The translations under genes were made by a program, and so were the position numbers. Under the pieces are notes generated by a model that saw only the letters and a list, made by a program, of their open reading frames with translations, had not been told where the DNA came from and searched no databases. 64,000 nt of DNA from contig NZ_QJSM01000020.1 of the NCBI RefSeq assembly GCF_003205235.1, positions 62,001 through 126,000 of the forward strand. Direction: 5' to 3'. Shown here one piece after another: positions 1 to 64,000 of the stretch. Position 1 is the stretch's first letter. Every line of letters starts with the position of its first letter. This DNA comes from Thermoplasma sp. Kam2015 (GTDB lineage: Archaea; Thermoplasmatota; Thermoplasmata; Thermoplasmatales; Thermoplasmataceae).

Positions 1-633
1 CATAGAGATCCTTGGGGCCATCAAAGCAACCTTTCTTTTTGGATGATCCCCTTCGAGATCGTTTATGGCCTGAATGAAATCATTTCCAAAATGTTGTTCA
101 ACAGCTCTGATCAATGAGTCGCCAGCTATGAGACCATCGTACTGCTCTTCACTCAGAGTTATGGCCCTTTTAGCAATCCAGGAAGCAGATCCCTCGTCAC
201 CTGCGAACCATCCCCAACCGCCGATCCGATTCAAATGATTCTCTTTCTGATATATTCCTATGCTTCCCGTACCTGGAGCAAATATGAGACCATCGTGAAA
301 TAGATTTGCCATCCTATAGGCAAATACCCCGTCGTTTTCAATGTAGAAAATACGATTGCCTGCGACAGTTTTTGCCAATCCACGGCCAATGTCATTTGCC
401 TTCGGAGAGTCCCCGTATCCTGCTATTCCCAATACGAGGTCATAATCATCGGTTCTCCTCAGAGAAGTTGCCATATCTATAGCCTTTCTAATGTTATTAG
501 CCGCAGTTTCTATAGAAACTGAAAAATAATTGGACGGCCCAGCAATTCCGACTCCAAGAACCTCCTCCGCTTCTGTATCATAATATATGGCAAAAGTCTT
601 TGTTGCACCGCCATCTACCGAAACGACCTTCAT
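1..633 (-). CDS. BadF/BadG/BcrA/BcrD-family sugar kinase (3' end outside window)
   Basis: The gene starts with ATG at 633 and runs off the left edge; 211 codons are visible of a family that is usually about 290-300 residues. The N-terminus has the ASKHA phosphate-1 motif (VSVDGGATKT), followed by a conserved GIAGYGDS segment and the phosphate-2-like stretch APGTGSIG with GGWGWFAGDEGS, typical of N-acetylglucosamine/BadF-type kinases. Its ATG overlaps the stop of the upstream SIS gene (ATGA), so the two are translationally coupled. The family phosphorylates small sugars or sugar acids with ATP in the cytosol. From memory, a T. acidophilum member of this family was characterised as 2-keto-3-deoxygluconate kinase; the SIS neighbour would equally suit an amino-sugar kinase. 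The family call is firm, the substrate is not. Confidence 0.85.
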   Translation of the reverse strand, partial: MKVVSVDGGATKTFAIYYDTEAEEVLGVGIAGPSNYFSVSIETAANNIRKAIDMATSLRRTDDYDLVLGIAGYGDSPKANDIGRGLAKTVAGNRIFYIENDGVFAYRMANLFHDGLIFAPGTGSIGIYQKENHLNRIGGWGWFAGDEGSASWIAKRAITLSEEQYDGLIAGDSLIRAVEQHFGNDFIQAINDLEGDHPKRKVALMAPRISM

Positions 634-1580
634 TTTACCACCTTGGTGAGTTTCTTTGGATGATCAGGATCTATATTGCGTGCGATTGCGGATCTAAGGG
701 CCAGAATTTGCAGGGGAATTATATCAGCTATGGCCCGCAATAGAGGATCGTCTAGACCGCTGATGAGATCAGATCCAACGGTATCCACCAACAGAAATTT
801 GGAAGTATATGTTCTGATCTTATCAGAAGGCACATCGCTAATGCACACCACCAAAGTCTGATCATCTAAGGTCTCTATGTATCCATGTTGGTATTCTCTG
901 AAAGGAAAGCCCTCTGCATCTATTCCTGCCGTCTCTCGAAGCTTAAGCGCACCCTCCATCGCAGAAACATTGAATATTCCGGATCCAAGAAATATCGCCT
1001 TCTTGAAAGAAAAATCCATACTTATAGAAGCAGATTTTGCAATCAATTCATCTATGGATGCGGAGAGACCGGCGATGTTTATATCAAGCCCTGAAATCAA
1101 GGAATAGATGGCTGAGGAAGCGATTAGGGATCCAGTAAAGCTCTTTGTGGCCGTTATGGCTATTTCCTCCCCAACGTTGTAGCTGAGATTATGGTCTGAC
1201 ATATGGGCCAGCGTATTCGTTTCACCGTTTGTGATGGAGACAAGTTTGAAATTTCTATTCTTGGCAGCTTTAGCGGATGCTATGACATCTGAACTTTCTC
1301 CAGACTGACTGAAGGCAATAACGAGACCATCTCTGTATTCAGAACTTTCGAGCATATCATTGAATAGCGAAGACTGCATCGGCCTGTTGAATATTGACAG
1401 GCGGTCCAGAATAAACGATAAGAAGAGAGCGGAATGATAGCTGCTTCCGCTTCCGATTATGAATATGTCTCTATCGTCGTAGAATAGATCCTTGATCCTT
1501 TCACCATGGTTAATTATCCTATCAAAAGATCTTTTAACAGTGAGAGGCTGTTCCTTTATCTCCGCTTCTAAATGATACAT
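630..1580 (-). CDS. SIS-domain sugar isomerase/deaminase (GlmS C-terminal-like)
   Basis: A 316-residue protein with two SIS (phosphosugar-binding) domains and no glutaminase domain. The first SIS domain has IGSGSSYHSA and AFSQSGESSD, the Ser/Thr-rich phosphosugar loops of GlmS, followed by the ITATKSFT motif; the second starts near residue 190 with FLGSGIFNVSAMEGALKLRETA, split by the usual Glu. Lacking the amidotransferase part, it should isomerise or deaminate a phosphosugar rather than make glucosamine-6-P from glutamine. GlmD-type glucosamine-6-P deaminases of Thermococcales have this architecture. A TATA-like box lies 26 bases upstream, and the stop overlaps the start of the kinase gene, so the pair is an operon: phosphorylation by the kinase and isomerisation or deamination here is a reasonable inference. 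Confidence 0.8.
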   Translation of the reverse strand: MYHLEAEIKEQPLTVKRSFDRIINHGERIKDLFYDDRDIFIIGSGSSYHSALFLSFILDRLSIFNRPMQSSLFNDMLESSEYRDGLVIAFSQSGESSDVIASAKAAKNRNFKLVSITNGETNTLAHMSDHNLSYNVGEEIAITATKSFTGSLIASSAIYSLISGLDINIAGLSASIDELIAKSASISMDFSFKKAIFLGSGIFNVSAMEGALKLRETAGIDAEGFPFREYQHGYIETLDDQTLVVCISDVPSDKIRTYTSKFLLVDTVGSDLISGLDDPLLRAIADIIPLQILALRSAIARNIDPDHPKKLTKVVK

Positions 1581-1601
1581 GATCCTGTCATATGGTAGAG
1601 T

Positions 1602-1611
1602 TATTTAAATA
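1602..1611 (-). promoter_or_regulatory. TATA-like box of the SIS/kinase operon
   Basis: TATTTAAATA is centred about 26 bases before the ATG at 1580, the spacing of an archaeal promoter with a leaderless or near-leaderless transcript. Confidence 0.6.
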
Positions 1612-1869
1612 AAACTGGTGTTTCATTGCATCCGCAGCATATGGGGCATTGCTTATGAAATTGAATGAGAGATATTTTCCTGCATTTTGATTATGCTTCA
1701 CTCATGAGCTATTGGATATGGAGGTAGTCCATGAAAAGCCGAAGCAGGTCTTAAAAAGTATGAGGAAAACAGCCCTGAAAAATTATGGATCAAGGAAGGT
1801 CTGAGATAAGCCCTACTTACTATGAATAATGTTATTATTTTGTATTCCCATAATGACACTGGTATCAAC

Positions 1870-2628
1870 ATGAGGCTGTCAAATAAGAATGCGATAATAA
1901 CTGGTGGTGCCGGATCTATAGGATCAGCTGTCGCTGAACGTTTTCTGGAAGAGGGGGCCAATGTGCTCATAGTGGATCTGGATCAAAGATCCATCAATTC
2001 CACAGTAAATCGTCTAAAAAACAAAGGTGGAAGGATTGATGGATTCAGTGCTGATGTTTCAAAAGCCAGCAGCGTCAAAGAAATGCTTGATCATGCTATG
2101 AAATTTTTCGAAAAAGGGAGGATAGATATTCTAGCAAACATAGCAGGTATTGGTCCGTTCTCTAAGTTCACAGAAATCAAAGAATCAGACTGGGATAGGA
2201 CAATCGACGTGAATCTGAAGGGAACGTTTCTCACCTCACAGGAAATATCCAAGGTAATGATAAAACAGGGAGGTGGCGTGATAATAAATATGTCTTCGAC
2301 GAATGGTATTCTGGCGGAAGAGGGCCTTGCGGCTTATAATGCTTCCAAGGCAGGTGTGATCCTCTTATCGAAGACAATGGCGCTTGAACTCGCAAAGTAT
2401 AACATCAGGGTAAATTCCGTATGCCCTGGATTTATAAGGACAAAGCTTCAGGATGAGGCCGGTCTGCCCAAGGATATGATCGATAACTACATCAAAAAGA
2501 TACCTCTGGGAAGATTTGGAACGCCCATGGATGTTGCAAACCTTTTCTTGTTTCTTGCATCAGATGAATCAGCCTTCATAACGGGTACAGAGATAGTTAT
2601 CGATGGCGGACAGATATGTCAGGAGTGA
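1870..2628 (+). CDS. Short-chain dehydrogenase/reductase (SDR)
   Basis: A 252-residue classical SDR. The cofactor loop reads TGGAGSIGSA at the N-terminus, followed by the acidic IVDLD after beta-2 (suggesting NAD(H) preference), the NIAGI variant of NNAG, catalytic Ser in MSSTNG, and the YNASKAG triad, ending with the usual ITGTEIVIDGG. I chose ATG at 1870 because the family starts just before the glycine loop; an in-frame ATG at 1822 would add 16 unrelated residues. It oxidises or reduces an alcohol/ketone in the cytosol; the substrate cannot be read, but 3-oxoacyl-ACP reductase-like and glucose dehydrogenase-like enzymes share this pattern. RidA and a PLP enzyme follow on the same strand, although RidA has its own promoter. 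Confidence 0.88.
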   Translation: MRLSNKNAIITGGAGSIGSAVAERFLEEGANVLIVDLDQRSINSTVNRLKNKGGRIDGFSADVSKASSVKEMLDHAMKFFEKGRIDILANIAGIGPFSKFTEIKESDWDRTIDVNLKGTFLTSQEISKVMIKQGGGVIINMSSTNGILAEEGLAAYNASKAGVILLSKTMALELAKYNIRVNSVCPGFIRTKLQDEAGLPKDMIDNYIKKIPLGRFGTPMDVANLFLFLASDESAFITGTEIVIDGGQICQE

Positions 2629-2694
2629 AGACATGAACGCCGCCGAATTAATATTTTTCCTTATTTGGGGGTTCTGGGGATTAAAAGCTTAAGC

Positions 2695-2707
2695 ATAATA
2701 TTTTTAT
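2695..2707 (+). promoter_or_regulatory. TATA-like box before ridA
   Basis: ATAATATTTTTAT is centred about 28 bases before the ATG at 2729. It supports that start rather than the upstream in-frame TTG at 2720, and suggests ridA and the PLP-enzyme gene form their own transcription unit. Confidence 0.6.
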
Positions 2708-2728
2708 CCGTCGAGATCATTGTTTTCT

Positions 2729-3097
2729 ATGTCACAGAAAAAAGTGATCGATGTATCCGACCTTCCTAAAGGTGGCCCGTATTCTCATGCTGTTGTCTCA
2801 GGAAATCTGGTCTTTGTTTCCGGTCAGACCGGTCAGGTTCCAGATAAAAAGACTGGTTTTTCAGATCAATTCAACATTGCAATGGAGAAGATACGGAAGA
2901 TTCTTCAGCAGGCTGGATCATCGCTGGATAACATATTGAAGACCACGGTGTACATTGCAGATGCCAGATATTTCAAGGAATTGAACGATCTGTACGGTAA
3001 ATTTTTCAAATCTTCGCCACCAGCGCGGACAACGATAGTCTCTGGCTTTGTGGCTGATGATGTCTTGGTGGAGATCGACGTCATCGCTTCGATATAG
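2729..3097 (+). CDS. ridA: RidA/YjgF enamine-imine deaminase
   Basis: A 122-residue single-domain Rid protein of normal length. Conserved stretches are GPYSHAVVSGNLVFVSGQ near the N-terminus, the central IRKILQQAGSSLDNILKTTVY, and PPARTTIVSGF with the Arg that binds the carboxylate of imines, ending in EIDVIAS. RidA hydrolyses reactive enamines/imines such as 2-aminoacrylate released by PLP-dependent Ser/Thr dehydratases. It is followed after only 8 bases by a PLP enzyme of the D-serine dehydratase/D-threonine aldolase fold, so the two are almost certainly co-transcribed, which makes biochemical sense if the PLP enzyme eliminates water from a hydroxy-amino acid. Confidence 0.9.
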   Translation: MSQKKVIDVSDLPKGGPYSHAVVSGNLVFVSGQTGQVPDKKTGFSDQFNIAMEKIRKILQQAGSSLDNILKTTVYIADARYFKELNDLYGKFFKSSPPARTTIVSGFVADDVLVEIDVIASI

Positions 3098-3105
3098 GTG
3101 AGTCG

Positions 3106-4197
3106 ATGGACTACCTTAAGGCACTCAACCTCCCCTTTGATACGCCATTCATGGTAGTTGATATAGAATGGACCAGAAAAAACATAAGGAAGATGCAGGA
3201 TGTTGCCGATAGAAATGGTAAGAAGCTGCGGCCACACTCCAAGACTCATAAGATACCAGAACTTTCTAAGATGGAAATTGAGGCCGGTGCTGTCGGTGTG
3301 TGTGTGCAGAAGACGGCAGAAGCCGAGATCATGTTCTATGGCGGAGTAAAGAATATTCTGCTCAGCAATGAAACCTTCGGAAGCAAGTTTCTACGGCTTG
3401 GAAAATTGGCCTCCATGGGTTGTGATATTACCGTGGCTGTTGATAATGTCCCAGCGCTGGATCAATTCTCTGAGGTATGCAAGCAGCTGGGAATACATGG
3501 GAATGTATTGATCGATGTGAATATAGGTATGAATCGCTGTGGCGTAGAGCCTGAAAGAGTTGATTCCCTGATTGAAGGAATTAAGAGTCATGTCAATTTG
3601 AACCTTGCTGGCATAATGGCCTATGACGGTCACGTAAATGATCCTGATGTTAGGAAGCGTGAAGAGGAGGTAAGGGCAGAGGAATCCATCATAGAGCCGA
3701 TTATAAGAAAAATCAGACCGTACTGTTCAGATGATCCTGTTGTTTCGGTTGGTGGAACGCCAACGGCTGAGATCTGGGCAAAATCCTCTCTGGCCACGGA
3801 ACTGCAGCCGGGAACATACGTGTACTATGATGTACACTGTATGAGACAGAATCTCTGCACCATAGATGAGATATCCATGGGCGTGGTTTCTATGTGTACC
3901 AGTGAGAGTCAGGGTGATCGTATTGTTCTGGATGCTGGATACAAGTCCGTGGCGATTGATCAGGGTGTTTATCCAATGGTGATGGATGCGTATGGAAACG
4001 AATACAAAGTTCTATCGATGTCGGAGGAGCATACTGTGCTAAAAGCAAAGGATAACTCTTCGCATCTTGGGCAGAGATTTCTTTTGCTTCCTTACCATGC
4101 ATGCACCACGACGGATCTCTGGGATTCGGCCTACGTATTCGATGGGAATAACCAACCATACAGTTTGCCAATCCGTGGAAGAGGAAAGAGAGAATAA
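3106..4197 (+). CDS. D-serine dehydratase/D-threonine aldolase-like PLP enzyme
   Basis: A 363-residue fold-type III PLP enzyme. The Schiff-base lysine is K46 in PHSKTHK, and an alanine-racemase-like barrel follows. A C-terminal PYHACTTTDLWD supplies the His and Cys that bind the essential metal in eukaryotic D-serine dehydratases and bacterial D-threonine aldolases. GGTGAG precedes the ATG at a good distance. Depending on substrate it would cleave D-threonine to glycine and acetaldehyde, or dehydrate D-serine or D-threonine to 2-oxoacids. The adjacent ridA argues for the dehydratase reaction, which releases an enamine; this is inference from context. Confidence 0.85.
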   Translation: MDYLKALNLPFDTPFMVVDIEWTRKNIRKMQDVADRNGKKLRPHSKTHKIPELSKMEIEAGAVGVCVQKTAEAEIMFYGGVKNILLSNETFGSKFLRLGKLASMGCDITVAVDNVPALDQFSEVCKQLGIHGNVLIDVNIGMNRCGVEPERVDSLIEGIKSHVNLNLAGIMAYDGHVNDPDVRKREEEVRAEESIIEPIIRKIRPYCSDDPVVSVGGTPTAEIWAKSSLATELQPGTYVYYDVHCMRQNLCTIDEISMGVVSMCTSESQGDRIVLDAGYKSVAIDQGVYPMVMDAYGNEYKVLSMSEEHTVLKAKDNSSHLGQRFLLLPYHACTTTDLWDSAYVFDGNNQPYSLPIRGRGKRE

Positions 4198-4510
4198 CCT
4201 TGCAAAGAAGCTGGGAAGTTTAGTTATGTGTGTCCAAGGACATAGGCGCTATGAACCAAAGAGTATTTGAAAGAACCGTGGCCGCGACAGGAACACCATA
4301 AGCGTTTGTTCTTCTGATTTTCGAGAACTTTCCCTGCAATCTGCAAAACTCCGATCTTCGCCGAAGGGAAGACTTGAACAATCGGCTAAAGAATAACCCA
4401 CCAAATGTATCCATGTAGAATAATAGCATCATCGGAGCACAGATAGACGCGAGAAAAAATGAGAAATTTATTATTTAAATTAAATATCTATCATTGGGAA
4501 CATGGCCAGC
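4198..4510. other. Intergenic stretch without a clear gene
   Basis: A 313-bp gap between convergent genes. A 70-codon open frame exists on the minus strand (4220-4432), but I recognise no family in it and see no promoter. The right end is AT-rich and could terminate transcription from both sides. Confidence 0.4.
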
Positions 4511-5731
4511 TTATTCAGCTATCTCCTCTCTCAGCTGTGCATTCACTATTTCCTTCACATTCTTCGGATATCTCATGGCAACAGTGATTATCAGTGCGAT
4601 CAGTGCAGGAATAACGGCTGCATAGAGAAATGCCGTCCTGAATGCTATCCTGGTCAGAAGGTATGAAAGCAGAAGAGGCCCTATGATCCCGCCTATGTTG
4701 AATGTCATCAGTACGGCACCGCTGACTGATCCCACGACCTGGTCCCTGACCATATCCTGTCCAGCTGCAGGGCTGAGAATTGAGAATATACTCCATCCTG
4801 TACCGAAGGCTATGGTGAGTATCAGGTAAAGGAGAATACTACGATGAAGCAGCACCATCAGCAGCGAGGAGAGGAATATCAACGTTATTGCAAGGACGAG
4901 TATGTATTTTCTCCCGATCCTGTCGCTTGCCATTCCGGCTGGAATACCGAAGATGATGCCGCCGACGCCCAGAACGGAGACTATAACGGCCGTCGAACCG
5001 TAGGTGAAGCCGACGACCTTCTCCAGAAAATAGGAGAAGTATCCAAGCACGTTGAGTAGGGTGAAGCCGAAAAAGAACATAGCCAGCATTGGAAAGATCG
5101 AATATCCATTCACCATCTCTCTTAACGGGTTCTTGGGTTTCTTCTCCATTTTGAATATGTTTGGAATGAACGCATAGAATATTGCTGAGATGACGAAGCC
5201 GATTATTCCCGATATGAGGAACGGCATCCTATAGGAATGGTGAAACGGAAGGAATATATATGGCGCCATCACGAGTCCAAGGCCAGCCATGACGCCCCAG
5301 ACCATAACACCGGTGCCTCTTGATTCTGGATTGGCATCGCCCAGAAATGCAACCGATGCAGACTGAAACATTCCCACGCCAAATCCGACGAGCACTCTTG
5401 AAATGATCAGCTCGACGGCATTGACCGAATATCCGGTCGCAATTGTGAACACCGAAAAAAAAAGAACGGACGCAACCACTATGGCCTTCGGTGAGAATTT
5501 GTCGAAGAGAAAACCTCCCACAAGACTGAACACAGCTATGCCGGCTGCATATCCACTGATCAGTATTCCTAGATAATAGGAGGGGAGCCGGACATTGGAA
5601 ATTATGGTCGCAGAGGCGAACGTATATGCAGATCCATCAAAATCGGCTGCAAGTGCAGGCAGCGCGCCGATCACGAAAACGGTGATCAGGCCAATCACGC
5701 TACTTGTTGCCAGTTTTCTTGTTGTCTCCAT
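4511..5731 (-). CDS. MFS transporter, 12 TM
   Basis: A 406-residue polytopic membrane protein with about 12 hydrophobic segments, split into two six-helix halves by a charged loop near residue 195 (IFKMEKKPKNPLRE). Both halves carry the MFS loop 2-3 signature, as GGFLFDKFSPKA in the first and GMASDRIGRKY in the second. ATG at 5731 is preferred to the in-frame TTG at 5740. It imports or exports a small solute, probably with protons. The substrate cannot be inferred: the gene stands alone between divergent and convergent neighbours. Confidence 0.85.
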   Translation of the reverse strand: METTRKLATSSVIGLITVFVIGALPALAADFDGSAYTFASATIISNVRLPSYYLGILISGYAAGIAVFSLVGGFLFDKFSPKAIVVASVLFFSVFTIATGYSVNAVELIISRVLVGFGVGMFQSASVAFLGDANPESRGTGVMVWGVMAGLGLVMAPYIFLPFHHSYRMPFLISGIIGFVISAIFYAFIPNIFKMEKKPKNPLREMVNGYSIFPMLAMFFFGFTLLNVLGYFSYFLEKVVGFTYGSTAVIVSVLGVGGIIFGIPAGMASDRIGRKYILVLAITLIFLSSLLMVLLHRSILLYLILTIAFGTGWSIFSILSPAAGQDMVRDQVVGSVSGAVLMTFNIGGIIGPLLLSYLLTRIAFRTAFLYAAVIPALIALIITVAMRYPKNVKEIVNAQLREEIAE

Positions 5732-5795
5732 ACCTGTCAAATATATTCATGGTGATAAAACTTTCGTCTCACGAAACCACAGAATGAAGCCAATT

Positions 5796-5810
5796 TTCTT
5801 ATATGATATG
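5796..5810 (+). promoter_or_regulatory. TATA-like box before the S9 peptidase
   Basis: An A/T-rich box containing TTATATGATATG lies about 24 bases before the ATG at 5824, with no Shine-Dalgarno motif between: the pattern of a leaderless archaeal mRNA. Confidence 0.55.
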
Positions 5811-5823
5811 ATAATTCATTGCT

Positions 5824-7590
5824 ATGGATCCGATGCAGGCATATAAAGTAAGGTTTGCGAACGATATATTTATAGATGGCGACTGGGTATATTTTACGGA
5901 GAAGTACATCAGGAATGATGAATATCATTCTATTATAAAGCGGATGGACCGATCTGGAAATATTGTGCAGGTTACGTTCGGTGAAAATGAGCGCTATCCC
6001 AAGATATACGGCAATTCGCTCTTCTACATCAAATACACAAAGGAAAAGGAATCTCTGATGCGTGTTGATAATCTATCAGAGGCTAAGGAGATCGCCTCAT
6101 TTGCGAAGATCTCGGACTACGTCCTGATAGGGAAGGATATCTATGTCATAGCGCAGGAGCCCACGGATAATACATTGCCATTTGAGGCCCATGATATAAA
6201 ATATAGATTCAATGCGCGTGGCCTTCTCCGTTCCTATAATGCCCTTTACAGGATAAGGGAGAAGCCGGAGAAGATCTATTCCGGAAATTTCGATGTCACA
6301 GGTATAAGATCAAACGGAGGCAGGATAGTCATATCCACAACCGAAAATTCGAACGATTATGGTCTCACCGATCTTTTTGAAATCGATGCAGAGGGAAAGA
6401 AGCTTAAGAGGATAACGAAGGATTCTGCTGATATAAATGATTTCGCTATATCTGATTCTGGCAGAATAGCCTTTTCTGGTTACTACGGACTGGATGTGGG
6501 CAGGGTCTCAAACATAGTATTCCCTGAGGAGGATCTAGAGATATCAGTTGGAAAGGATGCATACAACTCAGTCATAGGAGATTCCTTTGGTGGCTCGCAT
6601 TACAGGATTCTATTCTACGGCAATAAAATATATGCCATTGGGCAGGATCGATCGTCTTCTTTCGTCTATGAAGTCGGCGACGAAGTCAGGAGGATCACGC
6701 CTGAGGAACGCAACATAGTGGACTTCGACTTCAGAGGTTCGCTCGCCTACATCTATTCTGATATGGTGCATCCATCGGTGGTCAGTTTCGATTCTGAGTA
6801 CGACCTGAATCCAGACATCAGAGGTATAAAGGCGCAGTCGTTTGATATGGATGGCGGCGAATGCTTTGCCATGGTAGCATCAAAGGATGCTCCGTCCATA
6901 CTCTTCATACATGGTGGTCCGCACACTGCTTACGGACACACGTATTTCATAGAGTTTCAGTATTTCTTTTCCAACGGATACAACATACTGTTCTGCAATC
7001 CTCCCGGAAGCACAGGATACGGGCAGGAATATGAGAAAGCCTGCATAGGCGACTGGGGTGGAAAGGATCTTCAGTACATAGAGAAGTTCGTAAAGGAATG
7101 CAGGATCAAATATGGGCTCACAGGAAAGATCGGGGTGACCGGCGGTTCCTACGGAGGATATATGACCAACTGGATCGTGACGCAGACGAACGAATTTGCT
7201 TGCGCAATATCTGAAAGATCCATATCCAACCTATTCAGCATGATAGGCACAAGCGATATCGGCTTCTGGTTCAACACGCTTGAACTGGACTTGAAGGATC
7301 CGTACTCCAGTGAGGGCATGCAGAAATTGATGGAATTTTCACCCATAAACTACGTGAAGAAGGTTAAGACACCGACAATGCTCATAACCGGAGAGGAGGA
7401 CTACAGATGCCCAATAGAACAAGCAGAACAGTTCTACGTTGCACTTAAGCTCAACAATGTGGATGCCTCTCTGGTCCGATATCCTGGCGATAATCATGAA
7501 CATGCCAGATCAGGTGTTCCAAAAAACATGCTGGACAGGCTGAAGAGAAAGACCGAGTGGTTCGATAGGTATCTGAAGAAGGAAAACTGA
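5824..7590 (+). CDS. S9 family acylaminoacyl-peptidase/prolyl oligopeptidase-like
   Basis: A 588-residue serine peptidase: an N-terminal beta-propeller of about 340 residues with short WD-like blades, then an alpha/beta-hydrolase domain. The triad is visible as S442 in GGSYGGY, D526 in GEEDYRCP and H558 in DNHEH; the oxyanion-side motif HGGPH is present near residue 363. No signal peptide is evident, so it acts in the cytosol, trimming peptides or N-acylated amino acids left by larger proteases. The stop codon shares one base with the start of the next gene (TGATG), so the membrane protein downstream is translationally coupled. Confidence 0.93.
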   Translation: MDPMQAYKVRFANDIFIDGDWVYFTEKYIRNDEYHSIIKRMDRSGNIVQVTFGENERYPKIYGNSLFYIKYTKEKESLMRVDNLSEAKEIASFAKISDYVLIGKDIYVIAQEPTDNTLPFEAHDIKYRFNARGLLRSYNALYRIREKPEKIYSGNFDVTGIRSNGGRIVISTTENSNDYGLTDLFEIDAEGKKLKRITKDSADINDFAISDSGRIAFSGYYGLDVGRVSNIVFPEEDLEISVGKDAYNSVIGDSFGGSHYRILFYGNKIYAIGQDRSSSFVYEVGDEVRRITPEERNIVDFDFRGSLAYIYSDMVHPSVVSFDSEYDLNPDIRGIKAQSFDMDGGECFAMVASKDAPSILFIHGGPHTAYGHTYFIEFQYFFSNGYNILFCNPPGSTGYGQEYEKACIGDWGGKDLQYIEKFVKECRIKYGLTGKIGVTGGSYGGYMTNWIVTQTNEFACAISERSISNLFSMIGTSDIGFWFNTLELDLKDPYSSEGMQKLMEFSPINYVKKVKTPTMLITGEEDYRCPIEQAEQFYVALKLNNVDASLVRYPGDNHEHARSGVPKNMLDRLKRKTEWFDRYLKKEN

Positions 7591-8171
7591 TGATTGATTT
7601 CATCTACCTGTTAGGTTCGGTCATACTTCTCGCTTCGCTGCATATGGTGGCTCCAGATCACTGGTTGCCACTGGCAGCTCTTTCCATAAAAAGGAAATTG
7701 AAAGCTTCCAGCGCCGCATTCATAGCCTCTGTTCTGGGTTTTGCGCACTCATTGCTCTCTCTCGCTCTTTCGCTGGCTATAATATTCCTTGGTATGTACT
7801 TTTTTGGGTTCGTCTCATTTAAGATAATTGCCATCGTCATAATAGGCATCGTGTGTTTTTACATTTTCATGAACACGATCATGGAATCGAGGAGATCAAC
7901 GAAAGTCGAGGAAACCGCGCTGACGGTTAGCGTCCTACCCGATCCAGCGGTTCTACCCTTCGTCGTGGCAGCCGGCATATACGGCGATTACGGTATATTT
8001 TACATATCATTCGCCTTTGTGGGGGCGAGCGTGATAGCCCTTGCATTGATATCTTATGCAGCCAACAAGGGGCTTCTATCAGGGCTTAAGAACCTAAATC
8101 CTGTAACCGTAGACAGGATCGTGATAGTCATACTCATCATCACGGCCGTCTACATCTATATCTTCGGCTGA
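7590..8171 (+). CDS. NicO/UreH-like polytopic membrane protein
   Basis: A 193-residue protein with about six hydrophobic segments. The first helix ends in LHMVAPDHWLPL, a His-rich motif that recalls the first-helix histidine/aspartate motif of nickel/cobalt (NicO, RcnA) and UreH-type transporters; the second conserved His is in GFAHSLLSL. Metal or proton-linked transport is therefore possible but not shown. The start overlaps the peptidase stop. The last 16 bases overlap the convergent methyltransferase gene, so their mRNAs are antisense at the ends. Confidence 0.55.
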   Translation: MIDFIYLLGSVILLASLHMVAPDHWLPLAALSIKRKLKASSAAFIASVLGFAHSLLSLALSLAIIFLGMYFFGFVSFKIIAIVIIGIVCFYIFMNTIMESRRSTKVEETALTVSVLPDPAVLPFVVAAGIYGDYGIFYISFAFVGASVIALALISYAANKGLLSGLKNLNPVTVDRIVIVILIITAVYIYIFG

Positions 8172-8911
8172 TCTGCCTTCGTCAGAGCTATTATCAACCT
8201 TTCCTTTCTCAGTACCATCTTCTCAGGATCGAAGCGAATTCTCCTCAACTGATCCGATGTAAGACCATTCAGAAACGAGAGGCACTTCTTCCCAGCTTCA
8301 GAATCCTTCGGTACGGGATAAAGCCATTTTTCGAAGGTCAGTTCCTCAATGGTCGTATTCATAGATAAGATCTTGAGGCCATGAAGTTCAGCCAATTTGC
8401 GATATTCGCTTATCTTGAGAGCACCGACATGCGTTGGATCCCTGATTCTCTCCAGCATGTTGAAGTTGTCTTCGTCATCGTCTTCTGGTGAGACCATATC
8501 TGCTATCGCTATGGTCCCATTTTCGGCAATTAATTTCGAAGCTTTGTTAAAGAAGGCGCTTTTGTCGTTGAAATGATGAAGAGCCCTCCGTATTGTGATG
8601 GCATCGAATTTGATATCGGTCTCATAGGATTCAAACTGTGTCTTGATGAACTCCACGTTCTTTATGCCACGATCCTTCATGAGATCCCGTGCCTTATTTA
8701 TCATATTTTCCGTTTCATCTATGGCAATCACGCGCCTGCATTTTTGTGATAATGCGGCTGCTGTGAAGCCAGTACCGGTAGCGACGTCTAGACAGTTATT
8801 CAGACCATCCGGTATGATCGACATGAGCAGATCAAGATCCGCACCCTTAGCATGAGAAACGCTTTTTGCATAACCTTCAGCATATTTATCGAAAAATGGA
8901 TTATCTGACAT
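8156..8911 (-). CDS. Class I SAM-dependent methyltransferase (UbiE/Methyltransf_11 type)
   Basis: A 251-residue cytosolic Rossmann-fold methyltransferase. Motif I is LDVATGTGFTA near residue 38, motif II the acidic end VIAIDETE, motif III FDAITIRRALHHFND, and a later GTIAIADMV corresponds to beta-5. The length and the RRALHHF segment match UbiE-like small-molecule methyltransferases, but the substrate is unknown. The gene is monocistronic and convergent with the NicO-like gene. Confidence 0.85.
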   Translation of the reverse strand: MSDNPFFDKYAEGYAKSVSHAKGADLDLLMSIIPDGLNNCLDVATGTGFTAAALSQKCRRVIAIDETENMINKARDLMKDRGIKNVEFIKTQFESYETDIKFDAITIRRALHHFNDKSAFFNKASKLIAENGTIAIADMVSPEDDDEDNFNMLERIRDPTHVGALKISEYRKLAELHGLKILSMNTTIEELTFEKWLYPVPKDSEAGKKCLSFLNGLTSDQLRRIRFDPEKMVLRKERLIIALTKADQPKI

Positions 8912-9039
8912 CGTTGTTCATGCGCCCGTTGATGATAAAATTTTAGTTCAGCTTATGGCAGCACTGCGACCAAGAACGCAGGGATATAGCCTTTCTGGAT
9001 ATGCTAAGTAGATCAATGGGTGTGCACGTTCTTCGGATA

Positions 9040-9175
9040 ACCGGCTGAAGCATTCGGCCACGCTCCATGAGCCTCACTATACCAATAGGTCAAGTGAGCG
9101 ATAATCTGAAACTTCACTCATGGGTGGAGTGGAGACCAGCAACAAGCTCCGAAGCCTTAGTGAGGAGTAGCTGAC
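9040..9175 (+). mobile_element. Remnant of an IS605/IS1341-type right end (tnpB 3' fragment)
   Basis: No full gene exists here. A 35-codon frame at 9067-9174 ends in a string typical of TnpB C-termini, and its last 33 bases (9143-9175) align with the right end of the intact tnpB at 59822-61036: both contain AGCTCCGA, a variable loop, then GGAGTAGCT followed by GAC or CAC. The element body is gone, leaving only a scar. In such elements this end overlaps the 3' part of the omega (right-end) RNA. Confidence 0.5.
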
Positions 9176-9253
9176 TCTTCCATTTATCAAGCTTTATCTA
9201 AATATCGTTTCTATCTGGCGTAAACTTAATTCAACCGTAACGATCATCATTGA

Positions 9254-9808
9254 GTGATAGACTTTGACAGGCTGTATACTTTCGCATACAGCCTTGTGAT
9301 GCATTATCTCCTTGCGTTCAAGTACATTTCATACGGGTTAATATTAGGCATCTTGCTACTGAGGAAGACATATAGAACAGCCTTTGGAGGCAAGTTTTCA
9401 AGAAGATCCATATTTCTTTCCCCACTCCTGTATCTGATATTCACAGTTGCTGTTTCATTCAATATGCTGATCGTGTCAATGATCGTGTCTATTTTCGCTT
9501 TTATCCTTGGTGTCTATGTATCATTTCACACATCCAAAAGCATAATATTCTTCACAAAGAGTCAGAGGACATACTATAAGAGACCTGTATGGGTTGTCTC
9601 TGTATGGTCCCTGGCCTTCATAGGGAGGCTTACTGTGCTCTTCTTCTTTCCGGCGGTGAACGGAGACGTCTTCTCCATTCTGCTGTTCTTCGCCACCGGC
9701 CTTATAATTGGAGAGGCGGCCCATACCGTGAGGAAGCAGAAGCAGGCGACGAGCCAGACGAGGAAATTCAGACTGAGAATACCAGGCATAAGTAGACGCA
9801 AGGGATAA
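9254..9808 (+). CDS. Uncharacterised membrane protein, 4-5 TM
   Basis: A 184-residue protein starting with GTG at 9254. Hydrophobic segments lie near residues 15-35, 50-68, 70-90, 112-130 and 138-155, separated by short basic loops, and the tail is strongly basic (HTVRKQKQATSQTRKFRLR), which puts the C-terminus in the cytosol. I recognise no family with confidence. It stands alone just after a transposon scar and before the LeuA-like gene. Confidence 0.65.
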   Translation: MIDFDRLYTFAYSLVMHYLLAFKYISYGLILGILLLRKTYRTAFGGKFSRRSIFLSPLLYLIFTVAVSFNMLIVSMIVSIFAFILGVYVSFHTSKSIIFFTKSQRTYYKRPVWVVSVWSLAFIGRLTVLFFFPAVNGDVFSILLFFATGLIIGEAAHTVRKQKQATSQTRKFRLRIPGISRRKG

Positions 9809-9823
9809 AACATGTTAGATGCC

Positions 9824-9836
9824 TTATTAAAATAAT
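9824..9836 (+). promoter_or_regulatory. TATA-like box of the LeuA-like/CoA-transferase operon
   Basis: TTATTAAAATAAT is centred about 25 bases before the ATG at 9855, consistent with a leaderless start for the operon. Confidence 0.6.
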
Positions 9837-9854
9837 CACTACCAATCAATTATT

Positions 9855-10889
9855 ATGCTCACTGACGACACTCTCCGTGAAGGGCTTCAGACTCCAGGTC
9901 TTTCCTTCACCGTTGACGAGAAGATCAGGATTGCGAGGATGATCTCTGAAGCCGGTGTTAAACGTGCGCTTGTTTCATATCCATCCGCCCATGCTTCAGA
10001 GGTAGAGGTAACCGAGAAGATAGTTTCAGAAAGATTGTTCTCCGAGGTTTTCGCCCTTGGAAGAACGGTGATCGATGACATAGATGTAATAGCTCAAACT
10101 GGTGCCAACATATCTCTTCATCTTCCCTTTGGTTCCTTTGATATGGAGGATATATGCCTAAGCATCAAGCATGCAAAAAAATACGGCAGAACAGTGGAGA
10201 TAGCCATAGTGGATGTCGTTTCCTACGGCATTGATGATGTCGTGCGCATTGCGAAGAAATTTTCAGAGTGCGGTGCAGATGTTGTACAGCTTCCCGACAC
10301 CAAGGGAGCCGGAACGCCTAATAGGATGGTGAGTATCGTCAGAGAGGTCAAGAAAAATTTGGATGTGGCGGTAGAAATACACTGCCACAATGACCTAGGC
10401 CTGTCAATTGCGGAGGCCATCGCCGGAATAGACGCTGGTGCAGATCATGTTGATACTACCGTGATGGGTATCGGCGAAAGGAACGGGATAAGCGATGAAA
10501 TAACGATTGCAAGGTATCTGAACGATATAGGTATTGAGAAATACGACATCAAAGCGTTCAGAAGAGCCTACGAATATGTCTTCGATCTGATCATGAATAA
10601 AATAGGATCACGCTTCTTTATGGATAATATGCCTGTTCTTGGCAGAAACGTGGAGACGGTTACAGCAGGTACTCATGCAGGATCCTTTCCCTCAGATCAC
10701 TATTCATTCAACGTTTATGCGGGAAGGAATGCGATCAGGGCGGCCCTTTCCTCCAGAGGTATAAATGCTACCGATAGTGAGATCCGAAAGATAGTGCAGA
10801 TGGTGAAGGATCACTCCGTCATAGAAGGAAGGGCGTTTCGTCTGGACGATGTTGTAAAGATATACGGTGAGGTTCATGAGAGTTCTTGA
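9855..10889 (+). CDS. HMGL-like/LeuA-family acyl-CoA aldolase (isopropylmalate/citramalate synthase-like)
   Basis: A 344-residue TIM-barrel enzyme of the DRE-TIM family. It has the DxTLREG start (DDTLREGLQTPG), the metal-binding HCHND motif near residue 176 and the GIGERNG loop of synthases, instead of the GLGGCP loop of HMG-CoA lyase. It lacks the C-terminal allosteric domain of full LeuA/CimA (about 500 residues), so it is a short form. It condenses acetyl-CoA with a 2-oxoacid, or could run in the cleavage direction. Its 3' end overlaps the start of a class III CoA-transferase, suggesting the CoA product or substrate is passed between them. Exact substrate unknown. Confidence 0.8.
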   Translation: MLTDDTLREGLQTPGLSFTVDEKIRIARMISEAGVKRALVSYPSAHASEVEVTEKIVSERLFSEVFALGRTVIDDIDVIAQTGANISLHLPFGSFDMEDICLSIKHAKKYGRTVEIAIVDVVSYGIDDVVRIAKKFSECGADVVQLPDTKGAGTPNRMVSIVREVKKNLDVAVEIHCHNDLGLSIAEAIAGIDAGADHVDTTVMGIGERNGISDEITIARYLNDIGIEKYDIKAFRRAYEYVFDLIMNKIGSRFFMDNMPVLGRNVETVTAGTHAGSFPSDHYSFNVYAGRNAIRAALSSRGINATDSEIRKIVQMVKDHSVIEGRAFRLDDVVKIYGEVHESS

Positions 10890-11994
10890 GATAGGTCATA
10901 TAGTTGCAGGCCCAACCGCGGGTCTTCTGCTCTCAGACATGGGATTCGAGGTTATAAAGATAGAGAGGCCAGGGAGTGGCGACATAGCGAGATCTCTGAC
11001 CGGATCAAGCGCTGGAGCATTTCCATTCTACAACAGAGGAAAGAAGAGCATAACGATAGATCTCAAGAGCGAGGACGGTCGTAAAATATTCTTGAAACTT
11101 GTTTCGACGTCTTCCGTAATAATTGATAACCTTGGATACGGTGCGATGGATTCTCTGGGTCTCTCCTATGAGAGGATCGCTGATGTTAATCCACGGATAG
11201 TCTATCTTTCGATCAGAGGATATGGTGACGGCCCATATGAGAGGAGAAAGTCGCTGGATTATCCGATCGAAGTACACAGCGGTCTGGCCTACATGACGGG
11301 CCTGACCGGAAGGCCGATGAGGGTGGGCGCCTCCATCGTCGATATGGGTGCTGCTATGTTCGGCGTCATGAATGTGATGAATGCTCTGTCTGAGGTTGAA
11401 AGGACGGGCAAGGGGAAGAAGATATCGGTAGGGCTGTTTGAGACCTCTATGTTTTTTGTCGGACAGCACATCGCAACCTATCAGATAACCGGACAGGAAC
11501 TGAAACCGATAAACGAAGAAGGGTTCGCATGGGGCATATACGATTTCTTCAAGACAAAGGATCTTAAGGATGTCTTCGTTGCGGTCACCACCGACGAGCA
11601 GTGGAGGCACTTCTGCAGTGAATTTTCTCTCGATATTCAGGATAAATACCCAACCAACAAGGCAAGGTATGAGAACAGGAAATCGCTAATCCCGTATCTC
11701 CAAAACGTCATCGGACAGTATGAAGAAAGGGAATTGATCGGTAAACTGGAAAAATCCAACATTAGCTATGCTACCCTGAACAGGCCATGGGATCTCATAT
11801 CTGATGTGCATGCTTCCAGGAAGATGGCAAGAGAATCCTATAATGGTAAGGATCTTTATGTTCCCACTTCACCACTGAACACGTATCGCGAAGGTGATCC
11901 ACCTTCTCTGGGGAGAGACAATGATGAGATACTTGCTGATCTTGGATATTCCAGAGAGGAGATCGATATATTGCGAAGGAAGAACGTAATATGA
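10876..11994 (+). CDS. Class III (CaiB/BaiF) CoA-transferase
   Basis: A 372-residue enzyme of the formyl-CoA transferase family. ATG at 10876, with GGTGAGG four bases upstream inside the preceding gene, is preferred to an in-frame GTG at 10867. The N-terminus has the family's Rossmann-like start (GHIVAGPTAGLLLSDMG), and the catalytic aspartate that forms the acyl anhydride is D156 in SIVDMGAAMFG. It moves CoA between carboxylic acids, for example malate, citramalate or itaconate. It overlaps the LeuA-like gene by 14 bases and is followed by an MFS transporter, so it probably activates an imported acid. Confidence 0.88.
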   Translation: MRVLEIGHIVAGPTAGLLLSDMGFEVIKIERPGSGDIARSLTGSSAGAFPFYNRGKKSITIDLKSEDGRKIFLKLVSTSSVIIDNLGYGAMDSLGLSYERIADVNPRIVYLSIRGYGDGPYERRKSLDYPIEVHSGLAYMTGLTGRPMRVGASIVDMGAAMFGVMNVMNALSEVERTGKGKKISVGLFETSMFFVGQHIATYQITGQELKPINEEGFAWGIYDFFKTKDLKDVFVAVTTDEQWRHFCSEFSLDIQDKYPTNKARYENRKSLIPYLQNVIGQYEERELIGKLEKSNISYATLNRPWDLISDVHASRKMARESYNGKDLYVPTSPLNTYREGDPPSLGRDNDEILADLGYSREEIDILRRKNVI

Positions 11995-12082
11995 AATATA
12001 TTAAATTGTTATCTATTGATTTTGAAATAATTATAACATGTTAGATCGATAATTTATGATGTGGGTAAAACATTAACATATC

Positions 12083-13450
12083 ATGGTCGAGGAAAAGAAA
12101 TATACGGGTAGCGTCTCAGATAGGCTAGAAAGGCTGCCATTTGGGACGCCCCAGAGAAATTTTCTGCTCATGGTGACGGGAGGGGAATGGGCAGAAACGC
12201 TGATGCTGCTTGGAAACGGTGCGATACTTGCGCTTGTGGCCACCGTCCTTCACTTCAGCCATGTGCTGGCTACACTGGTTGTGCCTACCTCTTTCTTCCT
12301 TGGCGAATTCATCGGCAGTATATTCTTCGGCTGGCTCGGGGATCAGAAGGGAAGGAGGACGGTGTTTCTGTACAATCTTCTGGTATTCTCCGTTGGCATG
12401 ATTTTGGCCGGCCTGATGTCTTCAGCCATATTGATAGCTGTGTTCGTCTTCATAGGAGGAATCGGTGTGGGCGGTGAGTTCCCGATAGTTGACACGTTCA
12501 CAACTGAGATGATGCCGGGAAGAGAACGTGGAAAGAGACTGGCCACCGTATACACCATAGCTGTTACCGCAGGTCCGGTGATCGCATTTCTGGTCTATGA
12601 GATGAAGGTGATAGCGCCACCGTTCTATTCGTGGAGGATAATATTCTGGTTCATGGGTATAGTGGGCATAGCTATATGGGCGGTGCGTACGAGACTAAGT
12701 GAATCCCCGAGATGGCTTGAGGTTCATGGCAAATACGATGAAGCCGATAAGATCGTCAGTAACTGGGAAGAGAGGATCATGAAGGAGAAGAACATGGCGA
12801 AACTCCCTGATGTCAGGGAAAGCACGGATATTTCACCTAAGAAATCGAGGTACAGAGACATATTTGCTCCGGACATAAGGAGCAGAACCATAATGATGCT
12901 CATATTCCAGTTCTTCCAGAGTGGAATATTCTATGGGTTCGTTTCTCTTGCTCCTCTGTTCCTTCTAGCCAAGGGCATATCGCTGGTGCACACGCTTGAG
13001 TTCACATTCCTGATCTATTCTGGATTCTTCTTCGGTAGCATCTTCAACATCTTCATAATAGACAAAGTTGAGAGGAAATGGGGGATCATAACCAGCGCAC
13101 TGGTTGCCGGCGTAGTAGGTACTCTGTTCGCCATAGAGGCAAACGTCGTTGCCGTTATCATACTCGGTTTTATCGTTACGTTCACATTATGGAACTTCTC
13201 AAACTTCTTCCACACCTATCAGGCAGAGATATTTCCAACAAGGGTCAGGCCAACCGCCGCTGGAACGGTTTACAGCGTGAGCCGTATATCCACCTCCATA
13301 CTGGTGCCAATAATAACTGCGTTCTTCCTGCCGCATGGAGTCCTCGCATCGTTCGGTATAATATGGGTCTTCATTATCATAGTGGTGCTTGACCTCGCAA
13401 TTCTCGGACCGAAAGCATCCAGGCTCCGCGTTGAGCAGATCGCGTCGTGA
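12083..13450 (+). CDS. MFS transporter of the sugar/metabolite:H+ symporter type
   Basis: A 455-residue 12-TM transporter. The loop 2-3 signature is FGWLGDQKGRR, and the TM4-5 region reads GIGVGGEFPIVDTFTTEMMP with RERGKR, as in aromatic- and dicarboxylate-transporting MFS groups (AAHS, MHS, NiaP-like). A cytosolic loop of about 60 residues separates the halves. It follows the LeuA-like and CoA-transferase genes on the same strand after an 88-bp AT-rich gap that may hold its own promoter, so import of the carboxylic acid used by that module is a reasonable inference. Confidence 0.85.
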   Translation: MVEEKKYTGSVSDRLERLPFGTPQRNFLLMVTGGEWAETLMLLGNGAILALVATVLHFSHVLATLVVPTSFFLGEFIGSIFFGWLGDQKGRRTVFLYNLLVFSVGMILAGLMSSAILIAVFVFIGGIGVGGEFPIVDTFTTEMMPGRERGKRLATVYTIAVTAGPVIAFLVYEMKVIAPPFYSWRIIFWFMGIVGIAIWAVRTRLSESPRWLEVHGKYDEADKIVSNWEERIMKEKNMAKLPDVRESTDISPKKSRYRDIFAPDIRSRTIMMLIFQFFQSGIFYGFVSLAPLFLLAKGISLVHTLEFTFLIYSGFFFGSIFNIFIIDKVERKWGIITSALVAGVVGTLFAIEANVVAVIILGFIVTFTLWNFSNFFHTYQAEIFPTRVRPTAAGTVYSVSRISTSILVPIITAFFLPHGVLASFGIIWVFIIIVVLDLAILGPKASRLRVEQIAS

Positions 13451-13522
13451 AGATATAGTTCTTCAAAAATTTTTTATCTCTTTATTTCCATAATTTTTGA
13501 AGCGTAGATATTTTTTTAAATT
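13451..13522 (+). terminator. T-rich terminator region between convergent genes
   Basis: Directly after the MFS stop the plus strand carries several T-runs, including six and seven T in a row, the usual archaeal terminator signal without a hairpin. The opposing regulator gene ends at 13523. Confidence 0.45.
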
Positions 13523-14173
13523 TCAGTGCCAGAATAGCATCTTCATTATCTTCTTCTCTGCATTTCTAAGGTGATATAGAGCCGTCGGCTTGGCCATCTT
13601 CAAGTAAGCAGCTAGATTGGAGAGATCATTACCTCTTGGCCATGAAAAATAACCCATCCTGTATGCGTTTAAAAGAACGTTCTTTTCGGTATCTGTCAGA
13701 TCGAACATTATATCGGACATGCTGGAAGCCATTATGGCTGGTATTGAAATGGATGCCTCCAGCCTCATGGAATCAAAGCTTTCAATATGATTGTATCTTG
13801 ATACCGCATCAAGTATCGCATCTACCTTCTCCTTATCCAGTACGAGGACCTGAAATACTTCTACCCCATCGTTTGCGAGCAACGGATAGATGGGCATGCC
13901 TCCATTCTTTTCTATAGATCCCATTATACCATGGGAAATCTTCCGGCCGATGATCAGGCTGTATTTTTTCTGTCTGGATATATTTAGAGAGTTGAAATCC
14001 TTGATCAGATGGCCCTTGAGCCCTGGTATGTCATCAGACCTGGTTATGGCCACAACGGAATTCATTTTGAAATCCTCCGTGAGCACATTGAGGATGAATA
14101 GCTTCGACTGGGTATTGTAAGCTGCATCGGACAATCCGCATTCGCTGGAGATGCTGAAGGTAAGATAATACAT
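13523..14173 (-). CDS. HTH_10 (bacterio-opsin activator-type) transcription regulator
   Basis: A 216-residue protein. The last 60 residues are a clear HTH_10 domain: LTDTEKNVLLNAYRMGYFSW followed by a helix-turn-helix around LSNLAAYLKMAKPTALYHL. The N-terminal 150 residues are a sensing domain without an obvious ligand motif. It lies between the LeuA-like/CoA-transferase/MFS genes and the LeuD/LeuC pair, and a TATA-like box lies 23 bases before its ATG. Control of the flanking acid-metabolism genes is inferred from position. Confidence 0.85.
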   Translation of the reverse strand: MYYLTFSISSECGLSDAAYNTQSKLFILNVLTEDFKMNSVVAITRSDDIPGLKGHLIKDFNSLNISRQKKYSLIIGRKISHGIMGSIEKNGGMPIYPLLANDGVEVFQVLVLDKEKVDAILDAVSRYNHIESFDSMRLEASISIPAIMASSMSDIMFDLTDTEKNVLLNAYRMGYFSWPRGNDLSNLAAYLKMAKPTALYHLRNAEKKIMKMLFWH

Positions 14174-14190
14174 ATAAATACAATCATCAT

Positions 14191-14202
14191 TCTATATTTA
14201 AG
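14191..14202 (-). promoter_or_regulatory. TATA-like box of the HTH_10 regulator
   Basis: On the minus strand CTTAAATATAG is centred about 24 bases before the ATG at 14173. Confidence 0.5.
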
Positions 14203-14304
14203 CTTTGGTAAATTTATTAATCAAAATTCAGATGAGGGCATATCCGGTCATATGAGATTTCGTGCATCGATAAACGTATAGTAAAACGTCTTCGTTCGAT
14301 TTTA

Positions 14305-14790
14305 TCATTTCATTCCAAGTTTCATTTTTATGAAGTTTACCATGCCACCTTCAGCCAGTATCTCCGAAAGTGGACCTGACGGTCCTGCAAACAATGCGAT
14401 TATGTTCCCGGAATCATCGTATAGCTTTCCCGATTTGATATCGTAATTAACAATATCTCCATCCTTTATGCCATTCATATCCTTTATGATACCCAGCGGA
14501 AGCCCTATATTTATGGAGTTACGGAAGAATATCCTGGCAAATGATCTGGCCAGAATCAGGCTTATTCCAACATCTTTCAGTACGGCAGGAGCCTGTTCCC
14601 TTGAAGAACCGTATCCAAAATTCCTGCCCGCCACGATTATGTCTCCGGGTCTAGCGAGTGTATGAAAATCTGGCCTTACGGCCTCCAGGACATGATCCCT
14701 CAATGCAGGAATACCCAGATGCAGGTATCCAGCTGGAGCGATGACATCAGTATCGATGTTGTCACCGATCAGAAATACCCTACCCTTCAT
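14305..14790 (-). CDS. Isopropylmalate isomerase/homoaconitase-type small subunit (LeuD-like)
   Basis: A 161-residue swivel-domain subunit. IDTDVIAPAGYLHLG near the N-terminus is the substrate-recognition loop, and GRNFGYGSSREQAP carries the Ser-Arg pair that binds the substrate carboxylate. The loop reads YLHL, whereas Methanocaldococcus homologues show YLRT or YLVY, so the substrate may differ from isopropylmalate. Its ATG overlaps the stop of the large-subunit gene (ATGA), assuring paired synthesis. With the large subunit it forms a 4Fe-4S hydro-lyase moving a hydroxyl group on a C5-C7 carboxylic acid. Confidence 0.88.
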   Translation of the reverse strand: MKGRVFLIGDNIDTDVIAPAGYLHLGIPALRDHVLEAVRPDFHTLARPGDIIVAGRNFGYGSSREQAPAVLKDVGISLILARSFARIFFRNSINIGLPLGIIKDMNGIKDGDIVNYDIKSGKLYDDSGNIIALFAGPSGPLSEILAEGGMVNFIKMKLGMK

Positions 14791-16046
14791 AATGATACCT
14801 CCGGGTCTATGATCCTTCCATCAAGAGCCGCGGCGGCTGCAACATAGGTGTTGGCCAGATACACTCTCGATTCAGAGCTTCCCATCCTCCCCTTGAAATT
14901 TCTGTTCGTGTTTGATATTGCGGTTTCTCCATCACCGAGGACGCCCATATGCAGACCTGCGCATGCACCACAGTTTGGAGGTGATATGACAGCACCAGCA
15001 TCAAGGAAAATATCTATAAGCCCCTCATTTAAAGCCTGCTTGTAAACGTTTCTGGAACCTGGCACTATTATGAGCTTGACGTTTTTTGCCACCGTTCTAT
15101 TTCTCAATATTTCAGCAGCCTCACGAAGGTCCGTTATTGTACCATTCGCACAGTTGCCTATGTACACCTGATCGACCCTAACGCCAACGTATTTCTTAAC
15201 ATCATGGACATTTGCAGGGGAGTACGGTATAGCAATTTGAGGTCCGAGGGAATCAAGATCGACGTCCACTCTCTGTGCAAAATGAGCTCCTTCATCCGAT
15301 CTGACATCTCTCAGATCTTCCTCATCGATATCGAAGAATCTGCCCACAAGTTTATCTGGTTCTATCATCCCGGCCTTGGCGCCAGCTTCAACGGTCATAT
15401 TTGCTATGGCCATCCTCTGATCGATCGAAAGATGCCCTATGGCTTCCCCGTGGAATTCCATGGACATGTAGTTTGCTCCATCTTCCCTGAGAATCTTCAG
15501 CACGTTGAGGATTATGTCTTTACCAGATACATATTTTCTAAGTCTTCCTTTAAGATCTATCATGATGCTTTCCGGAACAAGGAACCAGTTCTTTCCCAGC
15601 GCCATGATCGCGGAAACATCGGTTATTCCCATGCCGACGCCCATGCATCCAACGGCGCCCAACGTCACCGTGTGCGAATCAGTTCCCACCGCAAGATCGC
15701 CAGGCCTTACCAGCTTCTTCTCTATCAGAACAGTATGTTCTATCCCTTCGCCTCCCTGTATGAAGGCAAATCCATTTTCCTCAGCGTATTCCCTTATTAT
15801 GTTTACGTTGTTTGCACTTGGTACATCCTTAGGGGGATATATGTGATCCACTATGAATATGAGCTTCCCCCCGTAATTGATCTTCGCTATGCCCATTCTT
15901 CTTATCACCGATAGGGCTACAGGGCCCATGAGATCGTTCAGATAGACAACATCAGGAACAGCCCAGACGTAATCACCAGCTATTGAACTTCTTCCGGCCG
16001 CGCGGCCCAGTATTTTCTCAGCCATGGTCTTCGGATGATCTGACAT
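14787..16046 (-). CDS. Isopropylmalate isomerase/homoaconitase-type large subunit (LeuC-like)
   Basis: A 419-residue aconitase-superfamily subunit of archaeal LeuC length. The three Fe-S ligands are visible in the GNCANGTITD segment and in PPNCGACAGLH (two Cys); catalytic residues lie in GTDSHTVTLGA. It overlaps the small-subunit gene by four bases. Roles consistent with the family are leucine synthesis, or conversion of citraconate, citramalate or homocitrate. Its position beside a short LeuA-like enzyme, a CoA-transferase and an MFS transporter suggests a dedicated acid pathway rather than an ordinary leu operon, since no leuB is present. Confidence 0.9.
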   Translation of the reverse strand: MSDHPKTMAEKILGRAAGRSSIAGDYVWAVPDVVYLNDLMGPVALSVIRRMGIAKINYGGKLIFIVDHIYPPKDVPSANNVNIIREYAEENGFAFIQGGEGIEHTVLIEKKLVRPGDLAVGTDSHTVTLGAVGCMGVGMGITDVSAIMALGKNWFLVPESIMIDLKGRLRKYVSGKDIILNVLKILREDGANYMSMEFHGEAIGHLSIDQRMAIANMTVEAGAKAGMIEPDKLVGRFFDIDEEDLRDVRSDEGAHFAQRVDVDLDSLGPQIAIPYSPANVHDVKKYVGVRVDQVYIGNCANGTITDLREAAEILRNRTVAKNVKLIIVPGSRNVYKQALNEGLIDIFLDAGAVISPPNCGACAGLHMGVLGDGETAISNTNRNFKGRMGSSESRVYLANTYVAAAAALDGRIIDPEVSL

Positions 16047-16173
16047 AGCAAGTCAACTCTGATTAATAATGGTAAAATGATGTAATAAATGTTGTTCAAA
16101 ATAATCTGAGACGATGCCTCGGATCTATACTGATCATTGTATAATCTCTTGAAATGGTTGATCCCCTGGGATT

Positions 16174-17061
16174 TTATTTATAATTCCGATCATTTCGGTA
16201 ATGATCCTGAAGAATGAGATGATAGTATTCGCGGAGGCCGTCCCCGGTCTCTATCCTATCAATACCCAAATGGAGACGGCGTGCGAGCTCCAATGCATCG
16301 ATCGAATTTTCATCCAGTCCGAATACGAGATAATTACCGATATTTCTGCAACCTTCAACGCGATCAGAGACGAGTTCGGATCTTATCTTGAAAATTCTTC
16401 TGTTTCTGTATTGTGTGGCATCAGATTCAATTTTGCCATCAATAAGGATGAATATGCGATCGCATAGATCTCTGAATTGATCAGGATCGTGGAAGGTTGA
16501 AAGAACAACCATGCCCATATCCTTTGCCTTTCGTAGAAAATCCAATATCAGATTCGCATTATATGCGTCAACGCCGTTCAACGGTTCATCGAGGACAACG
16601 ACCTTCGGATATCCAATGAAGGCTGATAGGATGGCAAAACGCTGCTTCATTCCTTGCGATAGCGTTCCATATCTCCTATCCAGGAGATCGCACAGATTTG
16701 CGGTGATGCACAGAGATCGAAGATTCTCATCGATTTCAGAATCGGAAAGGCCGCGCATGAGTCCGATGAACCTTGCAATATTTGAGATCCTAAGATAGGA
16801 GGGGAATTCAGGTGTTTCAACGATCCCGCTAGCATGTTGACCGCCGTATCCGAATTGGACGCATTTGCCCATTATCGATACTGTTCCGTAGTCTGGTCGG
16901 ATGAGTCCAAGTATTATCTTAAGCAGAGTGGATTTCCCTGCGCCATTTGGACCCATCATGCCGTAGAAACCAGGTTCATCGATTTCGATCGAGACACCGT
17001 TCAGAGCTGCTGTCTTTCCTATAGTTTTCTTCACGTCTCTAAGCTCAAGGATCGCGGTCAT
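16174..17061 (-). CDS. ABC transporter ATP-binding protein
   Basis: A 295-residue ATPase. Walker A is GPNGAGKST, the signature is LSQGMKQRFAI, Walker B is VVVLDEP, and the switch His is in STFHDP. The start at 17061 overlaps the permease stop (ATGA); an in-frame ATG at 17112 would add 17 unrelated residues. The tail beyond about residue 210 resembles those of ABC-2 exporters. It is the last gene of a four-gene operon with a permease, a membrane-anchored protein and a giant surface protein, and powers export or membrane remodelling for them. Confidence 0.92.
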   Translation of the reverse strand: MTAILELRDVKKTIGKTAALNGVSIEIDEPGFYGMMGPNGAGKSTLLKIILGLIRPDYGTVSIMGKCVQFGYGGQHASGIVETPEFPSYLRISNIARFIGLMRGLSDSEIDENLRSLCITANLCDLLDRRYGTLSQGMKQRFAILSAFIGYPKVVVLDEPLNGVDAYNANLILDFLRKAKDMGMVVLSTFHDPDQFRDLCDRIFILIDGKIESDATQYRNRRIFKIRSELVSDRVEGCRNIGNYLVFGLDENSIDALELARRLHLGIDRIETGDGLREYYHLILQDHYRNDRNYK

Positions 17062-17921
17062 GTGATATCCCTCCACGAATATATGGATATGGAGATCGTC
17101 AGGAAAATGCATGTATAAACGACCAGTGTGAACGCCTGCAGAAAGAGATAGGTGAACGGTTCAGGTGCAATCGTTCCTGGATTTCCAAAGGGGAGCAAAT
17201 TCACGTTGGAATAGATTCCGGATATGGCTGAAACATCGTTATTTATCAGGAACAAGGGCGATGGCATGCCGAACAGGTCAAACGCCAGATCCAGGGAGGA
17301 AAGTATGACGAAGTATGAGGTGAACACGATGATGACAGAGACCAGTACTCTGGATGTGGCCATGGCAGCGGACAGCGTGACTGCAGATATCGCAAGTACG
17401 ATGAGAAATACGAACAGTATGGAAATGTACGCCTGTGTTGGCGGAAGCGTCCTGGATCCGCCGGATACAGAGGCTACACTGAAAAGGAAGTACACAATAA
17501 CCACGGCATAAGATAAGAATGCGCTTGCTGCGTATCTTGAAAGTACGTCTAAATAGCGTGGGACGGGAAGGGATCCAAGAAGGTATCTGGTTCTGCTCTC
17601 CTGATTTCCCGCAGCTATGAAGGCCGTTATCATGGAAGTAACGAAGACAATGATCGCTTGATATGGTATTGACCACAGATAGTATGAGATGAGTATGTGT
17701 TCCGAACCGTTTATTCTGTGCAGTATATATGAAGCGCTTCTGATTGGAAAATCCGAAGAATAAGATATGGAGAAGTTGATATACGCCATGATGGCTGAGA
17801 TTATGACGATCAATACGACGGAGATGTGGAATATCCTGGAGGAGTATGTTTCGTTCAGATAGAATCTAGTCAGATGTATGAACTTCGATATATTTGAAGA
17901 ACGTATTCGTCTGGAGATCAT
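17058..17921 (-). CDS. ABC-2 type permease
   Basis: A 287-residue protein with about six hydrophobic helices: one near residues 28-48, then pairs around 100-135, 140-170, 180-215 and a last at 255-280. The length and helix pattern fit ABC-2 permeases. It overlaps both neighbours by four bases (ATGA), so the order surface protein - anchored protein - permease - ATPase is one translationally coupled unit. The substrate is not evident. Confidence 0.8.
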   Translation of the reverse strand: MISRRIRSSNISKFIHLTRFYLNETYSSRIFHISVVLIVIISAIMAYINFSISYSSDFPIRSASYILHRINGSEHILISYYLWSIPYQAIIVFVTSMITAFIAAGNQESRTRYLLGSLPVPRYLDVLSRYAASAFLSYAVVIVYFLFSVASVSGGSRTLPPTQAYISILFVFLIVLAISAVTLSAAMATSRVLVSVIIVFTSYFVILSSLDLAFDLFGMPSPLFLINNDVSAISGIYSNVNLLPFGNPGTIAPEPFTYLFLQAFTLVVYTCIFLTISISIYSWRDIT

Positions 17922-18763
17922 AATACATTACCATTTCTGTACTGCTGGATGAGGTTCCAGTATGAGGACAGGAATGACAGGAAGGAATAGAATGAACCCG
18001 AGAATATGATCTCTATGGTCGATTGACCGATCGTTTTCATCGGCAACGGAGGTACCATATATTGCAGAAGCAGCAGCTGGTAGTATTCCATGAATTTTGT
18101 CATATTGCCTGTGGATGTAAAGTGTATGAATAAATAGGTTCGATCTGCAGTGTGATTCACTCCGACTGACGCTATGCCATTTCCGACATAATTGAGGAAT
18201 ATGGATATCCCTGCGCTTTTGTTGAGATCGCTTAATGTCTCCGACGATCCATTTATGCCCATGCGATATGAATATATGGCTGACTCCACCGCGGATAGAT
18301 TGCCCATAACCACATTTCCATCGATGTTATCTGATATATAGATTCTCTCGATGTGTGGTCCATTGTTATTCCAGCTCAACAGATCTATGGCTCTGATCTC
18401 GTTCTCAGATAGGTTCTTCAAAGAAATATTCGATATGCTGAATATCTCTATATTCATATATGTGGAGAATAAACTGACCGTTATGTTTCCCATGCTCATG
18501 TATCCGGAGAGCTTTGCCCTTGCCAGGATCAGATCGGTTATGCTGTACGGCAGAATGAGACCCAAACTCCCGTTCCTGACGAACGCATATACCTGTTGAT
18601 GATCCTCGTTCAGGAATATGAGTGAGGTATCGTTCGTAGGGATCAGAGATTGTGGGCTTAGATTTCGCATGTAATGGTAATTGTCAACCACCACCGCTTC
18701 TGCTGTGATGGTGGTCGTAACCACTGCCAGTGTGATGATGGTCATCGCTAGCCTGCTCAGCAT
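17918..18763 (-). CDS. Membrane-anchored extracytoplasmic protein of the ABC operon
   Basis: A 281-residue protein with an N-terminal signal/anchor (MLSRLAMTIITLAVVTTTIT) and an otherwise polar, N-glycosylation-sequon-rich body (NDTS, NGS, NITV, NKS, NHT), as expected outside the cell. I recognise no domain. It lies between the giant surface protein and the permease, overlaps the permease start by four bases, and is probably an accessory or binding subunit of the exporter. Confidence 0.65.
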   Translation of the reverse strand: MLSRLAMTIITLAVVTTTITAEAVVVDNYHYMRNLSPQSLIPTNDTSLIFLNEDHQQVYAFVRNGSLGLILPYSITDLILARAKLSGYMSMGNITVSLFSTYMNIEIFSISNISLKNLSENEIRAIDLLSWNNNGPHIERIYISDNIDGNVVMGNLSAVESAIYSYRMGINGSSETLSDLNKSAGISIFLNYVGNGIASVGVNHTADRTYLFIHFTSTGNMTKFMEYYQLLLLQYMVPPLPMKTIGQSTIEIIFSGSFYSFLSFLSSYWNLIQQYRNGNVL

Positions 18764-18778
18764 CTATGCTACACCAGC

Positions 18779-21700
18779 TTATCTGCGCCTCCTGTAGAAT
18801 ATCGCAGCGACCGCAGCCACTACGACCACTATGGCAAGGATTCCCGCTATGAGATAGATATCGAGGTAGCTGATCTTCGGAAGCTTCGTCGTTATAGGCG
18901 TCGGTGTGGGTGAAGGCGGAGGAGTGCTTACGGTCGACGGGACATAGACCCATCTCAGCTGCGGATCTCCGTTGACGCCGTATACGACAAGATAGACGCT
19001 GTAATTCGAGTTTATCACAATGCTGAAATTCTTATACTGCGTGCCGTTGATGTAGACCTTACTGTTGAGAATGTCGGATATGGTTGCATTCTTCAGATAC
19101 TGGAGCGGTACCTGGATCACTATGCTTCCGCTGGTTGCGGTGTAGTTAAGTACTATGGAATCGTTCACATTCTTCGGTGTGGTCACGGTGGCATTGTAAC
19201 CGTAGGCGTCGATCCCGGAATTCGCGGCTGTGGATGTCGGTGCGGGCTCCTTGGCCAGCTTAAGCGATACATTTGTTTCGGTGCTGGATACATTGATCGT
19301 TATGGAAAGCGGATAATAGCCGTTTTCATATGCAGATACTGTGTATGTGCCGTATGGAACGGTGGCCGAGAAATATCCGGTGAGGTTGAGCGCTGCAACG
19401 GTTCCATTGATCAATACCGATGGACTGTCGGAGGCGTTGAACGGCATCATATTTCCGTTTATCATACCATATCTGGATATCTTCTGAAGAGCCAGGTTCA
19501 CCGTCGTCGTCTTACCCTGCGATATGTTTACCTCAATGAGCGCGGTGCTGTATCCTGGAGCAAATGCACTTATATAATAAAATCCCGGGGTCAGGGACTG
19601 GTTGAAGTAGCCATTTGAAACAGGTATCGATACGCCGTCTGCAGATATGTGGGCGTAGGAAGGGTCGATGAAGCCCTGAAGGTATCCGTATGACGATATT
19701 GGCTTCATGTATACGGTGACGTGGTTCGTTGTCATGGGAGCGACGTATACGAAGTTGGAGTATGGATAATACCCGTCCTTGCTGACGTTTATGTAGTAGA
19801 AGCCTGGAGTGACCGTTTCTGTGGCATTTCCGTTTATCAGTATTATGGGCTGTCCGTTCAGAGTTGCGGTCGAGTTTGTATATTCATCGGTTATTATCAA
19901 CGTCCCAACGTCGTTCGTGCGATTTGTCAATACCGATATGGTTCCATATATGAGGTTGGATACGTATATGAGACCGTTCTGAGATACGGCTGTCGATACG
20001 GGCCCTTCACCTACTGTGACGTTTCCGATAAGTTCCATGCTGGATGCATTGATGAATGAGACCTGCCCTGAGACGTATGTATGGCCGCTGGCATTCGACG
20101 CAGTGGCGAAATCATCGGTGATTATCATATCCATCGACTGCACGTAGTATGCAGACGTGATTATCCTGAATATTGAATTTGTCGCATTGAAGATCGGATA
20201 GAAACCTGTGAAAACAGTATTGTTAAAGACTGCGAAGCCCTCGTACGTCGGTATTATTATGAAATCATGTATCGGATCATATGTTATCGTGATCGGGACC
20301 TGTGCGATGTACCAGTCGGGAGAAATGTTCGAAGGATAGGTGACGTTTCTTACGACGGTGGTTCCGGATATCTCGGAGAAGGCACGGGTACCTGGGCTTA
20401 TGCTAGTGTAGTATGCCACGTAGACCATACCGTTCGTGGTATTATAAGTTAATCCTCCAGCAACTCCAACACCGTTTGAGGAGAGCCCCAGCTGTATGAA
20501 TGATCTCGTATCGCTCGTCATGTTGATGTATTCAAGCTCATCGTACACCCCATTGATCTGGGAAATGAGGGCCAGCGATATGTAGATGGAATTGTCCACC
20601 GGATCGTACAGAGCAGACGTGGCCATTGCTGGGAACCTGAATTCGGACTGGAGAACACCGGATTCGTTTACGACGCTGATACCTGCCCTTGGCAGCATCT
20701 GGAACGTCCCGTCTAATATAGACGTTCCATCTATTTCGATGACGGAATCGGTGTAGATATCGACCGCATACACGTATCCATTGTGCGAATCGTACACCAG
20801 AGATGTGGGCAAGCCATGGGTATCTATTGATCCCACGAATCTTTCATTGGTGGAATTGTAGACAAGTATGAGGCCTTCAAGTGGATCGGATACGTAGAGA
20901 TATCCGTTCATGCCATCGATGACGCTGGAGAACGGAGTGCTTGTAAAATGATCGGAATATATACCGAACGATGATGTTATACCTGTCACCGTTCCCCTCA
21001 ATGAATCTGTCAGAAATGCGGTGCCGTTCATTGGATCGAATGCCATGAAGAGGGGCAGTATACTGAATTCATGGCTGAAAACTATGCTTGACGTTGATGG
21101 ATCTATGACCTTAAGATCGCCTCCGAAGATCTCGGCAAGAGTTGCATTGTATGAGAATGTTTTATTGTGAATTACGTCGTATATCGAATTGAATATGTCA
21201 TGCATCAGGCTCGTGTTGAAATCGGATACTGCATAGTCGTATCCATTGTAACTGTTCATATAATTGTATAGAGTTCCATACCCGATAGACACATTTTTGA
21301 TGCTTGAGCCGATTATTGTGAGATTCTGGCTAAGAGGGCCTGTCACGAAGATCTGATTATCATAATATGAGACAGAGTCAGCGAATCCTCCGATGGTGTA
21401 GTTCGTTATGAGTTCGAAGTTCCTTGCGTTGAAGACCTGCACAACGCCGACGTCCTTGGTCAGATTCGTTTTACTTACATTGTTGAAGCCTGCTGGCTGT
21501 GCTGCGTATAGGTAGTCATTGTATGGATCATAGGCCATGGATAGTACGCCTGCCGTTGTGGTTCTTGATACGTATGATACAGCCTGAGTTCCAACTATGG
21601 ATGCTATACCGCCGTCCATGGAGACATAGACTGTACCGTTCATGGTGTTGTACGTAAGGGACAGTGGCAGTCCATCACTGCTGTTAAGCGGTATATTGGA

Positions 21701-22321
21701 GATAACTTTGGATAGGCCTGGGTTTACAACACTTATCGAATCATTTGAGGAACTTGAAACGTATAGATATCCATTAACCGAATCATACAGTACCCACGTT
21801 GGAGAGGAGATCTCCAGATGTATGGTGGACACTATGGTATCGTGCGTGGCATTGACCACGATCAATGTACCATTCAGATCGCTCTGAACGCTCCTACTAC
21901 TGACAGATCCCTGCTCCATTGCAGCCACATAGATGTTGCCGTTCGATCCATCATAAGCGGCGCCTGTTATTCCGAAGAAATTCGTTCCAATGTTATTTCC
22001 GCTGTAGATATTATTGTTCAGCGTGTTTATGGTGTTCACAAGCAGTGGCGCATTTCCATCACCGGAAGACGATACATACGGACTGTTTGCCATATATGCA
22101 GAATTTATTATGGATTTAATGAGCGAGGATCTGTAAACAGGACTGATTAGGCTGTAAAGGCTTCTATACCTGTTATTATGAACACTCGATTGATATGCAC
22201 CGGCTATATCATATTTCGTATTTTTCGAATGGCCGGTATAGGTAAGGCCAACTCCAGCCAGTGAAAACGTCAGCAGAGTCATTGCCACTATAAGCAGAAC
22301 AGAAAACTTTTTAACGTTCAT
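18779..22321 (-). CDS. Giant surface protein: YVTN beta-propeller, PEGA repeats, C-terminal anchor
   Basis: A 1180-residue secreted protein. Residues 1-27 form a signal/anchor (VLLIVAMTLLTFSLAGVGLT). Residues about 90-820 hold repeats of the YVTN kind, for example YDSVNGYLYVSSSSNDSIS and YDSHNGYVYAVDIYTDSVIE, predicting one or two beta-propellers. Residues about 825-1060 hold three PEGA/carboxypeptidase-regulatory-like repeats sharing TPGFYYI and dGYYP-type strings. A PPPSPTPTP linker leads to a last helix (YLDIYLIAGILAIVVVV) and RRRR anchor. Dozens of N-x-S/T sequons suggest heavy glycosylation. Thermoplasmas lack a wall, so such proteins face the acid medium. A TATA box lies 24 bases before the start, making this the first gene of the ABC operon. 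Confidence 0.85.
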   Translation of the reverse strand: MNVKKFSVLLIVAMTLLTFSLAGVGLTYTGHSKNTKYDIAGAYQSSVHNNRYRSLYSLISPVYRSSLIKSIINSAYMANSPYVSSSGDGNAPLLVNTINTLNNNIYSGNNIGTNFFGITGAAYDGSNGNIYVAAMEQGSVSSRSVQSDLNGTLIVVNATHDTIVSTIHLEISSPTWVLYDSVNGYLYVSSSSNDSISVVNPGLSKVISNIPLNSSDGLPLSLTYNTMNGTVYVSMDGGIASIVGTQAVSYVSRTTTAGVLSMAYDPYNDYLYAAQPAGFNNVSKTNLTKDVGVVQVFNARNFELITNYTIGGFADSVSYYDNQIFVTGPLSQNLTIIGSSIKNVSIGYGTLYNYMNSYNGYDYAVSDFNTSLMHDIFNSIYDVIHNKTFSYNATLAEIFGGDLKVIDPSTSSIVFSHEFSILPLFMAFDPMNGTAFLTDSLRGTVTGITSSFGIYSDHFTSTPFSSVIDGMNGYLYVSDPLEGLILVYNSTNERFVGSIDTHGLPTSLVYDSHNGYVYAVDIYTDSVIEIDGTSILDGTFQMLPRAGISVVNESGVLQSEFRFPAMATSALYDPVDNSIYISLALISQINGVYDELEYINMTSDTRSFIQLGLSSNGVGVAGGLTYNTTNGMVYVAYYTSISPGTRAFSEISGTTVVRNVTYPSNISPDWYIAQVPITITYDPIHDFIIIPTYEGFAVFNNTVFTGFYPIFNATNSIFRIITSAYYVQSMDMIITDDFATASNASGHTYVSGQVSFINASSMELIGNVTVGEGPVSTAVSQNGLIYVSNLIYGTISVLTNRTNDVGTLIITDEYTNSTATLNGQPIILINGNATETVTPGFYYINVSKDGYYPYSNFVYVAPMTTNHVTVYMKPISSYGYLQGFIDPSYAHISADGVSIPVSNGYFNQSLTPGFYYISAFAPGYSTALIEVNISQGKTTTVNLALQKISRYGMINGNMMPFNASDSPSVLINGTVAALNLTGYFSATVPYGTYTVSAYENGYYPLSITINVSSTETNVSLKLAKEPAPTSTAANSGIDAYGYNATVTTPKNVNDSIVLNYTATSGSIVIQVPLQYLKNATISDILNSKVYINGTQYKNFSIVINSNYSVYLVVYGVNGDPQLRWVYVPSTVSTPPPSPTPTPITTKLPKISYLDIYLIAGILAIVVVVAAVAAIFYRRRR

Positions 22322-22340
22322 ATTGAGCGTACAGGCTTGC

Positions 22341-22350
22341 TTTATATATT
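22341..22350 (-). promoter_or_regulatory. TATA box of the surface-protein/ABC operon
   Basis: On the minus strand AATATATAAA lies about 24 bases before the ATG at 22321, one of the best TATA matches in the window; it probably drives all four genes. Confidence 0.65.
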
Positions 22351-22486
22351 GGTTGTTTAGTATGACAGATTACATAATCTTGAAATATTAAAATATAAAA
22401 ATTTTAAATTAATGATAGAAAAAAGGGTACGGTATTATGGTTACTGTTCATCAATCAATATCTATATCACATCCGTTCAATGTCTT

Positions 22487-22654
22487 TCACCTTATAACTC
22501 TGAGATAAATCTTGTCGTCCTTCTGATAATATCCTATGATATCGCCTTCCTTGACGTCAAGAATTTCTGCGATCCTCCTCGTTATGGATACTCTCAACGT
22601 ACTGTTGGTCATGGTAGCTTTTGATACATCTATGAGTCTTCCCTCAGCGGCCAT
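22487..22654 (-). CDS. AbrB/SpoVT-type small DNA-binding protein
   Basis: A 55-residue protein read directly from the minus strand, ATG at 22654 and TGA at 22487. The sequence has the swapped-hairpin AbrB pattern: TLRVSITRRIAEILDVKEGD followed by IIGYYQKDDKIYLRVI. The first ten residues form an extra N-terminal strand. Such proteins act as dimers, as chromatin-like regulators or antitoxins; no toxin gene adjoins it. It sits exactly at the border between the metabolic block and the AT-rich polysaccharide island. Confidence 0.8.
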   Translation of the reverse strand: MAAEGRLIDVSKATMTNSTLRVSITRRIAEILDVKEGDIIGYYQKDDKIYLRVIR

Positions 22655-23076
22655 TGACCGAGATTTGTAAAATGTATTAAAACATTATTATAATATACTA
22701 TATTACCAATTTAAAAGTCTTGCAAAAATTATAATAAATGCAATAATTGAAATATGGATAAATTTTATTGCACATTGAGTTTTTAATCCAGAGGCGCGGT
22801 GTAAAGCTATCTGTAAATTTATCCCTTGATTTTCTATACGTATCCTTCTATTCATTCTGAATATGATCTCTATGCTAAAAGGATCATATTTATTAAATGC
22901 GATGTTGGAAAAAGATCAGAATTTTTAATATAGAACCGAGCATGATGATATTTTGTCAATTCAATACAGGGTTCTCATATTATATCGAATAAAGATGTGG
23001 ATAATATAAAAATATTCAGTAGATACGATATATTGTAATGCAGATTTCAATCCAGCATATATATTCATATGAAATG
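22655..23076. other. AT-rich spacer at the island boundary, with inverted repeat
   Basis: About 420 bp without a credible gene. It holds the promoter of the AbrB gene and one perfect 9-bp inverted repeat (AATATGATC / GATCATATT, 22860-22890) around a 13-base loop, which may be an operator or a terminator hairpin. Confidence 0.4.
22860..22890. repeat. Perfect 9-bp inverted repeat
   Basis: AATATGATC at 22860-22868 and GATCATATT at 22882-22890 flank TCTATGCTAAAAG. The symmetry would suit a dimeric regulator or an RNA hairpin; no function is shown. Confidence 0.5.
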
Positions 23077-23862
23077 TTATTTCCGAACATCATTCTTAGA
23101 GTCAGATCTAATGAATTCTATTACCTTTTTGATCCCTGCATCAAGTGGCGTTGGATCCTTAACGACTGTGTTCAATGCAATAAGCTTTTCAGCCTCTGGC
23201 AATATGTAATTCTCATGCCTAACCTTTAAGCGTTTTCCGGTAATATGCTCTATAAGAGAGATAAGATCATTTACGGATGTCCCCTTCCCAGAACCTACTT
23301 CATATTCTCCCCTTCTATATTTTTCATTTAGAAGTCTCTCTATGGTTCTGGGGACATCTCCAACGTAGAGAAAATCTCTTATATGACTACCATCTCCGTA
23401 TACCACAGCTTCTTCATCAAATAGAGCAGCTTTTGTGAATAGATAAACTGCTCCCTTTCTAGACCCATCCCCATAAATGTTGAAGAACCTTAGGATATAG
23501 TATTGAAGACCGTAAAGTTTGCCATAAAGTTTTATCCATTCCTCGGCTTGTTTCTTTGACAATGAATATGGATTGGTTGGTTCTGCGGTCGAACCAGAGC
23601 TCGGAAATATGAAGATGCTATCATCTTTCCTTGCTATCTCCAAGAATTTAAGAACCAATGCAAGATCGTCCTGAAAATAATCATACGGCATCTCTATGGA
23701 TTTTCTGATTAGTCCTCTCGCGGCCATATGCACTATTACATCAAATTTCGCATCTAGGAAAGAATCGCCTATGTCATATCCATATACCTCATATTTGTTA
23801 CTGAATTCACTATAGATATGAGAGCCGATAAATCCTTTGTGACCAGTTACGAGAAACCTCAT
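23077..23862 (-). CDS. NAD-dependent nucleotide-sugar epimerase/dehydratase
   Basis: A 261-residue extended SDR. The cofactor loop is VTGHKGFIGSHIY, the catalytic Ser lies in FPSSGSTAEP and the Tyr/Lys pair in YSLSKKQAEEW; a later RDFLYVGDV matches the sugar-binding part of UDP-glucose 4-epimerase-like enzymes. Internal ATG at 23862 is preferred because it directly precedes the Rossmann fold and a TTATTATAG box lies about 24 bases before it; the longer frame to 23925 adds unrelated residues. It supplies a modified nucleotide sugar for the island. At 261 residues it is short for the family (about 310). Confidence 0.8.
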   Translation of the reverse strand: MRFLVTGHKGFIGSHIYSEFSNKYEVYGYDIGDSFLDAKFDVIVHMAARGLIRKSIEMPYDYFQDDLALVLKFLEIARKDDSIFIFPSSGSTAEPTNPYSLSKKQAEEWIKLYGKLYGLQYYILRFFNIYGDGSRKGAVYLFTKAALFDEEAVVYGDGSHIRDFLYVGDVPRTIERLLNEKYRRGEYEVGSGKGTSVNDLISLIEHITGKRLKVRHENYILPEAEKLIALNTVVKDPTPLDAGIKKVIEFIRSDSKNDVRK

Positions 23863-23893
23863 ATAGGTATATAATTTCCTATAATAAACGTCT

Positions 23894-24880
23894 TTACATA
23901 ATTTGTCCTGTCTCATAATATCCAAGCATACGGTTATAATGTATATAATGGGCTGTTGAAGGCATAAAAAACTTGAAAATAAGAAAGATCAGCCATATCG
24001 TATCTGATAATATTCCATATCGAACCCATAAACGGAGAAACGCGAATATAATCCTTACCGGAAAATTTCTCTCTTTTGTCATGAATAAAAATATTATATA
24101 TTCATGCAGAAAGATATAATATATTAAGTCCTTGATGTCAGAATCTTTGCAATAATATAGAAGAGATTTTAAGGAGTCAGAACTTGATCTAAAAAATCTT
24201 GCTTTAGTATTAAAATATGCAGGCATATCATCCTTTATGGTTGTCAAGCTTGGATGCAGCCTATATAGTGTAAGCTTATCAGAATCGCAAAGTATGCGAT
24301 ATCCCTTAGCCAAAGCATAATAAAATGTAATCTTATCAAAACTCGCATGCATCGTTTCATATAGAGGTTTCAATTCTAGAGCTAATTTCCTTGACATTGA
24401 AAAACAGCTCATATACCATTCGGCCCTTGCCTCTCGTATTTTCCTTATCATGTTTTTGAAATTTGACATATATATAATGTATGAATAATGGCTCGTAGAA
24501 TCGCCTCTAAGACGGGATCCATTTTCCTTAATGAAATTGATATCATTATGATACAACTCTATTCCGTTGGATAATCTACTGTATATTGTCTGAAGCTTAT
24601 TGCTTTCGAACAGATCGTCATCATCAAGAAAACTTATAATTTCACCATTAGCTTCATCTATACCACGTGCCATCTTCTGACCAAGGGTCTTGCCATTATA
24701 TAATATATTTTTTATATTCCGCTTGCTGCAGAAAATATCAATATCCCTATCAACAAAATTCTTGACCAGTATGATTTCATAGCTCTCACGATCAAAGCTT
24801 TGAGCAAGAACACTTTCTATAGCGGATTTAACATAAGTTCGTCTATCATGAGCAGAGATGATAACGGATATCTTTATCAT
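23894..24880 (-). CDS. Family 2 (GT-A) glycosyltransferase
   Basis: About 328 residues from ATG at 24880 (an ATG at 24940 would add 20). The start KISVIISAHDRRTYVKSAIE is the canonical GT2 N-terminus, and the DXD-like metal motif is FLDDDDLFE, preceded by GEI as usual. The C-terminal third has hydrophobic stretches (FLHEYIIFLFMTKERNF and a pair near 295-320), suggesting membrane association. It transfers a sugar from a nucleotide-sugar donor to a growing glycan. It lies directly upstream of the epimerase on the same strand. Confidence 0.82.
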   Translation of the reverse strand: MIKISVIISAHDRRTYVKSAIESVLAQSFDRESYEIILVKNFVDRDIDIFCSKRNIKNILYNGKTLGQKMARGIDEANGEIISFLDDDDLFESNKLQTIYSRLSNGIELYHNDINFIKENGSRLRGDSTSHYSYIIYMSNFKNMIRKIREARAEWYMSCFSMSRKLALELKPLYETMHASFDKITFYYALAKGYRILCDSDKLTLYRLHPSLTTIKDDMPAYFNTKARFFRSSSDSLKSLLYYCKDSDIKDLIYYIFLHEYIIFLFMTKERNFPVRIIFAFLRLWVRYGILSDTIWLIFLIFKFFMPSTAHYIHYNRMLGYYETGQIM

Positions 24881-25041
24881 TGAACTATCGATTCTATAAT
24901 ACCGTTGCTCAATGAAAATGTTTTCTCTTGATTTACTCATTAGTTTCAAATAGAAGATAACTAACGATTTGAGTCTTTACTCTTTGAAATTCATATCATC
25001 TGTATTGCATAGATTTAAGAATTATTTTAATATAAGTTTTT

Positions 25042-26112
25042 GTGAAAGCTATCGTTTTGGACGACTTCTGGGTTAAAAGTGGTACTCAGGTATTGGCATC
25101 GGATGTTATCAAGGTTCTGAACGATATTGGCTATACCGTAGATGTTCTTACCAGCAAGAGTTCCAAATTTATACCAGAAGGAGTGCATAATGTGTTTTAT
25201 ATTGATTATCCAAAAAAAAGCCTGACGAATAGAATAAATATTCTTTATAACATGCTAAACCTTAAAAAACAATTGCTAAAGTTTGATTTCAATTCTTATG
25301 ATATAACATTTAACAACAGACCGAATATTTATTTGATGAACGCATCTTTCAATTATTTGCATGGTCCGGTCTTTTTTGAAAGTTTTCTCGATCAGAATGG
25401 TAATGTAAAAAACATTTTCTTATACGAAATCATCAAGACTCTTGGTCTATATAAGATATATAATACGGCAATATTCCTTACTCATGGCGAATACTCTGCT
25501 AGATACTCAGCGAAAGGGTTCGATAAGTTAAATATAAAGCCCAACAAGATAATTCCCATCAATATCCCTGTTAATTATCCTTGGATAGAAGAAATACCAG
25601 AGAAGGAAGAATATATGCTTACGTTTGGTAGAATAACCCCAGATAAGATGATAGATCGTGGTATTAGAATAGCTGAACTATCCAGAATTCCATATAAAGT
25701 TGCTGGTTTCGTGCCAGATAGATGGAGAAGCTACTTTGAAGATCTAAGATCAAGAGCACCTAGCAACGTCGAATTTATAGAATCACCCTCTGAAGACGAA
25801 AAAATAGAGCTGTTTAAGAGAGCCCAAATATATCTTCATACAAAGGACAATGAACATTACGGCGTGACAACGGCAGAAGCAATATGGTTCGGGTGTATTC
25901 CAATAACGCCTAAAAACGGCGGGTCATGGGAAGATATTCTTGAATATGGCAGATACGGCCTAGGTTATAAAAGTGTGGATGAAGCCATTAAGATGATAGA
26001 AGTGGCGAAGAGGATGGATGATCAAAGAAGAAGTGAGATATTTGAATCCAGAGAGCGTTTTAAATTCGAACATTTCGAGGAACGAATATCGAAATTGATA
26101 GATGAAATATAG
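25042..26112 (+). CDS. Family 4 (GT-B) glycosyltransferase
   Basis: A 356-residue GT-B protein starting with GTG at 25042. The C-terminal half carries the GT4 donor-site pattern: LTFGRITPDKMIDRGI, then HTKDNEHYGVTTAEAIWFG, where the E-x7-E motif is seen. It is a clear paralogue of the gene at 42852-43925: both start with a single hydrophobic strand, a GGG/SGTQVL-type loop, and share TFNNxPNxxLxNA. Likely a retaining enzyme acting on lipid-linked glycan in the cytosol. Confidence 0.85.
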   Translation: MKAIVLDDFWVKSGTQVLASDVIKVLNDIGYTVDVLTSKSSKFIPEGVHNVFYIDYPKKSLTNRINILYNMLNLKKQLLKFDFNSYDITFNNRPNIYLMNASFNYLHGPVFFESFLDQNGNVKNIFLYEIIKTLGLYKIYNTAIFLTHGEYSARYSAKGFDKLNIKPNKIIPINIPVNYPWIEEIPEKEEYMLTFGRITPDKMIDRGIRIAELSRIPYKVAGFVPDRWRSYFEDLRSRAPSNVEFIESPSEDEKIELFKRAQIYLHTKDNEHYGVTTAEAIWFGCIPITPKNGGSWEDILEYGRYGLGYKSVDEAIKMIEVAKRMDDQRRSEIFESRERFKFEHFEERISKLIDEI

Positions 26113-26150
26113 ATGATATGAATTAATAAATTGGTGATTGCTCTCTTTAT

Positions 26151-27143
26151 CTAATTTTTAATTTTAGAATAATAACTGTCCATCCTCGCCTTAAAAGAGG
26201 AAAAACTGAAATAATCAACATATGGTCTAGACTTTTGAAGGTAATCATCCCGATACTTAACTGCATGCCTTACAGATTCAAGTATAGATGCCTTATCTAT
26301 TTCAGTGAAAAACGCGTATTTACCGAATAGTTCCTTGAATACCGGTAGCTTTGAAAGTACTATCGGCACACCTAGAGCCGTAGCCTGCATGGGCGGTATA
26401 CCAAATCCCTCATTGCTAGATACACGAATAAGGACATCGGATGCGCACATGATTTTATTCAAATCTTCTTCCGACAGTCTAACGAAGTTGATATCACCTG
26501 CATCATTCCCAATATGGACATGAATGAATTCTGAATTCTTCAAAGCTTCCGTAACTAGGTGATTATTTTTGAAGATCCCATCTCCTACGGTTAATGCTAT
26601 TTTTCTATCCCTTGGAAGCCCGTATTGGCGCTTTATATTTTCTATATCATCATATTTTTTCCAATTCTTTGAATTTCCATGATGAATTACCTGAATATTC
26701 TTCTCATCGAATCCGGCTTCGATCATAGATTTCATGGTCGTCTTAGAAATTGCTATTATGTTCTTGAATTTCTTGTATTTGTTTATCTTGAATTTCCTGA
26801 TTTTTCTCATATAGATGGGTTCATTCTTTGGATGATACAAATCATGTATCGTAACGATACCATCGGTCGATACTGGAACAATTGAGGTATCAAGATAATG
26901 ATAGAAGCTCCTGTTTAAATCGAAAAGATAAGATGGGAAAAGGCTATTTATCACATATCCATTTCCAACCATCCATTTTTTAGGTGTCATTTTTGTGCCA
27001 GGAAACGATCTATCTTTTTGATTCTTATCAAGTACAAGAGAAATAACATGATCCTCACCCACAATTTCAGTGATAATGCTGGCGTAGGTACCAATACCAG
27101 TATACGTATTTGATGTATTTATGCAAATTGGATATTTAGGCAT
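26151..27143 (-). CDS. Family 4 glycosyltransferase
   Basis: A 330-residue GT-B enzyme. Donor-site features are ALTVGDGIFKNNHLV, the central SDVLIRVSSNEGFGIPPMQA and GVPIVLSKLPVFKE, the usual order in GT4 mannosyl/glucosyl transferases. The N-terminal half has the GIGTYAS acceptor loop. A TATAAATTAA box lies about 25 bases before the ATG. It is convergent with the preceding GT4 gene and probably adds one residue to the surface glycan. Confidence 0.85.
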   Translation of the reverse strand: MPKYPICINTSNTYTGIGTYASIITEIVGEDHVISLVLDKNQKDRSFPGTKMTPKKWMVGNGYVINSLFPSYLFDLNRSFYHYLDTSIVPVSTDGIVTIHDLYHPKNEPIYMRKIRKFKINKYKKFKNIIAISKTTMKSMIEAGFDEKNIQVIHHGNSKNWKKYDDIENIKRQYGLPRDRKIALTVGDGIFKNNHLVTEALKNSEFIHVHIGNDAGDINFVRLSEEDLNKIMCASDVLIRVSSNEGFGIPPMQATALGVPIVLSKLPVFKELFGKYAFFTEIDKASILESVRHAVKYRDDYLQKSRPYVDYFSFSSFKARMDSYYSKIKN

Positions 27144-27374
27144 TGAAACTATATACAGCCAATTAATTTATACTTCACTATACTAAAAAAGATCTTTGTT
27201 ATGGGTCTATCGAAACTTTTTCATTCAATTCAAAATTTTTTAGGCTTAAAAAGTCCAAACACTGCGACTAAACATCACATCCCTTAAATTCAAGGCCGCG
27301 CATGCATCCTTAGAAAATGCGTAGATATCGCCTCTCTCTTATATAATGATAAATGAGAAAAGCGATTATTTCTG

Positions 27375-28313
27375 TTATTCGATATATTCCTCGATCTCTT
27401 TTTCCTTTTCCTCTATTATTTGTTCATAGCTTAATCCCTTATATTTATTAAGAAGTGTCGGTATGAGTCCATAATAAGATTCATCGTATTTCACCTTTCT
27501 GATACGCCATGGCTCGGATCTAATTTCTTTATGAGTTTTAATATAATCTTGGAAACTAATATCTTTTTTCTTTCTTTCGTTATACCAAGATATTCTTAGA
27601 TCTCTAAATTGATGCATAGTAATTGGTCTAATAACATTCAAGTGCAAGGCATAATATCCTTGCAAGAATATTTTTCTATAATAAAAGGGAATAACCGGTT
27701 CATCCCATTTTTTCCTTGGATCAAATTTAAAATGATCTGAATTAGAGATGATCCATGCCTCTCCGGCGTATTTGCATCTTTCAGGTTGAATTTCATCAAG
27801 TTGATATCCCATCGTCGCTAAGTGAAAATGAATAGCATAATAATATCTCGTAGTATCTAAGTTTCTCACATAATTTATAAGTTTTTCGAAAGAAAATTTG
27901 CCATTATCCATTGCTATATGATCACCGTCCCATATGAAGATCCATTTATAGGAACATTCTGATAGCCCAATCGCCCTCGCAGTTGGCAGATCAAGATCTC
28001 TAATAATGTGTTTATAATTTTTAATTTTTAGATCTGAAAGTAGCTCTATATTTCTTTTTAAATACGGTTGATCCGATGAATCCACTATGATCACCTCATC
28101 AGCATACCTAACAATTGATTTAAGCGATTCTGCAAGCCATATATCGTTCTTTGTAACGATTAGAAAAGATATACCTTCTGGAAATCTAACTGATGTGATA
28201 TAATTTTTCCTATGTAAACTTGAAGATATATATCGAATTAATTGGCCTGCATAATGTTCCATGGTTTTTTTGAAACAGAATTGATATTTAGGGGACATAT
28301 TTTTTGATTTCAT
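27375..28313 (-). CDS. Family 2-like glycosyltransferase
   Basis: A 312-residue protein. After about 50 poorly conserved residues comes a GT2 core: FLIVTKNDIWLAESLKSIVR, DEVIIVDSSDQPYLK, then ARAIGLSECSYKWIFIWDGDH, where the DGD is the DXD metal site. The C-terminal part (MHQFRDLRISWYNERKKKDI) is basic and may bind membrane lipid. A TATA-like ATAATATAGG lies upstream. No sugar specificity can be read. Confidence 0.78.
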   Translation of the reverse strand: MKSKNMSPKYQFCFKKTMEHYAGQLIRYISSSLHRKNYITSVRFPEGISFLIVTKNDIWLAESLKSIVRYADEVIIVDSSDQPYLKRNIELLSDLKIKNYKHIIRDLDLPTARAIGLSECSYKWIFIWDGDHIAMDNGKFSFEKLINYVRNLDTTRYYYAIHFHLATMGYQLDEIQPERCKYAGEAWIISNSDHFKFDPRKKWDEPVIPFYYRKIFLQGYYALHLNVIRPITMHQFRDLRISWYNERKKKDISFQDYIKTHKEIRSEPWRIRKVKYDESYYGLIPTLLNKYKGLSYEQIIEEKEKEIEEYIE

Positions 28314-28700
28314 ACCTATGCATAATACCTATATTATTGAATTTTTTCATAGTTATTTACATAGATTTAGGGATAAATAAGAGATATGGAGGATATGAAT
28401 ATCAATTGTTTCGGTAATGTAATATGAAGATTTTACTCGATAAGAAAACTTATAAATTATCTTTTTCAAATATTTTATGCATGCAAGAGTTAGATAAAGC
28501 AATCCATTAATGTAATGATCGGAAACATAGACAATCTTGTAGAGACAACTGGATCTGGCTTGCACCATGATATACCTTTACTGGTAAGATCATCTTATGA
28601 AAGATCCAGAGCTTCGTTATATATCAATTGCTGATCGTATAGGAAAAATTTCGAATTTAATGCAATCACTGTGGGAGAATGTCGAGTATACATATTATTT
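28314..28700. other. AT-rich spacer, no gene seen
   Basis: A 387-bp gap. It contains the promoter for the GT2 gene to its left and a 35-codon open frame (28597-28704, plus) with no recognisable family; I see no RNA gene or repeat. Confidence 0.4.
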
Positions 28701-30227
28701 TTAATTTGAACCTGAGGCGAGAAATCGTATGAACTTCTTTAATACTGACAAATTCTCAGGGAAAAGAGAGCTGAGAAAAAGCCCATCATCTTTACCTATC
28801 AGCCTCGTCGCTTTAATCATTGCTATGTACACGATCGTTCCAAGAAGTATATATGGGAACAGCAGATCCATGGATGTGCCGAAGTGCACTTCAGCCAACA
28901 TCACGACCAATACCATAACGAGTGATGAACCCCATACCTTGGCAAGATCCTTAGCGTTGGCTGAATACAACCCGCTTTTTTTCGCATATCTATAAAGTAC
29001 GAAGAATGTTGCAGCATATATGGAGGAAAAGCCAATTGAAGCACCCTCAATTCCGAATTTTGGTATAAGCATTATTGAAAGTATGGCATTGCTTGCGAGC
29101 GATGCAGCGCTTGAGTATATGAATACCTTTGTCTTCCTTATCGCCGCTATTAGCTGTGTCATCACGTTGCTTGTGACGAACAACGCTGAAAAAACCATGA
29201 CGATCGATATTGCATCCGATCCTTCCTCATAGTATCTTCCTGCAAGGAGAACGATGATCATGCGGGAAAGTACCGCGACACCTAAAGCTGCGGGTACGTA
29301 AACTGCAGCGATCATTGTAGTGGCCATTGCGGTTCGTGCCCTTATGTTTTCCCTATTACCTTCGCCGTAGAATTCCGAAAATTTCGGTAGCATTATATTG
29401 TTAAGCGGTGATACGATGAAACCTATGGAACTCGCTATTAAGAGCGCGAAGTTGTAGACAGCAAGTGACGATAGCGTCATGAGACCCGCTACGATGAATC
29501 TATCGATGTACGTAGCTCCGTATGATATTATAGAGGAGAAGAGCACTGGAATCGAAAATTGAAAGAGCAATGATGGCGTGAGCGGTCTTGGCTTTCCCCT
29601 GTAATCATGCGTGGACTTTATTATCAGAAATAGATAGAGCGCTACGCCGAGGAATATGCCTGCCGCCCATCCAATCACAACGAAATAGAGGGATCTCAGA
29701 AAGAAAGCCATCAGAAGAGCTGTGGAATAATAGGTTATCCATATGATTACGTTCATCAGTCCAGACGCCCTGAATAGCTGTAGGCCCAATGCGCTGCCGT
29801 TTAAAATACCGAAGAGCACGTTGCCGACCAGGACAATGCTCAGCAATCTGACTATGCCTGTGTATGCTGGAGTATGCATGAAGATGACCGATATAGTCCG
29901 AGATAGATAGAACATGGAAAGGAGGCCAATTATTGAAAAGATCAGACCCAATGCGAGGATTTTGAAAACTACACTTTTTGCGGTAGCATATTCCTGCCTT
30001 CCGAGATGGTAGGAGGCGAAATGCTGAACAGCCGTTCCGAGCCCGAATGAGAATATGAGGTTAAAAAGACCTATTATAGCTATAAAGAGCGCTACCGCTC
30101 CAACCTCTGAAGAGCTGAAGAATCTAACCAATATGACATAGAATAAAGCCCCAGAAAAAAGCTGAGCCCCAGCACCCGTATACTGATATAGAGCGTCTAT
30201 TCCAAGTAAAGATGATGACTGGGGCAT
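28701..30227 (-). CDS. Wzx-like polysaccharide flippase (MOP superfamily)
   Basis: A 508-residue membrane protein with about 14 hydrophobic helices, the usual number for Wzx/RfbX flippases. The N-terminus (LYQYTGAGAQLFSGALFYVILV) and the following FFSSSEVGAVALF match the first helices and loop of the MOP family polysaccharide exporters; SPLNNIMLPKFSEFYGEGN is the conserved mid-loop. It moves lipid-linked oligosaccharide from the cytosolic to the outer face of the membrane, making it the export step for the glycan made by the surrounding transferases. A TATA-like AAATATATAAG lies about 28 bases upstream of the start. Confidence 0.88.
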   Translation of the reverse strand: MPQSSSLLGIDALYQYTGAGAQLFSGALFYVILVRFFSSSEVGAVALFIAIIGLFNLIFSFGLGTAVQHFASYHLGRQEYATAKSVVFKILALGLIFSIIGLLSMFYLSRTISVIFMHTPAYTGIVRLLSIVLVGNVLFGILNGSALGLQLFRASGLMNVIIWITYYSTALLMAFFLRSLYFVVIGWAAGIFLGVALYLFLIIKSTHDYRGKPRPLTPSLLFQFSIPVLFSSIISYGATYIDRFIVAGLMTLSSLAVYNFALLIASSIGFIVSPLNNIMLPKFSEFYGEGNRENIRARTAMATTMIAAVYVPAALGVAVLSRMIIVLLAGRYYEEGSDAISIVMVFSALFVTSNVMTQLIAAIRKTKVFIYSSAASLASNAILSIMLIPKFGIEGASIGFSSIYAATFFVLYRYAKKSGLYSANAKDLAKVWGSSLVMVLVVMLAEVHFGTSMDLLFPYILLGTIVYIAMIKATRLIGKDDGLFLSSLFPENLSVLKKFIRFLASGSN

Positions 30228-30286
30228 ATTACCGTAATCGAAAGCATTCTTATATATTTACTTTTCTGGATTAATCTTCGCATGGA

Positions 30287-31156
30287 CTATTTCTTTATCC
30301 AGAACTGATTGGCTATGTATCCTTTTACAGGCTTCTGGTCCTCCTTGATCAATTTGAAATCCAGGGAGTCGAGAAGTTCGATGACTTCAGTCCGCAGCTC
30401 TAGGGAATGTACTTCTATGATGATTTCTTTTGTTTTCTCTAGGGTCTGAAGGGCTCCTCTGAGTACGTCCATCTCGAAGCCTTCAACGTCTATCTTTATT
30501 AAGTCCGGACTGAGATCGTAATCGTCCAGCCTTCTCATCTTTATATTTATCTTATCGCCTGTCCCAAAGGCGTTCACCATATCTCCTGAGAAATTTACTG
30601 TCATTATTTTATCATCGCTCCCGAGGGCAACGTCATAGCATTCGCAATCCAGAGCGTTGAGTTCTATATTTTTCTTGAGAACATCGAAGTTATGCGGCAA
30701 CGGCTCAAATGCGATCACCTTGCGCGCGCCACGCATATAGAAATAGAGGACGCTGTCGCCTGTCTGAGCGCCAACGTCTATGACAACCTTATCTTTATAA
30801 TCGAAATAGGAATATTGCCCATAGAAAAAGGTTTCCTTGAATGAAAATTTGCTTGATCTGTTGTCAACGTTAAAGTATATCTTTGCGGTGTCAATTCCAA
30901 CATTTATATATCTTTTAAAATTATTGGCCTTCCTTTCATTGTGAAATAGGTCGAGAATTAGATCTTTCAATGTTAAGTTCAGATCCGTTATCTCGTTTAA
31001 CTTGTATCTGATCGATCTATTAGGTATCGATTCTATAGGAAATTTCTTAAGCAGAATAACCATCAATGATGGTTTTTGGGCCATTAAATATTCTTCATTG
31101 TAGAACGCACTTTTGACTATCGCTCGTGGTTCCATACAGTTTGTTGCTTTTCGCAT
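30287..31156 (-). CDS. FkbM-family methyltransferase
   Basis: A 289-residue protein with a C-terminal FkbM domain: motif I VVIDVGAQTGDSVLYFYMRG, ARKVIAFEPLPHNF, and the late LIKIDVEGFEMDVLRGA, the family's hallmark. It would O-methylate a sugar of the glycan. A second start at 31135 (MEPRAIV) is possible; both have upstream TATA-like boxes. A degenerate relative lies at 57305-58235. Expressed divergently from the broken DUF2079 gene. Confidence 0.88.
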   Translation of the reverse strand: MRKATNCMEPRAIVKSAFYNEEYLMAQKPSLMVILLKKFPIESIPNRSIRYKLNEITDLNLTLKDLILDLFHNERKANNFKRYINVGIDTAKIYFNVDNRSSKFSFKETFFYGQYSYFDYKDKVVIDVGAQTGDSVLYFYMRGARKVIAFEPLPHNFDVLKKNIELNALDCECYDVALGSDDKIMTVNFSGDMVNAFGTGDKINIKMRRLDDYDLSPDLIKIDVEGFEMDVLRGALQTLEKTKEIIIEVHSLELRTEVIELLDSLDFKLIKEDQKPVKGYIANQFWIKK

Positions 31157-31374
31157 ATAAATATGACCTTTTATAGATATTTATAGGCTTATGGTATGCT
31201 TTTATGTATGTAAATATGCAAAAAAATGATATGAACTTTTCGATTGTAGAAAATGAGACATATAGTTTATGCATATATATGTATGAAAAACTTGTAGATA
31301 CTCCACACATACTCATCTGTTTGGAAAAGCAGAATTTTTCACTTTTCTATTTGAATCTTTACGCTTTACAAGAA

Positions 31375-31383
31375 TATATAAAG
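31375..31383 (+). promoter_or_regulatory. TATA box of the broken DUF2079 gene
   Basis: TATATAAAG lies about 26 bases before the ATG at 31405. A good promoter remains in front of a coding region that no longer reads through. Confidence 0.6.
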
Positions 31384-31404
31384 AGATTCCCATTTAACCA
31401 CATA

Positions 31405-33046
31405 ATGAACCATCGTTGGCTCTATCTCACGGCGGCTTTCACGATCATCTTCTCGATACTATCTTCGCTGATGTCAATTATGAAGTACGACACCTTTCAT
31501 TCTGATGTCTTGGATCTCGGAGTTTCGTCTTATCTCATACAGCATGCTATGAGTACGAAACCGCCGGTATACTGGAAGATGATATATTTTATCATTTTTC
31601 CAATCTACTCGCTATATCCAAATCCTGCAATCCTATTGATATTTCAAAATACGTTCATTACATTTGGATCGATTCCACTATATTTAATTGCGAAAAAGAG
31701 GATCGGATCCGAATTCTATGCCTTTCTCATCTCCGTATCATGGATCTTATACTACCCAATATGGGGTGTGGAATGGTTCGACTTTCATTTTATGGCCCTA
31801 TTTCCGACTTTATTTCTCACAGCGGTAGCGCTTCTATACTATGGAAAATTCAGATCATCCATCCTCGCCATGTACCTTGCTGCAATCACAGATTATATGG
31901 CGCCCCTGCTGATCCTGTTCTTTTTACTCGTCATGTTTATGAAGAAGTACAAAGCGCCCAGATATTATTATATCTCGCTTATGATTCCCTTCTTTATAGT
32001 TTTCGTCATCGTTAACCTATATTTTGGTTATTACGCGCTAGGTTTTTTGAATTATCCATATATTATATATCATCCTTATATAATTACGGCGATGTGGACG
32101 AAAAAGCTTGGTTATTTCTCTATGATATTATTACCATTTGTATTTACACCAATTTTATCATATGAGATATTAGCGATCGTTCCGTATGTTGGGCTGAGCC
32201 TTGTCCATACATACCGTACATCTCGCCAATACTGTATCAGTATCCAGCGCTGATTTCACCCCTATTGTTCATCGCCTATATCTCAACACTCGAAAGAACC
32301 AAGGAGCATAAGAAGATCGCAAACTATAAGGGCATAGCCATCGCCTCATTCGCTATTATTTGCGCAACTTGGATCCTCTTCACTCCCTATGGAAATCTCA
32401 TAACAAACGATAATTCCCATTTTTCATACATAACGAAGCGGTCGGCGGAAATTATCAAACTAGAGAGAGGTTAACCTATACCTCATATGACAGCTATCTT
32501 TATAAGGCAACATCCTACATTCCGCGGGGTTCTACCGTTGCCATACAGAATAATATGCCACAACTTGTTTCAGATTATAGGTGGGTATTGCCGATCAACG
32601 ATTACAATGGCTCGCCTTCGTATATAATAGACGATCCGTATAGCATATGGTTCTACAACACTTCAATTTCGCCTGGATCTTACATAAATTTCATTGGCTA
32701 TTCAAACACCAAGCTGGGAAACAGCTACGGAATAATGTATGAAGCCGATGGTATTGCGGCTTTAGAAAAAAATTATACGGAAAATCCAGTTTATTTCATA
32801 CCCTATACTTTGAATACAACCACCAATGCATACATAAGATTCATACCGCCAGGGTTGTATTTAATTAATATGCATTTCAACGGCACCTTCAGTATTATAG
32901 CGGATCAGGGCATCATTAAGCCCGTCAATATAAACGGGACCTTTATGTTCTATGCGAACGTATTCCTTTCAAACGTGCACTTCTCTTCGAAGATGTATGG
33001 TTATGTCTCCATAGTTGAGATCAAACCTACATTGAATGATGAGTAG
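31405..33046 (+). pseudogene. DUF2079 membrane protein gene with two frameshifts
   Basis: Three consecutive open frames (31405-32253, 32265-32474, 32555-33046) together spell one DUF2079 protein. The first part holds the family's N-terminus (HSDVLDLGVSSYLIQHAM, GVEWFDFHFMALFP) and several helices. Near 32200 the sense passes to the next frame (PYISPILYQYPALISPLLF), and near 32435 to the third (GGNYQTRERLTYTSYDSY, then IPRGSTVAIQNNMPQLV). The intact relative is at 45403-47907. DUF2079 proteins are probably GT-C-like membrane glycosyltransferases. I prefer ATG 31405, which fits the TATA box, to the longer frame from 31204. Two sequencing errors remain an alternative. Confidence 0.82.
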
Positions 33047-33048
33047 GA

Positions 33049-33888
33049 CTATCCTTCAAATCTATATAGCATTCCATTTTTGTCAATGAGATCCAATACC
33101 TGTTGCACGTCCCATTTTGAATAGAAATATTTTGTCGTTTCCCTACCGAACTGTTTTGAATAATTTATACCGTGGGATGTCTCCTTATGCTCTGCTTTAA
33201 TATTTCTGGAGATAGATAGATGGTATCCGGATCTTATTACTTCTAGGCAAAAGTCCATGTCCTCCATTCCCATCCTATAGTTTTCATCATAACCTGTAAT
33301 TCTGTCGATAACTTCGCCCCTTATGAAATGGTATGCGGCTGTCAATAGGCCATGTTTTGGCTTACCTATTGTATGAGAGTTCATAAACAATAAAAAGGGA
33401 AATATGCCTTCGGCTTTATAATTCATTATCTTTCTAACAGAATCGAAAGGAGCTTGATAGTACGTGATCATTTTCCAAAAATATTCCAATGACGGTGCCT
33501 TTACCACATACATACCCGCATGTTGAATTTCGCCATCAGAGTAATAAAGTATGGAACCAATGATCCCAGTTCTTGGATCGCGTTCGCTTAGCTTGATGGA
33601 TTCTATTAATGTATCCCTATTCACGATGACATCATCATTGATGTTCAGATAATAATCAGAATGAATTTCTTCAATTCCGCGATTGACAGAACGAGAATAG
33701 CGGAAATCGGCACCAGAGTCTTCGACCGCCGTGAGGTAAATATCGTAGCCAGTAACTTCATCCGCAGCCTCTCTTAATGCAGCTGCGGCAGTTTTATATC
33801 TGATATCGCTGGTATCAGGGGTCGGGATAATGATGCTGATCGTTTTGTCACCCTGATTAGAGACTAATCTATCAGATTTTATTCTCAT
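33049..33888 (-). CDS. Family 2 glycosyltransferase, paralogue A
   Basis: A 279-residue GT2 enzyme. ISIIIPTPDTSDIRYKTAAA starts the GT-A fold, YLNINDDVIVN holds the DD metal site, and GEIQHAGMY with a late YDENYRMGMEDMDFCLEVIR is the rhamnosyltransferase-like GT2 signature. Start ATG 33888 was chosen because the neighbouring paralogue begins with the same MRI and a GTTTATATG box lies upstream. It overlaps nothing but ends only 3 bases from the end of the broken DUF2079 gene. Confidence 0.85.
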   Translation of the reverse strand: MRIKSDRLVSNQGDKTISIIIPTPDTSDIRYKTAAAALREAADEVTGYDIYLTAVEDSGADFRYSRSVNRGIEEIHSDYYLNINDDVIVNRDTLIESIKLSERDPRTGIIGSILYYSDGEIQHAGMYVVKAPSLEYFWKMITYYQAPFDSVRKIMNYKAEGIFPFLLFMNSHTIGKPKHGLLTAAYHFIRGEVIDRITGYDENYRMGMEDMDFCLEVIRSGYHLSISRNIKAEHKETSHGINYSKQFGRETTKYFYSKWDVQQVLDLIDKNGMLYRFEG

Positions 33889-33918
33889 GGTCAGACAGAG
33901 CCATTGCCTGAAATACAT

Positions 33919-34484
33919 ATAAACATTTCCATTGAATAATTTGGACTGTTCTTATTAAGAACTACAACTGATGATTAGTCTTTAAACAGCATGGTTTACA
34001 TCGTTATTTGATATAAAAAAATTAAAATAATATTTTACGTAAACTTCTTGAGAAGCAGACCAAAATACAACTACATATTACTGGGATAGCTTTGAGTTGA
34101 TCAAGAAAAAAGATGAGGCGATAATTAGATGCTGGATATTATAATTAGAGTTTGATTAGAATTGACAGGGATTTGGCTGTTAGGATCGGTAAAACCCAAA
34201 GGCTACGCGATCCAATACACGTAAGGAGAAAAATTAGGCTCTGCTGTTCAAATACATGCTGCTGGATATTTGAACATCGGTAAACCTGTCACAGCGAAGG
34301 TTTCAGGGCGTGTTCGAAAGGGCCAGATAACTGCGATATCAATATATCGGATTCAATTCTGAATTTCGAAGCACAATGATCCGGGGTCTAAACCAATATC
34401 GGCCCCATGAGAAAGAAGATCATCAACACTATAGGATTATTCTGCGAACGATCATGCGCCAATGGTTAAATTGAAGTTGGAACC
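33919..34484. other. Degenerate spacer with hairpin and shared 24-base segment
   Basis: A 566-bp stretch with no readable gene. It holds a segment (33980-34003) nearly identical to one beside the tnpB right end at 59752-59774, and a perfect 9-bp hairpin at 34246-34275. Base composition in its middle part (34190-34440) is higher in G+C than its surroundings, suggesting an inserted and decayed element; I cannot name it. Confidence 0.4.
34246..34275. repeat. Perfect 9-bp inverted repeat
   Basis: GTTCAAATA (34246-34254) and TATTTGAAC (34267-34275) enclose a 12-base loop containing CTGCTG. It could be a subterminal hairpin of an IS200/IS605-type element or an RNA hairpin; no neighbouring gene explains it. 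Confidence 0.5.
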
Positions 34485-35318
34485 CTAGTCCAAATAGAGC
34501 TCCCCATTCCTGTCCAGCAAGCTCTCTATAAGCCTCTTATTCCATTTACTTAGAAAATATCTCTCCGTATCCTTTCCAAACAACTTTGAGTAGTTTAGAC
34601 CGTGGTAAGTCTCATAGTGGATGCCCTTTACGACTGTAGTCATTGCTACCTTGAATCCTTTCTTGATGGCTTCAAGGCAGAAGTCGATGTCCTCTGATCC
34701 CATTCTAAAGTTTTCATCATATCCGCCGGTTGATTTTATAGTATCTCTGCTAATAAAATGATATGCACCAGTTACAAGGCCCTTTTTTGGTAGTTTATAA
34801 ATATGCGAATTGTAGAAGACAATAAAATCGAGATTCCCCTCTTTCAGATGCCGCTCATACTGCTTTAACATAAAAAATGGAGCTCTGTTTTGCAATGCCA
34901 TATACTTAAGATATGCCAGCGATAGCGACCTCATATATCCTATTCCCGCATGCTGTATCTTCCCGGTCGGATAAAAGGATAATGCACCCAAGACACCGAT
35001 CCTGTATGATTCTGCCATCAAAATTGAGTTCAAAAGCGCATCATCGTAAACGAGAAAGTCGTCGTTGATGTTCAGATAATAATCAGCTTCAAGTTCCTCC
35101 AAGCCTGAATTAACGGATCTAGAATAATTGAACTCAGAACCTGAGCTCTCAACAGTGGTCAGATAGAAACTGGCAGATTCGCGTGCCACTTGCGAAGCAA
35201 TGCTCAATCTAAACCGGGCCTTTTTATAAATCTCACTGCTCATATCTGGCGTAGGTACGACTATATTTACTGTCTTAGAGGCCTCCGACTTAACCAGCAC
35301 TTCATTGTATATTCTCAT
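34485..35318 (-). CDS. Family 2 glycosyltransferase, paralogue B
   Basis: A 277-residue GT2 enzyme, tandem paralogue of the gene at 33049-33888: both show PTPD near the start, YSRSVN, DYYLNINDD, the IQHAG motif, GAYHF and a late GY-DENFRMGSEDIDFCLEAI. It starts with ATG at 35318, giving the same MRI start; the longer frame from 35327 uses TTG. Probably adds a deoxy-hexose such as rhamnose, since related GT2 members do, but this is inference. A GC-richer remnant separates the paralogues. Confidence 0.85.
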   Translation of the reverse strand: MRIYNEVLVKSEASKTVNIVVPTPDMSSEIYKKARFRLSIASQVARESASFYLTTVESSGSEFNYSRSVNSGLEELEADYYLNINDDFLVYDDALLNSILMAESYRIGVLGALSFYPTGKIQHAGIGYMRSLSLAYLKYMALQNRAPFFMLKQYERHLKEGNLDFIVFYNSHIYKLPKKGLVTGAYHFISRDTIKSTGGYDENFRMGSEDIDFCLEAIKKGFKVAMTTVVKGIHYETYHGLNYSKLFGKDTERYFLSKWNKRLIESLLDRNGELYLD

Positions 35319-35525
35319 GCGGATCAAAAATTCAGTAAGATCTCATATAATAGTTTTTTTATGTATATACTTGAGCAAAGTTAACCTACATCTAAACAAA
35401 TAGAAAAGAAAATGATAAAACATTAATTAATACTATAACAAAGGAATCAGATACAGAACGATATTGTTAGAATTTGTAGACATAAACGCAATAGGTGGTA
35501 TGCCGGATGTAGGTTTATGAATGGA

Positions 35526-36463
35526 TTATAGATCAGAATTTTTCTGCTTTGGCTCATCCCAATTCCAGGGTGTATCCTCTTTAAAATATTCATCGTTTAT
35601 AAGCGGCCTCCACCACCATTCATTTTTGACATACCAATCCACAGTAATGGCTATTCCCTTATCAAAAGGCGTCAACTCATACCTCAATTTCGTATTCCTC
35701 ATAGCGTAGATCACGTCATGACCTGGCCTATCCTCTACGCGCCTGATCGATAACTTCATGTGTTTCCCGATCTCAGCAAGAACTTCTCTATTCTCCAGCG
35801 TACCGGATCCTGCAGCATTGTATATTTCACCACTTTTACCGTTTTCCGCAATGTCCTTTATGATCCTTGAAAGGTCTTCCACGTATATCCAGTTCCGCCT
35901 CTGCGTTCCATCGCCGTAGAGCGGGACATGGAGGCCCATGATCGTCCTTATTATCGCCTTTGGGATGAATTTCTCCGGATACTGCCTAGGCCCGTATGCA
36001 TTCGAAGGCCTAACGATCAAAGCATCGACGCCGTACGTGCGTATGTACGATTTCACGAATAGATCCGCCGAGGCCTTCGACGAGGAATATGGCGATGATG
36101 GATTGACCGGCGAAAGCTCGTCCACTTCGCTCTCACCGTAGACCTCGTCCGTAGATATGTGAACGTACCTGAAATCGTATCTCCTGGCAAGATCCAACAC
36201 GTTAATAGGGCCTTCTATGTTAGTATGAACAAAACGCCATGGATCGTTTATCGATCGACATGCGACTCGGCGGCGAAGTTAACGACGGTATCCAGTCTAT
36301 ATCTCTCTACGATTTCTCCAAGGAATGGCGATGCCACATCCCCCTTTATGAAATCGCATTCAACGCCCTTCAGATTCTCCATCCTGCCTGCGTACGTAAG
36401 CTTATGGTATACCGCATATTTCCAAGGTAGAAAACACTTACAAATAAAAAGAAATGCAATCAA
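35526..36463 (-). pseudogene. rmlB: rmlB (dTDP-glucose 4,6-dehydratase) remnant: 5' truncated and frameshifted
   Basis: Two frames encode most of RmlB. The first (36463-36248) lacks the expected GGAGFIGSN cofactor loop; recognisable sequence starts only at KLTYAGRMENL and runs to NFAAESHVDR, where it stops. The second frame resumes with INDPWRFVHTNIEGPINVLD and continues through the intact catalytic part (HISTDEVYGE, PYSSSKASAD, NAYGPRQYPEKFIP) to the normal C-terminus. At the break (36251-36258) the DNA has TCGATCGA, where the family's SHVDRSI would need one more GATC: a 4-bp slippage deletion. The remnant is last in the rmlADC operon. Another rmlB must act if dTDP-rhamnose is still made. 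Confidence 0.85.
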
Positions 36464-37473
36464 AATATAATTTTGGCCTTTAGATTTAAAAATTTATTTA
36501 TGTTGCTTTCACTGTTTAACAACATTTTATAATAATTAACCGTATGCATCTGAGGCAGATCCTCCAACCCTTCCTTGCATCTGTCGATTATCTCCTCTAC
36601 GCCATATTCAAGATCGAATTTCGTCTCGAATTTGAGCAGATCGCGTGCGGAATCAAATTTTACCTGATAGGATCTGTTGTCTGGATCGCCATATAATTCT
36701 AATTTTGTATCCTTTCCCAGTTTATTCATGACGATTTGTGCAACATCCTTTATCCGCATGTTGAGCTTCTCATTACCTATGTTAATAGCTCTCCCGCCGA
36801 TCTCGTCGTTCGATTCTATTGCTTGGATTAGAGCCCTTGAGACATCCTTTACATGTATGAAAGGTCTATACTGATTTCCGTCCCTCATCATCCTTACGAT
36901 TCTATTCTTATATCCGTAGAAAGTCATAGCATTAATAACCAGATCTAGTCTGAATCTCTTTGAATAACCGAATACCGTAGCGAATCTTAGAGCAGTTGCT
37001 CTAAAGGAGTTATCATTCAAAGAAAGGTTATCCCTCTCAACGGCAACATTTGCTTCCGCATAAGTTGTAAGTGGATTGGTTGGTGTTGATTCGTCTGATA
37101 TTCCTTCCCTGAAGCCATATACAGAGCATGATGAGGCTACGACGTATCTTTTAGTTCCAAGTTTTTTGGCCAACCTCGCTATCCTAACTCTTCCTATGTA
37201 ATTTATATCCCAGGTGGCCATTTTGTCAAGATCACCGGATGGATCGTTAGAGAGCGCGGCGAGATCAATAACAGCATCGAAACCACGCAAAAGAGATGGA
37301 TCGCAGGTTCTAATGTCTTCTCTGATTATGTAAGCGCCGTCATATTCATCCTCCGGATCATCATAATCCAAGAATCCCCTATCGATAACGGATACATGAT
37401 GACCTCTGCTCAATAGTTCTGGAACCAGTATTCTTCCTATATATCCTGTACCACCAGTTACAAGTATATTCAT
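36460..37473 (-). CDS. NAD-dependent epimerase/dehydratase with altered catalytic motif
   Basis: A 337-residue extended SDR. The N-terminus VTGGTGYIGRILV binds NAD, and ASSCSVYG carries the catalytic Ser. The expected YxxxK reads Y138-A-E-A-N142: Asn (codon AAT at 37050-37048) replaces the proton-transferring Lys. Other parts (RFATVFGYSKRFRLDLVIN, RPFIHVKDVSRAL) are normal for UDP-glucose 4-epimerase-like enzymes. GGAGG and AAGGTT precede the ATG, in the gap after rmlC. It lies in the rml operon directly before the broken rmlB, and may itself be inactive. Confidence 0.8.
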   Translation of the reverse strand: MNILVTGGTGYIGRILVPELLSRGHHVSVIDRGFLDYDDPEDEYDGAYIIREDIRTCDPSLLRGFDAVIDLAALSNDPSGDLDKMATWDINYIGRVRIARLAKKLGTKRYVVASSCSVYGFREGISDESTPTNPLTTYAEANVAVERDNLSLNDNSFRATALRFATVFGYSKRFRLDLVINAMTFYGYKNRIVRMMRDGNQYRPFIHVKDVSRALIQAIESNDEIGGRAINIGNEKLNMRIKDVAQIVMNKLGKDTKLELYGDPDNRSYQVKFDSARDLLKFETKFDLEYGVEEIIDRCKEGLEDLPQMHTVNYYKMLLNSESNINKFLNLKAKIIF

Positions 37474-37487
37474 AACCTTTCATCCTC

Positions 37488-38042
37488 CTATTTTATAAAT
37501 TTGTTTGCTCTGAATTCCTTCAGTGTAGGCCATGTCTTATCCTTGTCCGATATTATTTCTGGCTTCATCGGCCATTTTATATTTATATCTGGATCATTCC
37601 ATATTATGCCTCCCTCGCTTTCTTTATTATATTCATGCGTAGCCTTATAATGAACTATTGAATCTTCCAGCGCTAGAAAACCATGGGCGAAGCCTTCAGG
37701 GATCCAGAGCATGTTCTTATTTTCACCGCTCAGTACGGCGAAAACGTATTTGCCAAAGGTATTAGAGTTCTCCCGAATGTCAACCGCAACGTCAAATATC
37801 TTTCCAGTTATCACCCTCACAAGTTTACCTTGTGCATATGGTTCCTTTTGAAAATGGAGCCCCCTCAACACCCCCTTTTTTGAAAAACTTTGGTTATCCT
37901 GATCAAGATCGATGGAAATTCCGTTCTTGGAGAACTCGCTTTTCTTGTACGTTTCATAAAAATAACCTCTTTCGTCTCCAAACACTTTAGGTTCCACAAG
38001 CGTTACGCCTTCTATATCGGTCCTCTTAAATAAGAATGGCAT
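37488..38042 (-). CDS. rmlC: dTDP-4-dehydrorhamnose 3,5-epimerase
   Basis: A 184-residue cupin of the right length for RmlC. The family segments GDERGYFYETYKKSEF, QDNQSFSKKGVLRGLHFQ (with the catalytic His), QGKLVRVITGKIFDVAVDIR and WIPEGFAHGFLAL appear in order. It epimerises C3 and C5 of dTDP-4-keto-6-deoxyglucose. The start lies one base after the rmlD stop, with GGTGAT upstream: the third gene of the rmlA-D-C operon. Confidence 0.93.
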   Translation of the reverse strand: MPFLFKRTDIEGVTLVEPKVFGDERGYFYETYKKSEFSKNGISIDLDQDNQSFSKKGVLRGLHFQKEPYAQGKLVRVITGKIFDVAVDIRENSNTFGKYVFAVLSGENKNMLWIPEGFAHGFLALEDSIVHYKATHEYNKESEGGIIWNDPDINIKWPMKPEIISDKDKTWPTLKEFRANKFIK

Positions 38043-38043
38043 A

Positions 38044-38880
38044 TCATATCACCTCATATTTTTCTCTAAGCATTTCAATTCCAGCATCTATATCCTCAAA
38101 TTGATATTTAATTATCCTCTTTGCCCTTTCATTATTTAGAGAAGAATCATATGGACGCTTGGCTAATAGTGTCTTCCTTTCACCTTCCATAATTATTCTT
38201 CCGCGGTCAATACCTAACCTTTCTTTGATTCTTGTTGCAAAATCAAAACGTGATATCCTAGGCCCAGAAACGTGGATGATGCCATAGAGACGCCTTGAAA
38301 TGATCTCCCTGATGGCAAAAGCAAGCTGTCTAACGTGTATGGGAGAATAATACGAATCTATGCATGTAACGGTGCCTCCGGATCTCAATGTCTTAGCTAC
38401 ATACAGGGGGAAATTAGTCTTGACGCCATATACCCCAGATGTCCGAATAACTAGCGAATCATCGTATGATAATGCAAACGCCTCTCCCATAAGCTTGCTT
38501 AGACCGTAGTAATTTATGGGATTCGGAATGTCGGACTCACTATAATTACCCTTTGATCCGTCAAATACATAATCTGTGGATATATGAATTAGATATGAAC
38601 CGACAACGGAGGCGGCACGTGCTATGTGTTTCACCGCTATGGAATTGACACCGTAAGCCTCGTCTGCATGGGTCTCGCAGTAGTCTACATCTGTAATAGC
38701 TGCTGCATTCACTATAACATCAGGTGATACCTTCATTATCGTGTCTTCGATAGAGTTCGTATTTCTCAGATCAAGATGTAAATCCGACTTTTCACGCCTC
38801 GAGGTTCCAATCGCATCATCGATAATATTCATCAATTCAGAACCAAGCTGTCCATCTTTGCCTATTATTAATGTTATCAT
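38044..38880 (-). CDS. rmlD: dTDP-4-dehydrorhamnose reductase
   Basis: A 278-residue RmlD. GKDGQLGSEL is the cofactor loop, VNAAAITDVDYCETH is conserved, ISTDYVFDG holds the catalytic Thr region and NYYGLSKLMGEA the Tyr/Lys pair. It reduces dTDP-4-keto-rhamnose with NAD(P)H to dTDP-L-rhamnose. ATG at 38880 shares one base with the stop of rmlA (TAATG), so the two are coupled; the in-frame GTG further up is not needed. Confidence 0.92.
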   Translation of the reverse strand: MITLIIGKDGQLGSELMNIIDDAIGTSRREKSDLHLDLRNTNSIEDTIMKVSPDVIVNAAAITDVDYCETHADEAYGVNSIAVKHIARAASVVGSYLIHISTDYVFDGSKGNYSESDIPNPINYYGLSKLMGEAFALSYDDSLVIRTSGVYGVKTNFPLYVAKTLRSGGTVTCIDSYYSPIHVRQLAFAIREIISRRLYGIIHVSGPRISRFDFATRIKERLGIDRGRIIMEGERKTLLAKRPYDSSLNNERAKRIIKYQFEDIDAGIEMLREKYEVI

Positions 38881-39929
38881 TACCATCCCCTCACGATGCT
38901 TGTCTTCTCACCAACTACGATCCTATAATGTGAATTTTTTCCGTCTCCTGCGATCTTTGACTCACTTCCAATTATGGATTCAGAAATTCTAATGTTATTT
39001 ACCACTGAAGAATCTAATATCAGTGAATATTCTATATCTGCATCCTTGACCTCTGAGCGATCGCCTATGGTTGTATAAGGGCCGACCCTGGCATTCTCGA
39101 TCGTAACGTTATTGCCAATATGAACTGGACCTATAATCTTTGAATTATGTATAATGCTTCCATATCCTATGAAGGATCTGCCCAGTACTTCTGAATTTTC
39201 TATCGATCCGAAATTCTTCTCTTTGCCGAATCTGTCCAGGAGCTTCATATTCGCCTCGAGCAAGTCGTTTGGGTTTCCGGTGTCCTTCCACCAGCTCTCG
39301 GCGATCTTAAAGGTGACTTTACGATGATCGTCGATCATATCCTGCAGCGCTTCGGTTATCTCAAGCTCGTTTCTCCAGCTCGGCTTTAATTCGGCGATGT
39401 AATCGAAGACGATCGGCTTGAAGTAGTATACGCCTATGAGCGCTAGATCGGATATGATCTCCTTCGGCTTTTCGACGAGCTTCACTATACGATCGCCATC
39501 TGTTACTGCAACGCCGAATGCCCTTGGATCTTTAACATGAGCAAGGAGGAGGGACGCGTCGCTGCCATTGGACGCGATAGGAAGGATATCGTCAAAGAGA
39601 ACGTTGTCGCCTAAATATACGATGAAATCATCGTTGTCGATGAAATCCTTACACCGGTATATAGCCTCTGCTATGCCCCTGGCCTTTCCTTGATAAATAT
39701 ATTCTATGTTGACGCCGAATTTTCTACCATCACCATAATATTCAATGACCTTTCTTGGGCTGTTTTCTCCCAAAACGATAGCTATATTGTCTACACCGGC
39801 GTCCTTCAATTTCTCCAAGGCCCATTGGGATATGGGCTTACCAGCAATGTTTATGAGCTGCTTTGGGCCTGTATGCGTAAGAGGACGTAAACGCGTACCT
39901 TGGCCTCCATGGAGGATGATACCTTTCAT
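38880..39929 (-). CDS. rmlA: Glucose-1-phosphate thymidylyltransferase, long archaeal form
   Basis: A 349-residue nucleotidyltransferase. The N-terminal domain has the GGQGTRLRPLTHTGPKQL signature, followed by YLGDNVLFDD (metal site), VEKPKE and the LEITEALQ segment. From about residue 245 hexapeptide-like repeats (GSIIHNSKIIGPVHIGNN) form a left-handed beta-helix, as in long archaeal and streptomycete RmlA. It makes dTDP-glucose from glucose-1-phosphate and dTTP. It is first in the operon, with ATTTATAAAT 26 bases before the ATG, which supports ATG 39929 over GTG 39932. Confidence 0.93.
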   Translation of the reverse strand: MKGIILHGGQGTRLRPLTHTGPKQLINIAGKPISQWALEKLKDAGVDNIAIVLGENSPRKVIEYYGDGRKFGVNIEYIYQGKARGIAEAIYRCKDFIDNDDFIVYLGDNVLFDDILPIASNGSDASLLLAHVKDPRAFGVAVTDGDRIVKLVEKPKEIISDLALIGVYYFKPIVFDYIAELKPSWRNELEITEALQDMIDDHRKVTFKIAESWWKDTGNPNDLLEANMKLLDRFGKEKNFGSIENSEVLGRSFIGYGSIIHNSKIIGPVHIGNNVTIENARVGPYTTIGDRSEVKDADIEYSLILDSSVVNNIRISESIIGSESKIAGDGKNSHYRIVVGEKTSIVRGW

Positions 39930-39950
39930 CACAAGCTTTATGATGTAGCT

Positions 39951-39960
39951 ATTTATAAAT
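39951..39960 (-). promoter_or_regulatory. TATA box of the rml operon
   Basis: ATTTATAAAT is centred 26 bases upstream of the rmlA ATG at 39929 and is the only evident promoter for rmlA-rmlD-rmlC-epimerase-rmlB'. Confidence 0.65.
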
Positions 39961-40422
39961 TTACTCAGCTGATTTTTATGGAAAATAAAATAATTATATC
40001 TATCAGCTAATGTATTAATAAGAAAGTATTATTTTTATTCCTACTTAAATAATTGTGAAATATATCAACAAATGATCCCATGATCAAAGATTGCCGTAAA
40101 ATATGTATAGTTTTTCTCGTACTGGAGACGAGATAGGAGATTAAAAATCTTGCATACAGATTTTCAACAATTGATTTAAAAATAGGCCTTCTATTTTATA
40201 GTTCTACGCTGATAATTTTCAAGAATCCGACATAGACATGCTATCTTGGCTCTATGGAGTTAGCGTAGATGACATTACTTAATTTAGGCAAGACTAGAAT
40301 GTCAATATGCTAATCCTCTATAGACATGCAATGTATATTAAGATCCATAGTATATTAGAATAATATTCCTTAATTCTTTGATAAATCCATGTAATCAAAT
40401 TATAAAATATCAAAAAGAAATT
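39961..40422. other. AT-rich spacer, no gene seen
   Basis: About 460 bp between divergent units. A short open stretch at 40202-40279 spells a protein-like string (SDIDMLSWLYGVSVDD) ending in a stop but has no start or family; it may be a leftover gene end. Confidence 0.35.
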
Positions 40423-40450
40423 CTATTATAAAAAATCCGTATAACTTAAC

Positions 40451-41509
40451 GTGGCTATTCCAACTAAAATCATGAATATGAGCAGAAGGCGATGTCCCAT
40501 TGAAAAAAGCAACGAGAGTGTCTTCTTTAGTCTTGTTGATTACCGCAACAACTACTTTATGAGCGATGATCCTGATAAAATTATTGAATTCTATGAAGGA
40601 TTCGAAAACCGCGATCAGCTTATTCAATGGATGAAGGAAAGACCAAAGGGCGCATCTTATATACACGAAGTAGAAGGCGATAAGGACATAATCGTTGTTA
40701 TACCAACTGCGGACTTCAACGGTAAATACGCAAAGACTTGTCGAGAGGAGATATTCAAAGGTCTGCACATGGTATTCATTGAGAGCGGAGAGATACCGGA
40801 TCCGTACTTCAACTATTCTCATAGCGTAAACGTTGGAGTTAAAAAAGCGATGGAGTACGAACCAAAATGGATAATCGTTTCGAACGATGACATGGAAAAA
40901 ATTGATGATATATCTATTTTAATAAAGGATTTACGGGATATAGATCCTGTTGAGGTCAAAACGGTTTATATTGCGAGTTCAGAATACCATAGTACAAAGA
41001 GAATCATAATTAAAAAGCGATTTCTGTACAGTCATATAATTCTTCTTAAGCGGCTCATTCTTAATGGACGTGAGTTGCACGAACTTACGAAGAGGAGGAT
41101 CAAATTGGAGAAAAAATTTTATTGTTCATATATAATTGCTCCGGAAAATCTAATATATAAAGTTCTTGGGAGGGTCGTTGGATCTATGATCGTTGGCATG
41201 TCTTTTTGGATCTTCGGAAAAGTTTTGATTTCTGAATATAACGGAAGTATTTTTGACGAAACATTCATAAATGACAGTGAGGATATAGATCTATCATTTA
41301 GACTATCAAGCAGGAATTTGAAATATGGGAGATCTTCCTATAGAATTGGAGATAGGATCGGATCAAGTTTAGGTTCTTATAGAAATAAGAAACTAAATAT
41401 GATCGGATTCGGAATAAATTCTAAAAATATGCTATCGGGCGTTATAAGGGAATTCCGGTCTATAGCAAGTGTAGTGTACCTAAATTCAAAAGACTTCAAA
41501 GGATTATAA
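40451..41509 (+). CDS. Family 2-like glycosyltransferase
   Basis: A 352-residue protein starting with GTG at 40451, supported by TTATAAAAAA about 24 bases upstream. A GT-A core starts near residue 80: DIIVVIPTADFNGKYAKTC, FNYSHSVNVGVKKAME, PKWIIVSNDDMEK (DD metal site) and a late FINDSEDIDLSFRL. The order of motifs matches the two GT2 paralogues at 33-35 kb, but the N-terminal 75 residues and a basic insertion around 180-225 are specific to it. Confidence 0.78.
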   Translation: MAIPTKIMNMSRRRCPIEKSNESVFFSLVDYRNNYFMSDDPDKIIEFYEGFENRDQLIQWMKERPKGASYIHEVEGDKDIIVVIPTADFNGKYAKTCREEIFKGLHMVFIESGEIPDPYFNYSHSVNVGVKKAMEYEPKWIIVSNDDMEKIDDISILIKDLRDIDPVEVKTVYIASSEYHSTKRIIIKKRFLYSHIILLKRLILNGRELHELTKRRIKLEKKFYCSYIIAPENLIYKVLGRVVGSMIVGMSFWIFGKVLISEYNGSIFDETFINDSEDIDLSFRLSSRNLKYGRSSYRIGDRIGSSLGSYRNKKLNMIGFGINSKNMLSGVIREFRSIASVVYLNSKDFKGL

Positions 41510-41575
41510 CCTCCATACATTTTTAAAATAATTTAAAAATAGTATAGTTTTTTAAGCGGAAAATCATACTTGAGC

Positions 41576-42817
41576 ATGAAAATAGGTATAACGGGTCCAG
41601 ATCTCATTTTATCCCACGGCGGAGCTCAAAATCATACACTTAATGTTATCAGAATCCTTTCAAATTATTTCGAATTCATATATTTTCCAGATCCTTACTT
41701 TTATGATAAATATAGGCATTACAGAAATGCTGTTAAAGAGCGAGTTAAAACTATGACCTTGGAAGGCCTAAAGTTGCCATCCTCTTTTGACGCAATCCTA
41801 GATGAAAATTATAGCTATAATGAGATAATCAAAATCTATTCCGAAGAACAGTTTGATTATATCTTTGATTTTGATTTTAACAGCAGGAGTATCATACCAT
41901 ATGATTTTATTACAGTTTTTAGCAAAATTAAGAACGTCAAATTTGGAGTGGCATTACAGGGTCTTGCTGACATTAGTCTAAGATTGCCGAAATTTTTTTT
42001 TGATACCATTCGCCTAGATGGGGGCTTTAAGATACCGTTGTTCAGGGCGTACCAATATTTCATGAGAAAGGTTATGATATACAAGCTTACGCATGCTGAA
42101 AATAATAATATAATAATGATAATGAATAAGAATTACTGGGAGAACATAAGGCTGGAGGATCATAATGTCAGGATCCTTTTTCCTTCGAATGGTTGGCTAA
42201 ACAATATAACATCGGATGGAAATTTAACAAATTTAGATAATATACTGATGAAAAAGCAAGAAAAAATCATCTATTTTGCTAGGCTGAGTTACGGCAAGGG
42301 TCTATTTGACATACCCAAAATTCTTCTGGCGATATCGGATAAAAGGAAGATAAAACTCACAGTAGTGGGAAAATTCGAATATGAGGATGAAAGGATAAGG
42401 TTTTTCAGAATGCTTGAGAAATATGGTTTATCAGATCTTGTTGACTATCGGGGTTTTCTCGGTGATAAGGAACTCTATGAAGAGATCCTTTCCTCTAAAG
42501 TAATGCTATATCCTAGCCATAGCGATTCATTTTCTATCGCTATTCTTCAGGCCCTTTCGCTCCGAACGCCAGTTGTTGCATATAACATCGCTGGTCTCCG
42601 TATTTATTCCGGTCTCTCTGCCGTGAAGCTTGTCGATGAATTTGATTATGATGCCATGGCAGATGCTGTAATTGATTTTATAAGCAAGGGAAATTACGAT
42701 GATCTTTTCAGCGATGCAAATTTAAAAGAATTTCTTAGGCTTCATACTTGGGAAAACGTTGCAGAACAGTACAAAGACGTCTTCGCTAGAATAGCCGAAG
42801 ATTTAAAAATAAAATGA
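41576..42817 (+). CDS. Family 4 glycosyltransferase
   Basis: A 413-residue GT-B enzyme. The N-terminus GITGPDLILSHGGAQNHTLN has the GGA acceptor loop; the donor half has IYFARLSYGKGLFDIPKILL, YRGFLGDKELYEEI, LYPSHSDSFSIAILQALSL and the E/S-rich site. ATG at 41576 fits a TTTTTTAAG box about 25 bases upstream better than the TTG at 41570. It is followed after 34 bases by another GT4 gene on the same strand. Confidence 0.86.
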   Translation: MKIGITGPDLILSHGGAQNHTLNVIRILSNYFEFIYFPDPYFYDKYRHYRNAVKERVKTMTLEGLKLPSSFDAILDENYSYNEIIKIYSEEQFDYIFDFDFNSRSIIPYDFITVFSKIKNVKFGVALQGLADISLRLPKFFFDTIRLDGGFKIPLFRAYQYFMRKVMIYKLTHAENNNIIMIMNKNYWENIRLEDHNVRILFPSNGWLNNITSDGNLTNLDNILMKKQEKIIYFARLSYGKGLFDIPKILLAISDKRKIKLTVVGKFEYEDERIRFFRMLEKYGLSDLVDYRGFLGDKELYEEILSSKVMLYPSHSDSFSIAILQALSLRTPVVAYNIAGLRIYSGLSAVKLVDEFDYDAMADAVIDFISKGNYDDLFSDANLKEFLRLHTWENVAEQYKDVFARIAEDLKIK

Positions 42818-42851
42818 CTTAAATTTATTATGGCATATGGCATTTCGATTT

Positions 42852-43925
42852 ATGGAAGGTGCCATCATCGATGAGTTCACTAGGGTAGGCGGCGGTCAAG
42901 TCTTATCGAGATTGATTGCACATACATTCAGCGAGAATGGCATGACCGTACATTTCGTAACAGATTCGAGGCATCCCTTTCTAGATCTTAAAGTGAACAT
43001 GATCGAGACCCATTATGATTACAGGGAGAATATGCCTTACATCCTTTTATTGCGAAAGATTATGCAGACAAGAGCAGACTTAAAGAATATCTTCTCAAAA
43101 TATAAGTTTGATATAACTTTCAATAACCACCCTAACATGTTCCTTTATAACGCGGACATCAATGCGCTTCATGGATTTTCATTCTTGGATCCCATAATAG
43201 ATGAGTATGGAAACATAGAGAAAAGGTTTATTTTTGAGGCCATAAAGCGTTCGCATCTTTATGACATATACGATGGTGCTGTCTTTTATGTCAATAGCAA
43301 GTATACTCTTGGTCTTGCCAAGAGTCTGTTTCCAAGACTTGGCATAAAACCAAGGATCATGAAAGTTATCTACATTCCCGTAGAACCCAAAGAAAAGGTG
43401 GATCTTTCGAATAAGATGGATAATACGGTAATCTCAATAGGCAGAATAAATAAAGGAAAGAATTATGATTTGCTCATGGATATTGCTCGAAAACTTGACG
43501 ATTACAGGTTTTACATAGTAGGGGCGGTGAACGAAGGAGACGAGAAATATTATGATTATTTGATGAGGATAAAACCCAAGAACGTAGAGATCATTCCAAA
43601 TGCTGATGAATCAACAAAGAATAGCCTGTTGAAGAAAAGCTCGATATACCTACATACTAATAGGAAGGAAAACTATGGCATATCCATATTAGAAGCAATG
43701 TCATACGGCATCATTCCCGTTGTGCCTAAGAGCGGAGGCCCTTGGCTAGACATAACTGAAGAGGGAAAATATGGATATGGCTATGGTAGTGTGGAGGAAG
43801 CTGTTGAAGTTATTGGATCAATTGATCAAAACAGGCGTATCGAGGTATATGAGTCTATGGGAAGGTTTTCATATGATAAATTCAAGCAGGGAATAGAAGA
43901 TCTTATGAACACAGCAATGAAATGA
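42852..43925 (+). CDS. Family 4 glycosyltransferase, paralogue of the 25-kb gene
   Basis: A 357-residue GT-B enzyme from ATG at 42852; another ATG at 42837 would add five residues. The chosen start aligns with the paralogue at 25042. Donor-site motifs are ISIGRINKGKNYDLLMDIAR, LHTNRKENYGISILEAMSYG and VPKSGGPWLDI. The shared TFNNHPNMFLYNA in the N-terminal half marks the pair. It probably forms an operon with the preceding GT4 gene. Confidence 0.85.
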   Translation: MEGAIIDEFTRVGGGQVLSRLIAHTFSENGMTVHFVTDSRHPFLDLKVNMIETHYDYRENMPYILLLRKIMQTRADLKNIFSKYKFDITFNNHPNMFLYNADINALHGFSFLDPIIDEYGNIEKRFIFEAIKRSHLYDIYDGAVFYVNSKYTLGLAKSLFPRLGIKPRIMKVIYIPVEPKEKVDLSNKMDNTVISIGRINKGKNYDLLMDIARKLDDYRFYIVGAVNEGDEKYYDYLMRIKPKNVEIIPNADESTKNSLLKKSSIYLHTNRKENYGISILEAMSYGIIPVVPKSGGPWLDITEEGKYGYGYGSVEEAVEVIGSIDQNRRIEVYESMGRFSYDKFKQGIEDLMNTAMK

Positions 43926-44124
43926 ATTGTTGATGATATGTTCTTCATAAGAAAATTTCATTCAGTTTCTTATCCTCTCAGCCCCTATATCCCAGAATTT
44001 AATTTTCAATTTTTTCATTCTATGGGTTATGATCTTAGATTATTCTAGAGTTTGAGAAAATAACTTAATAAAATTATTTTTGGAGTGTTTCTATTATCAA
44101 TTACAACGATAATACCAACATGTT

Positions 44125-45310
44125 AGTTCAAGATGATCATTGGTGTCACGAATTTTGTCTAAACCCCGGAACAAGAGAGGTAAATCCCATGCGCCAGGAG
44201 ACATACCTCTGCTGAACGAAACGGAGGTACTTGTAAAGATGGAAGTTGTAAAGAAGACTGTGATGGGATGCCCTAAGAGCTTAATGAGGACAGAAAGGGA
44301 TATTTTTGAAGAACACGGCGGTCTGAAGAATGGATTCTATTAGAGAGGCATCAGAACGAAGTATGGGGGTAGAAGGGCCTGCAGTTCCAAGAGAAAGGAG
44401 GGCAATTTCAGAACCGGAATATTTGATACTTATACAAGGTTCATTGAAATAGATGTATCAATAGTATCCCCCTACTCAAAAGGCATGTCAACAATAAAAT
44501 CCCCAGAAATTCTGGGAGCGATACTCTAGAGTCGCTGCTGAAGATCCTCCATATCAAAAATAACATATGCGAGTATAGAGGTGAAGAGACTCCAGAACAG
44601 TTCTCTTGATTAAAGGTACATAGCCATATCCTTTGATGCGCAGTTCTTCTTCTTAAGAAGCGATACAGTTGAAAAGGAGCCTATTTTCTTTCCAATGAGC
44701 ATCAAGGAATCTGGGGAATATTAGATACTTGGCTTCTACACAGCTATAAAGGAATCCCACAACTCCCATGTGGAGGTTGTGAAGGATCTCTACAACAGAT
44801 GAGTCAGGGAACCTCTGTGGTTCATAGCCGATGAAATACCAAAGCTCGATGAGGAAATAAGGAAGATATATCTAAGATCAGATTTCCAGATCTGCGCGAT
44901 GCATCAAGGGACTTCGTATCAGAGATGGGGGAGGCGGACAAGACGATAGTAGACAGACAGTTCAGGGGGCATTTCCATCTGAAATAAGGGAATACAGCCT
45001 TGAGAGATTCAATGAATCGGATCCTTATGAAAGAAGCATCCAAGACGGGTATACAGTGTGGAGAGGAAGTTAAACTATCTCTTCACCTATCTTCAGTACC
45101 CTCAGGCAATAAGGAAATCGATGAATAGCAGCAACATCATTGAATACGAACAGAAAGATCAGAAGATGAATAGAGATAATAGAATTCTTACCCATGAAGG
45201 AATCCGCTTTAAAAATCATATATCTTAGGGTCACAGAGCTCAATGCGAAATGGTCTCATAGAATTATAAACGGATATTTTAAATGTAGGGACGAGTTGGA
45301 ATAAATGTTC
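44125..45310 (+). mobile_element. Degenerate IS256 (mutator)-family transposase
   Basis: A string of broken frames over about 1.2 kb on the plus strand spells a mutator-type transposase in pieces: KNGFY then RTKYGG, GNFRTGIFDTYTRF and SKGMSTIKSPEILG near the N-terminus, KLDEEIRKIYL in the middle, and LFTYLQYPQAIRKSMNSSNI plus the conserved IEF-LPHEGIRFK end. At least ten stops and shifts interrupt it. The left side shares its first 200 bases with the second copy at 55645-56505. Not functional; it sits between a GT4 gene and the intact DUF2079 gene. Confidence 0.75.
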
Positions 45311-45402
45311 AGTGAGAGGTATCCTTAAATTTACATATAATTTGGGATGCCATCGAAGGTCTTGAAAAAAATTAATATAGGATATATTCCGTTGTGGGAT
45401 TG

Positions 45403-47907
45403 ATGTCCTCGAAAATCGATGCTTTTGATGTTCTTATAGCATTTATTATATTCTGGTCCGCGTTCAATCTATGGATCATATTTTATAGTGTTTATGACTT
45501 GTCTAATGGTGGTATAATCGATACATCTACTATTCTTCAGTCCATGTTTTCAGCATTCTACGGTGATCCATTCATAAACACAGTTCCTGGAGGCTCTTTT
45601 TTCAGCGTCCATGCATCAACGATAATGTTTATGTTGCTTCCATTCTTTGCAATAGGGCACAATTTCATGACTCTTTATTCAATTCAGGACATCCTAGTAT
45701 TCTCTTCCGCAGTACCATTCTTTCTTATAGCTAAGGAAAAGCTGGATGACGAATGGTCGGCTTTTTTCATAAGCGTAGCATACATAATCAGCCCCCTTAT
45801 ACAGATCAGCGTCGTGGAAGTTCTGACGCTATTTCTTCCGTTCATTATTTTTTCTTATTACTTCTATGTAAAACATATGCATTGGGCATTCATAATAACA
45901 TTGATACTTTCCATGTCAACAATGGAGTTCAATCCCATCATAACAGCTACGCTTGGTTTTTACTTCGTCTCAAGCTTCCTGTGGAATAAATGGCATAAGG
46001 TCAGTTCGCCAAAAATCAGCAGCAAGTTGAAAAACGTTTTAAGAGAACTGAAAAGTGGACTGTTTGCGATGAAGATTAACCAGCTTAACCTGGGAGTCAT
46101 AGTTTTGATAACGTCTATTGCGTTTCTCTATTTAGATGACAGGATGATTTTATATTTTTCAAACGGAACACACCTCATAACTTCTAATCTTGCCACAAGC
46201 AACATATCTTCCCTGTCCTCTATAATAAGTACATTCAAGATTGGACTAACCTCAAAGATCGATAGCCTGCTGAGTATGAATGAACCATTCCTTTTTCTTT
46301 CCTTACTCGATCCATTTGCTCTGCTAGAGCTTCCATGGTTCTTTGCATATTCAATAACTGATTTCGGAGGATACTGGCAGCCGGGCATATATTACATGTC
46401 CGCTTATGTTTATCCATTCGCAGCAATTTCCGCCGTTTTTGGTTTGCATAGGATATACAGATTGCTGGAAGGCAGTAAGAACAAAATAAAAGTGATAAGG
46501 CACATTGCATTCCTTATCCTCATTGTTGGTATTACGTTCGCGATTTCTGACACCTTTATTCCAATGTCTCAGAGCAACATTGGTGCAAACGCATCGAATG
46601 GGTATGCGGTCCAGGAGCTGTCGTCCCTCATTCCCGTAAATGCTTCAGTATATACGGGTGTGAATGAGCTGCCGATAGTTTCATCACAGGCTTACAATAC
46701 ATGGTTTTACGGTCCAGATAGGCAGTATGTAATCTTTAAAACGATGAGCCCTCCAGATCTTACAGGCTATGGTCCTGTCGGCGTTTACGGGGAATACGCA
46801 CTCTACGAGAGAAATTACAGTGGAAATATTAAAATTTTCAAGCCCTATCTACATGGTTCATCCTCATTTCCTCTCGGATCATCATTTTCATATCATCCAC
46901 TAACTGGCTATGTCTTGCCAAAAGGAAATTATGATGTCAACTTAAATATCAATTATTTCGGAGAAGATGTTATAGATTTTGGTTCAGGCGGGAAAAGCAC
47001 ACTGTTACTAAATGACACATATGCGCTGGTATATCCGTTTAAGACGAATCAGAGTGGAAACATTATTGCAGTTACAGCGAACGATTTCATGTGGTATGGA
47101 TACTATGACATTTCGGAGATGATCACGACCTCTCTAAATATAACGTCTTCTTCAATTATAGAGGCTTATACCTATGCAACTTATCAAGATCAGTATAGTT
47201 ACGGTTATTTCCCGACTTTTGCGAATCTTAAGGCCAATCAAACGTACTACCTTTGGCTCTGGTCTTCAGGAGATCCGGGTGGTCTTTATTTTAAAGGAAG
47301 CTACGGATCATCAAATGTCTCATATATAGCGAAAATATACAACAACAGTGGTACCTCACCATATGGATATCAGTTTAACAGGATTTATGGCATAAAGGAT
47401 TCCAAGTTTATGCCTTCATTTTCTCTTATCTTTTCTTCTAGGTATATTCATTGTCCATCAAATATATCAATAAGCGTTGGTTCATATAATAAATCACAAA
47501 AAATAGATGGAGAAATAAAGCTCCATTACTCAACCAGCTCTCCCTATTTTTATATCAATTCCACGAAACTGAATGGCAGTTTGACGATATCTTATACGCT
47601 CACATCTGATACAGGGTCACCGATCATTCCGTATGTATATGCATATCCGTATGCGATGCTAGCAATTCCATTCGGGTTCGGTTTCGTATCATATTTCATT
47701 TCTGGATCTTTCCGTAGGATGAAAAAGAGAAAAGGAATGCTTTCTTACTTGCCTTTATTTGTATCATTAGCTCTCTTTTACGTCTTGTTTTCATTAAATT
47801 ACTTTGATGTCGTCCATATTTCGATGAACATATTTACTATTACAGGAATAGCATCCGCTATATCATTTTTTTACTACATACTCAATAAGTTTGGCAATAA
47901 TAAATGA
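45403..47907 (+). CDS. DUF2079 polytopic membrane protein (putative GT-C-like transferase)
   Basis: An 834-residue membrane protein. About ten hydrophobic helices in residues 1-380, a large polar, sequon-rich outer domain (residues 390-740; NAS, NYS, NDT, NIT, NVS), and four C-terminal helices. The N-terminal loop (DPFINTVPGGSFFSVHASTI) occupies the acidic first outer loop of GT-C folds, followed by a FMTLYSIQDI-like helix. ATG 45403 fits a TATA box (ATTAATATAGG) about 27 bases upstream; GTG at 45394 is an alternative. It may attach a sugar from a lipid carrier outside the membrane. It is the full-length counterpart of the broken gene at 31405. Confidence 0.75.
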   Translation: MSSKIDAFDVLIAFIIFWSAFNLWIIFYSVYDLSNGGIIDTSTILQSMFSAFYGDPFINTVPGGSFFSVHASTIMFMLLPFFAIGHNFMTLYSIQDILVFSSAVPFFLIAKEKLDDEWSAFFISVAYIISPLIQISVVEVLTLFLPFIIFSYYFYVKHMHWAFIITLILSMSTMEFNPIITATLGFYFVSSFLWNKWHKVSSPKISSKLKNVLRELKSGLFAMKINQLNLGVIVLITSIAFLYLDDRMILYFSNGTHLITSNLATSNISSLSSIISTFKIGLTSKIDSLLSMNEPFLFLSLLDPFALLELPWFFAYSITDFGGYWQPGIYYMSAYVYPFAAISAVFGLHRIYRLLEGSKNKIKVIRHIAFLILIVGITFAISDTFIPMSQSNIGANASNGYAVQELSSLIPVNASVYTGVNELPIVSSQAYNTWFYGPDRQYVIFKTMSPPDLTGYGPVGVYGEYALYERNYSGNIKIFKPYLHGSSSFPLGSSFSYHPLTGYVLPKGNYDVNLNINYFGEDVIDFGSGGKSTLLLNDTYALVYPFKTNQSGNIIAVTANDFMWYGYYDISEMITTSLNITSSSIIEAYTYATYQDQYSYGYFPTFANLKANQTYYLWLWSSGDPGGLYFKGSYGSSNVSYIAKIYNNSGTSPYGYQFNRIYGIKDSKFMPSFSLIFSSRYIHCPSNISISVGSYNKSQKIDGEIKLHYSTSSPYFYINSTKLNGSLTISYTLTSDTGSPIIPYVYAYPYAMLAIPFGFGFVSYFISGSFRRMKKRKGMLSYLPLFVSLALFYVLFSLNYFDVVHISMNIFTITGIASAISFFYYILNKFGNNK

Positions 47908-48600
47908 TATATATTTATAAAATTATTAAAAATGTTTTCAACCATATCTTTTAATTATGATCTTATTGATTGATTTTATAATGGTTTCCGAACGCAAAGA
48001 CCATCGAATCTAGCTATTAATAAAGATAGAGAAATATACTGCAAGTCCGTTGTCGTTTATTTATTTCCTTATGTATATATTACATTCACAAGGAAACATT
48101 ACAATTCTCCAGTGTATAATGTGACAATGAAACCATATAAACGTAGAATCCTGATTAATCATTTATTAAGAATAACAAGATTTTGTGATACAGCGATCTT
48201 CACTTTTAATTATCAAATTCAGACTTCCCTATTTTTCATTATACGGAATATGATAGCAAAGAGGAGAAAATTTTTGAGCCGCAAACATAAGTGAAAGAAT
48301 CGGCCTTCGTATAGCAATAGATCAAGATACAAATAATAGAGAAAAGGCATAATAATGATAGGTAAGATAAGATATCTGAAAAAATGCATTTAAATTTTAT
48401 AGTTTTTATGGTGGAGAATCGAAGGGCTTCAACCTATTTTTTCGACGAGATCACCGACGACAAAGGTTCTAAATTATTGGAAATGGGTTTTCCAGAAACC
48501 CTGACTGAAAAACTTTTTAATGATCTAATGATCAAAAAACATAAATCTTCTTTAATCAATTTTCCTAAAGGATGCAAGTAAATATAGAAACTTGGTGATC
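47908..48600. other. AT-rich spacer with no credible gene
   Basis: About 700 bp. Short open frames at 48112-48294 and 48384-48581 have no recognisable family; the second one adjoins the IS5 remnant and might be its disrupted N-terminus. No RNA gene seen. Confidence 0.4.
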
Positions 48601-48629
48601 CTTTAACAGGTATATCAGATAGGATTGAC

Positions 48630-49035
48630 TTTTAAAGCATAGGCCAATACTCTCTGATCTTTATGAAAATTATACAGAGAATGGATGAAGATCAAATTAT
48701 GATCCGGTACTTATTGCGAAGGTTCTACTATCGCAGTGATGCTGCGATCCCTCTGATCCTAGGATAGAAAAGGAGATCAGAGACTGCATATCATTCATGA
48801 ACTTCCTTGGATATTCTGAATGTTACCTGAACGGAACGCCATATGGTATTTCCGCGAGAGATAATCGAAGACTAGAAAGGATGGTATCGTTTTCAATGAG
48901 ATAAGGGATCAGATCATAGAAAAAGGAATAAGGATAAAACCAGGAACAATGCAGGATGCCTATTTCATAGAGGCAGATCAGGAGGATACGGTAAATTCAG
49001 AGCAAATGATGAAAATGGGAAAATAAATATGTAGA
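48630..49035 (+). mobile_element. Degenerate IS5-family transposase
   Basis: Broken frames on the plus strand spell the DUF772/IS5 N-terminal half: PILSDLYENYTENG, NYDPVLIAKVLLSQ, EKEIRDCISFMNFLGYSE, FNEIRDQIIEKGIRIKPGTM and the DDE-proximal QDAYFIEADQ, with GGYGKFRANDENGK in the next frame. The C-terminal catalytic half is missing. At least four stops or shifts interrupt it. Confidence 0.7.
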
Positions 49036-49396
49036 ATCAGCAATGAAGAACCTAAATAAAGCAATTTTAAAATTCATAAAATATCGATATATGCAATATG
49101 AAATTACGCAGAATGCGAAAGTCCCATTCAAATTAGCATCCAATTTACGAAATCCTACAGCATTATATGTTTTAATGAGAGAAAAATAACATTATGCTCA
49201 TCATTCTTTGATTCGTTAAATTAGATACCAATATCTTTTCTTGTGCAAGTAAAATAATATTTGCTTTTTAGCAGTTACATCAAGTAAAATATAAACCTTA
49301 GCTGACGAATTGTTAGCCCCTACGTAAAGTTATGCGTTGATTCGCAACCAGATGACAAACGGTCAACTCAAGTTCGTCAAATTTGATCTAATCTAT

Positions 49397-50575
49397 CTAA
49401 ATATTGAAAATTGGAATGTCTTCCTTAGCTGTGATAGATATAAGCATTTTCTCCAAAAGATCATCTATAACATTAACATCAAAATGTTCTTTTGCAATAT
49501 TCCTTATCTTAATACGCATCATCATATACTTGTCGGCATCATCGCCCTTCATGCTGCTAAATTCGTATATCTTTTGAAGAAATTCATCAACCGATCTATC
49601 AGAAATAACTATATTGTCTCCTATCACGTCCTTGATATATAAAAGACCACTTGTGGACGTGCTTATGATCGGTAGTCCAGAAGCAAGCCCCTCAATGCTG
49701 GAGACGCTCAGCGATTCATATTTGGAAAGATTGATCATAAGATCAGATCTCGAAAGTATATCCCTCTTCGTGTCCTCATCTACCTGGCCATAAAAATTTA
49801 CATTCTTTCTGTTTATTCGTCTGGATATATGTTCTGCATCTTTACCTATGATGTGGTAGGTAATAGAATCATTTGACGTCTTCAATATTCTTAAAAGAAG
49901 ATCTGATCCTTTGTTTTTTGTTATCTTATTTAGGAATACCACGTTAAAGCCATCCGATTCTTTCACAGAAAATTTTGAAAAATCTATATTGCATTGCGGT
50001 ATCAAATAGATGTTCTTAAAGCCTAGTTTTCTATAAAATTCTCTTTGATAGTTATTCTGCGCCTGCACAATTATATTTCTATCAATATTTCTAAAAATGG
50101 ATCCTGTAATCACTCTTGATAGGAAGCGATTTAGAGCGTTTTTTCTTGCATCGAGTATTTCAAAATAGGTACCATGGTTAGCTAGTATAACCTTCTTGGT
50201 CTTATTATCAGCCGTTTCATTTTTTATCAAGTTTAAGAAAAGGTAATTTGGATTCTGAAAATAGTAAAAATCATAACTCTTAATAATTTCATACGTTCTC
50301 CTTCGCTTAATCAAGCCTATCAAACCGACGGAGATATTATGTGTGATCTTAAGGATCAGTCTGTTGGCGAAAGGATCATGTTTGAAGGCATCCTTGATAT
50401 ACGTAATATTACCCGTATTGATATTCTTTCTTTCGAATTCGCTGCCAGATCCAAGTATGGTGACATCATACCCTAAGCGTTCTGCTATAGTGGCTATCTG
50501 AATAGCACTACGCTCGCCACCGCCATCGTACTCAAGATTTGATCCTCCTAAAACCACGAACTTCTCAGAAGCCAT
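49397..50575 (-). CDS. Family 4 glycosyltransferase
   Basis: A 392-residue GT-B enzyme. The N-terminus VLGGSNLEYDGGGERSAIQI has the GGGERS acceptor loop; the donor half shows VFLNKITKNKGSDLLLRIL, FYGQVDEDTKRDIL, SKYESLSVSSIEGLASGLP and STSTSG, the normal GT4 order. It is monocistronic between two transposon remnants. Confidence 0.86.
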   Translation of the reverse strand: MASEKFVVLGGSNLEYDGGGERSAIQIATIAERLGYDVTILGSGSEFERKNINTGNITYIKDAFKHDPFANRLILKITHNISVGLIGLIKRRRTYEIIKSYDFYYFQNPNYLFLNLIKNETADNKTKKVILANHGTYFEILDARKNALNRFLSRVITGSIFRNIDRNIIVQAQNNYQREFYRKLGFKNIYLIPQCNIDFSKFSVKESDGFNVVFLNKITKNKGSDLLLRILKTSNDSITYHIIGKDAEHISRRINRKNVNFYGQVDEDTKRDILSRSDLMINLSKYESLSVSSIEGLASGLPIISTSTSGLLYIKDVIGDNIVISDRSVDEFLQKIYEFSSMKGDDADKYMMMRIKIRNIAKEHFDVNVIDDLLEKMLISITAKEDIPIFNI

Positions 50576-50744
50576 TTTTACTTACATCGTCAAAATGCAT
50601 ATAAAACTTAAGATCTAAATCTCTTATTTAATCCTAACACCTCAACTTTCTAAAATATAATCCCCATTAGCATTCTAATGATGATTATTTTACCAATTTC
50701 GATAACAGACATTATCAATTCTCCGTTGATAGATACCAATGATA

Positions 50745-51860
50745 CTAGTAGGACGTCCTTAAGAGGCAATCCTCCATCTTGAACCTGTGCTTGAAAAGCC
50801 ACGACGGTATAGATAAGTACTGTTCTGTCTTGTCTGATATCTTTTCGACATCCGGATCGTCAAGGGATAGGGAGACCCCCTTCCTGTACTTCCTCACTAA
50901 ATTAAGGAATGATCGTGTTATTGTATCTTCACAGTAGAGACTGTTGAGTTTATACATCACGATCTGGACGATCTTCTCACTCTTTCCATATGGGAGTTCC
51001 CTAATGGATTCCGAGTCATTTCCCAACCTGTGGAGGTTCTCTCCATCCTGGTAGAGCATGAACTTGATCAGTTTCTTGGCCATATCAAGTTCGTTCTCTC
51101 TACCTGAATCCTTTACCCTGTGCAAGCTCCTTTTCTATGTGGAAGAGACCTCCCTGTCCCCATATACGTATGCCGAGATATGTTAAACTTACCCAGAACA
51201 GAAGAGTTGTGGTATCCTTCCATTGTTATGTATGTTTCTCCGTTAACATTGAATATTTCCAGCGATCGGACAAAGAAATCGATCAATTTTTTCTGAGAGA
51301 TAGGCAAGGATCGATGCAACAGAGCTTCGTTTATGAATCCCCCAGCAGTGCCCTATATTTATTAATGCTGTCAATAATCATGTACTGTTCGCCATATGCA
51401 GAGTAACCTAACAAATACATAACGACATCCTGTACTGGAAGCATATACTTCCCAATAGTCTCATGCGGTATCATCATATTTCCAAGTATGCGGAATAGAT
51501 CCATCGCTTCTCTTAGGGGTCTTTATCCTCGACTTGACGCCCTTCTCCTCCGCATCGTCTTGGCAATGCTTCCTGGAGCCGTAGATCGGGGAACGAGCAA
51601 CAAGAGAATACCTGCAGTTCCTGCAGATATACATCTGCTCAGTGAAAAGAGATCCGTTCTTCATAGTCCTTAAACACGTACCGTTACTCATGAACCTATG
51701 AGATAGTTTTCCTTCAGTTCCAGATACATTATGGATTTGTTATTGAACATAAAAACTGGAGATGAACATATGGATGAGAAGTCATCGGGTGATGTTGAAA
51801 CTCTCCTGAACTCAGTATATGGCGCTTTCCACAATCGCATGTAAAGAAATGGTTCCATCA
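50745..51860 (-). mobile_element. Degenerate transposase with N-terminal zinc-ribbon motif
   Basis: On the minus strand broken frames together spell one protein: a CDCGKR-type and YICRNCRYSLVARSP zinc-ribbon start, KGVKSRIKTP, then the frame-shifted QDVVMYLLGYSAYGEQYM, INKYRALLGDS, NVNGETYITMEGYHNSS and RIWGQGGLFHIEKELA, and a C-terminal half (ELDMAKKLIKFMLYQDGENL, DDPDVEKISDKTEQY, SWLFKHRFKMEDCLLRTSY). I take it as a Thermoplasmatales transposase of uncertain IS family. Four or more frameshifts make it inactive. Confidence 0.55.
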
Positions 51861-52184
51861 TATTTCATGCTTTCAGTCTTGTGTTATGAATTACGAAGAA
51901 ATCGGCTGATTTTTTACAATGCCGTTTATCCCATCGTAATGCGACGACGATTCCTTTAGCTGAATGCGGATTATACAGGAAAGATAATTTATATGAGATT
52001 TATTAATTTATGATAATATATTATTACTTGAAGATAAAGAAGTATTCATTTTCAAAGTAGAGTATTGTAATCGTAGTTACGAATTGCCATAAGAATAGAC
52101 ATGAAATTCCAGTTTCTGCAGAGTCTTCTCGCATCTTTATCATCTTTCATGTCAATTCATGATAGGAGATATTTCGTATGGTGA
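51861..52184. other. Spacer, nothing recognised
   Basis: About 320 bp, AT-rich, leading into the repeat array. No frame, hairpin or RNA gene stands out. Confidence 0.4.
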
Positions 52185-52527
52185 TACAATACCTACAATA
52201 CCAACATGGTATCAATGGAATTATGAATTCCTTACGTATTTTACAGAATTTCAGGCATAGGATAGGATTTCAGTGATCATTTGGTATTGTTACATAGTAT
52301 TGTAAAGCTACAATACCATTAAAATCTCGTATTTTATGGGCTTTTCTATAAATCTATATGTAGGGGTATTGTATGAATTTATAATTGGTATTGTATAGGT
52401 TAATTTTTGTATTGTATAATTAAACAATTCAATCTAATGCATGCGATCTTTTTGTCCAACTGTCTATCTCTTAGGATTCGCCCCATATGGTATTGCATTA
52501 TGGTATGTAAAATATATTATCAATACC
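52185..52527. repeat. Iteron-like array of the 9-mer GGTATTGTA
   Basis: Five exact copies: TACAATACC at 52185-52193, 52194-52202 (directly adjoining) and 52309-52317; GGTATTGTA at 52365-52373 and 52387-52395. One-mismatch copies lie at 52283-52291, 52296-52304, 52408-52416 and 52489-52497, and a weaker one at 52519-52527. Copies 52296 and 52309 form an inverted pair around AAGC. They end just before the promoter of the HTH gene at 52562, so they look like operator sites or replication iterons. I saw no copies elsewhere in the window by eye. Confidence 0.75.
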
Positions 52528-52531
52528 ATAA

Positions 52532-52545
52532 TATTAATATATAAT
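52532..52545 (+). promoter_or_regulatory. TATA-like box of the HTH/coiled-coil gene
   Basis: TATTAATATATAAT is centred about 24 bases before the ATG at 52562, directly after the last repeat copy; a protein bound there could block TBP/TFB. Confidence 0.6.
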
Positions 52546-52561
52546 GATGCATTGACTGTTT

Positions 52562-53089
52562 ATGAGCAAAAAAGATGGCGAAATAGTCTATCTGATCAGA
52601 GCAGGCTATTCGCCTACAACTATAAGGAAGAAGACCGGAACCAGCATAAGGCACATCGAGGTAGTCTATAGAAGTATAAAGGATGATCTTGATCCGGAGC
52701 TCTGTGACGCATACGATTATAAATTCGCAGAGCTGAAGGAGAAGAACTACGATCATGTCAATGATGCTAAGGAGAGGCAAAGCCAGTTAAGGGATCCGGA
52801 CATAATGAGACAGGAGCAGGAAAAGAAGATAACCAGCGCCCAGCAGGCAATCGGCGTCTCAAAGGAGATAATGCAGGACTGGGAGGAGCGCCTTCGTGCC
52901 GCAAAGAAGATGAAGGAATGGAACGATAAGTACGGCTTCCTGATCAAGGGCTTGGCCTTCAAGGACTTTGAAGATATGATAGAGCATCTGATGCCACTGC
53001 TTGTTGGATTATACAAGAATTCAACCGCAAGCGTATTCGATGAAGTTCTCGATATAGCTGCCGCCCGCAAACTGGCCGATCTTTTATGA
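52562..53089 (+). CDS. Orphan HTH/coiled-coil protein
   Basis: A 175-residue protein I cannot assign to a family. Residues 6-40 look like a helix-turn-helix (VYLIRAGYSPTTIRKKTGTS then IRHIEVVYRSI), similar in layout to small resolvase- or sigma-type HTHs. Residues 45-125 are highly charged and helical, probably a coiled coil that dimerises it. The last 50 residues (FEDMIEHLMPLLVGLYK, then DIAAARKLADLL) are amphipathic helices. Its codon use is richer in G+C than the flanking debris, so it seems maintained. The iteron-like array directly upstream suggests autoregulation or a plasmid-type replication/partition role. Confidence 0.7.
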   Translation: MSKKDGEIVYLIRAGYSPTTIRKKTGTSIRHIEVVYRSIKDDLDPELCDAYDYKFAELKEKNYDHVNDAKERQSQLRDPDIMRQEQEKKITSAQQAIGVSKEIMQDWEERLRAAKKMKEWNDKYGFLIKGLAFKDFEDMIEHLMPLLVGLYKNSTASVFDEVLDIAAARKLADLL

Positions 53090-53365
53090 ATTTTGCTCTC
53101 TAAAAATATTTATTTCGATTCAATATTTTTACTTGATTTGATCAAAAGAGATCCTTTATTTCTTCGCTCCATATTTTAATCGATCTTTTTGAAGACTAAA
53201 CCGCTTATTATGCTTGATTAATCGATAATGACGACTCTTTGAATATTCCTTTTTAATTTCCTTTCCCATTTCATAAACTCTTCTCCCAAGCCATTCTATG
53301 ATTACGTATACTGCTATTATTGTACTATTTAGTATGGATATGCCCGCCAATATGAAAGTTTTTAC

Positions 53366-53640
53366 CTCTCCTATTCATGAGACTGATACTAAGCCTGATG
53401 CGACAAAGATGTTGATCGATAAAGTAATATAATCCCAACAAACGATACGAATTCAAGAATAAACAGCATACGCTTAAAAACATCATGTTTGAGAATGTAA
53501 GGGGATTGGGAAAATACATATCAGGAAAGGTAAAAGAACTTAAGTTCAAGATATCGGACATTGTAATCAAGGAACGATGATATGGAGATGAGACTATTTC
53601 GATCAGTTTCAGCTGGCAGAAAGGATGAGGAAAGCAAATT
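53366..53640 (+). pseudogene. Heavily decayed C-terminal fragment of a cas1-like gene
   Basis: This DNA aligns with 56960-57190 in the other cas1 copy. Matching peptides in several frames are KPDATKMLIDKV, NKQHTLKNIMFENVRGLGKY and ISGKVKELKFKISDIVI, against KPNTAKLLIEKI, NKQHLLENIMFENVRELSRY and ILGKVKELEFRIPDIAM there. Stops and shifts are frequent. Only the helical C-terminal half is left; the catalytic residues are gone. Confidence 0.65.
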
Positions 53641-53749
53641 AACGTCGAATATGAATAGAAAAATTTTTTTAGGACAGAATGATAGATCCTTTAAGGAAAG
53701 CAAGGATAGAAATGAATAAAATTGATTATGAGGAAGAGTATATATATAT

Positions 53750-54376
53750 ATGCACAAAAAACGAATAGCACACATTTTGTCCGTTGTCTCTAAAGAAGCT
53801 AGAATGGGAGATAAAATAGGAATAATAGGCTATTCTGTGTTTGATGATATGTTTAGAGAACATATTAAGAATGCTTTCTTCTATAATATTGTACCGAATG
53901 AGGATTTCATAGAGACAAAGTATCAAAAGTATCATGACTATATAATCTTTTATGATATAACAGATAGTAGCTCTAGTGATCCGCCCATTAAATTTGATTT
54001 GATCATATTTACGGAAGTTCTCGAACATCTTTTGGCAAAAGATGAAATTATATTAATCAACATTTCTAAGCTTATAAAGGATCGTGGAAAACTTATATTT
54101 TCTGTGCCAAATGTATCGGCTCTTGGTAAAATAGTTTCATTAAATTTTGGCAAAAATCCGTATATGACTAAGGATCAAATATTGAACGGGTCTTTTTCTG
54201 GATATGGGCATATAAGAGAATATTCGTTTAACGAGGTTAAGACTCTTCTCTCAAAAAACTTTAGGATTATCCGATTAGAGGGATGGAATGATTATCCTAA
54301 TAAGTTTAATAAAATCTCTAAAATTTTACCAAAAATCTATGCGGAGACAATATTCGCATTGTGCGAGAAACCATAG
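53750..54376 (+). CDS. SAM-dependent methyltransferase (class I)
   Basis: A 208-residue protein of the Methyltransf_11/23 type: a weak motif I (GDKIGIIGYSVFDDM), then FDLIIFTEVLEHLLAKDEI (motif III), and GKLIFSVPNVSALGKI. The late HIREYSFNEVKTLLSK is common in sugar- and lipid-modifying methyltransferases. Glycine-poor motif I is unusual and might weaken SAM binding. The start is uncertain: a TATATATATA run adjoins ATG 53750, and ATG 53804 is an alternative. It converges on a GT4 gene, ending 4 bases away. Confidence 0.72.
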   Translation: MHKKRIAHILSVVSKEARMGDKIGIIGYSVFDDMFREHIKNAFFYNIVPNEDFIETKYQKYHDYIIFYDITDSSSSDPPIKFDLIIFTEVLEHLLAKDEIILINISKLIKDRGKLIFSVPNVSALGKIVSLNFGKNPYMTKDQILNGSFSGYGHIREYSFNEVKTLLSKNFRIIRLEGWNDYPNKFNKISKILPKIYAETIFALCEKP

Positions 54377-54379
54377 TAA

Positions 54380-55579
54380 TCAAGTAATTGCATTGATTAC
54401 ACCTTCTTCATATTTTTTAATTGCATTAATAAATTCTGCTCCCATTTTTTCTAAGGAATAATTTTTTGATGTTTCGATGCCCTTATAGGCCATTTCTATT
54501 CTTTTATCTGGATGATCTACCAATTCGATAACTTTTTTTGCTATAGCTTCTGGATCCATTATAGGAACAAGATGTCCATTGATCCCTTCATTGATCATTT
54601 CTTCTGGCCCACCACATGCTGTAGCAACAGGAACACAACCGCATGACATAGCTTCAAGTACAGGTGTAGAAAAACCTTCCACCAATGATGGCAATATAAA
54701 TATGGAAGCTATGTTGAAGAGCTTAATATATTCTGAATCAGAAACATAGCCATGATGTTCAATATAAATAGGTATTTTTTTATTATAAGTTCCGAAACTT
54801 ATTAATTTCACTTCAGGTCTCATATTTTTTATAATTTCTGCGGCTTTTATTCCGATGTCCCCACCCTTATCTTCTCCTGATCTGAGTTGAATTAATACTA
54901 ACTTGCCATCTCTTTTCTCCGGAGCGATTATGATCTTTCCTTTGATATGAGAAGTCACAGTTATCTTTAAGGGTTTTTCAGTACTAAATCTCTCTAACAT
55001 TTTTCTGTTTATAACGATTTTTTTTAATGGCAAATCATAACTTTCATTAGCTAATTTCGATAAATTCTTAGAAAATGATGGATCGTCTTCATTATTTTGG
55101 ACCAAGTAATATTTTAGGCGAGCATCTTTAGATGAAGCTACAAAGTAGGATGTTTGCCAGGCAGTAGCTATGAGTCGTTCTGTATTAATTTGTGGGATGT
55201 CAGGTGATATTATATAACTAGGATCTTTAAAATTAAGTTCTTTAAGGAACTCATACCTAACATCCGGTATTATTTTTTTTATTAATTTATTTTTTTTCTT
55301 AAGCAGAAAAATAAGGAATCTAATTAAATATTTGCTATTTAGTATTTCATAGATTTTGTATTTCAAAGATTCTTTTTTAAATTCTTCCAGCAATTGTTTA
55401 TCTCTGGTGATTTTATATAATCCTCTATTAATATCTTTAAGAAAAATCAACAGAACACTATATCCTTGGCTAATGAGGTATTCCCTCAATTCAAATACGA
55501 CCAAATAACCTCCAGGCGGTGCGAAACTAAAACCGGGAAGAATGAAAGTGAAATCATAACTTCTATTATATAGTCTCAT
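54380..55579 (-). CDS. Family 4 glycosyltransferase
   Basis: A 399-residue GT-B enzyme. The start FILPGFSFAPPGGYLVVFEL has the GG acceptor loop, and the donor half shows QLRSGEDKGGDIGIKAAEII, LFNIASIFILPSLVEGFSTP, EAMSCGCVPVATACGGPEE and INEGINGHLVP, a complete GT4 signature. TTTATAAATATG lies about 25 bases before the ATG. It probably adds a sugar to the same glycan as its neighbours. Confidence 0.88.
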   Translation of the reverse strand: MRLYNRSYDFTFILPGFSFAPPGGYLVVFELREYLISQGYSVLLIFLKDINRGLYKITRDKQLLEEFKKESLKYKIYEILNSKYLIRFLIFLLKKKNKLIKKIIPDVRYEFLKELNFKDPSYIISPDIPQINTERLIATAWQTSYFVASSKDARLKYYLVQNNEDDPSFSKNLSKLANESYDLPLKKIVINRKMLERFSTEKPLKITVTSHIKGKIIIAPEKRDGKLVLIQLRSGEDKGGDIGIKAAEIIKNMRPEVKLISFGTYNKKIPIYIEHHGYVSDSEYIKLFNIASIFILPSLVEGFSTPVLEAMSCGCVPVATACGGPEEMINEGINGHLVPIMDPEAIAKKVIELVDHPDKRIEMAYKGIETSKNYSLEKMGAEFINAIKKYEEGVINAIT

Positions 55580-55644
55580 TTAATTTGTTCATAATTCACA
55601 TATTTATAAAGTTTCTGACAGTCGATTATTATTTACCCCATTAT

Positions 55645-56505
55645 AGTGTTATGAATTTTGTCTAAATCTCTGGAACAAAAGAAGTAAATCTCTTGAACCG
55701 AAGAGACACGAATGAATATGGAAAGGTGGATGAGAAAACGACTGTTAAAAGGCTGTGAATGGATATCTGGAAACATTGATGAAAACAGAGAGGAATGTGT
55801 TCATAGATGAGTATGAAAGAACAAAGAATGGATTCTATTACAAAAAAATAAAAACTGAGTTTGGAGAGATAGAAAATCAATCAGTACCAAGAAATATGGG
55901 AGGTAATTTCAGAACTGGAATATTTGATCTTTATTCTCTTCAACACATATATGGATAATTAGGTTAACCATATAACCTTATTAATTATCCATTCTAAGGG
56001 AATATCTACAAGGAAAGCTTAAGAAATAAATTGATAATAATCTGATACAATATTCCAGAACAGATATAGATCATCCATCTCAAGAATAATAAATGCCACT
56101 ATAGAGGAAGTTAATAGATTACATTCAAGATACCTTGATTATAGATACATAGGAATATTCCTTGATGCATTAATTTCCTTTATTCTTCTTCCACGTAAAG
56201 GATACTGTGCAGAAGGAGTCAATAATATTTAACATGGGAATTAAAGAATACCATCTCTCATATACAGAAGTTGTAAAAGACCTATACGGTAGGGATATAA
56301 GAAAGCCTTTGCAGTTCATAATAGATGGTATCCCAAAACTTGATGAGAATATAATAAAGATATTCCAAGAGCTGATTTTCAATTATGCACGGTACATGCA
56401 TCAAGGAACTTTGAATCAGATGTTAGTAAATATGATAAATAAACGATAGATGAACATTTCAAGAGATTCATAAATTAGAATTCAAATTCCTATGGAATAA
56501 TAAAT
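55645..56505 (+). mobile_element. Second degenerate IS256-family copy, 3' truncated
   Basis: The first part (TTATGAATTTTGTCTAAA and onwards) and the encoded KNGFYYKKIKTEFGEIENQS, then PRNMGGNFRTGIFDLYS, match the remnant at 44125. Later pieces KEYHLSYTEVVKDLYGRD and GIPKLDENIIKIFQEL also match. Sequence related to the transposase stops near 56505, where the cas1 fragment begins, so one element interrupted or replaced the other. Confidence 0.75.
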
Positions 56506-56530
56506 ACTCTCGACTGATTATAACATCTAT

Positions 56531-57308
56531 ATGAACAGGAGAAACAAAAAAATTCAGAGAGTTAATTATGACAACATAACCACTCTAATGATATATGAAG
56601 GGTGCATTGCATCGGCTTACTGGTCTGAATTATCTAAAATATTCAATTCGTTGGCCAAGGTTTTTCATTTTGAAACAAGGAAAAACTTATCATATTTGTG
56701 GAACATGAATGCATCCGATCCAGTAAATGCCTTGCTGAACTACGGCTATGCAATACTTGAATCAATAATAAGGAAAGATATCAACACGATAGGTCTTGAC
56801 ATATACATAGGATGTCTGCATGAAACGGCACCGTCCAGCATCCGCCTATTTACGATTTACAGGAACTGTTCAGGTATGTTGTTGATTATTCAGTCATCGA
56901 AGTACTGGAAACAGGATTGAAGAAATCGGATTTCATAACAACCGAGGATTACCATATCAGATTGAAGCCAAATACAGCAAAGCTATTGATTGAGAAAATT
57001 AAGAACAACTTCAACAAGCGTTATGAGTTTAGTAATAAACAGCATTTATTAGAGAACATCATGTTTGAGAATGTCAGGGAATTGAGCAGATACATATTAG
57101 GAAAGGTCAAAGAGCTTGAGTTCAGGATACCTGACATTGCGATGTCAAGGAATGATGACATTGAAATGAGGAATATGGTCATGTCAATTGATCCTGATAA
57201 AAGGAAAGAGTTGAAGATAAACAAATCTACATTGTGGTATGAACAGAAAAAGATTAAAAGGGAAAGACCATAAAGATGTATGGAAAAACAAAGGTGAAGA
57301 TTGAATGA
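56531..57308 (+). pseudogene. cas1: cas1-like integrase gene: N-terminus missing, two frameshifts
   Basis: The sequence is a clear Cas1 catalytic domain. It shows YEGCIASAYW (the active-site Glu at 56597), FHFETRKNLSYLWNMNASDP, VNALLNYGYAILESIIRKD, and GLDIYIGCLHE (the His at 56819). The reading then shifts by one base near 56830 to PPIYDLQELFRYVVDYSVIE, whose Asp (56854-56856) completes the Glu/His/Asp triad. The second frame continues through KPNTAKLLIEKIKNNFNKRY to KINKSTLWYEQKKIK. A second shift near 57258 restores KGKTIKMYGKTKVKIE and a stop at 57308. The N-terminal beta domain (about 130 residues) is absent; IS256 debris takes its place. No cas2, cas4 or repeats lie nearby. Confidence 0.8.
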
Positions 57309-58235
57309 GGCTAACGAATAAAATAAATTACCTTCATCTTCTCCGGAGAAACTTCAATAATTGGTTATCCATTGGATTATATTTATATAGGGGAAAGTGG
57401 GCTCTCCCATCAAACAAGAAATTCCTGGTGGTATTGCGAGATCATACTAGGATCAAACTTTGGGGTTTAGAGATAAATCTCTTGTTTTCCTTATTAAGAA
57501 AGGGAATACATATAAATGATGCACTTGACTGTGTAATCAATAACAGAATCCCATTTAAAAATGAATTTGACGTGGAATATAACATCTCAATAAAGGGGTG
57601 GTGCAATGAAGGAAACATAAATAATGGAAATATTTTTGATGTCTTTTTATCAGAAGAATATCGTTTTTTGAATGTCTTTGAAATGGACGTCATAGATGTA
57701 GGAGCGAGTATCGGTGATTCCCCTATCTATTTTGCCCTGAGAGGAGCAAAGAGAGTAATAGCTTTAGAACCTTTCCCCTATTCATATTCGTTTGCAGAAC
57801 TCAATGTCAAAAAAAAATAACCTGACTAATAAAATAGAAATATTAAACGCGGGATATGGTGAAGATGGATTTGTTATCGTTGATCCAGATAAAGAATCTT
57901 TTGACTATACTCAACTATCTGCTTCTGACAAAGGAATAAAGATTCCAATATATTCATTGAAGACCTTAATTGATCATTACCAAATTCATGAAGCGGTATT
58001 GAAAATGGATTGTGAAGGTTGTGAATATAATCTTTTAAAGGAAAATAACGAAATATTAAGGAAATTTAAACAAATTCAGATCGAATACCATTATGGCTAT
58101 GTGGAGTTGAGGAAAAAACTCATGAATGCAGGATTCGACGTAAGGTATACGCAGCCACATAAATTTTATGATCGAAGAGAAAAGATAAATCCTAATATGG
58201 AACTGGGATATGTCTACGCTGTCAGAATGGACTAA
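57305..58235 (+). pseudogene. FkbM-family methyltransferase with frameshift at an A9 run
   Basis: Two overlapping frames (57305-57820 and 57792-58235) form one FkbM protein of about 310 residues. The first holds motif I, MDVIDVGASIGDSPIYFALRG and ALEPFPYSYSFAELNV, and stops after KKK; the second takes over at KKNNLTNKIEILNAGYG and contains the hallmark VLKMDCEGCEYNLLKE. The break is nine A at 57809-57817; eight would restore the frame. Its ATG overlaps the cas1 stop. A programmed slip or a sequencing error at the homopolymer is possible. It may have been an active sugar O-methyltransferase until recently. Confidence 0.8.
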
Positions 58236-58278
58236 ATTCTGCTTTCTTATCTGATAGTCAGACTAAACTTGAGAAGAA

Positions 58279-58701
58279 TTGTCGTTGCCTTCACGGGAAT
58301 ACTTGCATATCTTAGAGGACGTCCTGGCACAGTATGTAAGGTATGATGATCACAAATTCGATTACATCGATAACATAACTGTTAAGAAGCACATCATTGC
58401 TGGCCGCATTCGATACATTGGTAAGGAAACTAATAACCTCGATGAAGTTGAGATAACTGGATTAGATGAAGATTATTACTTAGAGTATACAAAGGATCAT
58501 GAGATTGTTAACAGCAAGGAATTTCTTGATTGGGTTTTAACGTTGAAGCCGAAGAATATCAGAGATAGGGGAATATCACATCAAGCCCTATATTACCAAA
58601 GAACAATAATTAAAAACGGAAAGAGTTTAAACGTTAAACAAAAAGTTGTTAAAAACTTATTACAACTATACAAGGAGACTGTATTAAAAAACAAAAAATA
58701 A
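58279..58701 (+). CDS. Uncharacterised ORF with a Cas1-like C-terminal tail
   Basis: A 140-residue frame starting with TTG at 58279 after a stop at 58270; the true 5' end is uncertain and it may be truncated. The last 60 residues, LDWVLTLKPKNIRDRGISHQ then ALYYQRTIIKNGKSLNVK, parallel the tail of the cas1 copy: INKSTLWYEQKKIK followed by KGKTIKMYGKTKVK. The region looks like a helix-turn-helix. The first 80 residues (LEDVLAQYVRYDDHKFDYI and so on) resemble nothing I know. It may be a standalone DNA-binding protein or the remaining end of a third cas1-like gene. Confidence 0.45.
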   Translation: MSLPSREYLHILEDVLAQYVRYDDHKFDYIDNITVKKHIIAGRIRYIGKETNNLDEVEITGLDEDYYLEYTKDHEIVNSKEFLDWVLTLKPKNIRDRGISHQALYYQRTIIKNGKSLNVKQKVVKNLLQLYKETVLKNKK

Positions 58702-59750
58702 TATTTTTATTCTAAGATTTTACTTTATATAAGGTGCAAAAGTTTTCGGCTTGTCTATATCCCCCGACATATAATGGACCTTAAAAAATCTGAACTATCA
58801 TTAATATAGGTGTATCTTGTCCTACGCTGTATAACCGTAGTTATACGGCGATATTGATTGACAACCATCTATCAATATATCCTGCCTTGTTTGGCCATGA
58901 AATTATGACAACCATGGTTAGTGATAAAATGGATCGGATATTTAGTTTACAGCTTTATGAAATGTCAAGCCCACCAGTATACGCAATTGAATCTAAAAAG
59001 GCCTTTACAGGACCTATGTTGCCTTAATACGCCTTGGAGCATGGTAATGGAATGTTGGTAAATCCAAGAGAAGGTAGATGAATAAATTGGCCATTTATAA
59101 AATAGCAGATAGACCATAACAACTGAATCATAATAAGTTGCTGCATTCAATATTAATCAAAAGAAGGCATTATAGAGCGACACTCATCCCTATTGTATAG
59201 TCCCTTATTATGTCTATGGAATATCGAAATAAATACTATTTTATATTGAAGAATGTCTACAAATAAAAGATATTATACGATTGTATTTTATCTATGATGA
59301 ATTTATAATCGATTCTAGGAGATCTGATCTCATTGTCGATACAAATACATTCTATGCGTGCATAATACATTTACGAGCGTTGGTTATGAAAATTCATAGA
59401 TTTCAATTCATGTTAAGCGATATACAATATCATATTTTTAAAGAATCGAAATTAACAATATAAAGTTCTATATCATGCGGGAAAATAAGATGAGAGCCAT
59501 GATTCTTACAAATTATTCAGAAATAATATGCGTTGGAAAATATGAAATCAGGACATCTACCTATTATATGACATCGAACTTTGGGATAGCACTTCTTGAG
59601 TGCGACTTCAATACAAAGTGTTTCCCATCATAAATGTATTGTGAAATATGCACTACTTAATCTCGATAAAAGCGATATTTAGAAGATTCAATATCGCAAG
59701 TTCACTTACTTAAATATTCAATGCAATCCTGGTGTAATACCTTATGAATT
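58702..59750. other. Long spacer with one hairpin, no gene seen
   Basis: About 1 kb without a credible frame. A hairpin lies at 58825-58850. The rest is AT-rich and peppered with stops on both strands; it may contain decayed elements too old to name. Confidence 0.4.
58825..58850. repeat. 11-bp inverted repeat (hairpin)
   Basis: CGCTGTATAAC (58825-58835) and GTTATACGGCG (58840-58850) pair with a single G-U-type mismatch around a CGTA loop. The stability suggests an RNA hairpin or a subterminal hairpin of a lost IS200/IS605 element. Confidence 0.5.
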
Positions 59751-59805
59751 TTCTTTGAACAGCATGTTTTACATCTTGTCTTAATTCGACTATACTGCAT
59801 TTACT

Positions 59806-59839
59806 GTGAGCTACTCCTAAGTTAAAGCATCGGAGCTTC
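59806..59839 (-). mobile_element. Right-end motif of the solo TnpB element (omega RNA 3' part)
   Basis: Read on the minus strand it starts inside the last tnpB codons with GAAGCTCCGATG and ends with CTTAGGAGTAGCTCAC after the stop. CTCC and GGAG can pair. Similar strings at 9143-9175 and 61093-61123 mark other right ends. In IS605/IS1341 elements the omega RNA scaffold ends here and the guide comes from the flanking DNA. Confidence 0.55.
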
Positions 59840-61036
59840 CTTTCGTCGAAGAGACCTCTGCCTTTCCGGACATCCGTACAAGCCCGATGTTGCGATCTCC
59901 ATAGGCGTGAATTCGGATCGCACCGATCCTACTCTTATCAATCCTATTTTCCTTATGTTCTTTGATGCGTTGTGATCCCTGTCTATGATGAGACCACATA
60001 CATCACAATGATATATGCGATCTGATAACTTCAGATCATGCTTTATGTTACCGCATGATGAACATATCTTAGATGATGGATCGAATCTTCCTATCCCTAT
60101 TATATTCTTTCCATATTTTTCTGCTTTCCATTCCAGTCTCTGCTTGAAGGAATAGAAAGAAACATCGTTCAGACTCTTCGATATATGATGGTTCTGCATC
60201 ATTCCTTTTACGTTCAGATCTTCGATGATGATGGTATCGTACTGCTTGGCTATCGCAGTCGATATTTTATCATCGAAGTCCTCACGCATGTTTCTCAGCT
60301 TCATGTACTCTTTCTGTAATTTAAGTATATGCTTCCTTCTATTCTTCGATCCATTCTGCTTTCTCGATAGCTGCTTCTGGAGTTTCTTTATCCTTTTCTC
60401 TAGCTTCTTTATGAATCCTGGATTCTCTATTGCTATACCGGGGGAAAGAGTTGCAAATTTCTCGATGCCTAGATCTATGCCAACGGAGTTCTCTGCAGAT
60501 AATGGCTTCTTCTCTGGTAGTTCCTCTGGTATCTCATATATTATGGAGCAGTAGTAATAACCTGAATCCTTGGTTATTACTATCTCGTTGATGTCTTTAA
60601 TCTCGGACAGCTTCTTCTCAGAGCCCTTGAAGTATATGCCTTCTGAGAACTTTGGGAAATATATTCTGTTTCCTTGAATTTTGATGTGCTGTGGTACTGC
60701 AAAGTATTCGTTGATACCTTTCTTTTTGAATTTAGGATGTTCAGTATTCTTATGGAAGAAGTTCTTGAATGCATTGTCTAAGAAACGTAGGGACATCTGT
60801 AAGGATTGTGAGTTTATTTCATACAGCCATGGATATTCCTTCTTGAGTTCGATGAGCATGTTCTGTGTGTCCAGATAGCTCAATGAAGATTTCTCCGCAT
60901 CCCTATGCGTTATATAGTATTCATCCCTCTTCGCTAAGAAGTAATTGTATACGAATCTACAGCTGCCAAAGTGCTTCTCCAGTAAAATTTTCTGTCTTTC
61001 ATTTGGATACAGCTTCACTTTGGCAGCCGTTATCAT
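59822..61036 (-). CDS. tnpB: TnpB RNA-guided nuclease of a solo IS605/IS1341-type element
   Basis: A 404-residue full-length TnpB. The RuvC residues are D188 (VGIDLGIEKFATL), E272 (IIIEDLNVKGM) and D354 (IDRDHNASKNI); the zinc finger is C325-C328 and C344-C347 (CSSCGN, CDVCG). The N-terminal wedge part (KVKLYPNERQKILLEKHFGS) is typical. No tnpA lies nearby, so transposition would need one elsewhere. TATAAATAAT lies 26 bases before the ATG. All catalytic and metal residues are intact, so this is the only apparently functional mobile-element protein in the window. TnpB cuts DNA at sites next to a short TAM, guided by omega RNA. Confidence 0.93.
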   Translation of the reverse strand: MITAAKVKLYPNERQKILLEKHFGSCRFVYNYFLAKRDEYYITHRDAEKSSLSYLDTQNMLIELKKEYPWLYEINSQSLQMSLRFLDNAFKNFFHKNTEHPKFKKKGINEYFAVPQHIKIQGNRIYFPKFSEGIYFKGSEKKLSEIKDINEIVITKDSGYYYCSIIYEIPEELPEKKPLSAENSVGIDLGIEKFATLSPGIAIENPGFIKKLEKRIKKLQKQLSRKQNGSKNRRKHILKLQKEYMKLRNMREDFDDKISTAIAKQYDTIIIEDLNVKGMMQNHHISKSLNDVSFYSFKQRLEWKAEKYGKNIIGIGRFDPSSKICSSCGNIKHDLKLSDRIYHCDVCGLIIDRDHNASKNIRKIGLIRVGSVRSEFTPMEIATSGLYGCPERQRSLRRKEAPML

Positions 61037-61056
61037 TGATTATAGATATGATGAGA

Positions 61057-61066
61057 TTATTTATAG
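61057..61066 (-). promoter_or_regulatory. TATA box of tnpB
   Basis: TATAAATAAT (minus strand) is centred 26 bases before the tnpB ATG at 61036. Confidence 0.6.
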
Positions 61067-61092
61067 ATCTTTCATGTATTGGGGGGAAGTCC

Positions 61093-61123
61093 GTGTATCT
61101 CCTCCCTGAAGGTCGGAGCTTTC
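61093..61123 (-). mobile_element. Orphan right-end motif of a second IS605-type element
   Basis: On the minus strand GAAAGCTCCGACCTTCAGGG is followed by AGGAGATACAC. The layout AGCTCCGA - loop - GGAG matches the right end of the neighbouring tnpB and the scar at 9143, but no tnpB precedes it. It lies directly upstream of the intact tnpB, in the same orientation, suggesting one element was inserted beside the end of another. Confidence 0.45.
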
Positions 61124-61271
61124 TTGCTCTTTTTTCTGTAAGGTTACAGGATTTATATTTAATGATAAACGTAAGACGATGACTATGCTCCTTAAATACT
61201 GCAGGAAGAAAGTATGAATCATCTTATAACTTCAAAGTTAATTCGCAGCTAAGGTCTGAATCAACAGAAAA

Positions 61272-61280
61272 TTTTAATAC
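61272..61280 (+). promoter_or_regulatory. TATA-like box of vapBC
   Basis: TTTTAATAC is centred about 27 bases before the antitoxin ATG at 61303 and is followed at once by the palindromic operator. Confidence 0.55.
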
Positions 61281-61286
61281 GGATTA

Positions 61287-61298
61287 CCGTATATACGG
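61287..61298. promoter_or_regulatory. Palindromic operator of vapBC
   Basis: CCGTATATACGG is a perfect 12-base palindrome between the TATA box and the antitoxin start. A ribbon-helix-helix dimer or the VapBC complex bound there would cover the transcription start, the usual autoregulation of such pairs. Confidence 0.65.
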
Positions 61299-61302
61299 CT
61301 AG

Positions 61303-61587
61303 ATGGTTAAAAGCAAGATAACAGTATCTGTAGATAAATCGGTGATCGAAAATGCAAAGTTAGCCCTGTTGAAAAAACGGAGGACACTTAGCGATTACAT
61401 AGAAAAATCACTTCGATCACTTTCAACATCAGAGATCATTACTGATCTATGCGAGGAGCTTGACATTGATTGCGAATACATCACCGGAGAGAATGTTGAG
61501 AGGAACAGACCTGATCTTACTGGCAAGGCCTTGGCAGAAAATGAAATAAAGGAGATGAGGGGTGAACGTGCCTCGCATCTATCTTGA
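61303..61587 (+). CDS. vapB: VapB-like antitoxin (DUF6364-type ribbon-helix-helix)
   Basis: A 94-residue protein. KITVSVDKSVIENAKLALLKKR then TLSDYIEKSLRSL is a ribbon-helix-helix of the DUF6364 kind; the acidic tail after residue 50 is the likely toxin-binding part. Its last 26 bases overlap the toxin gene. It would neutralise the PIN-domain ribonuclease and repress the operon through the palindrome at 61287-61298. Confidence 0.82.
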   Translation: MVKSKITVSVDKSVIENAKLALLKKRRTLSDYIEKSLRSLSTSEIITDLCEELDIDCEYITGENVERNRPDLTGKALAENEIKEMRGERASHLS

Positions 61588-62002
61588 TACCAGCATCTTG
61601 GTCAAGAGATATGTTAAGGAGGAAGGAAGCGCAATAGCTGATGAATATTTCCATCAAGCGGAAAGAGGAGAGTCGGTTATCTGCTTATCTGAAATCAATC
61701 TTGGTGAAGCGGCCGTTGTCTTCGATAAATACTCTAGGAAGATGGATATTGATGCGAGGAATCGCATGCAGGTTATGTTAAGCGAACTACGATCCCTTGA
61801 AAGATCCTCTTCAGTGGAAATATATCCCGTTGACAGTCATACCTTAAGAAAAGCAATCAAAATTGTTCTGGAATACCATATATATGTGGTGGATGCAATT
61901 CAACTTGAGACCTGTATTGAAGCGGGTGCAACGCTTTTCTGCTCTGGAGATACGGAACTCAATGCTATCGCCAGGAGAATCGGCATCGAGACCGTACCCT
62001 AA
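61562..62002 (+). CDS. vapC: VapC PIN-domain toxin ribonuclease
   Basis: A 146-residue PIN protein starting with GTG inside the antitoxin gene. The acidic metal site is visible: LDTSILVKRYV (first Asp), SEINLGEAAV (Glu), VVDAIQLETC (Asp) and CSGDTELNAIA (last Asp). VapC toxins cleave tRNA or rRNA when the antitoxin is degraded. Overlap with the antitoxin gene couples their synthesis. All key residues are present, so the pair may be active; it lies beside the solo tnpB, in the mobile part of the window. Confidence 0.9.
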   Translation: MNVPRIYLDTSILVKRYVKEEGSAIADEYFHQAERGESVICLSEINLGEAAVVFDKYSRKMDIDARNRMQVMLSELRSLERSSSVEIYPVDSHTLRKAIKIVLEYHIYVVDAIQLETCIEAGATLFCSGDTELNAIARRIGIETVP

Positions 62003-62275
62003 TACCCTCTCATCACAAAAGGGACGGAAATTTCTTACTCGACGACATGCAGCTGATGTCCGCATGAATCAGGTATCCCGCTGGAGACGTTTTTGCGGAC
62101 ATGCATTCGGATTTCAGCGATCTTACCAGAGACAGAGTTTTCGTGCAGAGCTAATGCCAAAATAATAAACAAGATAAAAATTGGAAAATCCGCAAAAATT
62201 CTGAAAACAAAGATATCAGAAGGTATATTTTTATTAATACAAAGCTTTAAATAATAAGTCTAATTATTAAAATTA

Positions 62276-63031
62276 ATGGGTTCTTCTTCCCTTTCTAAAC
62301 GGAAGGTCATAGTGATTTTCGTTTCTATCGTTTTAATTTCTGCTTTTGTAGCATGGTTGGCTCATATATCATTGAATAAAAACTCAAATAATGATCAGAC
62401 TGGATCTGAAGCCAATTATAACGTGACTACGTTATATTTTAATGGATATCAATTCACATTAGTAGCAGGAAAACAGGTCATAATTTCTGGTCCAGATATG
62501 TCGATTATGTTAAATTTCTCTCCCTTTGTGGGAAAGAATGGCAAGCTTTTGAATGATACTCTGGTCTTCACCGGATATCATATAATAAATGACAGTGTGC
62601 AGAGATCTTTGGTGCTCATAGATACATATACAACCGGATCCATCAGCTACATATTCAATCCAGATAATAATACAATTGGCCTTGCATATGTGATGTCAGA
62701 GGTTGACAATATGTATGTACGCTTCAATTTTTCAATTGGACAGGCTTACGAAATATATTCAGGAGAATTCCTTTATCAATACACCCCTAGCAACCCGAAT
62801 TACGGAACTTATCTTGTTTCGTCCGGTTTTCAGCATAGGCAGCTTTTCTATGAGGAACTTCCGTTTACATCCGTCACAATTTCCTGGGAGCAAATGCCTA
62901 CAAACTTGATCTGTTATGAAGATATTTCTATAACCCCCGGCGGAGATTATGTGCAACTATTAACCGGGCCATATAATATTCCACAGAACAGCTATTATTC
63001 CTATAATGCGTTTTCTATTCAGGTGGAATGA
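62276..63031 (+). CDS. Signal-anchored extracellular protein A
   Basis: A 251-residue protein with a basic N-terminus (SSLSKRK), one hydrophobic helix (VIVIFVSIVLISAFVAWLAH) and a beta-rich outer domain with several N-x-S/T sequons (NVT, NFS, NDT, NDS). I recognise no domain. It precedes a protein of the same layout on the same strand after 25 bases, and the two probably form an operon of surface proteins. Start ATG 62276 follows an AT-rich promoter-like stretch. Confidence 0.7.
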   Translation: MGSSSLSKRKVIVIFVSIVLISAFVAWLAHISLNKNSNNDQTGSEANYNVTTLYFNGYQFTLVAGKQVIISGPDMSIMLNFSPFVGKNGKLLNDTLVFTGYHIINDSVQRSLVLIDTYTTGSISYIFNPDNNTIGLAYVMSEVDNMYVRFNFSIGQAYEIYSGEFLYQYTPSNPNYGTYLVSSGFQHRQLFYEELPFTSVTISWEQMPTNLICYEDISITPGGDYVQLLTGPYNIPQNSYYSYNAFSIQVE

Positions 63032-63056
63032 CGCCAAGTGTTGTATGGTGATATTC

Positions 63057-63809
63057 ATGAATAAGAAGATTGCTGCAATCATTGCAACCATGATTGTCAT
63101 ACTGATCGTGAGCTTGCTCGCATTCTATTTCTCTCAGAGTCCAGTTCCGAAGGCTTCGGTCAGAAAGGTGTATCATGAATTCCATGAAGGGGCGCTACAT
63201 CTGGATAACATCACAGTAAACATACTAGGGGGAGGATATTCCAGTCTTAAGCGGGGAACAAGCAACCATACTATATTTTCTGGTTTCTATTTTAGCAATG
63301 AAAACGGTAATATTACAGGAGATTCCCTGACATTATCGGACTCAAATACGTCCGCCATTGAGATTATAAACATCACCAACCTGCAGCTGATCATAAAGTA
63401 TGACTTGTATAAGGATCGATTCACGGAGACATATGCCGTGAAGAATATGGGAAATTTTCAACAGCCATTGAACTTCGTATTGAACCTGTTTTCCTTCAAT
63501 TTGACAAACGTGACCATATTTGAGGGGTATCCCAACTCATCCACAAATATAACACTCTCTCCTCAGACATTCTTTGGAATTAGTGAAACATACGATATGT
63601 ATGATACTGCGATATATGGTGTTCAATGGGGAAACGGAACAAATGTTAGCGTGAATTGGTACAGCTTGGAGGGTATGCTGTCCAGTTCAGAATTGACGTT
63701 CGCAGGGGAACCGTCCTATATCTCAACGCAAATGTACGTCTATTTCTCAGGCGTCAAAATTCCGGAGGGGACCACGCTGGACATAGGAAATATATTCATG
63801 TCCTTCTAG
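63057..63809 (+). CDS. Signal-anchored extracellular protein B
   Basis: A 250-residue protein from ATG 63057, with MNKK, one helix (IAAIIATMIVILIVSLLAFYF) and a sequon-rich beta domain (NITV, NHT, NIT, NTS, NVT, NGT). The upstream in-frame ATG at 63006 would put 17 residues before the signal anchor and is unlikely. Similar layout to protein A suggests distant paralogy, which I cannot confirm by eye. Function unknown; likely a glycosylated membrane-surface protein. Confidence 0.7.
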   Translation: MNKKIAAIIATMIVILIVSLLAFYFSQSPVPKASVRKVYHEFHEGALHLDNITVNILGGGYSSLKRGTSNHTIFSGFYFSNENGNITGDSLTLSDSNTSAIEIINITNLQLIIKYDLYKDRFTETYAVKNMGNFQQPLNFVLNLFSFNLTNVTIFEGYPNSSTNITLSPQTFFGISETYDMYDTAIYGVQWGNGTNVSVNWYSLEGMLSSSELTFAGEPSYISTQMYVYFSGVKIPEGTTLDIGNIFMSF

Positions 63810-64000
63810 ACCGATCGATGGATACCAAATTGGCAAAATATATGAATCACTGAATTTGCTGTGATTCCCCTCTTTCGCTTAAGGAAAAATTGTCCAGCCA
63901 TCAAGATATCCGTTATCGACAGTTATGGCAAATATGATAGAAAGAAAAATAGTTGAAGGGAAATGAGAAAAAAACACAATGTGCACGATCGTATCATATT

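Follow-up and report, generated by a model that had tools for sequence, protein, structure and literature searches.

An iterated array of 9-bp sites ending at the promoter of an ORFan gene for a predicted HTH protein in an archaeal surface-glycan island

The window analysed here, a stretch of 64 kb lying on a single contig (C20), corresponds from about 22 kb on to a low-GC surface-glycan island encoding glycosyltransferases, a flippase and sugar-nucleotide enzymes. Within this island, a gene for a 175-residue protein and an array of 9-bp sites in front of it sit between a decayed insertion sequence (IS) and a cas1 fragment (Table 1), in agreement with the debris that an earlier note on this DNA had reported around the gene. 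Since the 5' part of cas1 on one side matches the 3' fragment on the other, it seems that a single cas1 copy was split, its two parts now lying on either side of about 8.5 kb containing the gene and the array; a DUF2079 gene, a glycosyltransferase gene and the dead IS lie in the same interval. The 3' part of cas1 has a relative in a congener (G001), beside a restriction-modification-like gene, and another relative (G011) carries two copies of the decayed IS type that are 99.8% identical over 1268 bp. Further downstream are found an intact IS605 OrfB/TnpB-like gene with a Cas12f1-like TNB domain (59822-61036, minus strand) and two overlapping genes, for a DUF6364 small protein and then a PIN-domain protein (61303-62002), that look like a toxin-antitoxin pair.

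Table 1. Positions in the window of the gene, its promoter, the 9-bp sites and the neighbouring remnants
Feature	Position	Strand	Basis or remark
cas1 5' part	44143-44923		matches the 3' fragment at 53391-53663
Decayed insertion sequence, 400-aa zinc-ribbon transposase	50724-51861	-	just upstream of array; open-frame relatives in family
Outlying site AGTATTGTA	52061-52069	+	1 mismatch; 116 bp ahead of main array
Exact GGTATTGTA copies	52185, 52194, 52309	-	9-mer scan
Exact GGTATTGTA copies	52365, 52387	+	9-mer scan
One-mismatch GGTATTGTA copies	52283, 52296, 52408, 52489	+	9-mer scan
Adjoining exact pair without gap, TACAATACCTACAATACC read on the plus strand	52185-52202	-	9-bp register, shared with the RA3 kfrA operator repeats
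Weak site GGTATCAAT	52208-52216	+	inverted relative to 52194; core ATACC-AACAT-GGTAT; GGTAT core count
Three sites in 13-bp steps: GGTATTGTT (+), AGTATTGTA (+), GGTATTGTA (-)	52283-52317	both	sequence scan
Three direct sites, 22 and 21 bp apart (two helical turns): two exact copies followed by TGTATTGTA	52365-52416	+	
Site GGTATTGCA	52489-52497	+	weaker GGTATGTAA 13 bp further on (52502)
Promoter-proximal site GGTATTGAT	52519-52527	-	-43 to -35 of the gene
TATA box TTAATATATAA	52534-52544	+	-28 to -18; probable leaderless promoter
ORFan gene, 175 aa: N-terminal HTH (1-60), predicted long helices behind	52562-53089	+	codon usage, AlphaFold2
cas1 3' fragment	53391-53663		downstream of gene
Second cas1-like copy, contiguous, frame-broken	55646-57273		

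The open reading frame was intact and coding in its own frame alone, with a coding score from codon statistics of 0.34 in this frame and of at most 0.05 in the other five. Its codon usage was of the chromosomal backbone type (GC 46.5%, GC3 58%), unlike that of the surrounding AT-rich island. An AlphaFold2 prediction run without an alignment returned a confident three-helix HTH with the start of a fourth helix over residues 1-60 (mean pLDDT of about 93 for residues 11-50); when the N-terminus was predicted alone, it folded alike. Helices were also predicted at residues 45-75 and 79-129, with pLDDT values that were mostly low, about 50-76 past residue 60. The best structural matches of the HTH reached only a Z of 4.9, tied among unrelated HTH proteins, and fold searches listed generic members of this class (SpoIIID, Lrp/AsnC, TrpR and a CRISPR-repeat-binding protein), all tied. 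No significant family match was obtained for the protein in Pfam, PHROGs or NCBIfam, and profile searches revealed no ATPase or Rep domain in it. Searches for homologues were negative in its own genome, in 117 genomes of the order, in 400 genomes of the class and in collections of viruses, phages and plasmids, as was a separate scan of genome contigs, which is sensitive to close relatives only; as far as these tools reach, the gene is an ORFan. With tblastn, relatives gave weak matches (E from 9e-4 to 0.06), which were rejected as homologues on those inspected: the three in question (family f4: L003, L004 and L006) corresponded to ScpA-like or charged-helix proteins encoded beside SMC genes, and aligned outside the HTH core. 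The well-preserved gene and the lack of a known family described in the earlier note were borne out, as was, by structure prediction, the HTH-like N-terminus. Homologues without such an array, which the note had named as evidence against its proposal, did not appear, since the searches returned no homologue of any kind.

In the regions upstream of 133 genes of this genome, TATA-like words were most frequent between -29 and -23 relative to the start codon, as expected for leaderless transcripts. The TATA box of the gene occupies this genome-typical position, immediately downstream of the proximal site at 52519-52527, which ends 34 bp ahead of the start codon and adjoins the place where TFB would contact the BRE.

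Recounting of the 9-mer GGTATTGTA yielded five exact and four one-mismatch copies in both orientations within 313 bp (52185-52497), just as the earlier note had listed, including the directly adjoining pair (52185/52194) and the inverted pair, formed by AGTATTGTA at 52296 on the plus strand and GGTATTGTA at 52309 on the minus strand. To this list we added the outlying AGTATTGTA at 52061 and the proximal GGTATTGAT, which is included in an inverted repeat with 18-bp arms at 52497-52532 and abuts the BRE/TATA region, in line with the earlier claim that the array ends at the promoter of the gene; within the gene itself there were no sites with up to one mismatch. The core GTATTG was common to 11 of the 11 aligned sites. 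Their start-to-start spacings were 124, 9, 89, 13, 13, 56, 22, 21, 81 and 30 bp, so the spacing is locally regular (adjoining 9-bp, 13-bp and 21-22-bp steps) with no single register overall.

The density of these sites was compared with a background rate of 0.155 per kb at up to one mismatch, obtained from this genome's own noncoding-like DNA (51 kb). At this rate 0.049 copies were expected in the 313 bp, where nine were seen (Poisson P = 4e-18), a density about 190 times that of noncoding DNA; in the whole window, 30 matches with up to one mismatch were seen vs 12.7 ± 3.3 expected. The choice of the word after the fact was corrected for by counting every non-simple 9-mer in 372 kb of the genome, and only GGTATTGTA and its shifted versions occurred exactly, without overlap, at least four times in a span of 320 bp. 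Genome-wide (1.79 Mb) there were 29 exact copies of GGTATTGTA, five in the array and 24 single elsewhere, vs 31 copies of the reversed control word, indicating that the single copies occur at chance level. An equal density of the 9-mer elsewhere, which had been put forward as a reason to discard the array, was thus not observed.

Proteins of this design were then sought in the literature, and the closest parallel that emerged was KfrA of the IncU plasmid RA3, a strong autorepressor with an N-terminal HTH and an alpha-helical tail. Its operator, at its own promoter, holds TGTATTGTA five times, in both orientations; repression needs at least two repeats, with flexible orientation, and the plasmid is stable only if KfrA binds (PMC7783346). 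Self-association through the tail and filament formation on the operator are further traits of KfrA. In the plasmid record this operator consists of three direct units, six bases and two inverted units. The unit TGTATTGTA differs from GGTATTGTA by one base and is identical to the site at 52408-52416, and adjoining 9-bp repeats are present in both the RA3 operator and the array (52185-52202). The two systems share iterated 9-nt sites at their own promoter in both orientations, and the 175-aa protein is likewise predicted to have an N-terminal HTH and, with low confidence, a helical tail behind it. On the other hand, they differ in protein length (175 aa vs about 355 aa in RA3 KfrA), in the span of the sites (about 340 bp with mostly irregular spacing vs about 51 bp) and in that the 175-aa gene has an archaeal TATA promoter and no adjacent partition genes, unlike RA3 kfrA. 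Given that an arbitrary 9-mer of the same composition has a chance of about 0.7% of lying within one mismatch of any rotation of TGTATTGTA, and with the caution that TATTGTA is itself an AT-rich word, the likeness of the operator words is suggestive, not conclusive.

Sequence comparisons did not extend this parallel to kinship. The profile PF11740 (KfrA_N) gave no hmmscan match with the full-length protein up to E 5 or with its N-terminus up to E 10, nor did it match anywhere else in this genome, and hhalign against KfrA returned a probability of 1.2% with an alignment outside the HTH. The KfrA score of the protein was the fourth among 597 ORFs, with 0.0 bits in the HTH part; against shuffles the protein (P0001) ranked 5th of 2001, and ordinary ORFs of the genome score alike. 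In place of the KfrA motif P-T...R...GS, with a W after the recognition helix, the protein shows PTT--IRKKT-GTSIRHI, where PT, R and S are kept, the spacing is two residues shorter, GS is replaced by TS and the W is missing, so that the invariant GS and W residues of KfrA are both absent. The gene lies in a chromosomal glycan island rather than on a plasmid or phage, and no Pfam family of stability genes was detected among the neighbours scanned. Membership of KfrA is not supported, given the lack of a relationship in the four homology tests and the irregular spacing. As no test revealed a sequence relationship, we say that the protein would work like KfrA in architecture and is not one by sequence.

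Inspection of the upstream regions of 13 further KfrA-like genes revealed TGTAT iterons of a related kind in the group from enterobacterial plasmids, not in distant members. In front of several genes from IncF plasmids and their enterobacterial relatives, TGTAT-type words are iterated in a way that resembles the array; these systems are bacterial, plasmid-borne and 9-bp phased, unlike the 175-aa gene. Other loci with at least three word sites in viral and genome contigs were set aside as coding repeats or unrelated spacer repeats, none of them encoding a KfrA_N protein. An intergenic array of GTATTGTA words in both orientations, much like the one studied here, occurs on a viral contig that is GC-rich and carries a terminase-like gene (IMGVR_UViG_3300027712_001326, L045:4048-4564); a search of this contig found no KfrA_N gene. 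A Bacteroidetes contig (L080:1-330) contains a dense intergenic block of alternating GGTATTGTT and GTTACAATACC repeats, again in both orientations.

For an HTH gene placed directly behind a site array that runs up to its promoter, the best reading is an autoregulator, to which we give a probability of roughly 0.6. The protein would use its helical tail to oligomerise on an iterated operator, the array probably being the landing pad for the gene's own protein in self-control. The gene would encode a small sequence-specific DNA-binding protein controlling its own synthesis, in which the N-terminal HTH would recognise GGTATTGTA through the invariant core and the helical tail would form a dimer or a larger oligomer, allowing several weak sites to be bound together. 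The sites would constitute an operator of about 340 bp that stops just short of the BRE/TATA element; at high levels of the protein the array would be filled, and the occupied proximal sites (52489-52527) would keep TBP/TFB off the promoter, resulting in autorepression. We infer all three of these elements, namely the encoded protein as binder of the sites, its oligomerisation, and repression over activation. The earlier note had left the choice between an autoregulatory operator and the origin of an integrated plasmid; the former is favoured by sites that stop at the promoter, a confidently predicted HTH and the parallel with RA3 KfrA and its nearly identical 9-mer, and the latter is not supported, as detailed below.

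Irregular spacing counts against autoregulation, as do the many sites located 150-375 bp from the promoter, beyond the needs of simple repression, the poor and tied matches of the HTH, the low confidence of the modelled tail and the lack of relatives that would show joint inheritance of gene and array. A spread of sites this wide would suit a partition or DNA-organising role, and the locus might descend from an integrated plasmid or virus as the relict of its partition (centromere) or maintenance module, encoding a centromere-binding protein with autoregulation as a by-product, all the more so as KfrA combines these two roles and as the surrounding island contains a decayed IS and a split cas1. 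We consider this unlikely: Rep, ParA, ParB and integrase families were absent among the neighbouring ORFs scanned, no ParA-type ATPase of the ParABS or AspA type was present in the flanking ORFs scanned, the collections searched held no plasmid, phage or viral relative, and the codon usage of the gene is chromosomal. AspA, the centromere-binding archaeal HTH protein of the Sulfolobus plasmid pNOB8 (4rs8, 5k5q), gave a weak Foldseek match (E about 1), no better than those of dozens of unrelated HTH proteins, and the 175-aa gene has no ParA/ParB neighbours. Since neighbours of a partition or DNA-organising kind are lacking, the simpler reading as an autoregulator is preferred.

A host-encoded regulator other than the 175-aa protein, itself a putative binder, might instead occupy the array, with the orphan gene as no more than a target; this would accommodate the 24 single exact copies elsewhere. 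Nevertheless, those copies are near the control level, and no second cluster, not even paired direct exact copies, was found in this genome or in four congeners, which makes such a regulator quite improbable. Replication-origin iterons of an integrated plasmid would match the AT-rich, repeat-bearing intergenic DNA, and Thermoplasmatales plasmids do have AT-rich repeat origins beside orc1/cdc6 (PMC3177234), in pTA1 and pPO1 near a DNA-binding-protein gene, as here. The repeats of those two origins differ from the 9-mer (PMC3177234, Table 2), the Orc1/Cdc6 genes of this genome are located on contigs C21 and C18 and not on C20, and neither the protein nor the neighbours scanned revealed a Rep domain or family, so we judge an origin very improbable. 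Least credible of all is an array left behind by CRISPR DNA or by the end of a mobile element: a decayed IS lies immediately upstream and cas1 pieces downstream, but the transposase remnant ends at about 51861, the spacing is irregular and the units have only 9 bp. Subterminal repeats of an IS were also rejected, as the IS copies of five relatives, with their flanks, hold at most scattered single sites, and so was an RNA element, no Rfam match coming near a gathering score.

Genes for DNA-binding proteins that control themselves through iterated operators are familiar from bacterial plasmids and, to our knowledge, little known in Thermoplasmatales. The organism studied here is a heat-loving, acid-loving archaeon, and the gene occurred in no other genome searched. 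It is a speculative and rather doubtful prospect that the gene founds an archaeal family of small HTH-plus-helix proteins acting on an iterated operator or centromere, either independent of KfrA or diverged from it unrecognisably with the 9-bp word nearly kept. The near-identical operator words make a direct cross-binding comparison with RA3 possible. If the reading as an autoregulator is true, this small HTH protein and the large array of sites in front of its gene would represent a compact archaeal regulatory switch, and if the protein has a DNA-stabilising role as well, KfrA would have a counterpart in archaea.

Follow-up and report, generated by a model that had tools for sequence, protein, structure and literature searches.

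A decayed family 2 casposon very probably accounts for the Cas1 fragments of Thermoplasma sp. Kam2015

Background

Several Cas1-like fragments lie in a stretch of DNA from Thermoplasma sp. Kam2015 (hereafter the window: the whole 64,000 nucleotides analysed), and they raise the question of what kind of element left them there. Casposons are transposons moved by a Cas1-type enzyme and are thought to be ancestral to CRISPR. A first, sequence-only reading of the window had proposed that the fragments were relics of a casposon or of a Cas1-solo element, or else debris of a lost CRISPR locus. We conclude that the window very probably holds the decayed tRNA-side end of one or more family 2 casposons in this Thermoplasmatales archaeon, with at least two stacked Cas1-cargo units facing the target, and that the element is incapable of moving by itself at present. 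Casposons, their tails, their tRNA targets and their tandem decay were already known; the window adds a newly found, decayed family 2 casposon, the stacked-cargo layout of which is unusual.

Results

Features of the window

The features on which the argument is built are listed below with their coordinates in the window, their strand and, in brackets, their basis.

53431-53716, plus strand: cas1 relic no. 2, the degenerate 3' end of a casposase gene, with frame breaks (DNA identity to relic no. 1)
53715-54376, plus strand: SAM-dependent methyltransferase that relic no. 2 probably carried as cargo (Pfam Methyltransf_23/12, E about 1e-5; adjoins the 3' end of Cas1)
55755-56449, plus strand: probable IS256/Mutator-type transposase relic, directly 5' of the truncated cas1 (Transposase_mut for 55755-55955)
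56507-57308, plus strand: cas1 relic no. 1, casposase catalytic domain and C-terminal HTH-like tail (Pfam, 6opm match, tree, tail HMM)
57305-58235, plus strand: FkbM-family methyltransferase, probable cargo, its ATG overlapping the cas1 stop as GAATGA (Methyltransf_21, E=5e-7; same junction in relatives)
58279-58701, plus strand: C-terminal part, about 140 residues, of a casposon family B DNA polymerase (PolB), with HTH-like tail and open frame (match to the PolB of relative G039)
58733-58764, minus strand: tRNA-side terminal inverted repeat (TIR), GGGGATATAGACAAGCCGAAAACTTTTGCACC (TIRs of relatives; exact core GGGATATAGACAAG)
58765-58778, minus strand: presumed target site, TCCATTATATGTCG (where intact relatives have their 14-bp target-site duplication, TSD)
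58787-58793, minus strand: degenerate casposase leader motif TCAGATT, tRNA T-loop-like (-15 to -9 from the target; TCAAATC in A. boonei)

Two cas1 relics

Relic no. 1 contains, as the sequence-only reading had recognised at 56531-57308, a Cas1 catalytic domain with the Glu/His/Asp triad. It is matched by Pfam Cas_Cas1 (E=1.2e-20), and its Glu (YEG), His (LHE) and Asp (YDLQE) align with their counterparts in the A. boonei casposase 6opm. The two listed ORFs (56531-56920 and 56917-57273) are a single broken gene in two frames, with homology segments at 56507-56839 and 56836-57294 and a frame change near 56838, which was read through for search purposes only. Since the Cas_Cas1 match starts at profile position 140 of 283, the gene is 5'-truncated and has lost its N-terminal domain. 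The closest PDB chain is 6opm (E=1e-44, tail included; runner-up chain 3e-11), with which the frameshifted window protein aligns across the catalytic domain and the tail, and relic no. 1 matches the Thermogymnomonas casposase at 79%.

Relic no. 2 had likewise been noticed as a decayed second copy, and its existence is borne out by 80% DNA identity between 53436-53563 and 57012-57139; its extent, given before as 53366-53640, is in fact larger, from 53431 to about 53716, where the degenerate alignment reaches the cas1 3' end (stop / GAATGA region). A degenerate GAATGA-type junction stands there ahead of the SAM methyltransferase, the ORF of which opens at 53750 with a likely original start at 53715 and a frame break in a TA repeat; from its junction position this gene is probably the cargo of relic no. 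2. Further upstream, repeated GGTATTGTA / TACAATACC motifs were seen at 52290-52540, before ORF 52562-53089 (175 aa, HTH-like start).

The Transposase_mut match directly 5' of relic no. 1 (E=0.0015) is under the curated cut-off, and ORF 56207-56449 had no Pfam match, its transposase label resting on sequence appearance. A possible IS256-type transposase relic also lies directly upstream of a truncated cas1 in G015 (L045:9290-10231); no significant match was found between the two relics.

Casposase or CRISPR Cas1

Could the fragments be debris of a lost CRISPR-Cas locus? Their Cas1 homology and the two CRISPR-cas loci of this genome favour such a view; indeed, the Cas1 proteins of these loci (contigs C42 and C43) have the Cas1 fold and the catalytic residues in common with the window protein, but they are about 320 aa long, are tail-less, stand with cas2 and effector genes and fall outside the casposase clade. 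In genome-wide Pfam searches, cas2 occurred on C42 and C43 only, beside intact cas1 and effector genes (one of the two loci has a long repeat array), and no repeat array was found within the window, in line with the earlier remark that cas2, effector and array were not near the Cas1 fragments. The sequence-only reading had proposed a Cas1 tree as a check, and our maximum-likelihood tree comprises 30 CRISPR Cas1 of the same family and nine casposase-type rows (the window row frame-corrected; the A. boonei row taken from PDB alignment text, with a few residues missing; long branches flagged by the tree tool). The nine casposase-type rows, window and A. boonei included, are split from the CRISPR Cas1 at a 100/100 branch, and the window protein groups with none of the latter. 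A tail HMM matched 9/9 casposases (window E=6e-31) and 0/30 CRISPR Cas1. The CRISPR-debris identity was ruled out by the tree, the tail HMM and the array-free window, the PolB tail and TIR adjoining the Cas1 fragments speaking against it as well, and we regard it as exceedingly improbable. A domesticated Cas1-solo gene with a host function, not related to transposons, would agree with the fact that a complete transposon is missing from the window, but the relic is truncated and frameshifted and shares the locus with a second, decayed cas1, a TIR and a fragment of PolB, which leaves this explanation next to no credence. Of the options raised at the outset it is the casposon relic that is upheld, by the tree, the PolB fragment, the one TIR and the tRNA-like target.

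The polymerase fragment

The third ORF (58279-58701), previously grouped with the Cas1 fragments on account of an HTH-like tail, turned out not to be Cas1 but the C-terminus of a casposon PolB: it matches residues 742-875 of the 883-aa G039 PolB (E=3e-29) and has homologues in 25 of 61 family genomes. The window retains this C-terminus alone; full-length PolB is present in relatives G039 and JAMCUS. Both the PolB nature of this ORF and the probable cargo role of the methyltransferase genes had been overlooked. The claim of a common tail, on the other hand, survives in a weaker form, since the Cas1 and PolB tails are linked by profile-profile comparison (probability 93%, E=3e-7) while plain BLAST between them gave a signal too weak for homology; the likeness is correct yet distant. 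Krupovic et al. 2014 described this Cas1 tail as confined to family 2 casposon Cas1 and reported a similar tail at the end of casposon PolB (PMC4046053). Single-sequence Pfam and NCBIfam searches of the PolB returned zero matches; a four-sequence PolB profile retrieves family B polymerases. The G039 polymerase has a YCDTDS motif, which fits the PolB_CDTDS group, in which the A. boonei casposon enzyme is included (PMC7544198). A second PolB C-terminal fragment was observed in the same genome (G000:C20:213972-214142, L097; 77% identity to the window ORF over 53 aa), and no TIR was found near it.

The tRNA-side end of the element

Across the 1.79-Mb genome, the family TIR core is matched exactly at one place only, by the GGGATATAGACAAG of the window. 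The window TIR starts 31 bp beyond the PolB stop and its core match (58750-58763) is 49 bp from that stop, comparable to the roughly 40-80 bp that separate core and PolB end in most relatives. It is degenerate, with 3 mismatches in 17 bases, and one such chance match is expected in a third of shuffled windows; because the 17-base match is weak alone, the case for the TIR is built on where it lies, on its exact core of 14 bases and on the register of the target. The site beyond it reads TCAGATT-8nt-TCCA, in exact register with the TCAAATC leader motif and the CC start that the A. boonei casposase needs in its target (PMC6614799); the leader motif agrees at 5 of 7 bases, which has about a 2% chance at a single position. 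ARAGORN found no intact tRNA at this target, which we therefore take for a tRNA end that has decayed or for a site that resembles a tRNA. The search for element hallmarks suggested by the sequence-only reading was thus partly rewarded: a PolB fragment and one TIR were found, and for the left TIR and the second target copy in the window the best matches were at background level. Four congeneric genomes were searched for an empty site and gave no DNA match to the right flank of the element. Beyond the casposon end lie, judging from appearance, a TnpB-like gene (59822-61036, minus strand) and a VapBC-like pair (61303-62002).

Relatives in the family

Of the 77 family genomes, 29 have the TIR core, with 35 matches in all as compared with 4 for a reversed control; when CCCA was required at the fixed distance, the counts were 23 and 0. 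Most of these sites are eroded ends, with a PolB C-terminus followed by the TIR and then by a tRNA for Pro, Val, Ile or Met. One of the genomes with the core, G058, is very probably T. acidophilum DSM 1728. Our literature search, outside the scope of which subscription papers and unpublished surveys fall, turned up no account of casposons from Thermoplasma or its family. In the searchable papers, the one casposon described within or near the order is that of A. boonei, and an acidophile genome is said once to encode a casposon-associated protein (PMC10354927); a casposon survey that is still unpublished is mentioned by one group (PMC9966878).

An apparently intact 11.8-kb element was found in G039 (JAJZJR010000001, Thermoplasmata MAG). 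It encodes PolB, HNH, two more proteins, an HxlR/ArsR-type HTH protein, Cas1, an Mrr nuclease and an Eco57I-type methylase, and ends in perfect 32-bp TIRs with a 14-bp TSD that begins in the final bases of tRNA-Val. G034 (CP009479) has a G039-like gene set at tRNA-Pro with matching TIRs and TSD, its PolB being interrupted by a transposase. HNH and HTH genes are present in G039, G034 and L062 and were not found in the window; their loss through truncation leads us to file the window as a relic and not as a complete element. The 14-bp TSD was found in G039, G034 and also G055 (L046:5702-17046), an 11.3-kb island with both TIRs, matching TSDs, a broken cas1 and a PolB tail only, between the ends of which lie sugar-nucleotide, epimerase and glycosyltransferase genes. 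In Thermogymnomonas acidicola, Cas1 is still full-length, PolB being reduced to its tail. At L056:7654-16130, tandem HEAT-repeat units (about 90% identical) alternate with PolB/Cas1 chimeric tails, which are identical to one another and have their junction inside an 18-bp overlap; a TIR and tRNA-Met adjoin. Family-2-like sets (Cas1, PolB, HNH, p216) were also seen in L058, a MAG labelled Nanoarchaeota with a 123-bp pair near tRNA-Ser, and in L059, labelled Nitrosopumilus, with 50-bp inverted repeats at 242 and 16065; binning errors are possible.

Cargo junction and layout

An ATG overlapping the stop codon, mostly as GAATGA, was present in about 20 of the 33 cas1 3' ends examined, and wherever ORFs were listed this ATG begins another gene. 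These junction genes vary (Eco57I-type methylases, glycosyltransferases, TylF, two FkbM methyltransferases, HEAT-repeat proteins); the FkbM gene of the window is frameshifted near 57800, in an A-run. We infer that cargo genes follow cas1 and that cas1 is lost from the 5' side inwards; a dependence of the downstream gene on coupled translation may be the reason. As each of the two cas1 relics comes with a methyltransferase, the window is read as the remains of at least two Cas1-cargo units.

In the intact elements (G039, G034), cas1 and polB are divergent, whereas in the window and about ten relatives the Cas1 and PolB tails are both directed at the tRNA with cargo in between. This layout could have arisen if elements inserted one after another, in both orientations, at a single site and parts were then deleted; recombination between tails could also have produced it (compare the L056 chimeras). 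Rather than simply decaying, such loci might belong to a class of casposon-derived cargo islands that lack the polymerase (in the order Cas1 tail, cargo, PolB tail, TIR, tRNA) and that a casposase acting in trans, or recombination of one tail with another, has relocated or multiplied as whole units; the window would still be casposon-derived in that case. The recurrence of this order and orientation at different tRNA genes with different cargo points that way, as do the G055 glycan-gene island with its two TIRs and 14-bp TSDs, the L056 units bounded by chimeric tails and the full-length Cas1 of Thermogymnomonas beside a PolB tail; but a distal TIR and TSD are known for just one island (many contigs being short), many Cas1 and some PolB tails contain stops, and the PolB breakpoints are variable. 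The island explanation appears rather unlikely. In its broader form, that Thermoplasmatales harbour polymerase-less derivatives in which exchangeable cargo (DNA-modification, surface-glycan and HEAT-repeat genes) lies between Cas1 and PolB tails by a TIR and a tRNA, and which spread or multiply as units, partly by tail recombination, we put it forward tentatively, as a doubtful proposal.

Discussion

Under the preferred reading of a decaying family 2 casposon, integration would have been the work of a casposase (Cas1 with C-terminal HTH), which linked the inverted repeats at the ends of the element to a tRNA gene at its 3' end with a 14-bp duplication, and replication would have fallen to the casposon-encoded PolB. 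Cargo genes would have followed cas1 immediately, their start codons overlapping its stop, and the units, perhaps inserted serially, would then have eroded from their 5' sides, so that the 3' ends of cas1, two methyltransferase genes that were probably cargo, the C-terminal end of PolB and a single TIR are left; we deduce the stacking and the order of erosion from the structure of the locus.

The closest known systems are the family 2 casposons of A. boonei (AciBoo-C1) and Methanosarcina (PMC4046053), with which the window has in common the HTH-tailed casposase. Of the further hallmarks, the window retains a PolB C-terminus with the related tail, one degenerate TIR and a tRNA-like target, and its intact relatives show the CDTDS-type PolB motif, the HNH and HTH genes, a TIR beginning GGGATATAG, the tRNA 3'-end target and the 14-bp TSD. 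In contrast to these casposons, the window copy is fragmentary, and among its relatives cargo overlaps the cas1 stop and many elements have a PolB tail only, with cas1 facing the tRNA. In M. burtonii and M. psychrophilus (PMC4046053), where casposons occur in tandem or in decay, several elements or remnants likewise accumulate at one site; the description there is of whole elements or remnants side by side, whereas the window is read as stacked units of Cas1 tail and cargo that end in a PolB tail.

Conclusions

More than a third of the 77 family genomes have casposon ends, and one relative holds an element that appears intact. The remnants beside tRNA genes record how Cas1 elements insert, take along cargo and decay, and the GAATGA junction and the Cas1/PolB tail chimeras provide leads on how casposons may capture genes.
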